Shown here piece by piece: positions 1 to 33,233 of a stretch of 33,233 nt of DNA. Position numbers and translations under genes: made by a program. The notes under the pieces are model-generated. The model was not told the origin of the DNA. It saw only the letters and a list, made by a program, of their open reading frames with translations, and did not search any database. The stretch's first letter is position 1, and the number at the start of each line of letters is the position of its first letter. This DNA is from a virus, in IMG/VR virus record IMGVR_UViG_3300042982_000049, positions 1 through 33,233 of that record; one strand, given 5' to 3'.

Positions 1-725
1 TTTCAAATCCAGAGAAATTCATCATTCCAGGCCTTGGTCTGGACGATTACGATAAATCTGGTGTTGCGCTTAAGGTGGCTATACCATACGGGCCAGTTTA
101 CGACGCGATGAAAGACATCGCAAAGACATACGAAATTGGAATGCGAATTATATTTGATATCAACTCAACTACTCCACTAAAATTTCGAAGTTACAAAGGA
201 TTGGATAGAACCAGTACACAATCCGATATTCCTGTTGTTAGATTCTCTCCTCAGATGGATTCATTCGCAAATATTGAAGAAGTTCAGTCAATAGCAACGC
301 TTAAGACCCATATATATTCGTTTGCTCCCGGGCTTGATCCCGAAGAAGGACAACCAGATTTGAGAACGACTCCGGGGATAGCTATTCTAGCTGGAGAGCA
401 ATACACTGGGTTCGATTTACGGGCAAAACTTGTCTTTGCTGGAGATATTACAACAGATCAAGTTGGAGGAAGTTCTAGTAAATTACTCGAAATTCTAAAT
501 AACCGTGCTCAAACCGAGCTTGCGAACGATAAATATATTAAGACAGTTGATGGAGAAATTGTTCCTGACAACCAGTTTCAGTACGGTATTCATTACAATT
601 TAGGAGATATTATTGAGGTAGAAGGAAATACTGGAGTAGTTCAGAGATCTCGAATTACTGAGTATATTCGTTCTCAGGATAGTAGTGGAGAGAAAGCCTA
701 TCCAACTGTCACGGCGGTGGAGTAA
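1..725 (+). CDS. Gp37-like tail protein, C-terminal part (5' end outside window)
   Basis: The reading frame is open from base 3 to the TAA at 723-725, so this is the C-terminal 240 residues of a longer protein. It resembles the siphovirus ReqiPepy6 Gp37-like family of tail proteins, usually encoded with other tail or baseplate genes. The best match is the C-terminus, where a YNLGDIIEV segment is followed by a RITEYI strand and an AYPT ending. A GTG at 75 could be mistaken for a start, but coding continues upstream without a break. The role is probably structural, in the tail tip or baseplate. The next gene starts two bases after the stop. Family assignment is from remembered sequence similarity. 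Confidence 0.72.
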   Translation, partial: SNPEKFIIPGLGLDDYDKSGVALKVAIPYGPVYDAMKDIAKTYEIGMRIIFDINSTTPLKFRSYKGLDRTSTQSDIPVVRFSPQMDSFANIEEVQSIATLKTHIYSFAPGLDPEEGQPDLRTTPGIAILAGEQYTGFDLRAKLVFAGDITTDQVGGSSSKLLEILNNRAQTELANDKYIKTVDGEIVPDNQFQYGIHYNLGDIIEVEGNTGVVQRSRITEYIRSQDSSGEKAYPTVTAVE

Positions 726-727
726 AT

Positions 728-958
728 ATGTCTGTTGTAATTGCCCTTATTGTAGGGTTGTTTCTAGGATTTGTGCTGTGCTTTGTTAGTTTGATATTCC
801 TCAAAAAACACAATTATGCCGGCGTCATGAAAGTCGTTCGAGAAGAAAACAAAGTTGTATTTTCTCTCGAGCTCTTTGACGATCCAATGACGTTGGAGCA
901 TGTAAACGAAGTTATATTTAAAGTCGAACCTTCGGATGTGAGTTCCGATCGCAAATAA
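728..958 (+). CDS. small single-pass membrane protein
   Basis: This 76-residue protein has one strongly hydrophobic segment at about residues 3-25, followed by two lysines and a mixed polar tail of about 50 residues. By the positive-inside rule the tail is probably cytoplasmic. The ATG lies two bases after the stop of the tail gene, so the two are probably co-transcribed and translationally coupled. The 3' end overlaps a promoter element (949-973). I do not recognise a family. Holin accessory or membrane-stress roles are possible for such phage peptides, but nothing in the sequence selects one. Confidence 0.7.
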   Translation: MSVVIALIVGLFLGFVLCFVSLIFLKKHNYAGVMKVVREENKVVFSLELFDDPMTLEHVNEVIFKVEPSDVSSDRK

Positions 959-975
959 AACTATTAGTATAATGA
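949..975 (+). promoter_or_regulatory. phage promoter P1 (TCGCAnA / TATAATGA type)
   Basis: TCGCAA at 949 and TATAAT at 968-973 are separated by the same 19 bases (start to start) as in seven other copies in the window, and TATAAT is followed by GA. It overlaps the end of the upstream membrane-protein gene. A GAAGGAG ribosome site and the ATG at 995 follow about 20 bases later, so P1 probably drives the gene at 995 with a short unstructured leader. Confidence 0.75.
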
Positions 976-994
976 ACTCTACCGAAGGAGACTA

Positions 995-1285
995 ATGTTT
1001 CGTGATAAGGAGATACCGAAACATCAACGTATGCTCGATGATGAGCTCGTTCGGATTCTTGCTGTGCTCTCGGTGCATCCAGCAGATTCGGAGGAATACG
1101 CGAAGTTGATGAAAAGTGCTGAGCGAGTTCATGCGCTGATGGACATACAAAAGCCATCACCGCTGAGCCGTGAGACACTTCTCACAGTCGGCGCGAATAT
1201 CCTCGGAATCCTGCTGATCATCAAGCACGAAGATGTGAACGTAATCACTTCGAAGGCGTTGGGTTTCGTCATCCGAGTCAGATGA
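995..1285 (+). CDS. conserved small phage protein with C-terminal hydrophobic segment
   Basis: The 96-residue product has a charged N-terminal helix-rich half and a hydrophobic segment at about residues 67-79 (LTVGANILGILLI), followed by a conserved-looking NVITSKALGFV ending. Similar small proteins with a GNLLGILLI-like core recur in actinobacteriophages as hypothetical proteins. GAAGGAG lies seven bases before the ATG. The gene has its own promoter (P1) and a strong terminator right after it (1315-1347), making a one-gene transcription unit. Its base composition is richer in G and C than the preceding genes. Function unknown; a membrane-associated role is likely. Confidence 0.78.
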   Translation: MFRDKEIPKHQRMLDDELVRILAVLSVHPADSEEYAKLMKSAERVHALMDIQKPSPLSRETLLTVGANILGILLIIKHEDVNVITSKALGFVIRVR

Positions 1286-1314
1286 CATGGTCCGGAAGGT
1301 ATGGGAAATATGGG

Positions 1315-1347
1315 GGGTCGCAAACGCGACCCTTCATATTTTTTTTT
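1315..1347 (+). terminator. intrinsic terminator after the 995 gene
   Basis: A perfect 7-bp stem (GGGTCGC at 1315-1321 with GCGACCC at 1326-1332) has a 4-base loop and is followed by a run of nine T residues (1339-1347). The last T is also the first base of the next promoter element, so termination and the next initiation are packed together. Confidence 0.85.
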
Positions 1348-1373
1348 CGCACAAAAATCTATTAACATAATGA
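1347..1373 (+). promoter_or_regulatory. phage promoter P2 (TCGCACA / CATAATGA)
   Basis: TCGCAC at 1347 and CATAAT at 1366-1371 show the 19-base spacing of the family. No open reading frame follows directly. A hairpin and T-tract (1372-1435) come first, so the product is probably a short RNA. Confidence 0.75.
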
Positions 1374-1435
1374 TAGGGGTCTATCTAGAAGCCGTCTCAG
1401 AGCGGACCTACATATAGGCCTCTATCTTTCTTTTT
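1372..1435 (+). ncRNA. short structured RNA or attenuator behind promoter P2
   Basis: A 13-bp stem pairs 1372-1384 (GATAGGGGTCTAT) with 1414-1426 (ATAGGCCTCTATC), with G-T wobbles only. Inside is a smaller CCG/CGG hairpin. TTTCTTTTTC follows immediately, as expected of an intrinsic terminator. The 5' strand of the stem begins at the base after the -10 box. This is either a roughly 55-60 nt terminated small RNA or an attenuator for the tRNA region downstream. There is no plausible coding content. Confidence 0.6.
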
Positions 1436-1450
1436 CAAAATCAAAATCTC

Positions 1451-1473
1451 AAAAATCCCCGGGGGGATATTTT
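1451..1473 (+). terminator. GC-core inverted repeat with flanking A and T runs
   Basis: AAAAATCCCC at 1451-1460 faces GGGGATATTTT across a two-base GG centre. The A run before and the T run after make it a possible bidirectional terminator between P2 and P3. A hairpin with a two-base loop is strained, so this is less certain than the 1315 terminator. Confidence 0.4.
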
Positions 1474-1481
1474 GCTGTCAA

Positions 1482-1508
1482 TCGCAGATAGTACCTCGCA
1501 TATAATGA
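1482..1508 (+). promoter_or_regulatory. phage promoter P3 (TCGCAGA / TATAATGA)
   Basis: TCGCAG at 1482 and TATAAT at 1501-1506 fit the fixed 19-base spacing. P3 reads into a folded leader (1507-1580), then tRNA-Met, the small gene at 1679 and tRNA-Lys. Confidence 0.8.
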
Positions 1509-1580
1509 GAGAGAAGTAATCGTATAAGAACGATGAATCTTCTAGACTAAGAGCTAGGAGAACTTCCCTCTTATTTTTTA
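1507..1580 (+). ncRNA. three-way-junction leader behind P3
   Basis: Hand folding gives an outer stem (1507-1517 with 1562-1572, one A-C mismatch) enclosing two hairpins: ATCGT/ACGAT (1519-1523 with 1530-1534) and CTTCTAG/CTAGGAG (1539-1545 with 1554-1560). TTATTTTTTATT follows. The outer stem starts at the G after the -10 box. The leader behind P5 has the same architecture. It probably controls read-through into the tRNA genes, or is a small RNA in its own right. Confidence 0.55.
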
Positions 1581-1585
1581 TTCAA

Positions 1586-1658
1586 GGGCCCGTAGCTCAG
1601 GGGTTAGAGCATCCGACTCATAATCGGTAGGTCGAAGGTTCGATTCCTTCCGGGCCCA
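1586..1658 (+). tRNA. tRNA-Met (anticodon CAT)
   Basis: This is a complete cloverleaf. The 7-bp acceptor stem is GGGCCCG/CGGGCCC (1586-1592 with 1651-1657) with discriminator A at 1658. The T arm is GAAGG-TTCGATT-CCTTC. The anticodon loop CTCATAA carries CAT at 1619-1621. CCA is not encoded. The outermost anticodon-stem pair is T-T. A CAT anticodon can also belong to tRNA-Ile with a lysidine-modified C; I cannot separate the two by eye. Confidence 0.9.
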
Positions 1659-1678
1659 CATATTTCAAAGGAGTAGAC

Positions 1679-1867
1679 ATGTTAACCGCACAAGTGTTCA
1701 AAGGTGAGACGTCAAAATACCCCGGGGGATATAAGCCCTGGTACGTACGATTAGTTTCTGAAAATGGAGAGACTCTCGCTGTGAGCGAAGCTTATGTAAC
1801 AAAGTGGAATGCAAAGCGAGCTGCAAAGAAAAATTTCCCAGACGCAAAGGTAGTGGTACTCAATTAA
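1679..1867 (+). CDS. DUF1508-like small protein between two tRNA genes
   Basis: This 62-residue protein has the shape of one DUF1508/YegP repeat: an aromatic strand, then NGETLAVSEAY, then a lysine-rich helix with a KRAAKKNFPDA segment. Members of that family are small, often duplicated proteins of unknown function; here there is a single repeat. AAAGGAG lies eight bases before the ATG. It sits 20 bases after tRNA-Met and 6 bases before tRNA-Lys, so it is embedded in the tRNA operon from P3. The basic charge would suit nucleic-acid contact, but that is speculation. Confidence 0.75.
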   Translation: MLTAQVFKGETSKYPGGYKPWYVRLVSENGETLAVSEAYVTKWNAKRAAKKNFPDAKVVVLN

Positions 1868-1873
1868 CAGCGG

Positions 1874-1946
1874 GGGCTCGTAGCTCAGTTGGTAGAGCAA
1901 GGGACTTTTAATCCCGAGGTCGAAGGTTCGATTCCTTCCGGGCCCA
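1874..1946 (+). tRNA. tRNA-Lys (anticodon TTT)
   Basis: Acceptor stem GGGCTCG (1874-1880) pairs with CGGGCCC (1939-1945), with one T-G wobble and discriminator A at 1946. The anticodon loop CTTTTAA carries TTT at 1907-1909. The T arm GAAGG-TTCGATT-CCTTC is identical to that of tRNA-Met. CCA is not encoded. It would read AAA and AAG, both common in these AT-leaning genes. Confidence 0.93.
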
Positions 1947-1949
1947 TAA

Positions 1950-1976
1950 TCGCAGAAAAAACCTTCTGTATAATGA
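1950..1976 (+). promoter_or_regulatory. phage promoter P4 (TCGCAGA / TATAATGA)
   Basis: TCGCAG at 1950 begins four bases after tRNA-Lys and TATAAT lies at 1969-1974 with the 19-base spacing. It drives a leader with a hairpin and long T-tract, then the gene at 2055. Confidence 0.8.
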
Positions 1977-2038
1977 GAAGAAGATTCTTATGTGTCTGAT
2001 CCGAGTGACTGGACACTTTTCTTTTTTTTATTTTTCTC
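1975..2038 (+). ncRNA. leader hairpin and T-tract behind P4
   Basis: GTGTC (1992-1996) pairs with GACAC (2012-2016), followed by TTTTCTTTTTTTTATTTTT. GAGAA at 1975-1979, right after the -10 box, can pair with TTCTC at 2034-2038 to close the whole leader. This looks like a terminator or attenuator placed between the promoter and the gene at 2055. The stem is short, so it is weaker than the P6 example. Confidence 0.5.
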
Positions 2039-2054
2039 ACTCAAGGAGGGAAAG

Positions 2055-2321
2055 ATGTCCAACAAGCCCGAGCTCTACTTCAACGGAGAGCGTGTGAGTG
2101 AGCCAGAGCTTTACTCCGCTCTTGACGAAGTACAGGAATACATGATCGACGAAGAGCAGAAGGTTGCGGAAAAGTTTGGTGTGTCAACTAGCACCGCCTC
2201 TGCAATCGTCTACCTTCGTACTCGTTCTCGTTGGACGTCGGAGAAGGAGAAGGAACTCGTCGATCGCGACAAGGCTGGAAACCCGATCGAGCTCGGAATG
2301 GTTCTGTCCGGCGAGTTCTGA
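2055..2321 (+). CDS. small acidic phage protein, GC-richer than neighbours
   Basis: The 88-residue protein starts at the ATG behind AAGGAGGG. An upstream in-frame ATG at 1992 is rejected because it would translate the leader hairpin and T-tract. The N-terminal half is acidic and helical (LYSALDEVQEYMIDEEQKVAEKFG region), and a short STSTASAIVYLR segment could be a helix-turn-helix-like turn. Codon choice is GC-rich (AAC, AAG, CTC, GTC), unlike genes at 2599 or 4235. That suggests strong expression from P4 or a different origin. No family recognised. Confidence 0.75.
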   Translation: MSNKPELYFNGERVSEPELYSALDEVQEYMIDEEQKVAEKFGVSTSTASAIVYLRTRSRWTSEKEKELVDRDKAGNPIELGMVLSGEF

Positions 2322-2335
2322 CAAGTTCCGGAAAT

Positions 2336-2446
2336 CTCCCGTCCGACGAACAGAATAGGGAGTGACAGGCGTCGATAACCTGGATGAAAACGACATTGCG
2401 GAATCGATGTGGCCCCGTGTCGATCCGCTCTTATGGAACGGGGCTA
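2336..2446 (+). ncRNA. possible structured segment upstream of 2448-2575
   Basis: Several short complementary blocks lie here: CTCCC/GGGAG, GTCG/CGAC, and GCCCCG at 2412-2417 with CGGGGC at 2439-2444. The last competes with another pairing of the same G run (2440-2446 with 2457-2463). No coding start with a ribosome site is present. Whether this is one folded domain with the next element is unclear. Confidence 0.35.
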
Positions 2447-2447
2447 T

Positions 2448-2575
2448 TTTGAGCGGTAGCCCCAGGAACGTGAGTAATCGAAATAAATTTTTGTAGGCTT
2501 GGTGTAGAGCTGAACCAAGTAACAGAAATTTATGTAATTTCGAGAGAAAGCGGACGCTATGGACTACCGCTCAAA
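2448..2575 (+). ncRNA. structured RNA K, closed by a perfect 12-bp stem
   Basis: TTTGAGCGGTAG (2448-2459) is exactly complementary to CTACCGCTCAAA (2564-2575). Inside lie a CTTGGT/ACCAAG hairpin and a CGAAAT/ATTTCG helix, giving a plausible multi-stem RNA of 128 nt. TATTTCTCTTTTT follows, then the ribosome site of the gene at 2599. The base of the closing stem overlaps an alternative hairpin (2440-2446 with 2457-2463), so two mutually exclusive folds are possible. Confidence 0.55.
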
Positions 2576-2598
2576 TATTTCTCTTTTTAAGGAGAACA

Positions 2599-2769
2599 AT
2601 GTCAAATTATTTCAATTTTTATATTGTTTATGATGGTAATAAGAAAGAACATTTTGTTAATAAAGTCGAGGCTCTTCGTAGAGCTGCCGCCCTGAAAAAA
2701 TTCAATAAAAGCGTTATTAAAGTGTACGACAAACACGGGACCTTTATTAAATCATTCGATGGACGGTGA
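2599..2769 (+). CDS. small basic phage protein
   Basis: The 56-residue ORF starts at ATG 2599, seven bases after AAGGAG. It reads as a strand-helix-strand protein: an aromatic N-terminus (NYFNFYIVYDG), a helix with VEALRRAAALKKF, and a final strand ending in TFIKSFDGR. It is strongly basic. Its stop lies five bases before the start of the Receiver-domain gene at 2774, so the two are probably translated together. No family is recognised. Confidence 0.68.
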   Translation: MSNYFNFYIVYDGNKKEHFVNKVEALRRAAALKKFNKSVIKVYDKHGTFIKSFDGR

Positions 2770-2773
2770 GAAA

Positions 2774-3094
2774 ATGAAAATTTGGCTTGATGATATTCGT
2801 ACACCTCCCGATGAGAGCTGGACCTGGTGCAAAAACCCGAATGAATTCAGAAAAGCTCTAAATGGTGAGGGCGCAGAAATCGACGAGATCTCTTTTGATC
2901 ACGATCTAGGCCACTTCGAATCTGGAACGGAAATTACTGGATATACATGTTTGTGTTGGGTCGAGAAACGAATCTTGACGGATACAAGTTTCCCGATCCC
3001 TACGATGCATGTTCATACAAACAACGGATCAGCATATCGCAAGATGCGAAATGTTGTGGACAAACTCCATAAGTTAAGAGAAACTTACGTTTAA
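2774..3094 (+). CDS. cyclic-phosphate processing Receiver domain protein
   Basis: The 106-residue protein matches the cyclic-phosphate processing Receiver (cpREC) domain: N-terminal IWLDDIRTPPDE, a central SFDHDLG motif, a GYTCLCWVE helix and a late HVHTNNG segment. The family is a CheY-like fold found next to RNA-repair and RNA-ligation genes, where it is predicted to process 2',3'-cyclic phosphate RNA ends. An in-frame ATG at 2759 is possible, but 2774 has the better-placed GGTGAG site. The position directly before RNA A (3101) suggests a link to phage RNA repair or processing; that link is inference. Confidence 0.8.
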   Translation: MKIWLDDIRTPPDESWTWCKNPNEFRKALNGEGAEIDEISFDHDLGHFESGTEITGYTCLCWVEKRILTDTSFPIPTMHVHTNNGSAYRKMRNVVDKLHKLRETYV

Positions 3095-3100
3095 ACTCAT

Positions 3101-3318
3101 AACCCTTTAACAAGCACCCTCTGTGTATCTTGGGGCGACAAAAGTTAGTCGATGCAACTCGCTAACTACAAATCGTTCACCTGGTTGCACAGGGACGTGG
3201 CGTATAACGGGGTATACTGGTCGGTAGATTGTGCACAAGTCTGCCCGCGGTGTGGCGAGCCGAAAAAGTATAATGCTGCTCGTTAGGACGCTCCACAGAG
3301 GGTGCTTGTTAAAGGGTT
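3101..3318 (+). ncRNA. structured RNA A: perfect 25-bp closing stem with internal kissing loop
   Basis: Bases 3101-3125 and 3294-3318 are exact reverse complements over 25 bp. Inside, hairpin 1 (3144-3166) has stem GTTAG-CGA/TCG-CTAAC and hexaloop TGCAAC (3153-3158). Hairpin 2 (3180-3193) has stem CCTG/CAGG and hexaloop GTTGCA (3184-3189). The two hexaloops are fully complementary, as in a kissing loop. Further helices are GTATA/TATAC and CGAGC/GCTCG. No reading frame of use lies here. It starts seven bases after the Receiver gene and abuts RNA B. Its function is unknown. Confidence 0.75.
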
Positions 3319-3488
3319 AGAAAGCTGAATGAGGGATAATAGGTAGCTAGGCCAAATGCTAGCGGCTTGCGAGGATAAGAAAAGTAGAGATAGGCGTAGC
3401 CGTTCCGGAATCTCGAAATTCTTTAGCTAGTGACTTGACTCCGTGAGACGTACTCGACTCGGAGCTATTATCTCTCATTGAGCTTTCT
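3319..3488 (+). ncRNA. structured RNA B, closed by a 24-bp stem
   Basis: Bases 3319-3342 pair with 3465-3488 over 24 positions with one G-G mismatch and one G-T wobble. Inside are GCTAG/CTAGC, CGGCT/AGCCG, GAGAT/ATCTC and a nested hairpin CTCCG-GAG/CTC-CGGAG near the 3' side. RNA B begins at the base after RNA A ends. AAAAGGAG of the next gene follows after a few bases, so the folded RNA could affect that ribosome site. Confidence 0.7.
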
Positions 3489-3504
3489 AAAAAGGAGAAC
3501 AATT

Positions 3505-3846
3505 ATGCGAAGGTGGTTTGGAAGTTTAAGTCCAGAGCGAATCGAGCATGTTGGTCTCGTTCTCGAAATGGAGGGTGAGACCTATCATCATGTCAAGGAA
3601 TTTGTCGACAATCTCGGTGTTAGAGATCTCCGTGTTGAAAAGTATGACAACGTTCGCATCGATTTTGAATTTACAATTACATACTACAACGTCATCAAGC
3701 AAATGCATGCGTTACTCGAGTTGCTCAAGGATCCGCAAGTCACAGCTGTAAACCTCTCTGAAAAATATGGCAGCTCAATTCTTATCGCCGATCTGATTGA
3801 CAGCATCCGTGCAGTTCAACGACAACTCGAGGAACTCGAATTGTGA
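3505..3846 (+). CDS. small phage protein, alpha/beta, unknown
   Basis: The 113-residue product starts at ATG 3505 behind AAAAGGAG. An in-frame ATG at 3478 lies inside the closing stem of RNA B and is rejected. The sequence has an N-terminal basic stretch, a central strand pair with FEFTITYYNV, and C-terminal helices ending LEELEL that could form a coiled coil (IDSIRAVQRQLEELEL). I do not recognise the family. It lies between two blocks of structured RNA. Confidence 0.72.
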   Translation: MRRWFGSLSPERIEHVGLVLEMEGETYHHVKEFVDNLGVRDLRVEKYDNVRIDFEFTITYYNVIKQMHALLELLKDPQVTAVNLSEKYGSSILIADLIDSIRAVQRQLEELEL

Positions 3847-3886
3847 GGAAATGTCCACTGATGATCGCGATCTCCCTTCGCGTGAA

Positions 3887-4008
3887 ATACTAGGTACACC
3901 TGAGAGAACGGCTAGTCACCTGACGATTCTAACTCGCTGGGTAAAGCCAGGACACGCCGTATGGAGTAGAGGAGTTCCAGAGGCTGTTCTCTCAGTTGTG
4001 CCTAGTAT
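3887..4008 (+). ncRNA. structured RNA C, closed by a 23-bp stem
   Basis: Bases 3887-3909 pair with 3986-4008; one position is T-G and one is a C-T mismatch. Inside are ACGGC/GCCGT and CTGG/CCAG with the loop GTAAAG, and a CCTG/CAGG alternative. A possible 72-codon frame from 3851 to 4069 crosses both stem arms and is treated as chance. RNA C is followed without a gap by folded elements D1 and D2. Confidence 0.65.
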
Positions 4009-4016
4009 CTGGGCCA

Positions 4017-4099
4017 TAGGGAGCGGTTGTCTTTACGCGACAAACGGCACGAAACATGGACGCCTCTAATAGGTGCGTAACGATCCATGTCAGCTCCTA
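4017..4099 (+). ncRNA. structured RNA D1 (two hairpins in a closing stem)
   Basis: TAGGGAGC at 4017-4024 pairs with GCTCCTA at 4093-4099 with one bulged G. Inside are hairpin TTGTC/GACAA (4027-4031 with 4039-4043) and hairpin ACATGGA/TCCATGT (4054-4060 with 4084-4090), the latter capped by CGCCT/AGGTG. The overall shape is a compact three-way junction of 83 nt. Confidence 0.5.
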
Positions 4100-4101
4100 G
4101 T

Positions 4102-4195
4102 AGTGGTGGTGGGTGTGGTGTAATGATCTGCACACGTAACATGTAAGTCTTAGAGTGCCTGGGATTTACGATGGCGACAAACACTCACCGCCACT
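4102..4195 (+). ncRNA. structured RNA D2, closed by a 15-bp stem
   Basis: AGTGGTGGTGGGTGT (4102-4116) pairs along its length with ACACTCACCGCCACT (4181-4195), with two G-T wobbles and no mismatch. The 64-base interior has no obvious strong helix. It begins three bases after D1, so RNAs C, D1 and D2 form a tandem array that fills the gap before the gene at 4235. Confidence 0.55.
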
Positions 4196-4234
4196 GCGAC
4201 TTATTTTCTAATAGAAAGGAACAAAGGTGTAAAT

Positions 4235-4432
4235 ATGGAAAATATTGCTTATAAAAGACAGTTGTTCCTTGTAAGTTTAGACAATATTCGAGTTATTATT
4301 TGGGCAACAGGTAGAGAGGATGCAAAAAGACAGGCTAAATCATGGCTGCGTGGGGATGCTGATTCCTACATTGTATCACCATTGAGTGAGTCTGGAGACA
4401 AAGTTCATCTCGCGATCATGCTAACTATTTAA
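4235..4432 (+). CDS. small phage protein, unknown
   Basis: The 65-residue protein starts with ATG behind AAAGGTG. It has an N-terminal aromatic strand region (RQLFLVSLDNIRVIIWATG), then a helix with EDAKRQAKSWLRG, then SYIVSPLSESGD and a final strand. This beta-alpha-beta pattern resembles small phage proteins related to the 2599 product in layout, but not clearly in sequence. The next gene follows after nine bases with its own AAGGAGG. Confidence 0.68.
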   Translation: MENIAYKRQLFLVSLDNIRVIIWATGREDAKRQAKSWLRGDADSYIVSPLSESGDKVHLAIMLTI

Positions 4433-4441
4433 GGAGGCGAA

Positions 4442-4729
4442 ATGGCAATTATCAACGGTATTGATTTGCTATATATTTTTGTTGGCCTTGTTCTCCTTTT
4501 CGTGGTGATAGAAGCTTGGGATCGATATTCTGATTGGTTTGAGTGGGATCGAGATCGTCGCCGAAAGCGCAAGCTTGATCGACTTGCCTATCAGGAGAAA
4601 CTTGCTGAGAATCGCTATCGGGTATATTTGAGGGGGAGTGTCTCAAATGACTTTGTCATGGCACTCAATCGAGCTGCTCGTTCTATCGAGAAATTTGGTG
4701 AAGTTCTAAGAGGCGAGACTCGTGCCTGA
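4442..4729 (+). CDS. single-pass membrane protein with charged cytoplasmic tail
   Basis: The 95-residue product has one membrane segment at about residues 8-24 (IDLLYIFVGLVLLFVVI). A WDRYSDWFEWDRDRRRKRK stretch follows, then a helical, basic tail with NRAARSIEKFGEVL. The positive cluster right after the segment predicts an outside N-terminus and a cytoplasmic tail. AAGGAGG precedes the ATG by five bases. It overlaps the next gene by eight bases. A holin-like or inner-membrane anchor role is possible but not shown. Confidence 0.72.
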   Translation: MAIINGIDLLYIFVGLVLLFVVIEAWDRYSDWFEWDRDRRRKRKLDRLAYQEKLAENRYRVYLRGSVSNDFVMALNRAARSIEKFGEVLRGETRA

Positions 4730-4928
4730 AACTCAAGTGTTTTCCAGAGAAGACGAAGCTATGTATGCGACGTGGCACCGAGAAGACGGAGGAATTGTTT
4801 GTCTTTACGTTCCGGGTGTTGCAGCAGTAAAGATGACTCTCGCAAAAGCTGAAGAAATCTCAGCAGAACTTGCTCGTCAAGCCGAGTACGGACGTTGGGC
4901 TGCATCGCAGAAAAAACCTTCAGTATAG
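4722..4928 (+). CDS. small phage protein, GTG start
   Basis: The 68-residue protein starts at a GTG that overlaps the end of the membrane-protein gene, with AAGAGGCGAG upstream. The middle (YATWHREDGGIVCLYVPGVAAVKMTLAKAEE, given here only as a region at about residues 14-44) looks like two strands and a helix. The C-terminus is an AELARQAEYGRWA helix. Its TAG stop lies inside the -10 box of promoter P5. Function unknown. Confidence 0.7.
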   Translation: MPETQVFSREDEAMYATWHREDGGIVCLYVPGVAAVKMTLAKAEEISAELARQAEYGRWAASQKKPSV

Positions 4929-4931
4929 TGA
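4905..4931 (+). promoter_or_regulatory. phage promoter P5 (TCGCAGA / TATAGTGA)
   Basis: TCGCAG at 4905 and TATAGT at 4924-4929 keep the 19-base spacing. The first 18 bases are identical to P4. It overlaps the last codons of the gene at 4722 and reads into a folded leader and RNA E. Confidence 0.75.
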
Positions 4932-5001
4932 GGTGGAACGATTCTCTACGGAGAATGAATCCCAGGTAGGTAAAGCTACCAACCTCGCCCTCTATTTTTT
5001 T
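4930..5001 (+). ncRNA. three-way-junction leader behind P5
   Basis: The outer stem GAGGT (4930-4934) with ACCTC (4982-4986) encloses hairpin ATTCTC-TACG-GAGAAT (4941-4956) and hairpin GGTAG/CTACC (4965-4969 with 4976-4980). The TACG loop closed by C-G belongs to the very stable UNCG class. A run of seven T residues ends at 5001. The layout matches the P3 leader, though the sequences differ, which supports a conserved function. Confidence 0.58.
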
Positions 5002-5176
5002 GTCTATGCTTAAGGGAGAGGAGAAGGAGTGCCTGAGGGGTGTAGCCGTCGTAGCTAGCTCCAAAGGCAAGACAGATAACGACTGGCTCTGGAGATTATA
5101 GTTTCTATTAGAATGATAGGGGTTAACTTCGGTCAATGGCCCCGGCTATAATTTCCCCTCTCCCTTAAGCATAGAC
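5002..5176 (+). ncRNA. structured RNA E: perfect 20-bp closing stem with pseudoknots
   Basis: Bases 5002-5021 and 5157-5176 are exact reverse complements. Inside, GGAG (5026-5029) pairs with CTCC (5059-5062) while GCCT (5031-5034) pairs with AGGC (5065-5068), an interleaved pseudoknot. AGCCGTCG (5044-5051) pairs with CGAC-t-GGCT (5080-5088). GAGATTATAG (5092-5101) pairs with CTATAATTTC (5146-5155) and encloses a GGGG/CCCC hairpin. RNA E starts at the end of the P5 leader T-tract. The gene at 5197 follows. Confidence 0.7.
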
Positions 5177-5196
5177 GACTAAAAAGTGAGGTAATT

Positions 5197-5397
5197 ATGT
5201 CTGTCGACAATCAAGTTGTTCCAACGGAAGAAAGGAGATCCTCGAGAGTATTTACAATTGCCGTCAAGGACACAGATGGGGAATGGATCACGATGAACTG
5301 CTTGGAGTTGAACATTCCAACAGGACTTTCAGTTCTTCCCCACGATCATGCAGACATGCTCAAAGTCGTTGTACAGGAGGCTAGACGTGAAGGCTAA
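5197..5397 (+). CDS. small phage protein, unknown
   Basis: The 66-residue product starts at ATG behind AAGTGAGG, 20 bases after RNA E. It has a basic N-terminal stretch (EERRSSRVF), a strand pair with VKDTDGEWITMNCLELNIP, and an acidic/histidine segment HDHADMLKVVVQEA. The 3' end overlaps the start of the 34-residue membrane peptide at 5387, whose AGGAGG site lies inside this gene. No family recognised. Confidence 0.68.
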   Translation: MSVDNQVVPTEERRSSRVFTIAVKDTDGEWITMNCLELNIPTGLSVLPHDHADMLKVVVQEARREG

Positions 5398-5491
5398 ATC
5401 GATCATTCTACTGCTCGTCATCATTGCGGCGCTGATGCTTGTGTCGGCCGCGCTCGGGATCAACGTTCACGAGCATTCGACTACTTGGTAG
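5387..5491 (+). CDS. 34-residue membrane peptide, GTG start
   Basis: A GTG start lies seven bases after CAGGAGG. The product is almost one membrane segment (IILLLVIIAALMLVSAALG) preceded by two lysines and followed by a short NVHEHSTTW tail. It overlaps the previous gene by 11 bases and ends nine bases before tRNA-Leu. Codons are GC-rich compared with neighbours. The strong ribosome site and clean hydrophobic segment make it likely to be real despite its size. Confidence 0.65.
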   Translation: MKAKSIILLLVIIAALMLVSAALGINVHEHSTTW

Positions 5492-5500
5492 AGGAATTGT

Positions 5501-5582
5501 GCCGAGATGGCGGAATTGGTAGACGCGGGGGACTTAAAATCCTTTGCCGAAAGGCTTGCGGGTTCGAGTCCCGCTCTCGGCA
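5501..5582 (+). tRNA. tRNA-Leu (anticodon TAA)
   Basis: The acceptor stem GCCGAGA (5501-5507) pairs with TCTCGGC (5575-5581), with discriminator A at 5582. The anticodon loop CTTAAAA carries TAA at 5535-5537. A long variable arm (TTTGCCGAAAGGCT region) marks it as class II. The T arm is GCGGG-TTCGAGT-CCCGC. CCA is not encoded. It would read TTA and TTG, rare in GC-rich actinomycete hosts and frequent in this phage. Confidence 0.94.
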
Positions 5583-5584
5583 TT

Positions 5585-5650
5585 CTAGTAAGAGCCGCTA
5601 AGGGCGCCAAAAGATAATTACGGAAAAAATCCGTCGGTACGTCTTACTAG
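5585..5650 (+). ncRNA. structured RNA F (66 nt, 9-bp closing stem)
   Basis: CTAGTAAGA (5585-5593) is exactly complementary to TCTTACTAG (5642-5650). Inside is an ACGGA/TCCGT hairpin with an A-rich loop, and a GC-rich block near the 5' side. It begins three bases after tRNA-Leu and ends one base before RNA G1. Confidence 0.5.
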
Positions 5651-5651
5651 T

Positions 5652-5762
5652 CGAAGGGTGGGAACATTGAGGGGCTGCAGACCCTATGATGTGTTCTAAC
5701 GGACAGACGGTCGTATAAGTCACCGTAGCGTAAGTTGACCGTCAACAGCTACGGACCCTTCG
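5652..5762 (+). ncRNA. pseudoknotted RNA G, copy 1 (upstream of tmRNA)
   Basis: The closing stem is CGAAGGGT (5652-5659) with ACCCTTCG (5755-5762). A hairpin GAAC...GTTC (5662-5665 with 5693-5696) with an inner GGG/CCC follows. Then comes an H-type pseudoknot: GACGGTC (5706-5712) with GACCGTC (5737-5743), interleaved with CCGTAGC (5723-5729) and GCTACGG (5748-5754). A second copy lies at 6186-6300. Its stems differ in sequence but pair again, while loops such as GTAAGTT and CAACA are the same. No coding content. Confidence 0.75.
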
Positions 5763-5776
5763 TTATTTAATTTCAA

Positions 5777-6076
5777 GGGCCCGATCGGTTTCGACGTGGT
5801 TGAAACGGTATGCGAATCACAGCGGCTAGCAGCCTACTGCTAAAACAGACAAATGCGAACGATATGGACGCATCCGTGACGTGCCCCGACTTCATCCCCG
5901 ATTGGGTGATGGAGGAGGCCGCAGTCCTGGTCTAAGCAAACCAGCACCAATTGCTTTGATTGCAGTAAACTGCATGACTGACAGGAAAGACTGTCTGGTG
6001 GAGGTGGTAAGGAAAGCTGTTATACGATTTGTATATACGACTTTCGCGGACGCGGGTTCGATTCCCGCCGGGTCCA
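5777..6076 (+). ncRNA. ssrA: transfer-messenger RNA (tmRNA)
   Basis: The 5' end GGGCCCGATCGGTTTCGACG has the typical tmRNA start, and the 3' end has the T arm GCGGG-TTCGATT-CCCGC and the acceptor strand CGGGTCC plus A (6070-6076), pairing with GGGCCCG (5777-5783). CCA is not encoded. The best tag frame resumes at GCG 5855 and ends at TAA 5933-5935: 26 residues, starting ANDMDASVT and ending EEAAVLV. That resembles, from memory, the long tag of mycobacteriophage Bxz1 rather than bacterial tags ending in ALAA. tmRNA with SmpB rescues stalled ribosomes and tags the product. It lies between two copies of RNA G. Confidence 0.93.
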
Positions 6077-6088
6077 TTATTTTTCAAG

Positions 6089-6187
6089 CTTGGGGGACGC
6101 CCTAAGGCAGAGCAGGGAGCAGATAGCCGTCCTGTTCTGTATTCCTGTCGGGGGTTTGGGTCGGCTCTTAACTCCCCGACTCCTAAG
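6089..6187 (+). ncRNA. structured RNA H, cloverleaf-like
   Basis: CTTGGGGG (6089-6096) pairs with CTCCTAAG (6180-6187) using two G-T wobbles. Inside are three hairpins: GCC/GGC (6099-6101 with 6106-6108), CAGAGCAGG/CCTGTTCTG (6108-6116 with 6131-6139) and GTCGGGG/CCCCGAC (6147-6153 with 6174-6180). It has no T-loop or anticodon and so is not a tRNA. It follows tmRNA closely, and its last bases overlap the closing stem of RNA G copy 2, so the two may compete. Confidence 0.5.
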
Positions 6188-6300
6188 TGAAGGGTGGGAA
6201 CGCATCTGAGCTGCAGAGCTATAGATGTGTTCCATCAGACAGACGACTAGAAAAGTCACTGTAGCGTAAGTTGGTCGTCAACAGCTACGGGCCCTTCACT
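6186..6300 (+). ncRNA. pseudoknotted RNA G, copy 2 (downstream of tmRNA)
   Basis: AGTGAAGGG (6186-6194) pairs with CCCTTCACT (6292-6300). A 10-bp hairpin pairs 6198-6207 with 6223-6232. The pseudoknot is GACGACT (6242-6248) with GGTCGTC (6273-6279), interleaved with CTGTAGC (6259-6265) and GCTACGG (6284-6290). Compared with copy 1, paired bases change together (for example GGTC/GACC becomes GACT/GGTC), while loop sequences stay. This supports the fold. The peptidase gene follows after 26 bases. Confidence 0.75.
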
Positions 6301-6326
6301 ACATTTTGATAGACAAAGGAGCAGAA

Positions 6327-7145
6327 ATGTCCGACGTAGGAGCACATCTGCTTGGTCGTAAACCTTCACCACCTGATGAACGAGATTATCGTCTTGCAAA
6401 TTTCTTCGGTATCGGTGCCGAAGAGGCCACACGGACACCTAATGAAGAAATAGCATTAGCAATCAAAGAGCTGCAGCTAACTACCGTTACTTACAAGCAT
6501 TGGGCATCAGCCAAGTATACTGACGTAACAAAGACTCATTGGTGGCAGGCATTAAACCATCTGGCAAATGCAAGCGGGGCTGTCCCCCCTACTCCGACGA
6601 CCGACAAAACGTGGCGCGTTAATTTCCAGCTTGACCAGGGTAAGACCGGTCACTGCGTCGGTTTCGGTTGGGCTGGGTGGAGCAATGCTTAGCCCATCGC
6701 GAACGCCTATAGCAACAGCGACGGTCACGCAATTTATTACGAAACGAAGGCCATCGAGGGGGATCCTGGTGGTGAAGATGGTGCCTATCCTCGCGATGGA
6801 GCTGAAGCGATGCAGGCTCGAGGTCGCCTCAACACCTATGCCTTCGCTGACTCGATGGATGCAATTCTCACTCATTTGCGCACAAAGGGTACTGTTGGTG
6901 TTGGTACTAACTGGACAAATGATATGTTCTACCCGGATTCGAACGGATTTGTGAAGCCAACTGGAGAAGTTGCAGGAGGCCACTGGTATTTGCTCTACGG
7001 CATTGAGGGGGATGTTCTTATATTTAAGAACAGCTGGAGCGCACAGTGGGGCGACAATGGTTCCTTCCGGATGACCATTTCTGATTTCCAGACCTTGATG
7101 GATGCTTATGGGGAGGCAATCGCTTCGGTAGAACTGCCAATATAA
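6327..7145 (+). pseudogene. papain-like cysteine peptidase interrupted by an in-frame amber codon
   Basis: AAAGGAG precedes ATG 6327. The frame reads through a PSPPDERDYRL start and a QGKTGHCVGFGWAGW segment that carries the probable catalytic Cys, then meets TAG at 6690-6692. The same frame continues to 7145 with the probable catalytic His (GGHWYLLYGI) and Asn (FKNSWSAQWGDNGSF). With the stop removed the product is 272 residues, a normal papain C1-type length. The triad is therefore split across the stop. Either the gene is inactivated, the codon is read through, or the base is an error. TAG is a normal stop elsewhere here, and no suppressor tRNA is visible. The ATG at 6810 could start only a fragment without the Cys. 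Confidence 0.8.
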
Positions 7146-7162
7146 ATATATGAGGAGTAATT

Positions 7163-7363
7163 ATGCCTGTATTTCCAGTCTCATTTGGAATTCGACTGCA
7201 TTTAGATCATATTAATCATGATAGCGTTGGAGCTTTTGCGGTATTTCATGGTTCGCCACCGATCCGTGGGCAAAGTATCGCGGTTCCTGTATCAGAGGGT
7301 ATTGCTACCTTATTAGTGCCGGGCCGTCGATATGTGTTCGCTTTAGAGCGAGAAGAGGCATAA
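7163..7363 (+). CDS. small phage protein, beta-rich
   Basis: The 66-residue product starts 17 bases after the peptidase gene behind GAGGAG. It reads as alternating strands (SFGIRLHLDHIN, GAFAVFHGSPP, GQSIAVPVSEGIATLLVPG, RYVFALERE), which suggests a small beta-sandwich. I do not recognise a family. The position next to the broken peptidase hints at a linked function but does not prove one. Confidence 0.65.
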   Translation: MPVFPVSFGIRLHLDHINHDSVGAFAVFHGSPPIRGQSIAVPVSEGIATLLVPGRRYVFALEREEA

Positions 7364-7372
7364 AGGATTACG

Positions 7373-7564
7373 ATGACTGTTAGATCTACAGTTAAAGAAC
7401 AAGCTGAAGTCCTCAAGAATGGAGCTAAATATCAGGCTGTAAAAACTCACGCCAAGAAAAATAAAAAGTTCTATATGGGAGTTGGTACCGGAGTTCTTAT
7501 TACATTAATAGTACGTAAACCTACGGTACAGGTTTCTACCACAATTCAGCTAGCGTCACAATAA
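7373..7564 (+). CDS. small basic protein with one hydrophobic segment
   Basis: The 63-residue product has a basic, helical first half (VKEQAEVLKNGAKYQAVKTHAKKNKKF region, about residues 7-33), then a short hydrophobic segment FYMGVGTGVLITLIV at 33-47 and a polar tail. It may be membrane-anchored. AAAGGATTACG precedes the ATG. No family recognised. Confidence 0.63.
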   Translation: MTVRSTVKEQAEVLKNGAKYQAVKTHAKKNKKFYMGVGTGVLITLIVRKPTVQVSTTIQLASQ

Positions 7565-7584
7565 AATTATTTGAAAGGATTATC

Positions 7585-7758
7585 ATGCGTATTGTGCGGA
7601 TTATTCTTATGGTTCTGGTTGCTCTATTTGCACTTCTATTTTGGTATTCGGCATTCACCGTCCCGGCTTTTGCCGCAACACCATATTTGATCCTCGCGCT
7701 TGTGCTTACGGCTGCAACGTACTTCGTATCACCCTTCCGTTTCCGTCATACAAAATAA
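7585..7758 (+). CDS. two-segment membrane protein
   Basis: The 57-residue product starts at ATG 7585 behind AAAGGATT. Segments at about residues 4-20 (VRIILMVLVALFALLFW) and 34-48 (YLILALVLTAATYFV) would form a hairpin in the membrane, and the ends are basic. Small two-segment proteins of this kind include phage holins, but many other phage membrane peptides look the same. It is close to no lysin gene here. Confidence 0.65.
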   Translation: MRIVRIILMVLVALFALLFWYSAFTVPAFAATPYLILALVLTAATYFVSPFRFRHTK

Positions 7759-7768
7759 AGGAGGAAAT

Positions 7769-7921
7769 ATGCCCATTGTTTATATTGTAGAGCAGAGGCG
7801 CTATGGTTTCTTCCATTTTGTTTGGGACTGCTTCATGGTTCTATTAACGATGGGTCTCTGGTTGATTTGGATCTTTGTACGGGAAATGCGAAGGCGAAAT
7901 AATGTGCAAAATTATCTATGA
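7769..7921 (+). CDS. small membrane protein
   Basis: AAAGGAGG lies before ATG 7769, which is preferred over an in-frame ATG at 7700 inside the previous gene. The 50-residue product has one long hydrophobic segment (FVWDCFMVLLTMGLWLIWIF, about residues 17-36) and then basic REMRRRN. A cytoplasmic basic C-terminus is likely. Function unknown. Confidence 0.65.
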   Translation: MPIVYIVEQRRYGFFHFVWDCFMVLLTMGLWLIWIFVREMRRRNNVQNYL

Positions 7922-7936
7922 GAAATTTGTCAAATT

Positions 7937-8113
7937 ATGAAAATGACACATTGTGACAATCATCCCGATCGGATTGCCGTAGCTACATATCGCATCATTA
8001 AACTACCACTCGGAGCAAGACCATTTTTAATTGGTTATAGTGCTAGCGGGTATATGGTTGATCTATGTGAAGAATGCAATAAAAATATTCCTACAAAGGG
8101 AGGCACTACCTAA
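7937..8113 (+). CDS. small zinc-ribbon-like protein
   Basis: This 58-residue ORF carries HCDNHPD near the N-terminus and LCEECNK near the C-terminus, a Cys-x2-His ... Cys-x2-Cys pattern that could bind one zinc ion. The ribosome site is weak; ATG 7943 is an alternative start. Its TAA shares the A with the ATG of the coiled-coil gene at 8113 (TAATG), so translation is coupled. Phages often carry such small zinc proteins without known function. Confidence 0.65.
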   Translation: MKMTHCDNHPDRIAVATYRIIKLPLGARPFLIGYSASGYMVDLCEECNKNIPTKGGTT

Positions 8114-8598
8114 TGTTGTTTGGCTCTCGCACCGATCCGACGAGTGAACGCTATGATGCACTTATGATTAAACTGGGCGATCTTAAGCAACAGGTTGCTG
8201 AGTTAAGCGGAGATCGCGCTGGACATCAGAGAGCACAGACTCTCGAAGAGGAGCTCGCAAAGCTCAGACGAGATTTGACCGACAAGCAGATCGAATTTGA
8301 TCGTGAGCAGGAGAAGTGGGACCGCGAGAAGCGTGAAGTCGAGCATATGGTCGGTCTGCAGCAAAAGCGCTCTGAATTCGATGCCGAAGCCGCTTCTCGC
8401 GAAGCAACACTCTCAGTCCGTGAAGAGAATCTCACAGCGCAGCAGCAGCGATTTGATGAACATGTTAAGTTCATTGAGAAGCGTTTTGACCAGCAGTTTA
8501 AGTCGTTGGAGACACTGACAGGACAGATTCTTGAGCGGATGCCGACGACGCAGCAGCTGATCACAGTTGGTGCCTCCAAAAATGGAGAAGAAAACTAA
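8113..8598 (+). CDS. coiled-coil protein
   Basis: The 161-residue product is almost wholly helical and charged. From about residue 14 to 140 it shows heptad-like spacing of Leu, Val and Phe among Glu, Lys, Arg and Gln, with SREATLSVREENLTAQQQ in the middle. It probably forms an extended dimer. No signal peptide or membrane segment is seen. It is start-stop coupled to the zinc-ribbon gene before it and ends at the base before the next ATG. Function unknown; scaffold-like or spacer roles fit the shape only. Confidence 0.72.
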   Translation: MLFGSRTDPTSERYDALMIKLGDLKQQVAELSGDRAGHQRAQTLEEELAKLRRDLTDKQIEFDREQEKWDREKREVEHMVGLQQKRSEFDAEAASREATLSVREENLTAQQQRFDEHVKFIEKRFDQQFKSLETLTGQILERMPTTQQLITVGASKNGEEN

Positions 8599-8796
8599 AT
8601 GGGACATTTTGAATGGAAGTATAATTTTGATAATTCAACATACAACTATCAGACAACGGCTGATACAACGATGACTATTTACCCGGCAATGGTCGCAATT
8701 CCGACTCCCGAGCCTGAGCCGCAAAAATCAAATAATCCACTTGAGTGGCTTCGAAGTCAGGTAGATGAAATCTGTAACCTTGCATTTAGTAGTTGA
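8599..8796 (+). CDS. small phage protein with Pro/Glu-rich linker
   Basis: The 65-residue product has an aromatic, Asn/Thr-rich start (WKYNFDNSTYNYQTT), a PTPEPEPQKSNNP linker and a C-terminal helix (LEWLRSQVDEICNLAF). GGAGAAG at the end of the preceding gene is the likely ribosome site. It has no recognised relative. The linker may join a binding patch to a helix. Confidence 0.62.
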   Translation: MGHFEWKYNFDNSTYNYQTTADTTMTIYPAMVAIPTPEPEPQKSNNPLEWLRSQVDEICNLAFSS

Positions 8797-8800
8797 GAAA

Positions 8801-8911
8801 ATGAAGTTCGGTAACTGGTTAATTCAATTAATGGACCGTTGGATGGCGTGGCTAGAACGTCCATTTCTGCCCTGGATCGAGAAGAAGATCAATAAGAAAT
8901 CGCAGAAATAA
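8801..8911 (+). CDS. 36-residue amphipathic basic peptide
   Basis: ATG 8801 follows the previous stop by four bases. The product (starting MKFGNWLIQLMDRWMAW) is rich in Trp and basic residues and would form an amphipathic helix, so it may lie on a membrane surface. Its last codons form the upstream half of promoter P6, as the 4722 gene does with P5. There is no strong ribosome site; coupling to the gene before is likely. Confidence 0.5.
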   Translation: MKFGNWLIQLMDRWMAWLERPFLPWIEKKINKKSQK

Positions 8912-8926
8912 CTTTTAGTATAATGA
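8900..8926 (+). promoter_or_regulatory. phage promoter P6 (TCGCAGA / TATAATGA)
   Basis: TCGCAG at 8900 and TATAAT at 8919-8924 have the 19-base spacing. A short hairpin with nine T residues follows directly, then the basic 41-residue gene at 8967. Confidence 0.8.
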
Positions 8927-8953
8927 GAGATAACAACGTCTCTCTTTTTTTTT
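8925..8953 (+). terminator. promoter-proximal hairpin and T9 tract behind P6
   Basis: GAGAGA (8925-8930) pairs with TCTCTC (8939-8944) around an 8-base loop, followed by nine T residues (8945-8953). The stem begins at the base after TATAAT. If the start point is 6-8 bases downstream, as for sigma-70 promoters, half the stem is not transcribed. If it is the G at 8925, this is a complete terminator or attenuator only 29 nt long. Confidence 0.6.
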
Positions 8954-8966
8954 CTGGGAGGAGGAA

Positions 8967-9092
8967 ATGAAGAATAGAGGCGGTCGTCCAAGAGGAAACG
9001 AGTCAAATCTTCAACGGCGACGAAAGCAATGGGATGCTCTGAGTGCTGACAAACAGAGAATGACTAAGCGTCCTGGCTCGAATAAAAAATGA
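8967..9092 (+). CDS. 41-residue highly basic protein
   Basis: GGGAGGAGG lies six bases before ATG 8967. The product carries about 15 Arg or Lys and few acidic residues (for example NRGGRPRGN, LQRRRKQWD and MTKRPGSNKK), as expected for a nucleic-acid-binding or ribosome-binding peptide. It is the first gene behind P6 and its hairpin. It has no known family. The excellent ribosome site makes translation likely. Confidence 0.66.
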   Translation: MKNRGGRPRGNESNLQRRRKQWDALSADKQRMTKRPGSNKK

Positions 9093-9105
9093 AAGGGCCA
9101 CATAT

Positions 9106-9906
9106 ATGTTGACGTCACTAGCACCGCATGTTCATCGACTTAAATTTCTGTTAAACGAAAATTCGACCACTATTCTTACTGGTGTTGGTATTGTGGGCAC
9201 AGTCTCAACGGCGGTTCTAGCAGGTCGAGCGTCATTTAAGGCTGCTGCGATCATCCGCGATGAGGAGGATGAGCGTATTGCCGCGCTCACCTTTCCGGAA
9301 GTCAGTCCTGAGCCCATTAGTAAGACCGAAAAGGCTAAGATGGTTTGGCCATATTATATTCCTCCCATTGCTGTGGGTGCTGCGACAATTACTAGTATTG
9401 TCATGGCACATCGCATTTCCTCGAAGAGAATCGCTGCTCTGGCTGTTGCTTCGACTATCTCTGAGCGTGCTTTACAGGAATATAAGGCAAAAGTGGTTGA
9501 AAAACTGGGAGAGCGCCAAGAGACAGCAGTCAGAGAAGAGATTGCTCAGGATAGCATAACTAAGAATCCGCCAAGTGGTCAGGTTATTATTACGGGTTCG
9601 GGTGATGTGCTTTGCTACGATTCGCTGACAGGACGCTATTTCAATAGCACAATCGAACAGATCAAAGCTGCTGAGAATAAAGTCAATTACGAAATTATTC
9701 ATTTCGATTCGTGCAGTCTTTCAACTTTCTACGATGAAATTGGACTAAGACCAACTGATTATAGCGATATGGTTGGTTGGAATGTAGGCAATCGGATGGA
9801 GGTTAAGTTTACGACAACAATGTCCGAAGATAATCGTCCATGTCTCGTAATTGAGTTCTTGAAGATGCCAAGCATGGATTACAATAAGATATGGACGGGT
9901 GGTTGA
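9106..9906 (+). CDS. DUF6353-like membrane-associated phage protein, paralogue 1
   Basis: The 266-residue product has two hydrophobic segments, at about 20-40 (ILTGVGIVGTVSTAVLAG) and 82-100 (IPPIAVGAATITSIVMA). A conserved helix EYKAKVVEKLGERQE and a C-terminal region with STFYDEIGLRPTDYSDMVGWN follow. The same order occurs in the product of 12101-12994, so the two are paralogues. I match both to the phage family DUF6353 from memory. Function unknown; the double hydrophobic segment suggests a membrane-bound protein with a large soluble C-terminal domain. It is preceded by GAAAGGGCC and lies 13 bases after the basic peptide. Confidence 0.72.
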   Translation: MLTSLAPHVHRLKFLLNENSTTILTGVGIVGTVSTAVLAGRASFKAAAIIRDEEDERIAALTFPEVSPEPISKTEKAKMVWPYYIPPIAVGAATITSIVMAHRISSKRIAALAVASTISERALQEYKAKVVEKLGERQETAVREEIAQDSITKNPPSGQVIITGSGDVLCYDSLTGRYFNSTIEQIKAAENKVNYEIIHFDSCSLSTFYDEIGLRPTDYSDMVGWNVGNRMEVKFTTTMSEDNRPCLVIEFLKMPSMDYNKIWTGG

Positions 9907-9963
9907 AGAGGAAGTTGCCCTTATCCCGATTTTCCTGATGGATAAAATTCAAGAAAGGAAATA

Positions 9964-10086
9964 ATGTCTACCGTTAAGCCTGCTGATATCAAGAGCCCCA
10001 ATCTTGCTGTTGCTGCTGCAACTGTTGGTGTTGTTCTCGTTGGTGGTCTTCTTTGGAAGCGGATGAAGAACCGTAAGACGAAGTAA
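9964..10086 (+). CDS. 40-residue single-pass membrane peptide
   Basis: AAAGGAAAT precedes ATG 9964. One hydrophobic segment (LAVAAATVGVVLVGGLLW, about residues 14-31) is followed by a basic tail KRMKNRKTK. Its TAA overlaps the ATG of the next gene. Similar to other tiny membrane peptides here in layout, not in sequence. Confidence 0.62.
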   Translation: MSTVKPADIKSPNLAVAAATVGVVLVGGLLWKRMKNRKTK

Positions 10087-10271
10087 TGTCCGACAGAGAG
10101 TTGGACGAAATTCTTAGTACGCTCGATTTACCACCGAAGCGTCTAGATTGGCATATTCCGCAGAACATGGGATGGCTGCTTCGAAATGCTGGGATCCGTA
10201 ACTCATCTTATCCTCGAATGAGTGAAGTTATGGAAGAATTGCATATTCGAATGAAAGCACAAGCTGTCTAA
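10086..10271 (+). CDS. small phage protein, unknown
   Basis: The 61-residue product starts at an ATG overlapping the preceding TAA. It has an acidic N-terminal helix (SDRELDEILSTLDLPPKRLDW) and a second helix with MSEVMEELHIRMKA. The central WHIPQNMGWLLRN segment is distinctive, but I cannot place it. It is followed after 13 bases by the tail-chaperone-like gene. Confidence 0.63.
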   Translation: MSDRELDEILSTLDLPPKRLDWHIPQNMGWLLRNAGIRNSSYPRMSEVMEELHIRMKAQAV

Positions 10272-10284
10272 AGGAAGGTAAGGC

Positions 10285-10830
10285 GTGTTAAAGAAGACGA
10301 TTACGTACGTCGATTTCAATGGAGATGAAGTTAGCGAAGATTTTTTCTTCCATCTCTCCAAAGCAGAACTCGTCGAGCTCGAGGTTAGCCATAAGGGAGG
10401 CCTGGAAGCAGCGATCAAGCGCATCGTAGAAGCAGAAGATGGAAAGGCGATTATTGCTGAATTCAAGAGCATTGTCTTGAGTTCTTACGGGCAGCGTTCT
10501 GAGGATGGTAGACGTTTCATCAAAACTCAGGCTCTCCGAGATGAATTTGAATCCACGGAGGCATATTCAACACTATTTATGGAGTTGGTGACAGATGCCG
10601 ACAAAGCTGCGGAATTTGTTCGCGGCGTTATTCCGAAGGATTTGGCCGACGAAGCAGCAAAAGTAGTCACGCCAGTTCCTAGCTTGGCTGGAGTTTCCAA
10701 TCCAGAGCCTCCGAAAGTTCCGGAAGAGGTAGTGAAAGTAACTAGGGCGGAATTACTAGAAATGTCTACTGAAGATCTGCTTAGTACACAAGAACGTGTT
10801 AGAGCTGGAGAAGTTGAGATCGTAGAATAA
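10285..10830 (+). CDS. tail-assembly-chaperone-like conserved phage protein, GTG start
   Basis: The 181-residue product begins LKKTITYVDFNGDEVSEDFFF, shown here only to note the pattern; it continues with HLSKAELVELEVSHKGGL, an AEDGKAIIAEFKSIVL helix, SYGQRSEDGRRFIK and EAYSTLFMELVTDA. I recognise this order from a protein widespread in phages of Gram-positive bacteria, usually near tail genes and sometimes annotated as a tail assembly chaperone. The C-terminal 60 residues are a variable, Pro- and Glu-rich extension. The GTG follows AAGGAAGG. No frameshifted extension is obvious. The exact role is uncertain because no tape-measure gene lies next to it. Confidence 0.68.
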   Translation: MLKKTITYVDFNGDEVSEDFFFHLSKAELVELEVSHKGGLEAAIKRIVEAEDGKAIIAEFKSIVLSSYGQRSEDGRRFIKTQALRDEFESTEAYSTLFMELVTDADKAAEFVRGVIPKDLADEAAKVVTPVPSLAGVSNPEPPKVPEEVVKVTRAELLEMSTEDLLSTQERVRAGEVEIVE

Positions 10831-10840
10831 GGTTTTCTTC

Positions 10841-10867
10841 TCGCAGAGAAAACATCTCGCATAATGA
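10841..10867 (+). promoter_or_regulatory. phage promoter P7 (TCGCAGA / CATAATGA)
   Basis: TCGCAG at 10841 and CATAAT at 10860-10865 have the fixed 19-base spacing. The next bases GAAGCCCTCTAA are identical to those behind P8. An inverted repeat GTTTTCT/AGaGAAAAC overlaps the upstream element. The gene at 10892 follows with its own ribosome site. Confidence 0.78.
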
Positions 10868-10891
10868 AGCCCTCTAACTTAGGAGAAATTT

Positions 10892-11158
10892 ATGGCTCCT
10901 CTACTTCCAGTTGTGAAGCTTGGCGTGGCAGCAGTCGCTGGCATTCCGGTTTCGAAGATTGTGAATGACATCATCCGCAACAACGTCACCATCGTGACCA
11001 AGGTCGACAAGATCAAGGTTGCGTCGGGAAGCGTTGTGATCGGAGCGATGATCAGTCAGCAGCTCTCGAAGACGACGGATATGCTGGTCGACAGCATCGT
11101 CAACCTCAGGAATCACACAGAGAACGAGGAAGAGACCGAAAAAATCGACGAAAGTTAG
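10892..11158 (+). CDS. small membrane-associated protein in a one-gene unit
   Basis: The 88-residue product has an N-terminal hydrophobic stretch (PVVKLGVAAVAGIPVSKIV), a strand region, a second apolar segment SGSVVIGAMISQQL and an acidic tail ending ETEKIDES. TTAGGAG lies before the ATG. It is GC-rich, has its own promoter P7 and is closed by a strong terminator (11162-11197). This is the same arrangement as the genes at 995 and 24009. Its layout echoes the 995 product (short apolar segment late in a small protein). Function unknown. Confidence 0.75.
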   Translation: MAPLLPVVKLGVAAVAGIPVSKIVNDIIRNNVTIVTKVDKIKVASGSVVIGAMISQQLSKTTDMLVDSIVNLRNHTENEEETEKIDES

Positions 11159-11161
11159 TTT

Positions 11162-11197
11162 AAAAGCTAAGGCCCAAAACATGGGCTTTAGCTTTTG
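11162..11197 (+). terminator. intrinsic terminator after the 10892 gene
   Basis: A 14-bp stem pairs 11162-11175 with 11183-11196, with one G-T wobble and a 7-base loop. The stem begins with AAAA and ends with TTTT, so it could work in both directions. Confidence 0.85.
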
Positions 11198-11221
11198 TCC
11201 CTATAAAAGTTGGGAAAATAA

Positions 11222-11845
11222 ATGACTAATCCGGAGTTTCCACCGAACAGCGAAATTAGTAAAAAGGGTAAAAGTCAAGAAAAAAATATTGTTCCGGTTG
11301 TCTCTAGCGGGGCTGTTCGAAGGAAAAAATCTCTCCGAAAGCAATTTTCTGAGACATTTGTTGCTGGAGACTTGAGAACAGCCGTACGATATGTAGCTTT
11401 TGACGTTTTGCTTCCAACAGCCAAGGATATGGTTGTTGAATCGTTTACACAGGGCATTGAAAAGCTCATTTTTGGCGACTCACGTAGACGAGGTTCAACT
11501 TCACCTCAGGCTGGACCTACGGGATATGTCAGTTATAATCGTTATTCAATGGGGGGCCGGAGTTCTGGTCCCAGTCGGACTATCAGTCGTCAAGCACGAG
11601 CTCGTCATGACTTCGACGAGATCATCTTAGACGATCGGGTAGAAGCCGAAGAAGTGATTGACAAACTATTTGAGTTGGTGAGCAGATATGAATCCGCAAC
11701 TGTTGCAGACCTATATGAGCTCATTGGGCTTGGTTCTACTCACACGGATCACAAGTGGGGGTGGACCGATCTTCATGGGTCTGGTGTTACCCGTATCCGT
11801 GGAGGGTATCTCCTTGATCTCCCAGAACCAGAGCCCCTTGAGTAG
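11222..11845 (+). CDS. conserved actinophage protein, unknown
   Basis: The 207-residue protein has a basic N-terminus (SSGAVRRKKSLRKQF), an apolar helix with AFDVLLPTAKDMVVESFTQG, a Ser/Gly/Arg-rich linker at about 90-125, and a C-terminal domain of about 80 residues with HDFDEIILDDRVEAEE, a Leu-rich helix and KWGWTDL. I recall the same order in many phages and plasmids of actinomycetes, always annotated hypothetical. The C-terminal domain looks like a compact DNA- or protein-binding fold. It is the first gene after a terminator; its promoter is not obvious. Confidence 0.75.
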   Translation: MTNPEFPPNSEISKKGKSQEKNIVPVVSSGAVRRKKSLRKQFSETFVAGDLRTAVRYVAFDVLLPTAKDMVVESFTQGIEKLIFGDSRRRGSTSPQAGPTGYVSYNRYSMGGRSSGPSRTISRQARARHDFDEIILDDRVEAEEVIDKLFELVSRYESATVADLYELIGLGSTHTDHKWGWTDLHGSGVTRIRGGYLLDLPEPEPLE

Positions 11846-11875
11846 ACTCAATGATTTAAAGAATCATATTCTGAG

Positions 11876-12091
11876 ATGAGCACAGTCACTGTTCAAGATA
11901 TAACCGAATTTGCTGAACGCGTTGAGCGTATGTGTGAGTTTATTCTTGAGGGGGTAGAGAAAGATGGATCAGAAGACGTTGTAATTATTCAAAAATTGAA
12001 AAAGGATGCTGCAGATCTTCAATTTATCAAAAAGAATGCAAATGTATCGATCGAAGGCCTCGATGCCTATATCCGAGGTCTACCCATTTAA
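11876..12091 (+). CDS. small helical acidic protein
   Basis: The 71-residue product is mostly helix: FAERVERMCEFILEGVEKDG, then VIIQKLKKDAADLQF, and a short GLDAYIRGLPI end. No good ribosome site precedes ATG 11876. A small ATGATT/AATCAT hairpin lies just upstream and may position it. It is followed by the second DUF6353-like gene. Function unknown. Confidence 0.6.
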   Translation: MSTVTVQDITEFAERVERMCEFILEGVEKDGSEDVVIIQKLKKDAADLQFIKKNANVSIEGLDAYIRGLPI

Positions 12092-12100
12092 GGAGAGATG

Positions 12101-12994
12101 ATGAACCTCGTCCCCGCGGCGATTTCAAGCAAGATCGCCCGTACAGCTCTCTTGGCGCAGAAGAGCTCTCCAGAAGTTCTTTTGGCGGCAGGAATTGCCG
12201 GCATGGTTGGCAGTACGGTTCTTGCTTGTAGAGCTACTTTAAAAATGGATGCTGTTCTAGAGGTTACAAAAGAGAAGCTCGACACAGCTAAGACTCTAGA
12301 GCACCGAAACTATAGCGAGCGCGATCGGCAGAGGGACGTGTCCCTTATTTATTACCAGACCGGGATTAAGATTGTCCGACTATATACGCCGGCAGTTGTC
12401 CTGGGAGGTCTGTCGATTTATGCGTTGACAACTTCTCATAACCTCATGGTAAAGCGAGCTGCGGCATTAACTGCGGCTTACGGAGCACTCGAGAAGGGGT
12501 TCAACGAGTATCGTGCACGTGTAGTCGAGAAGTATGGTGAGGAAGAGGATCGTAATCTTCGATATGGCTCGCAGCAGATCGAGATTGAAGATCCTAAGGG
12601 TAAAAAGAAGAATGTAACGCGCGTAAGTAATGATATCCCATCGATCTATGCTCGATTCTTTGATATGAATTCGATGTCGTGGAGCAAAGAACCCGAGTAT
12701 AATAGGCTATTTCTCCAGTGTCAGCAGAACTATGCGAATGACAAATTGCATGCTCGAGGCCACGTGTTCTTGAATGAGGTCTACGATATGCTGGGTTTGG
12801 AGAGATCAAAGGCTGGCGCAGTAGTTGGATGGGTTCTCTCAAAGAATAGTGAAACTGATAATTACATCGATTTCGGGGTATTTGATGGAAAAACGCAGGC
12901 TGCTCGTGATTTCGTCAATGGATATGAGGGAGCAATTCTACTCGATTTCAATGTCGATGGTGTAATTTACGACAAAATCGAAAATATCATATAG
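12101..12994 (+). CDS. DUF6353-like membrane-associated phage protein, paralogue 2
   Basis: The 297-residue product shares its architecture with the 9106 gene: an apolar segment at about 28-45 (VLLAAGIAGMVGSTVLA), a second at about 90-106 (PAVVLGGLSIYALTTS), the helix EYRARVVEKYGEEED and a C-terminal NEVYDMLGLERSKAGAVVGW. I chose ATG 12101 over 12098 because AGGAG is then five bases away, not two. A duplication followed by divergence is the simple explanation. The preserved C-terminal domain suggests both copies work. Function unknown. Confidence 0.75.
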   Translation: MNLVPAAISSKIARTALLAQKSSPEVLLAAGIAGMVGSTVLACRATLKMDAVLEVTKEKLDTAKTLEHRNYSERDRQRDVSLIYYQTGIKIVRLYTPAVVLGGLSIYALTTSHNLMVKRAAALTAAYGALEKGFNEYRARVVEKYGEEEDRNLRYGSQQIEIEDPKGKKKNVTRVSNDIPSIYARFFDMNSMSWSKEPEYNRLFLQCQQNYANDKLHARGHVFLNEVYDMLGLERSKAGAVVGWVLSKNSETDNYIDFGVFDGKTQAARDFVNGYEGAILLDFNVDGVIYDKIENII

Positions 12995-13004
12995 GAGATA
13001 TATA

Positions 13005-13841
13005 ATGGCGATTGAACAGTTAGCCGAAGAAGTGGTGAATGAGGTTGCAACAAATTTAGAAGAGGCTGCAGAAGTAACCAGGAAGATCAATACCGCAGGC
13101 CTTAGCTATTTTGCTGTTGGTATTGGTATTGGAGCAGTAGTTGGCTTCTATTTCGGATATAAGCTCAATCGAGAGAAGATTAGAGCTGAAGCATATAGAG
13201 AGACTGAAATAGAAATTGCTAAGCTTCGTGAGATCTACCTCGAAAAGACAGAAACGCTTGCGAAGGAATCGCCTGATGAAGAGGTTGAGCCGCGAGGAAT
13301 GGTGCCTATAGAGAAGCCTCCAATCAGTGAGGTAGTCGAGCAACTAGGCTATAGTAAGAGAACTGACTATCATGAAGTCTCTACCGCTAGAACTGAAAGT
13401 CCAGAAAGGCCTCTACCGGCTCCAGTTCCTATTCTCGATGATCTACCTGAAAATCCGGTAGAAACAAGTAAGTCAATGAATGCCGGATGGAATTATGAGA
13501 GAGAACTTGCAAGTAGAAGTCCTGATAGTCCTTACGTAATCCATCAAAATGAGTACACTCATAGTAATCCAAATTATTCGAAAAATGAATTTCATTATTA
13601 TTCTCTTGATGATGTGATGGTTGATGGCGATGATAATGATATTCTAAGAGATGTTGAGGGTGTTGTTGGTCTAGAAAATCTCAAGTTTGGACACGGGTCG
13701 GACGATATTAATGTCGTCTATGTACGAAATGATCATTTAGAGATGGATATGCAAATCACGCGTCTTAATGAGAGTTTTGAAGAGGCAGTTCTTGGTTTAG
13801 ACGGCGCAGGGAATGATGAGGACGACGATGACGACAGTTAG
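13005..13841 (+). CDS. membrane-anchored phage protein with acidic tail
   Basis: The 278-residue product has an acidic N-terminal helix and one membrane segment at about 33-51 (LSYFAVGIGIGAVVGFYFG). A basic then charged helical linker and a Pro-rich middle follow. A conserved C-terminal domain has SPYVIHQNEY, GLENLKFGHGS and NVVYVRNDHLEMDMQITR, then a run of Asp. I recall this C-terminal domain in many actinophages as hypothetical. It follows the second DUF6353-like gene closely, so the two may act together at the membrane. It overlaps the next gene by 14 bases. Confidence 0.74.
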   Translation: MAIEQLAEEVVNEVATNLEEAAEVTRKINTAGLSYFAVGIGIGAVVGFYFGYKLNREKIRAEAYRETEIEIAKLREIYLEKTETLAKESPDEEVEPRGMVPIEKPPISEVVEQLGYSKRTDYHEVSTARTESPERPLPAPVPILDDLPENPVETSKSMNAGWNYERELASRSPDSPYVIHQNEYTHSNPNYSKNEFHYYSLDDVMVDGDDNDILRDVEGVVGLENLKFGHGSDDINVVYVRNDHLEMDMQITRLNESFEEAVLGLDGAGNDEDDDDDS

Positions 13842-14343
13842 TTATGAATATTATACCTGGCTGACCCAAAAGATCGATATTCCCAACGAGAAGACATATT
13901 TTGATCTTTTCGAGCGACTGCATAATATCGAGTTTATTTGGACAGTTCCGAATGATGACAATCGGATTCAGGATGCGCTCGATCTTCGTAATGAATTCCT
14001 CGAAGGTAAAGACGGCGGTGACATTACTCTTGGTGGAGCTACGTGTCTCGAAATGGTTGTTGCGCTAAGCCGTAAAGTAGCATTTATTGCGAGCGGAAAC
14101 AAACATTCCCACCAGTGGGCTTGGACGTTGCTTAAAAATCTAGGATTGCAGAAATTCTCAGATCCTTTGACTCTAGAAAAAGGCAACAGAGTTGATCAAA
14201 TTCTCCATGATTTGATGTGGAGACAGTATAGTGCTGATGGGCGTGGAGGTTTCTTTCCCTTAGTAAATCCCGATGTAGATCAGACACAAGTTGAGATCTG
14301 GTATCAGTTGAATGCGTATGTCTCTGAGATGACTGATCTTTAG
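13828..14343 (+). CDS. conserved phage protein of unknown function
   Basis: The 171-residue product contains EYYTWL near the start, a FIWTVPNDDNRIQDALDLR segment, a LEMVVALSRKVAFI helix, and a late GGFFPL and EIWYQLNAY. This order is familiar from a protein found in many phages and mobile elements of Gram-positive bacteria, with no known function. ATG 13828 is preferred to 13813 because GAGGA sits six bases upstream of it. The gene ends 11 bases before the large replication gene and is probably in its operon. Confidence 0.74.
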   Translation: MTTVSYEYYTWLTQKIDIPNEKTYFDLFERLHNIEFIWTVPNDDNRIQDALDLRNEFLEGKDGGDITLGGATCLEMVVALSRKVAFIASGNKHSHQWAWTLLKNLGLQKFSDPLTLEKGNRVDQILHDLMWRQYSADGRGGFFPLVNPDVDQTQVEIWYQLNAYVSEMTDL

Positions 14344-14354
14344 AAAGGAGGCTG

Positions 14355-17300
14355 ATGGATTTTTATCAGATCCTTACTAAAGAGACAAAAGATAGGGGTA
14401 TAGAAGTATATCCCGATTTTATTGTTGGTCGATCTCAGGATCTGATGGTTCAAGGGCGAACCTTTTATGCGATTTGGGACGCAGAAAAAGGTCTTTGGTC
14501 TCGCGATGAATACGATGTGCAGCGTCTTGTAGACGAAGATCTACTTGCCGAAGCTGCTAAATTAGAAAAAGAAACAGGAATGCGCTATACGGTGCGATCG
14601 ATGAGATCATTTCAGAGTAAATCATGGTCTCAGTTTAGGCAATTCCTGGCAAATATCAGCGATAATCATCATCCACTTGATTCTAAACTTCTGTTCTCCA
14701 ATTCCGAAGTTAAGAAGACGGATTACGCAAGTAAAACTCTGCCATATCCCCTAGAGGTTGGTGATATTTCGGCTTGGAACGAGCTCGTTGGGACATTGTA
14801 TTCCGTTGAAGAAAGGGCGAAGATCGAATGGGCTATCGGATCCATCGTGGCTGGAGATTCAAAGAAACTACAAAAGTTCTTTGTATTCTACGGCCCCGCT
14901 GGATCCGGTAAGTCCACCATTCTCAACATCATACAAAAGTTGTTCGAAGGCTATACAACAACGTTTGATGGAAAAGCGTTAGGACGCGCTGATGCATCAT
15001 TCTCAACAGAAGCCTTCAAGAACAATCCCCTTGTTGCCATTCAACATGACGGTGATCTATCAAAATTGGAGGATAATACTCGGCTAAATTCTATTGTCTC
15101 GCATGAGCATATGACAATGAATGAGAAGTACAAGCCGAGTTATACAGCGAAATCAGAAGCTCTTCTTTTTATCGGTTCTAATCAGCCGGTAAAAATAACC
15201 GATGCTAAATCGGGAATCATTCGACGTTTGGTCGATATTCATCCGACGAATGTAAAAATTCCGGTTAGGCATTACACTACCCTGCTCAGTCAGATCGATT
15301 TTGAACTGGGCGCGATTGCTCATCATTGTCTGAATGTCTATTTAGAAATGGGTAAGAATTATTATAACGGATATAGACCTTTAGAAATGATGCTTCAGAC
15401 GGATGTTTTCTTCAACTTTATTGAAGCTTATTATGATGTTTTCAAAACTCAAAACTATACAACGTTGAAGCAAGCCTATGGTTTATACAGAGAATTCTGT
15501 GATGAAAGTGGAATTACTAACCCTCGTCCCCAGTACAAAGTTCGTGAAGAACTTCGTAATTATTTTGACGAGTTTAAAGACCGAGGAGAGATAGACGGTG
15601 AACGTGTCAGAAGTCTCTATGCTGGATTTAATGCAGAAAAGTTCAAGTTTCCTAAGGAAGATGATGAGAATTTACCGGCATTCTCTTTGGTTATGGATGA
15701 GACTACTTCGCTTTTTGATACTTTATATAGTGATAGACCTGCTCAACTTGCTAATGCGTCTGGTGCTCCGACTCGAAAATGGGAAAACGTCAAGAGCACG
15801 CTAGCTAAAATTGATACAACAAAACTTCATTATGTAAAACTTCCAGACAATCATATTGTCATCGATTTTGATCTAAAAGATCTGGAACAGAATCTTGCAG
15901 CAGCTAGCGAATGGCCGCCCACCTATGCTGAGATTAGTAAATCCGGAGAGGGCGTACACCTTCATTATATTTACGAGGGAGATCCAACACTTCTTTCTCC
16001 TATATATGCTGAGGGTATCGAGATCAAAGTCTTTAGTGGCGACGCATCATTACGAAGACGGGTATCTCTTTGTAATGCGGTCCCTATCGCGATGATCAAT
16101 AGCGGATTGCCGCTCAAAAAGAAAAAGGAAAAGATGCTTAAGGCAAAGACAATCACAACCGAAAAAGGCCTTAGGGATCTAATAGAGCGGAATCTCCGTA
16201 AAGAAATTCATCCTGGGACCAAACCGTCAATCGATTTCATAGCTCATATTCTTGAAGAAGCTAATAGTCAAGGACTGATATTTGACGTTAGTGATATGAA
16301 ATCTCGTATTATAGCTTTTGCCAATAATAGTACAAATCAGGCTTCTATATGTTTAAAGACTGTCCAGACGATGAATTTCAAGTCTGACAAAGAAGTTGAA
16401 TCTGATGTGAGAGTCGAAGTAAGTGATGATCGGATAGTCCTTTTTGATATAGAAGTGTATCCTAACTTATTTATCGTTTGCTGGAAGTTTCGTGGAGACG
16501 ATACAGTTGTCCGGATGATCAATCCATCGCGGGAAGAAATTGAGAACCTCACCAAAATGAAATTAGTTGGGTTCTACAATCGTCGATATGATAATCATAT
16601 TCTATATGCAGCGATGTTAGGTCATAGTATCGAACAACTTTATGAATTGACACGTAAAATTGTTATTGATGGAAATCAAAATGCCTATTTTGCGGCAGCG
16701 TATAACTTATCATACGCTGACGTTTGGGATTTCAGCTCGATTAAACAAAGCTTGAAGAAATTTGAGATAGATCTCGGAATTCTTCACATGGAGTTGGATA
16801 TTCCTCTCGATCAGCCAGTACCTGAAAAAGATTGGCCGCGAGTAGTCGAATACTGTGTCAACGATGTTGTTGCAACAGAAGCTGTTCTAGAAGATCGCTG
16901 GGAAGATTTTATTGCTCGTCAAATTCTTGCCGAACTAAGTGGGCTTACAGTTAATGACACAACACAAAGACATACCGCCAAAATCATATTCGGAAACGAT
17001 AAGAACCCTCAAAAGTCTTTTCAATATACCGATCTTAGTAAGGAATTCCCCGGATACACCTTTGATGCTGGTAAAAGTGAATATCGAGGAGAAGATCCCG
17101 GAGAGGGCGGTTACGTTTACGCGGAACCGGGAATCTACTATGATGTTGCTCTCCTCGACGTGGCAAGCATGCATCCAACCACTATCGAGATTCTGAATCT
17201 CTTCGGAAAGTATACAAAGAATTTCTCAGATCTCAAATCAGCACGAATAGCAATCAAACGAAATGACTTTAACGCCGCCAGAAAAATGCTCGATGGTCGA

Positions 17301-18098
17301 TTGGCTCCATATTTAGAAAATGAGGATGGGGCCGACAAGCTGGCATACGCGCTTAAGATTGTGATCAATATTGTCTATGGATTGACCTCGGCGAAGTTTG
17401 ACAACCCTTTCCGAGATCATCGAAATAAAGACAACATCGTCGCAAAGCGCGGAGCGCTATATATGATCGATCTAAAGCATGATTTGACGGAAGAAGGATA
17501 TCCTCCAGTCCATATTAAAACAGATTCCGTGAAGATTCCTCAGGCCTCGAAGAAGGCTATTAAATATATTATTGAACACGGTAAACAATATGGATACGAA
17601 TTTGAGCATGAATTAACATATGATCGATTCTGTCTTGTCAATGATGCTGTATACATTGCCTCTGAGGCTGGGAAGTGGACAGCCGTTGGTTCTCAATTCC
17701 AGCACCCTTACGTATTTAAGACTCTTTTCTCACACGATGAACTCGTCTTTGATGACTTCTGCGAAAGTAAGAGTGTTATGCAGGGGACAATGTATCTTGA
17801 CAAGGAGAATCATGAAAAGGGCGATATTCTTGATCATCATACCATGCGTCATCTTGGTAGGACTGGTCGCTTTGTTCCGGTTACTGCTGAAGGAGGTACG
17901 CTATATAGAGTTAAAGATGATCGATACTACGCCGTCTCAGGCACAAAAGGCTACAAGTGGATCGACGCAGAGATAGCGAAAACTATGACTGATCTAAAGA
18001 TTGACATGTCATATTTTGAGAAGCTTAAAGACGAAGCAATTAAGACAATCGAGCAATTCGGTTCATTTTTAGACTTCGTCGATCCTATTCCTTTCTGA
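14355..18098 (+). CDS. SF3 helicase / AEP-like primase / family B DNA polymerase fusion
   Basis: The 1247-residue protein starts behind AAAGGAGG. Residues about 140-330 are an SF3/D5-type helicase: Walker A GPAGSGKS (180-187), an acidic QHDGD (230-234) and motif C IGSNQP (273-278), then RR (290-291). About 480-580 resembles an AEP prim-pol core: IDFD (503-506), KSGEGVHLHY (529-538) and EIKVFSG. About 690-845 is a DEDDy exonuclease: DIE (698-700), NRRYDNHIL (742-750) and YCVNDVV (833-839). About 925-1240 is a polymerase palm: DVASMHPT (935-942), KIVINIVYG (1001-1009) and IKTDSVK (1054-1060). Motif C lacks the usual first Asp of DTD. It would unwind, prime and extend DNA in one chain. Helicase and polymerase calls are firm; the primase call is weaker. 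Confidence 0.85.
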   Translation: MDFYQILTKETKDRGIEVYPDFIVGRSQDLMVQGRTFYAIWDAEKGLWSRDEYDVQRLVDEDLLAEAAKLEKETGMRYTVRSMRSFQSKSWSQFRQFLANISDNHHPLDSKLLFSNSEVKKTDYASKTLPYPLEVGDISAWNELVGTLYSVEERAKIEWAIGSIVAGDSKKLQKFFVFYGPAGSGKSTILNIIQKLFEGYTTTFDGKALGRADASFSTEAFKNNPLVAIQHDGDLSKLEDNTRLNSIVSHEHMTMNEKYKPSYTAKSEALLFIGSNQPVKITDAKSGIIRRLVDIHPTNVKIPVRHYTTLLSQIDFELGAIAHHCLNVYLEMGKNYYNGYRPLEMMLQTDVFFNFIEAYYDVFKTQNYTTLKQAYGLYREFCDESGITNPRPQYKVREELRNYFDEFKDRGEIDGERVRSLYAGFNAEKFKFPKEDDENLPAFSLVMDETTSLFDTLYSDRPAQLANASGAPTRKWENVKSTLAKIDTTKLHYVKLPDNHIVIDFDLKDLEQNLAAASEWPPTYAEISKSGEGVHLHYIYEGDPTLLSPIYAEGIEIKVFSGDASLRRRVSLCNAVPIAMINSGLPLKKKKEKMLKAKTITTEKGLRDLIERNLRKEIHPGTKPSIDFIAHILEEANSQGLIFDVSDMKSRIIAFANNSTNQASICLKTVQTMNFKSDKEVESDVRVEVSDDRIVLFDIEVYPNLFIVCWKFRGDDTVVRMINPSREEIENLTKMKLVGFYNRRYDNHILYAAMLGHSIEQLYELTRKIVIDGNQNAYFAAAYNLSYADVWDFSSIKQSLKKFEIDLGILHMELDIPLDQPVPEKDWPRVVEYCVNDVVATEAVLEDRWEDFIARQILAELSGLTVNDTTQRHTAKIIFGNDKNPQKSFQYTDLSKEFPGYTFDAGKSEYRGEDPGEGGYVYAEPGIYYDVALLDVASMHPTTIEILNLFGKYTKNFSDLKSARIAIKRNDFNAARKMLDGRLAPYLENEDGADKLAYALKIVINIVYGLTSAKFDNPFRDHRNKDNIVAKRGALYMIDLKHDLTEEGYPPVHIKTDSVKIPQASKKAIKYIIEHGKQYGYEFEHELTYDRFCLVNDAVYIASEAGKWTAVGSQFQHPYVFKTLFSHDELVFDDFCESKSVMQGTMYLDKENHEKGDILDHHTMRHLGRTGRFVPVTAEGGTLYRVKDDRYYAVSGTKGYKWIDAEIAKTMTDLKIDMSYFEKLKDEAIKTIEQFGSFLDFVDPIPF

Positions 18099-18110
18099 TA
18101 AGGGAGAATA

Positions 18111-18371
18111 ATGTCAAATCTTTATTACACGGAAATTCAGATTAAAATTGTACGAGCTTTGATTCTAACAATGATGGGTTTATCATTATATCAGGCTCTT
18201 ACAATTCGGCGACTTCTAAAAAATCTCAGAACCGGAAGACGTCAGTTCGACAAAGTAAAAGATGCTACAAAATACCTTATTAATATTATTGAAGAGCATG
18301 GTATTGAATTAAACGAATTTGACGTAATTGCTCTTACTAATATTGCTGAGGAAACTCATGAAAGACAATAA
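18111..18371 (+). CDS. small membrane-anchored protein
   Basis: The 86-residue product starts behind AAGGGAG, 12 bases after the replication gene. A moderately hydrophobic segment at about 11-29 (IVRALILTMMGLSLYQAL) leads into a basic, helical region (RRLLKNLRTGRRQF) and an acidic C-terminal helix. It might tether a replication component to the membrane, but that rests only on position. Confidence 0.66.
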   Translation: MSNLYYTEIQIKIVRALILTMMGLSLYQALTIRRLLKNLRTGRRQFDKVKDATKYLINIIEEHGIELNEFDVIALTNIAEETHERQ

Positions 18372-18380
18372 TGAATTATA

Positions 18381-18539
18381 ATGGCTATTACTGTACTTGA
18401 TACTTGGCGAGTAGTAGATAGATGGTGGCGACCAGAGGACGAATGGATAGATCGTAGATATGTTGAAGTAATATGGGATGGTCGCGCCCTCGTATTTGTT
18501 AGGAAAATGCCTGATAAAATTTGGAGAATTCATGCCTGA
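18381..18539 (+). CDS. small Trp/Arg-rich protein
   Basis: The 52-residue product has the pattern LDTWRVVDRWWRPEDEWIDR, then YVEVIWDGRALVFVRKMPDKIWRIH. This is a compact beta-rich domain with repeated W-x-R contacts, reminiscent of short DUF6504-like domains seen next to DNA polymerases of actinobacteria. That comparison is tentative. There is no strong ribosome site. It overlaps the next gene by eight bases. Confidence 0.6.
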   Translation: MAITVLDTWRVVDRWWRPEDEWIDRRYVEVIWDGRALVFVRKMPDKIWRIHA

Positions 18540-18711
18540 ACTTCGTTATTATCTTGTTACACAAGTTCGCGAAGTAAAAGTTTCAGCTACTAATCCAACC
18601 GATGCTAGTATACTAGCGACTAGAGTTTTTAATAATGAAAAGCTTCCTGAAGATCAGATTAACGTTCAACAATGGCCTCGAGAAACTGAGTTAACTATAA
18701 GAGAGGATTAG
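18532..18711 (+). CDS. small phage protein, unknown
   Basis: The 59-residue product starts at ATG 18532 behind TTGGAG, inside the end of the previous gene. It reads ELRYYLVTQVREVKVSATN, then a helix (PTDASILATRVFNNE), then a polar end with WPRETELTIRED: a ferredoxin-like beta-alpha-beta guess. It lies directly before the ssDNA-binding-like gene. Confidence 0.64.
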   Translation: MPELRYYLVTQVREVKVSATNPTDASILATRVFNNEKLPEDQINVQQWPRETELTIRED

Positions 18712-18714
18712 TAA

Positions 18715-19185
18715 ATGCCAGCTCCTGCTGACAATACCGTGCTTATGGAGGGTGTCCGCATTATCTTCAGAAATTTTGCGGGCAAGGAAGGTCAGTACAA
18801 CCGCGAGGGCGATAGAAACTTTGCTGTCTTGCTAGACGAGAAGACAGCTGAGATGATGGATGCTGATGGTTGGAATGTGAAGATGTTGAAGCCTCGTGAG
18901 GACGATGATGAAAACACCGCTCCTCAGCCATATCTTCCCGTTGCAGTCAACTACAGAGGTCGTCCTCCACGAATTGTCTTGATTACATCTCGTAATCGGA
19001 CAACGCTCGACGAGAGTCAGGTTGAGACACTCGACTGGGTCGATATTCTCAATGTCGATCTAATCGTGCGACCGTATGAGTGGACTGTGAATGGTAAGAG
19101 CGGGATTAAGGCATATTTGCAAAGTATGTATATTACCATTCAGGAAGATCAGCTGGAAATGAAGTACTCCGAGCTCGAACACTAA
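18715..19185 (+). CDS. probable phage ssDNA-binding protein
   Basis: The 156-residue product contains NTVLMEGVRIIFRNFAGKEG, NREGDRNFAVLLDEKTAE, a DGWNVKMLKPRE loop, PRIVLITSRNRTTLDE and VDLIVRPYEWTVNGKSGIKAYL. This is the pattern of a phage protein often annotated as ssDNA-binding, with an OB-like beta barrel. The usual acidic C-terminal tip is only partly present (YSELEH). Position right after the replication protein fits a role in coating single strands during replication. The ATG lies four bases after the previous stop. Confidence 0.68.
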   Translation: MPAPADNTVLMEGVRIIFRNFAGKEGQYNREGDRNFAVLLDEKTAEMMDADGWNVKMLKPREDDDENTAPQPYLPVAVNYRGRPPRIVLITSRNRTTLDESQVETLDWVDILNVDLIVRPYEWTVNGKSGIKAYLQSMYITIQEDQLEMKYSELEH

Positions 19186-19283
19186 TGATGATCATAGTAA
19201 CAATTATTCTTACAGCATTAGTTGTTCTGATTAGTCTCCTTATCGGATATGGCCTTGGTATAACTCGAAACCGAAACGAATAG
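19185..19283 (+). CDS. 32-residue membrane peptide
   Basis: The ATG overlaps the TAA of the ssDNA-binding-like gene (TAATG). The product is one membrane segment (IIVTIILTALVVLISLLIGYGL) with a short basic tail (ITRNRNE). ATG 19188 is an alternative start. It is too short for family assignment. Coupled translation and clear hydrophobicity support it. Confidence 0.55.
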   Translation: MMIIVTIILTALVVLISLLIGYGLGITRNRNE

Positions 19284-19289
19284 GAAAAA

Positions 19290-19616
19290 ATGGAATCTAC
19301 AAGTATTACAGCCAAGTACGTTCGAAAGCCTCTGTATGTTGATGCGGTCCAGATTACTGAGGAGAATTTCGCGGATATCGCTCGCTGGTGCTTCGGCGAG
19401 ATTTCAAACATTGATGATACTCCCAGAGATCCAACAAGTGAAGTTGAGCCGACGAAACAGTACATTTATGTTAGAGTCCATAATCCCAAGAACCCGAGGC
19501 AGACGAAAGCCTTTGTGGGAGATTGGATTCTGTATACAGAGCGTGGCTACAAGGTATATACCACAAAAGCCTTCCAGGCTAATTTCGATTTAGTTCAGAC
19601 TCCGAGTTCCAGCTAA
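19290..19616 (+). CDS. conserved small phage protein (KPLYVDAVQ/ HNPKNPRQTKAF type)
   Basis: The 108-residue product has AKYVRKPLYVDAVQITEENF, a WCFGEI turn, YVRVHNPKNPRQTKAFVGDW and GYKVYTTKAFQANFD. This order is common in actinophage proteins annotated as hypothetical. The motif GDWIL followed by GYKVYTTKAF is typical of a small beta-rich fold that phage genomes use repeatedly. AGGAAAA precedes the ATG. No function is known to me. Confidence 0.74.
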   Translation: MESTSITAKYVRKPLYVDAVQITEENFADIARWCFGEISNIDDTPRDPTSEVEPTKQYIYVRVHNPKNPRQTKAFVGDWILYTERGYKVYTTKAFQANFDLVQTPSSS

Positions 19617-19643
19617 TCCGATAAGTGAGAGGAGGTGTATCCT

Positions 19644-19823
19644 ATGATTCACGAGCCGTGCACACTCGTGGCCGCGATCCGCGATTACTTCACCGACAGC
19701 AAGAAGGTCGAGATCTCGGAGTTCAAGGCTTTGACCTACAAGGACAAGGTCGAGCTCCGGGAGATGATGATCGCTGTGGGCTACGACGTGATGCCGCTGA
19801 CGGCACCTCCTCAGGAGTCGTAG
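19644..19823 (+). CDS. small phage protein, GC-rich
   Basis: The 59-residue product starts at ATG 19644, eight bases after GAGAGGAGG; the GTG at 19635 is inside that site and is rejected. It reads CTLVAAIRDYFTDSKKVEISEF, then KALTYKDKVELREMMIAVGYDV, a two-helix pattern seen in small phage proteins. Its G+C content is clearly higher than that of flanking genes. A folded RNA segment follows. Confidence 0.7.
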   Translation: MIHEPCTLVAAIRDYFTDSKKVEISEFKALTYKDKVELREMMIAVGYDVMPLTAPPQES

Positions 19824-19846
19824 TATAAGATCCTCACGGAGCGGGT

Positions 19847-19950
19847 GGGAATCCAATCCCCCTCCCCCAGGATTCCCTTAGATAAACGTGAGAGGGTGTG
19901 GTAGGTCTGTTAGGAGCCCGCTAGATCAGACGGGCCTACGTGACACTCAC
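19847..19950 (+). ncRNA. structured RNA I with possible pseudoknot
   Basis: GGGAATCC (19847-19854) pairs with GGATTCCC (19870-19877). GTGAG (19888-19892) pairs with CTCAC (19946-19950), and GTAGG (19901-19905) with CCTAC (19935-19939). TCTG (19906-19909) with CAGA (19927-19930) interleaves with GCCCG (19916-19920) and CGGGC (19931-19935), giving a pseudoknot option that shares one base with the GTAGG helix. TTCTATTTTTATA follows, then the ribosome site of the gene at 19982. The 158-base gap from 19824 to 19981 holds no gene. Confidence 0.5.
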
Positions 19951-19981
19951 TTCTATTTTTATATCTATATAAGGAGTAATT

Positions 19982-20251
19982 ATGATAAGAGAGCCCCATA
20001 AAATTGATACCAAGTGGCGTGAAGCTGATATTGCTGCTTTGGAAGAGCGTGTCGTAGTACTAAATCAATTGCTCGATCATATTGCGGATACGATTGAAAT
20101 GCTAGATGATACCAATGAAATTGACAAAGAAATTATGACACGCTTACGAAGCTTCGAGGGAATTATTCGCTCTCGTAGACACGATATTTCCGATAGGGCG
20201 GAAAGATTGAAAATGGCATTGGTGGATGTTCCAAATGCTATTGTCCCCTAA
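19982..20251 (+). CDS. small coiled-coil protein
   Basis: The 89-residue product starts behind AAGGAG. After a short KIDTKWREADI start it is helical throughout, with heptad-like Leu/Ile positions (ALEERVVVLNQLLDHIADTIE and IMTRLRSFEGIIRSR). An oligomeric rod is likely. No family recognised. It opens a run of genes that includes two cell-wall enzymes. Confidence 0.66.
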   Translation: MIREPHKIDTKWREADIAALEERVVVLNQLLDHIADTIEMLDDTNEIDKEIMTRLRSFEGIIRSRRHDISDRAERLKMALVDVPNAIVP

Positions 20252-20260
20252 GGAGAAAAG

Positions 20261-20581
20261 ATGGATAATGAAGGACAATCTTTCACACCTAAGTTCCTTC
20301 TCGATCTTAATCAACGCATAGTACGCGAACAAGGTATGTGTGGAGAGTTATCTCCCGATGGTTCACGTATATGCATTCTTGCCCCAGACCATGATGAGTC
20401 ACATCCGTGGGATACTTCTGAGCTTAATATTCATATAGATAAACTTGTCAATGCTGTTAAAGAGGCTATACCGTCTGTTAATCATGGTCCGATGTGTAAC
20501 TGTAATATTTGTTCCGGATTCAAAGCTTTAGCTGAACTTGGTGAGCTGGCTCATGGATCCAAAATTCATATAATCCAGTAG
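20261..20581 (+). CDS. zinc-motif protein
   Basis: The 106-residue product has MCGELSPDGSRICILAPDHDESHPW, named here for its Cys-x-x ... Cys ... His-x3-His spacing at about residues 27-49, a pattern common to short phage zinc-binding domains. A second cluster NHGPMCNCNICSGF follows near 76-87. AAGGAG precedes the ATG. Function unknown; such proteins often contact nucleic acid or another phage protein. Confidence 0.66.
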   Translation: MDNEGQSFTPKFLLDLNQRIVREQGMCGELSPDGSRICILAPDHDESHPWDTSELNIHIDKLVNAVKEAIPSVNHGPMCNCNICSGFKALAELGELAHGSKIHIIQ

Positions 20582-20593
20582 GAGGAATATGTT

Positions 20594-21040
20594 TTGCGAT
20601 TAGTGACGATACTAACGGTTCTTTTTATTTTCTTTGGTGGAACCGGACAAGCGGCACTAAGTAATTCAGAATCTACCGCACAAACTTATGATCAGCTGAT
20701 TAAAAAGGCTAATAAAGAAATTAGAAATGGTGGTATTTATAGTCATCGTTGGGGAGACGCTAGTCCACGTCTGCGTCGACTTTGTTATGAGCTTGTAGAA
20801 CGTGCTTTTCGCCCATATGGTACTCAACAGTGGGCACTATATGTGGTCCGACGAGAATCCGGATGTAATCCTGGAGCGATAAATTCTAGTTCCGGTACAA
20901 CTGGAATAGCCCAGATACATCCACGATATCATAAGTGGATAAATTATTGGAGAGTGCAGCGCGATATGCGGTATGCATTGTGGACGTTTGTCAGACTTTC
21001 TAGAGGCGGACATAATACTGGACCCTGGTGTTTGTGTTAG
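20594..21040 (+). CDS. secreted lytic transglycosylase-like protein, TTG start
   Basis: AGGAGG lies eight bases before TTG 20594. The nearby ATG 20589 runs into a stop after four codons, so TTG is the likely start. Residues 1-21 look like a signal peptide (RLVTILTVLFIFFGGTGQA). The C-terminal half carries ALYVVRRESGCNPGAINSSSG and GIAQIHPRY, the SLT/goose-lysozyme-like pattern in which the Glu of RRESG is the probable catalytic acid. It would cut glycan strands outside the membrane, during lysis or at entry. At 148 residues it is a single-domain enzyme. Confidence 0.8.
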   Translation: MRLVTILTVLFIFFGGTGQAALSNSESTAQTYDQLIKKANKEIRNGGIYSHRWGDASPRLRRLCYELVERAFRPYGTQQWALYVVRRESGCNPGAINSSSGTTGIAQIHPRYHKWINYWRVQRDMRYALWTFVRLSRGGHNTGPWCLC

Positions 21041-21055
21041 TAAAGGAGATATTTG

Positions 21056-21370
21056 ATGTCTGAGACACTTCCTATTTCAATTGACCCCGATGCTGTTAAC
21101 CAGTACATTGCAAAACAAATTATTAAAAGTACCCTTGGGGAGCGTTTAGAGGAAACTGTTTCAGAGGCACTAAAAGCCTTTGATAGGTTCGGAAACGATC
21201 CACTCAAAGGGGCTGTAATAAGCGAGATCAATAAAGAGGTAATGAATCTTGTTCGAACCGAGTTTGCTTCTCAAATTCAAGCTGCGATTCGTGAGCGAAT
21301 GACACCAGAATTTATTGACACTCTAGTTAGCGGATTCATGCATTCAGTCACAGCAAGACTTGATCGATAA
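21056..21370 (+). CDS. small helical phage protein
   Basis: The 104-residue product starts at ATG 21056 behind AAAGGAGAT. The sequence is mostly helical (VNQYIAKQIIKSTLGERLEE, then ALKAFDRFGNDPLKGAVI, then AAIRERMTPEFIDTLV). It has no signal peptide or membrane segment. Similar helical proteins occur beside lysis genes as well as in tails. No assignment is made. Confidence 0.66.
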   Translation: MSETLPISIDPDAVNQYIAKQIIKSTLGERLEETVSEALKAFDRFGNDPLKGAVISEINKEVMNLVRTEFASQIQAAIRERMTPEFIDTLVSGFMHSVTARLDR

Positions 21371-21383
21371 GAAAGGAGAAAAC

Positions 21384-21539
21384 GTGGGTATTGAAGGAGT
21401 CGAAGAGCTGCATCCCGACGGAGAGGCCGAAAGGCAGCAGCAGGACGAGCGTAGGGAACAGGATCACCAGGAGAGACAGGAAAGGCTGCGGGAGGAAGAG
21501 CCAGAGCAGCCGATGGAGCCAGGACAGCCATCGGAGTAA
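21384..21539 (+). CDS. 51-residue Glu/Gln/Arg-rich protein, GTG start
   Basis: GAAAGGAG lies eight bases before the GTG. Nearly half of the residues are Glu, Gln or Arg (for example ERQQQDERREQDHQERQERL), then a Pro-containing end (EEPEQPMEPGQPSE). It is probably disordered or a single charged helix. G+C is high. It ends one base before the next ATG. Unknown function. Confidence 0.58.
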   Translation: MGIEGVEELHPDGEAERQQQDERREQDHQERQERLREEEPEQPMEPGQPSE

Positions 21540-21540
21540 G

Positions 21541-21741
21541 ATGAAAACTAAAGTTGGCGATATCCAAGTCGACGATAATATGATGGAATGGGTTGTTGTC
21601 GGGGTTGGTCATATGGGTATATCGCGTGTTAGGAGAAATTCATTAGCTCATTTCTCACACGCTAAAGTTTCACCGGAGATTGCTAAAAGTATTGATATAT
21701 CCCGAAATAAACAAGATCGGCTTATTATACGGTTAGACTAG
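21541..21741 (+). CDS. small phage protein, unknown
   Basis: The 66-residue product starts at ATG 21541, five bases after CGGAG. It has a KTKVGDIQVDDNMMEWVVVGVG beta region, an SRVRRNSLAHFSHAKVS middle and a RQ-like basic helix (ISRNKQDRLIIRL). It is coupled to the preceding charged peptide. No family recognised. Confidence 0.62.
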   Translation: MKTKVGDIQVDDNMMEWVVVGVGHMGISRVRRNSLAHFSHAKVSPEIAKSIDISRNKQDRLIIRLD

Positions 21742-21769
21742 GAATAAATCCTAAATAATGGAGAAGTAA

Positions 21770-22510
21770 ATGGCAGCTCCTACCGTTCCATTTATACGTA
21801 CATTGTATCCCCCATATGCTTCAAAAGGACCTGTTCCAGGGGGAGCCGATGTTGTTGCTGTAAAACGAGCTATCTCAAGAGCCGGATTTTGGCCTTGGCG
21901 TAGATTTGATAATGCATATAATGACAAATTTGCAAAAGAGGGAATAAAAGCATTCCAGAAAAGTGTTGGATTACCACAAAGCGGTATTTACGGAAAAACT
22001 ACGCACGATAAATTACGTAATACGCGAAGTAAAGGTAAGCCTAGTGAATGGGCATTTGATCCCTTCTCCATCAACCTCATCAAGAATGTTATAGAGCGAG
22101 AGAAGACTCTTACGGTTGTTGATAAAGTTCGGGAGATTCTTGCCTTCTGTCATAAATTTGAAGGTCCTTATATCTACGGTGGAGAGCATGATGGTAGTTT
22201 CCTCGATGACGATTTCAAAGATGGTTTTGACTGCTCTTCGTCGACGAGCTATGTGTTATGGAAGTTTGGTCTCTTAGGATCAAACCGCCCTCAGGTTTCC
22301 AGCTGGTTCGAGTCATGGGGAGTGTCAGGACGAGGAAAATACCTCACCGTTCATGCGAATGGGGATCACGTTTGGGTAGAGTTCGATCTCCCCGAGGGAT
22401 ATTTCAGATTTGACACTTCCCCACACGGTGATGGTGGCAGAGGGCCTCGCGTGAGAACTAAGAGGCGTTTTGATTCTGGATTTGCTCATCGTCATCCGAA
22501 AGGTATGTAA
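21770..22510 (+). CDS. endolysin-like: peptidoglycan-binding domain plus NlpC/P60-like peptidase
   Basis: The 246-residue product starts behind ATGGAGAAG. Residues about 25-85 form a PG_binding_1-type domain (DVVAVKRAISRAGFWP, then IKAFQKSVGLPQSGIYG). From about 125 the fold looks NlpC/P60-like: GPYIYGGEHDG, the probable nucleophile in DGFDCSSSTSYVLWKFG, and the probable catalytic His in NGDHVWVEFD. No signal peptide is seen, so export would need a holin, or the protein is a structural lysin carried in the tail. The next gene starts two bases after the stop. Confidence 0.78.
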   Translation: MAAPTVPFIRTLYPPYASKGPVPGGADVVAVKRAISRAGFWPWRRFDNAYNDKFAKEGIKAFQKSVGLPQSGIYGKTTHDKLRNTRSKGKPSEWAFDPFSINLIKNVIEREKTLTVVDKVREILAFCHKFEGPYIYGGEHDGSFLDDDFKDGFDCSSSTSYVLWKFGLLGSNRPQVSSWFESWGVSGRGKYLTVHANGDHVWVEFDLPEGYFRFDTSPHGDGGRGPRVRTKRRFDSGFAHRHPKGM

Positions 22511-22511
22511 G

Positions 22512-23458
22512 ATGCCATCACAGAAGCCAACTCAGCCGCCCCAGATGGATACCAAGGTATTTGTCAAGCGACTGCGTGAGTTATTTGCAAAAGTAGACCT
22601 CGATCCATTCCAACCATTTGAGGAGGAGTATTTACCAAGATTTCATCGCTGGATTCGCTCTGAGGGCGAATTTGATGGTAAAGGTCTTCGTGACGTCGTG
22701 AATGCTAATGCAATCTTTCTCGATGACGTGAAAGAAGATCTCGACAAACATAAAGCTTTGGATAATACTCGACACACGGCTCTCGCCCAGAGGGTTGCTG
22801 CCTTGGAGGGGCAGCATACCAATACCCCTTTCCCGGCATCTGGCTAAACGAAGAACTGTCTAACGGGAAGTTCTCGACGCCAAATGAGTTTGCTATCAAA
22901 GCCGCTGCTGCGGGATACAAATGGGTTTGTTATCTCTGGAATGATTATAACAATGCGAGTCGAGCTCAGGCAATGAATGATGCGTGTGCCTCAAACGGAC
23001 TTGTCTGTACAATTTGGCTCACGCGTCCCTTCGATGCAAATATTGTTCGACAAGCTTGTCTCAACTCAGGTGCCGCGGGTGTTAGTTTGGAAGCTGAGAT
23101 ACCTGGTCATGTACCCGAAGCTGTAGATTGGCAAGCGTGTGTAAATGCAATTGCCGACTTACCTATTGCAAAGAGTGTTGTAACTAACTTCGCTCCTTTT
23201 GTAGATGCAAATGGATATCCTGATCCCACAAAGTCAAAACCCTTAGTAGATGCTGGATGGGCGTGTTTAACCGAGGCATACACTGGAGAAGCTCCGATGG
23301 CTACGCCAGAAAACCTCGACTACTACGCTCGAGCTCATCTTGGATGGACAGAGACTCAACCGGTACTTGGTATATATGCTGGAAAGACACTTAATGATTT
23401 TCCTACCCGGAATAACTATCGCAATTGGTCTGTGTGGGATGCTGGAGAGGTACTCTAA
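22512..23458 (+). CDS. tail-associated TIM-barrel-like hydrolase made by programmed -1 frameshifting
   Basis: The first frame runs from ATG 22512 to TAA 22845-22847 (111 residues; helical, ending in LAQRVAALEGQHTNTPFP). A second frame, open from 22766 to 23458, has no ATG, GTG or TTG start until 22973, deep inside a domain that clearly begins earlier (GIWLNEELSNGKFS, AAAAGYKWVCYLWNDY, SGAAGVSLEAEIPG, YYARAHLGW). The shift needed is -1 and occurs at the slippery heptamer C-CCT-TTC (22826-22832). The fusion has about 315 residues: a helical N-terminal part and a glycoside-hydrolase-like barrel. The short form would be the default product. A sequencing error is the alternative. Confidence 0.75.
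22805..22874 (+). promoter_or_regulatory. -1 ribosomal frameshift cassette
   Basis: Three elements lie in order. GGAGGGG (22805-22811), a Shine-Dalgarno-like stimulator, is 14 bases before the slip site. The heptamer CCCTTTC (22826-22832) is read C CCT TTC in the zero frame and allows full re-pairing after slipping to CCC TTT. A hairpin AGAACT/AGTTCT (22852-22857 with 22869-22874) follows. The zero-frame stop lies 13 bases after the slip site. This resembles the bacterial dnaX arrangement. The hairpin spacing is longer than usual, so the upstream element may matter more. Confidence 0.7.
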
Positions 23459-23471
23459 TAGGAGGTGAAAT

Positions 23472-23783
23472 ATGAGTATTGCGCTTCATATTATGATTGA
23501 ATCTAAATCCAGCATTACATTCGGCTGGGAACCTCCAGATGGAGTTGAATATTATTTATTCTACGCGGGCGGAAAACGTGTAAGTAATGCTCCTGCCGTC
23601 GATAGAAACGGCAATCCAAAAACCACAATTCGATTTTCGAAAATTCCTTCGCCGTGGGAAGTTGTTGCCATTACGCGTCAAGAAGGTGTGATGGGAACAG
23701 AGGTGGGATATTATCCTCCAAAGTTACCAAGTAGCGAAGGATATAGTGAGGAGGCGTATAGTTCCGGAGCATATAGCCACTAA
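23472..23783 (+). CDS. fibronectin type III-like tail-associated protein
   Basis: The 103-residue product starts behind AGGAGGTG. It reads as an Ig or FnIII-like sandwich: SITFGWEPPDGVEYYLFYAG, a TTIRFSKIPSPWEVVAITRQ strand pair and a final VGYYPP. A Ser/Tyr/Gly-rich tail (GYSEEAYSSGAYSH) ends it. Such domains are common add-ons of phage surface and lysis proteins. The position after the frameshifted hydrolase suggests both are surface-exposed virion parts. RNA J follows. Confidence 0.68.
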   Translation: MSIALHIMIESKSSITFGWEPPDGVEYYLFYAGGKRVSNAPAVDRNGNPKTTIRFSKIPSPWEVVAITRQEGVMGTEVGYYPPKLPSSEGYSEEAYSSGAYSH

Positions 23784-23786
23784 TTG

Positions 23787-23928
23787 ATTAGTTTAGTGAT
23801 CCAGTAGGTTTCCTATAGATCTGTAGGTGCACCGTCTATAGTGTTAATCAGCGAGAGATAAGGATGCCAGAGAGCTTATCTTCTCTCTCTAGGCATTGCA
23901 GCTGAGCCTACTGGATCACTTAACTAAT
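23787..23928 (+). ncRNA. structured RNA J: 22-bp closing stem, hairpin and pseudoknot
   Basis: Bases 23787-23808 pair with 23907-23928 over 22 positions with one T-T mismatch. CTATAGA (23813-23819) pairs with TCTATAG (23835-23841). GATAAG (23857-23862) pairs with CTTATC (23875-23880), which lies in the loop of the helix 23864-23874 with 23885-23896, so the fold is an H-type pseudoknot. The order closing stem, hairpin, pseudoknot is the same as in RNA G, although the sequences differ. It lies between the FnIII-like gene and promoter P8, 17 kb from the main RNA cluster. Confidence 0.7.
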
Positions 23929-23959
23929 TACCACAATTTTCCTGCTTTTAGGGCAAAAA

Positions 23960-23986
23960 TCGCACAAAATACATGTTATATAATGA
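23960..23986 (+). promoter_or_regulatory. phage promoter P8 (TCGCACA / TATAATGA)
   Basis: TCGCAC at 23960 and TATAAT at 23979-23984 keep the 19-base spacing. The following GAAGCCCTCTAA is identical to that behind P7, suggesting a shared initially transcribed sequence. It serves the 41-residue gene at 24009. Confidence 0.8.
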
Positions 23987-24008
23987 AGCCCTCTAAGAAA
24001 GGAAAATC

Positions 24009-24134
24009 ATGACCAAGATTTCAACCATCCTCTACGAAGTCCTGATGATTGTTGTGGTGTACATCGCCGCAATGGTCCTCAAGAACGTGGCGGCTGTGAC
24101 ATGGAGTCTAGGCCGATCCCTGTTCGGAAGGTAA
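24009..24134 (+). CDS. 41-residue membrane peptide in a one-gene unit
   Basis: AAAGGAAAA precedes ATG 24009. One hydrophobic segment (ILYEVLMIVVVYIAAMVL, about residues 7-24) is followed by a short basic tail ending LGRSLFGR. The gene has its own promoter (P8) and terminator (24150-24179). It is GC-rich compared with neighbours, like the genes behind P1, P4 and P7. Such investment in one small peptide suggests high expression. Function unknown. Confidence 0.7.
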   Translation: MTKISTILYEVLMIVVVYIAAMVLKNVAAVTWSLGRSLFGR

Positions 24135-24149
24135 TTCAAGTAGGGAAAA

Positions 24150-24179
24150 GAGAGTCCAGAACATGGATTCTCTTTTTTT
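24150..24179 (+). terminator. intrinsic terminator after the 24009 gene
   Basis: GAGAGTCC (24150-24157) pairs with GGATTCTC (24165-24172), with one G-T wobble and a 7-base loop. Seven T residues follow (24173-24179). Confidence 0.87.
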
Positions 24180-24198
24180 GACTAGCTAAAGGAGTATT

Positions 24199-24591
24199 AT
24201 GGCTGAAAAAGTGAACGAACATCAGGAAATTATCAAAAATGCAGTTTTCCATGTTTATCCCCGCTTTCATTTCATAATCAATCCTGATGATCCACACGAT
24301 GAAGAATGTAGTGGCTGTATTATTGAGGCCGAAGTTCAAAAACTGGTGGATAAATTAGATGAGCTCTCTCCTGTAGAGGAGATCATAGCTCAATTAGAAC
24401 ACGAAAAGGAAGAGCGAAGATTACTTATGTTAGATAGATTAAGGGCGTTTGAGAAAGTAGGAATTATTGAAAAAGGATCCGTCGAAGATCTTGTTTCTGT
24501 GTTAGTGGCAGATCGGGATGTTCTCAGATCTCAACTTCGAGAACTCAAAAAGGATGTTAGTAATATTTTAGAAAAGCTGTACAGAATTTAA
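24199..24591 (+). CDS. helical protein with possible zinc site
   Basis: The 130-residue product starts behind AAAGGAG. The N-terminal part has a Cys-x2-Cys pair (DEECSGCIIEAE) near histidines (HFIINPDDPHD). The rest is charged helix with Leu periodicity (IIAQLEHEKEERRLLMLDRL, and later LRSQLRELKKDVSNILEKL), probably a coiled coil. No family recognised. It is the first gene after the P8 unit; no promoter is seen for it. Confidence 0.66.
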   Translation: MAEKVNEHQEIIKNAVFHVYPRFHFIINPDDPHDEECSGCIIEAEVQKLVDKLDELSPVEEIIAQLEHEKEERRLLMLDRLRAFEKVGIIEKGSVEDLVSVLVADRDVLRSQLRELKKDVSNILEKLYRI

Positions 24592-24636
24592 AAACATGTA
24601 GTCTTGTTTTTGTTCCGAGTATCTAAAGGAGTTATC

Positions 24637-25041
24637 GTGGAAGAAGATATGGTAGATCACAAAGGTTATAGCGAGGAGACCTGCATTCGTTGTAGATGGC
24701 GAATGGGTTCTCCACCATCTAATTGTCAGAACAATAACACTCCACATATCTTTCCAAGTCAAATTATAGATGACGAAGCGGTGAAGGTTGCTAAGGAGAA
24801 GGGATTACCATTTGCCCTCGATTATATAGGTTATGACGGACTGGGAAATTTAGCAAACGATCTTTCTAAGCGTACAAGAGAATTAGTGACACTCGTACGT
24901 GTTGGATTCCTCGTAAGGATTGATGGTGAGCGAGCTACTGTCGACACAGTGCGTGAGCCTGAGCTCCACGAGCTACTCATGACAATCCTACAGGCTAATG
25001 ATACTGAGACAGCTTATATTGCTATTCGAGAGGAGAAATAA
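24637..25041 (+). CDS. zinc-motif phage protein, GTG start
   Basis: The GTG at 24637 follows AAAGGAG; an in-frame TTG at 24604 has no such site. The 134-residue product has ETCIRCRWRMGSPPSNCQ, a Cys-x2-Cys ... Cys group with a later His (TPHIF), near residues 14-38. A mixed alpha/beta domain follows. It overlaps the next gene by one base (TAATG). Function unknown. Confidence 0.66.
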   Translation: MEEDMVDHKGYSEETCIRCRWRMGSPPSNCQNNNTPHIFPSQIIDDEAVKVAKEKGLPFALDYIGYDGLGNLANDLSKRTRELVTLVRVGFLVRIDGERATVDTVREPELHELLMTILQANDTETAYIAIREEK

Positions 25042-25532
25042 TGGTATCTTATGACTCACGTCCTGAGACCGAGTCTCATATTGCTCGAGTGGGGCATTTT
25101 ATTGGTCTAGTTCAGAGCAATCTCTATGAGCGTCGTCTTGCACACGACAGATCGAAGTTATTTGAACCAGAACTCTCAGCTTTCGACTCAGCCACTCCAA
25201 AACTCGCCGGATTGGTCTATGGATCTGAGGAATACAAACAGGCAGTACGTGAGCTCGGTCCCGCATTACAGCACCATTTCGAGCACAACGATCATCATCC
25301 AGAACATTATCCAAACGGTGTTCAAGGAATGAGCCTGATGGCGTTGATCGAGATGCTCTGTGACTGGCGAGCAGCATCAGAGCGGACGAAGCAACGTACG
25401 GACGATCCTGAGAAAGTCAAGACGTTTGCTTCCGGTCTGGAGTTCAATCAGCGGCGTTTTGGTTATTCAGACGAGCTCGCTGCGATTCTGATGAACACGG
25501 CTCGAGAGTTGGGGATGTTACCGGAGGAGTGA
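25041..25532 (+). CDS. DUF5662 family protein
   Basis: The 163-residue product shows the DUF5662 pattern: HIARVGHFIG, RRLAHDRSKLFEPELSAF, YGSEEYKQAVRELGPALQHHF, NDHHPEHYPNGV, and MALIEMLCDWRAA, then a late NQRRFGYS. The conserved His and Asp residues (HD, HH, HHPEH) suggest a metal-binding, HD-like helical bundle. The family occurs in phages and bacteria with no proven activity; phosphohydrolase activity is a common guess. It is coupled at both ends to its neighbours. Confidence 0.85.
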   Translation: MVSYDSRPETESHIARVGHFIGLVQSNLYERRLAHDRSKLFEPELSAFDSATPKLAGLVYGSEEYKQAVRELGPALQHHFEHNDHHPEHYPNGVQGMSLMALIEMLCDWRAASERTKQRTDDPEKVKTFASGLEFNQRRFGYSDELAAILMNTARELGMLPEE

Positions 25533-25777
25533 TGACTGACGAGCCTAACTATAGTCTACTCCTGGAGTTTGATAATGAATCGAATGACTTCACGCTTGGT
25601 TTCGAATGCGGACGCATCTGGGCAATACTCCAGCTACGAGAAGAGCCTTTCGATTGCGAAGTACACGCAGAAAATGCTGAGATGATTTTACGCATGGCAG
25701 AAGCAACAAATCGAAGTGTTCAGTCAAAAGAACTCGGAGATGGATGGCTAACCGTGATGTTCGGAGGAGTTGAATAA
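25532..25777 (+). CDS. small acidic phage protein
   Basis: The 81-residue product starts at ATG 25532 behind CGGAGGAG; GTG 25529 is an alternative. It reads LLLEFDNESNDFTLGFECGRIW, then a CEVHAENAEMILRMAEAT helix and a final WLTVMFGG strand. TLGFExGRIW is a recurring motif of small actinophage proteins without known role. It is start-stop coupled to both neighbours. Confidence 0.7.
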   Translation: MTDEPNYSLLLEFDNESNDFTLGFECGRIWAILQLREEPFDCEVHAENAEMILRMAEATNRSVQSKELGDGWLTVMFGGVE

Positions 25778-25992
25778 TGACTGAGATACCTCATACTGGG
25801 CCTGATCGGGAGTCGGTAAGCGCGCTGGAGCGGAACATTCTCCAGAGCGGTCTGCACGCAATCTGCACTACCGGCGACAGCGGCCCTTGGATCGACGTCT
25901 ACCGCAAGGCCGGGGGCGGTTACGAGGGGTTGCAGAAGATCGCCGAGGAAGCGCTCAAACAGGCAGCACTCGCCTCCGCTCGCGGAGAGTAG
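25777..25992 (+). CDS. small phage protein, strongly GC-rich
   Basis: The 71-residue product starts at an ATG overlapping the previous TAA. It reads SALERNILQSGLHAICTTG, then WIDVYRKAGGGYEGLQKIAEEA and an Ala-rich helix. The gene is visibly richer in G and C than those on either side, with host-like codons. This may mark a recent transfer or selection for expression. No family recognised. Confidence 0.66.
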   Translation: MTEIPHTGPDRESVSALERNILQSGLHAICTTGDSGPWIDVYRKAGGGYEGLQKIAEEALKQAALASARGE

Positions 25993-25993
25993 C

Positions 25994-26404
25994 ATGAGAT
26001 TATTCAATCGAACTGAGCATTATCAAGATGGATCAAGTTACACTTTCCGTTGGTACGAATGTAATCCATTTTATCAACTGAGTCTCGCACGATGGGCATT
26101 CACAAAGAAAGCCTGGCATCCCAAACATAAGCGACTAGCACGACTTCGTTCCCTGTACTGGACGTTGATCCGATTTCACTCGACCGAGATCTGTGCTTGC
26201 TGCGGCGGACCTGTTCGCGTTGTTTTCCACGCTCCTGATTGGATTTGGGAAGTCGCTACAGGATATGGCCCTCGTTTCCCAGACGGCCAGGCGGCGCCAG
26301 GAGTGCTCTGTCCGCCGTGTCTTTCTGATCTAGCGAAGGAAGCCGGATTACCGTTTCTACGTTGGACATGCTCGACTGATGATTCCGTTTTGGAGAAATT
26401 ATGA
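25994..26404 (+). CDS. zinc-ribbon protein with basic N-terminal region
   Basis: The 136-residue product has aromatic, basic residues at the start (FRWYECNPFYQLSLARWAF, KKAWHPKHKRLARLR). Two Cys-x2-Cys knuckles follow, at about residues 73-76 (CACCGG) and 104-107 (VLCPPCL), forming one probable zinc ribbon. It probably binds nucleic acid. It overlaps the next gene by four bases. Confidence 0.68.
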   Translation: MRLFNRTEHYQDGSSYTFRWYECNPFYQLSLARWAFTKKAWHPKHKRLARLRSLYWTLIRFHSTEICACCGGPVRVVFHAPDWIWEVATGYGPRFPDGQAAPGVLCPPCLSDLAKEAGLPFLRWTCSTDDSVLEKL

Positions 26405-26631
26405 GATGCGCGGGATGTAATAAAGAGTTAGAAGTTGGTGACAAATATATCGAAGATACTCCGTCCGGATTCATGGAAACAGATATTTCTGGGCACGATG
26501 ATCTTATGGTCACATTATTAGGTGGTTCGGGAGGAAAAATTTTCTTCTGTGAAGATTGCACAGAACCTGGTGGAGACTATATGTTTTCCACATACTATGG
26601 CGATGAGGAAGATAATAATGCCGACAATTAG
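26401..26631 (+). CDS. small zinc-ribbon protein
   Basis: The 76-residue product has MRCAGCNKELEVGD at the start and FFCEDCTEPGG near residue 50, two Cys-x2-Cys knuckles of a zinc ribbon. The middle is acidic, as is the EEDNNADN tail. The start overlaps the end of the preceding zinc-ribbon gene (ATGA), and the end overlaps the next gene by 14 bases. Confidence 0.7.
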   Translation: MRCAGCNKELEVGDKYIEDTPSGFMETDISGHDDLMVTLLGGSGGKIFFCEDCTEPGGDYMFSTYYGDEEDNNADN

Positions 26632-26806
26632 AATTCGTGAGCCAATTCAACACGATCCTCCTGAATGGACAATCGAATGGTATGGTGTATATGGAGACGG
26701 CTGTTGGATGCTGCTACGAGACGGTATGATCATTTCTCTGCACGATTACAAGTGGCTAGCCAGGTTAGCACGTCGACGAGCTATAAAAGAAGCTAGAGAA
26801 GGATGA
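26618..26806 (+). CDS. small Trp-rich protein
   Basis: The 62-residue product starts at ATG 26618 behind GAGGAAG. It reads TIRIREPIQHDPPEWTIEWYG, then CWMLLRDGMIISLHDYKWLARL and a basic end (ARRRAIKEAREG). The pattern suggests three strands and a basic helix. It ends one base before the helicase gene and may be a helicase partner; that rests only on position. Confidence 0.64.
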   Translation: MPTIRIREPIQHDPPEWTIEWYGVYGDGCWMLLRDGMIISLHDYKWLARLARRRAIKEAREG

Positions 26807-26807
26807 T

Positions 26808-28001
26808 ATGAGTTTAGAAAAACTGAGACCACATCAAGAAGAAGCCCTCAAGCAGATGCGAGACGGGAAGATTCTGTGGGGAGGAGTCGGCTCGGGTAAA
26901 TCAAGAGTTGCTGCAGAATATTATCGAATTAATCACGATCATCAGGATGTCTATGTTATTACAACAGCTAAAAAACGCGACAGCAAAGACTGGGAAGGCG
27001 AGTTTGCAAGGATTGTTGTGGGTAAGGACCAATCCTCTACAGTTCACGGTATCCTACATGTTGATAGTTGGAATAATCTTGAGAAGTATCGGGGAGTAAA
27101 AGATGCTTTCTTCATCTTCGACGAGCAGCGTCTAGTTGGCTCAGGAACGTGGGTAAAAGCATTTTTAAAAATAGCTAAATCTAATCAATGGATCCTACTC
27201 AGCGCAACTCCAGGGGATACCTGGCTCGATTATATCCCCGTCTTCGTTGCAAACGGCTTCTACAAGAATAGAACCCAGTTCAAAACCGAGCATGTGATTT
27301 ACAAGCCGTTCACAAAGTACCCGCAGGTTGACCACTTTGTCGGAGAGGGTAAACTACTCCATCTCCGAAATCAGATATTAATACACATGCGCTATGAGAA
27401 GCAAACAGTAAGGCATGAAAAAACAGTTATTCTAAATTACAATGAGAAACTGCTCAAAGAAGTGCTCAAGAACCGCTGGCATCTGTACGAGAATCGCCCG
27501 ATCAGAGATATCTCAGAGCTCAATGGAGTATTGAGGAGAATTGTCAACGAAGATCCCGTACGTACACGAGCAATCGAGAAACTGCTCGAAGAACATCCCA
27601 AGCTGGTGATCTTCTACAATTTCAATTACGAGCTCGAGGCGCTACGAAGGATGGGAAACGATCTCAAAGAGATCAACGGAGTCAATTATGCAGAATTGAA
27701 CGGCTGGAAGCACGAGGAGATTCCTACAGGGGACAGCTGGCTTTCTTTTGTTCCATACGTCGCCGGCGCCGAAGCCTGGAATTGTATCGAGACGGATACA
27801 ATCGTATTCTATTCGTTGACATATTCGTATAAAATGTGGGAACAAGCGCACGGACGCATCGATAGACTGGATACGCCCTTCGTAGATCTCTATTATTACA
27901 CGTTACGATCGAAATCAGTCATCGATATGGCCATTTGGAGAGCTCTGAAGGCCAAAAAGAACTTCTATCCGAAGGATTTCGATCCTGAAAAGTTGGAATA
28001 G
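26808..28001 (+). CDS. SF2 DEAD/SNF2-like DNA helicase
   Basis: The 397-residue protein carries SF2 motifs in order: LRPHQEEAL (Q-like), Walker A GGVGSGKS at about 25-32, FIFDEQRLVG (DExx, about 103-112), LLSATPGDT (motif III), and QAHGRIDRLDTPF (motif VI, about 352). The second RecA domain includes KLVIFYNFNYELEAL. The layout matches phage SNF2/DEAD-type helicases that act in replication or recombination. GGATGAT precedes the ATG. The last gene of a coupled run, it is followed by a long gene-free stretch. Confidence 0.88.
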   Translation: MSLEKLRPHQEEALKQMRDGKILWGGVGSGKSRVAAEYYRINHDHQDVYVITTAKKRDSKDWEGEFARIVVGKDQSSTVHGILHVDSWNNLEKYRGVKDAFFIFDEQRLVGSGTWVKAFLKIAKSNQWILLSATPGDTWLDYIPVFVANGFYKNRTQFKTEHVIYKPFTKYPQVDHFVGEGKLLHLRNQILIHMRYEKQTVRHEKTVILNYNEKLLKEVLKNRWHLYENRPIRDISELNGVLRRIVNEDPVRTRAIEKLLEEHPKLVIFYNFNYELEALRRMGNDLKEINGVNYAELNGWKHEEIPTGDSWLSFVPYVAGAEAWNCIETDTIVFYSLTYSYKMWEQAHGRIDRLDTPFVDLYYYTLRSKSVIDMAIWRALKAKKNFYPKDFDPEKLE

Positions 28002-28418
28002 TGTGGCCATTTTTGACCAAATCTGAAAAAGACGTGTTCGGACGAGAGAAAAATGAGCGAATTTTGAGCAAATTTAGACAAGACTAAAAATCGTCCAAAT
28101 TGTAAAGAAATTGTAAATCTTTACAAATTCCTTACAATTGCCAAGATTGGATGTTGGCAGGTGTTTTGGCTTGGTAAGGGCGTTTGAAGTGGTTTTGGTC
28201 ATGCCCAAATCTGAAGGCAAAACTATCCCCTACGCGCGAGTTTAATATCTAATATAGGTTTTAGCTATTATGTCCAATACTCCAGAGGTTTTTGCCTCAA
28301 AAAATCTTGGCAAATGTAAAGAACATATCTAAAATCATTAAAACAACCTTTCAAGGTAATTTTATATCCTCCACAAGGCTCCGCCCTTGCCCAAGGCCGT
28401 AAAAGAAATGAGGACAAA
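28002..28418 (+). other. gene-free AT-rich stretch with phased palindrome
   Basis: No reading frame with a ribosome site lies in these 417 bases. It contains the phased TTGTAA array (28100-28137), a TGCCAA/TTGGCA hairpin near 28140-28160, and a CAAGG/CCTTG hairpin with a repeated CAAGGC near 28375-28400. The location after a helicase and the AT-rich content would suit an origin of replication or a control region. No promoter of the P1-P8 type is present. Confidence 0.5.
28100..28137. repeat. helically phased palindromic array of four TTGTAA half-sites
   Basis: TTGTAA occurs at 28100-28105 and 28111-28116. Its complement TTACAA occurs at 28121-28126 and 28132-28137. Centre spacings are 11, 10 and 11 bases, about one helical turn each, and the whole array is symmetric. 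Two longer inverted repeats result: TTGTAAAGA with TCTTTACAA, and AATTGTAA with TTACAATT. This is the form of a binding site for a protein tetramer or two cooperating dimers, such as a repressor or origin-binding protein. Confidence 0.7.
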
Positions 28419-28562
28419 ATGAGTAGGTTTTTGTGTTGGTTAATAGGCCATCAACCACGAGGTCCTGTAAAAGATAAGCCTATTTTATATCAATGTGATC
28501 GCTGTCTAAATTTAATTCAATTTGACAGAGAACGTGGATGGTTAATATATCATGACGAGTGA
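28419..28562 (+). CDS. DUF1660-like small zinc protein
   Basis: The 47-residue product begins MSRFLCWLIGHQP and carries YQCDRCLNLI, the order seen in DUF1660 prophage proteins (CxxGH then CxxC), and probably binds one zinc ion. GAGGA lies six bases before the ATG. It overlaps the HNH endonuclease gene by 11 bases, so the two are probably a unit. Confidence 0.66.
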   Translation: MSRFLCWLIGHQPRGPVKDKPILYQCDRCLNLIQFDRERGWLIYHDE

Positions 28563-29046
28563 ACACTGGAAAGGAATACATGAGTTTCCTGAGTATAGTG
28601 TAAGCAACTTTGGTAATGTGCGTTCTAACAAGTCTGGGAGAATTATGTCTGTTTCTCCCAATCAGTTCGGTGTTGTACAAGTCGGATTAATGAAAGATGG
28701 TGTTCAGTATCATAGATCTGTTCCTCTTCTGGTTGCTAAAGCATTCATCCCTATAAAGCCTGGTCCATTTGATACACCGATCAATCTTGATGGAGACCGC
28801 GGTAATAATCATGTTGACAATCTCGTCTGGCGACCACGTTGGTTTGCAATCAAGTACAATCGTCAGTTTAGATATTCGTTCGATAGACATATTTCTCGTC
28901 CAATCATTGATACTAAGAGTGGGGAAATTAGCCTTAATTCTTTTGAATGCGCAAAGCGGTATGGTTTGCTCGAGGAAGAGATAGTAATTGCAATAGCTAA
29001 TCGCACATATGTCTGGCCTACTTACCAAGAATTTCACATCGCATGA
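28552..29046 (+). CDS. HNH homing endonuclease with NUMOD4 motif
   Basis: The 164-residue product has a NUMOD4-type start (HWKGIHEFPEYSVSNFGNV), an HNH core (INLDGDRGNNHVDNLVW, with the last His and Asn of the motif), and a C-terminal ECAKRYGLLEEEIVIAI helix like a NUMOD1 DNA-binding helix. The first His of the HNH is not obvious, so activity is uncertain. Such enzymes cut at specific sites and spread their own gene. It is free-standing: neither neighbour looks split by an intron. Confidence 0.83.
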   Translation: MTSEHWKGIHEFPEYSVSNFGNVRSNKSGRIMSVSPNQFGVVQVGLMKDGVQYHRSVPLLVAKAFIPIKPGPFDTPINLDGDRGNNHVDNLVWRPRWFAIKYNRQFRYSFDRHISRPIIDTKSGEISLNSFECAKRYGLLEEEIVIAIANRTYVWPTYQEFHIA

Positions 29047-29055
29047 AAGATTATT

Positions 29056-29214
29056 ATGGAACAACCTACTGACACTACGGGTACTGTTACTCGGATGGTA
29101 ACAATTCCAATGTGTCCAGATTTACTTCAATATGATCAATTAGGTGAAGCGGACAATTTACGAGGTCGAGTTGTACGTATATTTTTCTGGGTGATGCGTT
29201 TTTGGCCTATATAG
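29056..29214 (+). CDS. small phage protein with apolar C-terminus
   Basis: The 52-residue product starts at ATG 29056 with no clear ribosome site. It has a Thr-rich start (TDTTGTVTRMVTIPMCPDLL), a short charged middle, and an aromatic apolar end (IFFWVMRFWPI) that might insert in a membrane. Coupling to the HNH gene ten bases upstream is possible. Low certainty. Confidence 0.5.
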   Translation: MEQPTDTTGTVTRMVTIPMCPDLLQYDQLGEADNLRGRVVRIFFWVMRFWPI

Positions 29215-29241
29215 AGGTAAAAATTGATTAGATATTAAACA

Positions 29242-29265
29242 GCGCAAAAATCGGCGAATATAGTA
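29242..29265 (+). promoter_or_regulatory. possible variant promoter P9 (GCGCAAA / TATAGT)
   Basis: GCGCAA at 29242 and TATAGT at 29259-29264 resemble the promoter family, but the spacing is 17 and the first base is G. A hairpin with a T-tract follows two bases after the -10 box, as in P2-P6. That context supports it, though the mismatched spacing leaves it uncertain. Confidence 0.45.
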
Positions 29266-29294
29266 GAGGGGTGAAGAAAACCCCTCATTTTTTT
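29266..29294 (+). terminator. hairpin and T7 tract upstream of the 29328 gene
   Basis: GAGGGG (29266-29271) pairs exactly with CCCCTC (29281-29286), with a 9-base loop. ATTTTTTT follows (29287-29294). It could terminate transcription from upstream, or attenuate transcription from P9 before the structural gene at 29328. Confidence 0.75.
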
Positions 29295-29327
29295 ATTTAT
29301 TATCTCGTAAATCGCGAAAGGAGGAGC

Positions 29328-29705
29328 ATGGCTGGCCAAACCGTTAATGTTAGGCCATCAATCTTGAACCTTCTTTTATATGCTGGAGATGGGTTCAGTG
29401 TTGGACTATCGTGCAAAAATACTGCCGGTGCTCCTATTGATCTGACAGGTGCTGTGATTGCACAAATTCGTCTAGATCGCTTACATCCAGACGATCCACC
29501 TCTAGCACTATTTTCTGTTAATATGGTTGATGCCTTTCAAGGAAATGTTACATTAGTTTTAAGTGGTGAACAAACTAAAAGTTTACTCACACCAGGTGAA
29601 CCAGAGTTTAATGGTGTTTGGGATGTTCAGTGGAATGGCGTAGGTAAAGAGCCTTTTACACTCGTTCAGGGTACTGTGGAGTGTGTGGCGGATGTTACGA
29701 GATGA
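29328..29705 (+). CDS. phage structural protein with Ig-like or BppU-like fold
   Basis: The 125-residue product starts at ATG 29328 behind AAAGGAGGAG; an in-frame ATG upstream at 29271 lies inside the hairpin and is rejected. It reads ILNLLLYAGDGFSVGLSC, APIDLTGAVIAQIRLD, PPLALFSVNMVD, GNVTLVLSGEQTKSLL and VWDVQWNG, a strand pattern of N-terminal baseplate upper protein domains and of phage Ig-like modules. It is coupled to the fibre-like gene that follows, with which it overlaps by 14 bases. It is probably part of the tail tip. Confidence 0.72.
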   Translation: MAGQTVNVRPSILNLLLYAGDGFSVGLSCKNTAGAPIDLTGAVIAQIRLDRLHPDDPPLALFSVNMVDAFQGNVTLVLSGEQTKSLLTPGEPEFNGVWDVQWNGVGKEPFTLVQGTVECVADVTR

Positions 29706-31494
29706 AATAATATTAGTACTTGATCATAATTTTGATGTTGAAGTCAAGCGACCAGAATTTGTAAATTTAAATATTAATAGTTTCCCTTTTGAAGATGTGT
29801 TAGTAGAAACTCATCCGACGCGAGTTATATATATAGATTTAGAAAGTACTGAATCGGGCAACCCAATTATTAATTTTTATGGAAAAGTGGCTCGGGCAGT
29901 CTTGTTTACAAAATCGGTTATTGGTCGTAAGACAACTTTTGGTCGTTCTGCTTTTACTATTACTAATAAGATTCAAACTATTGGAACCGCATATATTGAT
30001 CCCAATAATCATAATCTTGCATCGATTCCAATTATATTTGGAAGGGCGGTTTCTGGGAAAAAAACTACCTTTGGGAAGATATCTCGAGCATTTAATGTTG
30101 ATATTCAAACTACTCCTACTGGTGGTACAACAGAAATTGTTGATTTCTATGGTGATGGTACATATGGTGAAGATACTTATGGAACGCTTATTGAATACGG
30201 CTCCGGAGAATTTTCCTTAGCAATTGGATTTGGATCAACAATTTCCGGGAGTATACCGGTTAAGCAAACGTCGGTTGGCGAGGTTAGTCTTGCTTCTCAT
30301 ACTACTCCTTTCCAACGATCAAGACATTCAATCAATATACGTGCACGTACTACAACAGGTTCAAGTGGTGTTCTTAAAGCAGCGCTTTATGAAGGAGCTG
30401 TAAATCGATCTGGAGATCTAGTTAGCGAACAATCACTAACTAACACTTTTGCTAATTATAAGTTAGATATTTCTGAAGTAGCCGCAGCTACAATCACAGA
30501 TTATTCTAATCTTTCAATTAAATTCTGGGGTTATGATCTTGGCGGAAATCCTCTTACTTTTGAGATAGCTGATATTTATCTTGAAGTTCCCATTGAAAGC
30601 GGATCGGTTCAGCACGGAGTAATATCAAGCGCATTCACCTTTGGAAGGTCTGTATCTGGAGTTATTACTAGTAAGCAAACGCCAATTGGTCAGATTAGTC
30701 TTGCTGCTCATAGTATTCCTGATACGCGCACCAATCATAAGATTAAAGTTCGTGCTCGCACTACATCAGGTTCAAATGGTGTTCTTAAAGTTGCTCTTTA
30801 TGAGGGCGCAAATAATAGATCCGGCGATTTGATAACTCAACCTTTAACTAATATTCTTGCTGAGTATACATTAGTTATACTTAATTCGATGGCTGAAACA
30901 ATTAGTGATTATTCTAATCTCTCAATTAAGTTTTGGGGATATGACATTAACGGTTCTGGTCTCGTATTTGAAGTTGCAGATATTCATCTAGAGGTTCCGG
31001 TTTCGTCCGGAAATATAACTCAGTATGGAACAATATCAAGGGCATTTACTTTTGGAAGATCTGTATCTGGTGTTATTCCTAGTACAACTAAATACGGATC
31101 TGTATCTAGAAGTATAACCTTTACAAAGGCTGTATCGGGTATTATTAAAAGCAAGAAAACAAGTATCGCTGAAATTAGTCTTGCTTCTCACGGTACTCCT
31201 TCGACACGTACAAACCACTCAATTAAAGTTCGTGCTCGAACTACTTCCGGGTCAACCGGAGTTCTTAGGGCGGAACTTTATGAGGGAACAACCTTGCGAT
31301 CTGGTGCAACTTCCTTAGAAACCTCAGCACTTACTAACTCTCTTACGGATTATACATTAGCTATCCCCGATAGTGCCGCAGCTACAATCACAGATTATTC
31401 TAATCTTTCAATTAAATTCTGGGGATTTGACGGATCAGGTAATGTATTGACATTTGAAGTTGCTGATATTTATCTAGAACTTCCTCCGGTCTAA
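29692..31494 (+). CDS. tail fibre or receptor-binding protein with three beta-sandwich repeats
   Basis: The product has 600 residues from ATG 29692; a GTG at 29683 is an alternative start. After an N-terminal region of about 190 residues, three units of about 125-130 residues follow. Each carries SLA-SH, IxVRARTT-GS-GVL, ALYEG, a TDYSNLSIKFWG core and a DIYLEVP ending. Between them lie ISRAFTFGRSVSGVI-type linkers. The units look like jelly-roll or carbohydrate-binding modules. The first and third share 50 identical bases (30481-30530 and 31375-31424). It probably binds a host surface glycan. Confidence 0.78.
   Translation: MLRDEIILVLDHNFDVEVKRPEFVNLNINSFPFEDVLVETHPTRVIYIDLESTESGNPIINFYGKVARAVLFTKSVIGRKTTFGRSAFTITNKIQTIGTAYIDPNNHNLASIPIIFGRAVSGKKTTFGKISRAFNVDIQTTPTGGTTEIVDFYGDGTYGEDTYGTLIEYGSGEFSLAIGFGSTISGSIPVKQTSVGEVSLASHTTPFQRSRHSINIRARTTTGSSGVLKAALYEGAVNRSGDLVSEQSLTNTFANYKLDISEVAAATITDYSNLSIKFWGYDLGGNPLTFEIADIYLEVPIESGSVQHGVISSAFTFGRSVSGVITSKQTPIGQISLAAHSIPDTRTNHKIKVRARTTSGSNGVLKVALYEGANNRSGDLITQPLTNILAEYTLVILNSMAETISDYSNLSIKFWGYDINGSGLVFEVADIHLEVPVSSGNITQYGTISRAFTFGRSVSGVIPSTTKYGSVSRSITFTKAVSGIIKSKKTSIAEISLASHGTPSTRTNHSIKVRARTTSGSTGVLRAELYEGTTLRSGATSLETSALTNSLTDYTLAIPDSAAATITDYSNLSIKFWGFDGSGNVLTFEVADIYLELPPV
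30481..30530 (+). repeat. 50-bp direct repeat, copy 1 (in fibre unit 1)
   Basis: The 50 bases are identical to 31375-31424 and encode AAATITDYSNLSIKFWG. The equivalent part of the middle unit (near 30890-30940) has many differences. Identity at silent positions points to recent duplication or gene conversion. Confidence 0.85.
31375..31424 (+). repeat. 50-bp direct repeat, copy 2 (in fibre unit 3)
   Basis: Identical over 50 bases to 30481-30530, 894 bases upstream. Recombination between the copies would delete exactly 298 codons in frame, removing about two units. Confidence 0.85.
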
Positions 31495-31498
31495 GCTA

Positions 31499-31816
31499 AT
31501 GTCTGAAAATCGTTACCAAGCAAGACTTATCAAGAAGCTCGAGAAATTGTTTCCTGGATGTATCATTCTTAAAAATGATTCATCATACAGACAAGGAATG
31601 TTGGATCTTACTATATTATGGAAACAGTATTGGGCGTCTTTAGAGGTTAAGGATTCTAGATTAGCAACTATGCGTCCTAATCAAGAATATTATATTGAGC
31701 GCTTGAGCAAGATGTCGTTTGCCGCTAAAATTTATCCTGAAAACGAAAGGGAGGTTTTGAGTGCGCTTCAACAAGCATTTAGACCTCCAAGGAGAACACG
31801 CATTTCTAAGTCCTAG
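31499..31816 (+). CDS. PD-(D/E)XK nuclease, VRR-NUC-like
   Basis: The 105-residue product has KKLEKLFPGCIILKNDSSY, then GMLDLTILW and ASLEVKDS, giving the D ... ExK active-site pattern (Asp near 36, Glu-Val-Lys near 49-51). A helix with RPNQEYYIERLSKM follows. This fits small VRR-NUC or Holliday-resolvase-like nucleases of phages. The first four residues follow directly on the fibre stop. The gene overlaps the next nuclease gene by 56 bases in another frame. Confidence 0.75.
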   Translation: MSENRYQARLIKKLEKLFPGCIILKNDSSYRQGMLDLTILWKQYWASLEVKDSRLATMRPNQEYYIERLSKMSFAAKIYPENEREVLSALQQAFRPPRRTRISKS

Positions 31817-32318
31817 TCAGCATCATTGGATTCATTATACCCCCGAAAGGCTTGTTGATCGTTGGACGACAGCTCAAGCCGCTGCTTATGGAACACTGCA
31901 GCATGACTATGCTCATAGAGAAATTGAAGCCGGAAATCTTTCAGGTCTTGTGGGTACAATTGGACTTTATATTAATGATGCTATAAAATATAGAATGACT
32001 TGTGAACAAATTCTTTATTATTCTGAAAATTGTTTTGGTACTGCAGATACTATTGCTTTTAGATATAATACTCTCAGAATTCACGATTTGAAAACTGGAG
32101 TAATTAAAGGGTCTGTACATCAACTTGAAGTTTATGCCGCATTGTTTTGTCTTGAATACGGTAAAGACCCATTTGAGATTAAAATAGAACTTCGTATTTA
32201 TCAGGATAATGAAGTAATAGTTTATGATGCGGATCCAGAGGATATTAGATTTATTATGGATAAAATCCAAGAATTTGATAAAATTATTACTTATCGGAAA
32301 ATGGAGGAGATGTCGTGA
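31761..32318 (+). CDS. PD-(D/E)XK exonuclease, Cas4/RecB-like, GTG start
   Basis: The GTG at 31761 lies eight bases after AGGGAGG. The 185-residue product has an N-terminal SQHHWIHYTPERLVDRW, a conserved GTLQHDYAHREIEAG with the His typical of RecB-family nucleases, FGTADTIAF, then IHDLKTG (D-x-K) and HQLEVYAALFCLE (Q motif). That order marks a Cas4-like or RecB-type exonuclease used in recombination. There is no Cys cluster for an iron-sulphur site, so it differs from Cas4 proper. It overlaps both neighbours. Confidence 0.8.
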   Translation: MRFNKHLDLQGEHAFLSPSQHHWIHYTPERLVDRWTTAQAAAYGTLQHDYAHREIEAGNLSGLVGTIGLYINDAIKYRMTCEQILYYSENCFGTADTIAFRYNTLRIHDLKTGVIKGSVHQLEVYAALFCLEYGKDPFEIKIELRIYQDNEVIVYDADPEDIRFIMDKIQEFDKIITYRKMEEMS

Positions 32319-32563
32319 TTTTTGGTCTTAAGACTCGCCCTCTACCTACAAAGTGGACTCCTCTTGATGCCGTTGCTGTTATAAAATGTTTAAATGAAGA
32401 TGGAGAATTGGGATTTGTAATTCGTAGCACTAAAACACTTTCTAGTTGGGAATCTGTAGGTCTTCTTAAAGTAGCAACAGAAAGCCAAATTAATGATATA
32501 CTCGAGGACATTGAAGACGAGGATCTCGAAGATGAAAACGATGGAGAGGAGGAAATGTCGTGA
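32315..32563 (+). CDS. small phage protein with acidic tail, GTG start
   Basis: The GTG overlaps the preceding stop (GTGA) behind GGAGGAG. The 82-residue product has LPTKWTPLDAVAVIKCLNEDGEL, a FVIRSTKTLSSWESVGLL strand-helix part, and a long acidic tail (DILEDIEDEDLEDENDGEEE region). The pattern of a beta-rich core with acidic tail is seen in small phage proteins beside portal or capsid genes. No function is known. Confidence 0.7.
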   Translation: MIFGLKTRPLPTKWTPLDAVAVIKCLNEDGELGFVIRSTKTLSSWESVGLLKVATESQINDILEDIEDEDLEDENDGEEEMS

Positions 32564-33233
32564 TTCGTACTGAAGAAGAACATCTTGCGCACTACGGCAT
32601 TCTCCGCCGATCTGGTCGATATCCGTATGGTTCAGGAAAAGATGGAAGTGCAAAGTATCCATGGAGTTTTAGTAGTAGTGAGAATGTTCGTCATAAGACC
32701 TTTCTTCATGTTATTGCTGAGCAGCGCAAATCGGGTATGACTGATGCACAGATTGCAAAGAGTTGGGGCGTTTCGAGAAACGATTTAACAGCGGCGCGAT
32801 CAATTGCTCTTGCTCAGCAGAAGCAGTCTAAGATTCTCCAAGCTCAGCGTATGCGGGACAAGGGCTGGTCGAAGGTTGCAATTGGCCAGCGAATGGGGCT
32901 TAATGAATCTTCTGTTCGTGCCCTTCTTGCTGACGGCGAGTTAGATAAAGTAGGTGCTATTCAGACAACTGCCAATATGCTTAAGTCTCATGTAGATAAA
33001 AAAGGCATGGTTGATATTGGTAAAGGTGTTGAGCATCATGTTGGCGTTACCCGAACCAGACTTGATACGGCGGTTGCTGTTTTAAAGGAACAAGGATATA
33101 CTGTACATACTATTCATGTTCCGCAGGCTAATCTTCCTGGACAATTTACACCTGTGAAAGTTCTTGCTAAGCCAAAAACTACAGAGCGCGAAGTCAATAT
33201 GAATCGCGCCAAAATCAAGCAGATTACGGATCG
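32560..33233 (+). CDS. start of a large phage protein with helix-turn-helix-like repeats (3' end outside window)
   Basis: The GTG overlaps the preceding stop in the same ATGTCGTGA arrangement as the previous junction. The visible 224 residues start with EEHLAHYGILRRSGRYPYGSG, which recalls the LAHYG-RRSGRYPYGSG starts of some phage head-region proteins. Two HTH-like segments follow (GMTDAQIAKSWGVSRNDLTAAR and GWSKVAIGQRMGLNESSVRALL regions), then a third alpha/beta part. The role cannot be fixed from this fragment; a DNA-contacting structural protein is one option. Confidence 0.72.
   Translation, partial: MIRTEEEHLAHYGILRRSGRYPYGSGKDGSAKYPWSFSSSENVRHKTFLHVIAEQRKSGMTDAQIAKSWGVSRNDLTAARSIALAQQKQSKILQAQRMRDKGWSKVAIGQRMGLNESSVRALLADGELDKVGAIQTTANMLKSHVDKKGMVDIGKGVEHHVGVTRTRLDTAVAVLKEQGYTVHTIHVPQANLPGQFTPVKVLAKPKTTEREVNMNRAKIKQITD

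Follow-up and report, generated by a model that had tools for sequence, protein, structure and literature searches.

Comparison with relatives indicates that the TTGTAA boxes in this phage DNA are the form that a repeat set flanking a conserved element takes in this one phage. The window, by which we mean the whole 33,233-base virus record, holds a cluster of mirrored repeats around a single-copy palindromic core, in AT-rich DNA next to a helicase gene. The TTGTAA array would be part of a phage-encoded cis-acting DNA element, AT-rich, palindromic and non-coding; many phages from soil and gut, forming one large group, have this element beside their replication helicase. We consider it probable (roughly 60%) that the element serves as a replication origin of the iteron type, whose initiator half-sites change rapidly. 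The features of the region are:

26808–28001, plus strand: DNA helicase gene directly upstream of the gap (phrog_62, E = 2.8e-53)
28014–28027, minus strand: second-type half-site, TTCAGATTTGGTCA (minus strand); 14-nt repeat with 28202–28215, 93%
28086–28109, plus strand: composite repeat copy 1, AAAAATCGTCCAAATTGTAAAGAA, holding the first TTGTAA; 24-nt direct repeat with 28300–28323, 79% identical
28100–28137, no strand: array TTGTAA-N5-TTGTAA-N4-TTACAA-N5-TTACAA (exact match and palindrome statistics)
28128–28151, minus strand: composite repeat copy 2, TCCAATCTTGGCAATTGTAAGGAA (minus strand), holding the last TTACAA; inverted arms with copy 3
28196–28313, no strand: conserved palindromic core of about 118 bp, TGCCCAAAT..AAAACT..CTACGCGCGA (28230–28239)..TTAATATCTAA / TTAGCTATTA..AGGTTTTTGCC..AAATCTTGGCA (profile match, alignment A1)
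28202–28215, minus strand: second-type half-site, TTCAGATTTGGGCA (minus strand), left core arm; 14-nt repeat with 28014–28027 (alignment A1)
28300–28323, plus strand: composite repeat copy 3, AAAAATCTTGGCAAATGTAAAGAA, beyond the core; repeat with copy 1, inverted arm with copy 2
28372–28397, plus strand: two CMCAAGGC repeats 18 bp apart, between the core and the HNH gene, common in closer relatives
28419–28562, plus strand: 47-aa open reading frame (ORF) with a CxxC motif, its end overlapping the start codon of the HNH gene
28552–29046, plus strand: downstream gene for a NUMOD4/HNH protein (PF07463, E = 5.7e-9; phrog_59, E = 2.2e-22)

The array is built as the first-pass annotation had described it. 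Exact matching places TTGTAA at 28100 and 28111 on the plus strand and TTACAA at 28121 and 28132, so that the box starts lie 11, 10 and 11 bp apart, a spacing that puts all four boxes on the same face of the helix. The surrounding DNA is gene-free from 28002 to 28418, after which the 47-aa ORF begins. The claimed palindrome is present in imperfect form, with 18 of 21 arm positions pairing around a 2-bp centre; it is the top-scoring palindrome with 21-bp arms in the whole window, and 12 whole-window shuffles gave 14–17 paired positions. The array pattern, allowing up to three mismatches and picked after the array had been seen, had no match in 100 dinucleotide shuffles. A word-independent search for any 6-mer occurring four times, on either strand, within 45 bp succeeded once when the 550-bp region was shuffled 2000 times, and six times in 200 shuffles of the whole window. 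Taken alone, the array is locally strong and moderate across 33 kb, suggestive more than compelling; it becomes convincing because of the family comparison described below.

One option offered for the array had been an operator for a tetrameric regulator. The picture of a self-contained operator does not hold, since the array consists of a head-to-head pair of longer composite repeats which, together with another copy at a distance of 154 bp, flank a conserved core. The composite repeat is about 22 bp long, AATCTTGGCAAATTGTAAAGAA, and occurs three times, as the head-to-head pair at 28086–28151 and as the single copy at 28300–28323, which lies on the other side of the core. The outer boxes of the array are thus the ends of two composite units, to which an inner pair of boxes is added. 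Positions 28128–28148 and 28303–28323 form 21-nt inverted arms, 90% complementary and 154 nt apart, and the word TCTTGGCAA occurs in the window only at 28146 (minus strand) and 28305 (plus strand). A second type of site, TTCAGATTTGGnCA, is confined in the window to positions 28014 and 28202; CAGATTTGG likewise occurs only at these two half-sites. Altogether, 310 bp hold three composite copies and two second-type sites, and the key words are almost absent from the rest of the window.

Between the second and third composite units lies the core, which in alignment A1 runs in the order TGCCCAAAT, AAAACT, CTACGCGCGA, an AATA/TATTA dyad, an AAGTTTT-like word and AATCTTGGCA. A profile of the core matched the window at one place only (E = 3.4e-21) and matched the same place in reverse orientation too; because the window and many relatives are themselves among the sequences from which the profile was built, they score strongly by construction, and it is the single location and the remote hits that are informative. 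The profile reached isolates weakly (RosaAsantewaa, E = 0.015; OhMyWard, E = 0.003). It found one place per record, in many records in both orientations; the single-copy count comes from profile and pattern searches, with complete genomes profile-searched for some of the relatives. About 50 distinct relatives have a recognisable core, which in most of them lies between the helicase and the NUMOD4/HNH gene. Among seven complete isolate genomes, the element is the 300-bp stretch of lowest GC content in six and the top-ranking stretch for repeats in three. Structure prediction gave no consensus RNA fold for the core, which therefore appears to act as DNA.

The first-pass annotation had named the lack of the array at the same place in related phages as an outcome that would refute it. 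Taken literally, this is what we found: no relative examined has a TTGTAA array there, and the exact array has no match anywhere in IMG/VR. The absence does not refute a function, because the relatives carry their own repeat words at the same place. Most of them have tandem copies of such words, mirrored across the core, for example TTTGACAT in ClubPenguin, TGGGCCA in L001, TGTCACA in L003, GTGTACTTG in L104, GTTACCAAATC in OhMyWard and TTAGTCATTT in Bing. Repeated 8-mers were in excess over shuffles (p ≤ 0.01) in the helicase–HNH gap of 25 of 44 relatives, compared with 6 of 88 control segments of the same loci (Mann–Whitney, 1e-11); in 15 of the 44 the gap had no clear repeat excess (p > 0.05). 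Tandem phage-specific words lay 9–12 bp apart in 25 cases, 6–8 or 13 bp apart in 8 and 14–16 bp apart in none. Across the family, the spacing is thus about one helical turn, and the phasing is not strict. A separate group spaced at 18 bp consists mostly of the CAAGGC motif; as an RNA element these repeats were rejected, as the CMCAAGGC pair has no stable fold (z = +1.19).

The left and right arms of the element match better within a phage than between phages (permutation p about 1e-4; 52 phages), and the best arm matches are inverted in 34 cases and direct in 17. In the window, the arm match exceeds every mismatched pairing of its left flank. The simplest account of this pattern would be a phage-specific DNA-binding protein whose sites are replaced together. 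At the level of DNA similarity, the element region gave only chance-level matches to named phages.

A replication origin accommodates these observations well. The repeats are clustered in one place, the region is AT-rich, replication genes are nearby and there is a single conserved site per genome. The genes of the window include those for a primase-polymerase (phrog_4210), a single-strand annealing protein, the helicase, the NUMOD4/HNH protein, a VRR-type endonuclease and an exonuclease. In the mechanism we infer, a phage DNA-binding protein would act as initiator and recognise the repeats to the left and right of the core. These repeats are the TTCAGATTTGGnCA sites and the composite AATCTTGGCA-AATTGTAAAGAA units, the TTGTAA parts of which make up the array. 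With copies about one helical turn apart, binding could be cooperative on one face of the DNA, and would melt the AT-rich palindromic core (CTACGCGCGA and the TTAATATCTA/TAGATATTA dyad), allowing the phage helicase and primase-polymerase to load. The half-site sequence shifts fast between phages, presumably together with its protein, and the core stays constant. Among the scanned window proteins, none matched a known initiator family.

The GC-skew check suggested with the original observation gave this reading no support. In the window, skew is practically equal on either side of the element (0.119 to the left, 0.118 to the right). In several isolates, the detrended cumulative skew peaks at the element, with a sign opposite to that of a bidirectional origin. 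Third codon positions, where skew did not change consistently, do not bear out this apparent peak, which we therefore do not count as evidence for an origin.

Repeat-bearing phage origins are of a known kind; what is new here is the mirrored arrangement of fast-changing sites around a fixed palindromic core. As in the lambda-type origin, with its O-protein iterons and AT-rich region, several putative initiator-binding repeats lie beside an AT-rich stretch near replication genes (PMC7466680). However, the lambda iterons are located within the O gene and to one side of the AT-rich region, whereas the repeats described here stand in non-coding DNA as mirror images to the left and right of a conserved palindromic core. 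Their half-sites also vary between relatives, and a homologue of O was not found. Iteron plasmid origins of the RK2 and R6K type share the spacing of repeats by helical turns and cooperative binding, which in those origins is abolished by a half-turn displacement (PMC4980987); here, in contrast, no Rep protein was found in a scan of window proteins, the genome is that of a tailed phage, and its repeats are short and phage-specific. The papers searched contained nothing on the element and described no origin for this phage group.

The NUMOD4/HNH protein encoded beside the element reads INLDGD at its HNH motif, where the Asn occupies the position of the expected catalytic His. Motif comparison showed Asn in nearly all close relatives and IHLDGD in several more distant ones. 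The protein may be a catalytically dead, domesticated DNA-binding protein. In a bolder version of the origin reading, which we regard as speculative and rather improbable, a large phage group with one polymerase/helicase replication set in common would use a single fixed palindromic origin core. Each lineage would replace the initiator half-sites around this core as a set, which would limit a phage to replication by its own initiator. The adjacent HNH protein, its expected catalytic His replaced in the window's closer relatives, could then be a former homing endonuclease that has been domesticated to bind the origin.

The origin reading provides a concrete prediction for a phage group with 333 helicase-matching records, Streptomyces, Gordonia and Arthrobacter phages among them, and it can be tested by marker frequency in existing laboratory isolates. 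The combination of a fixed core with phage-specific mirrored repeats would also make initiator specificity, and exclusion between co-infecting phages, directly testable. The 333 helicase matches among named phages are all below 60% identity, those in Enterococcus phages being remote; IMG/VR holds many closer relatives of the window helicase.

An operator or promoter is the strongest competing explanation, which we regard as possible, if doubtful. A phage regulator bound to the repeats would then control the downstream operon, which comprises the 47-aa ORF, the HNH, VRR-nuclease and exonuclease genes and, in relatives, a gene for a large RNA polymerase-like protein. The element does lie upstream of that nuclease operon in most relatives, and a regulatory role has been proposed for intergenic repeats of related actinobacterial phages (PMC9302106, PMC7302621). 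These motifs (clusters EC, EG and EI, the cluster A stoperators and the CaiB repeats) are likewise short, repeated and intergenic (PMC7302621, PMC5559632, PMC9302106), but they occur genome-wide before several genes, whereas the core is single-copy and the element is present at one place per genome. The window region contains 7 promoter-like sites compared with 1.7 in shuffles, and three of the 7 are made by the TTGTAA/TACAAT boxes themselves; AT-rich sequence, however, biases a search for such sites. Of the window proteins that were scanned, none was recognised as a repressor or regulator.

The downstream gene also differs between relatives. In L099 the helicase is followed directly by nuclease genes, and it is the DNA polymerase gene that is immediately preceded by a copy of the element, with GTGTCAC repeats; in Arcadia the element precedes the VRR nuclease with no HNH gene in between. 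Because the core is kept while the downstream gene changes, we favour an origin over the promoter of one operon. Both options put forward in the first-pass annotation, an operator and an origin-binding site, thus survive, the origin as the better fit, and the conserved core is an addition to what was noticed then. In CapnMurica and FP_oengus the helicase is not directly followed by the element; a comparable AT-rich region with repeats is present elsewhere in FP_oengus, and none was found in the two gaps checked in CapnMurica.

The spacing of the array also recalls host response regulators of the OmpR/PhoB type. On one strand, both halves of the array read TTTACA-N5-TTTACA or nearly so, giving two head-to-head pairs of direct repeats with an 11-bp period. 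M. tuberculosis PhoP binds 7-bp direct repeats with a 4-bp spacer, i.e. with the same period (PMC4832192). As in PhoB/PhoP boxes, the hexamers are near-identical, and TTTACA-N5-TTTACA agrees with a repeat of about 7 bp. Identical half-arrays occur in unrelated viral contigs. We nevertheless think a host regulator site very unlikely. The array is a palindromic pair, no phosphate or stress gene is adjacent (the neighbours are the helicase, HNH and nuclease genes, in place of the phosphate-starvation genes that follow Pho boxes), and the words are not conserved in relatives, whose unrelated words at 9–12 bp in the same place a conserved host regulator would leave unexplained.

We attach similarly little probability to an RNA hairpin or terminator, formed by transcription and folding of the array after the helicase gene. 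A 48-nt stretch folds far better than shuffles (z = -6.84), but any palindrome would do so, the stem is nearly all A-U, and a tandem repeat with a third copy past the core is needless for a hairpin. The region contains no terminator-like site, there being no GC-rich stem with a T run, and no Rfam match near the gathering score. Finally, that an AT-rich stretch happened to hold four matching hexamers is barely credible: some 6-mer occurs four times within 45 bp in 3% of shuffled windows, but the array lies at the homologous place of the relatives' repeat arrays, shares its composite unit with the copy across the core, and sits in a left/right arm match stronger than all between-phage pairings of the window's left flank.

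Two further candidates concern the ends of the genome. A cos site was rejected, as the linear ends of the complete isolate records, assumed to be physical ends, are kilobases away. The word TACGCGCG resembles protelomerase targets, which would suggest a hairpin telomere; no protelomerase is annotated in the complete isolate records examined, which are deposited as linear. The half-array AATTGTAANGAANTTGTAAA had 23 viral hits, none of them with a helicase or HNH gene. Separately, three unrelated viral contigs (L200, L205 and L208) carry AATTGTAAAGAAATTGTAAA half-arrays beside TTAACA-type repeats, in a Pho-box-like arrangement.

Several genes attracted attention in passing. A 603-aa protein encoded at 29683–31494, between the HNH and nuclease genes, has several internal repeats and no PHROG match. 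In the phage group, the right-end gene (15598–18351 in L083) is annotated inconsistently between records, as 'RNA-dependent RNA polymerase' or as 'helix-turn-helix protein'. The window also encodes two members of phrog_2152, a family of unknown function, at 9106–9906 and 12098–12994, about 2 kb apart.
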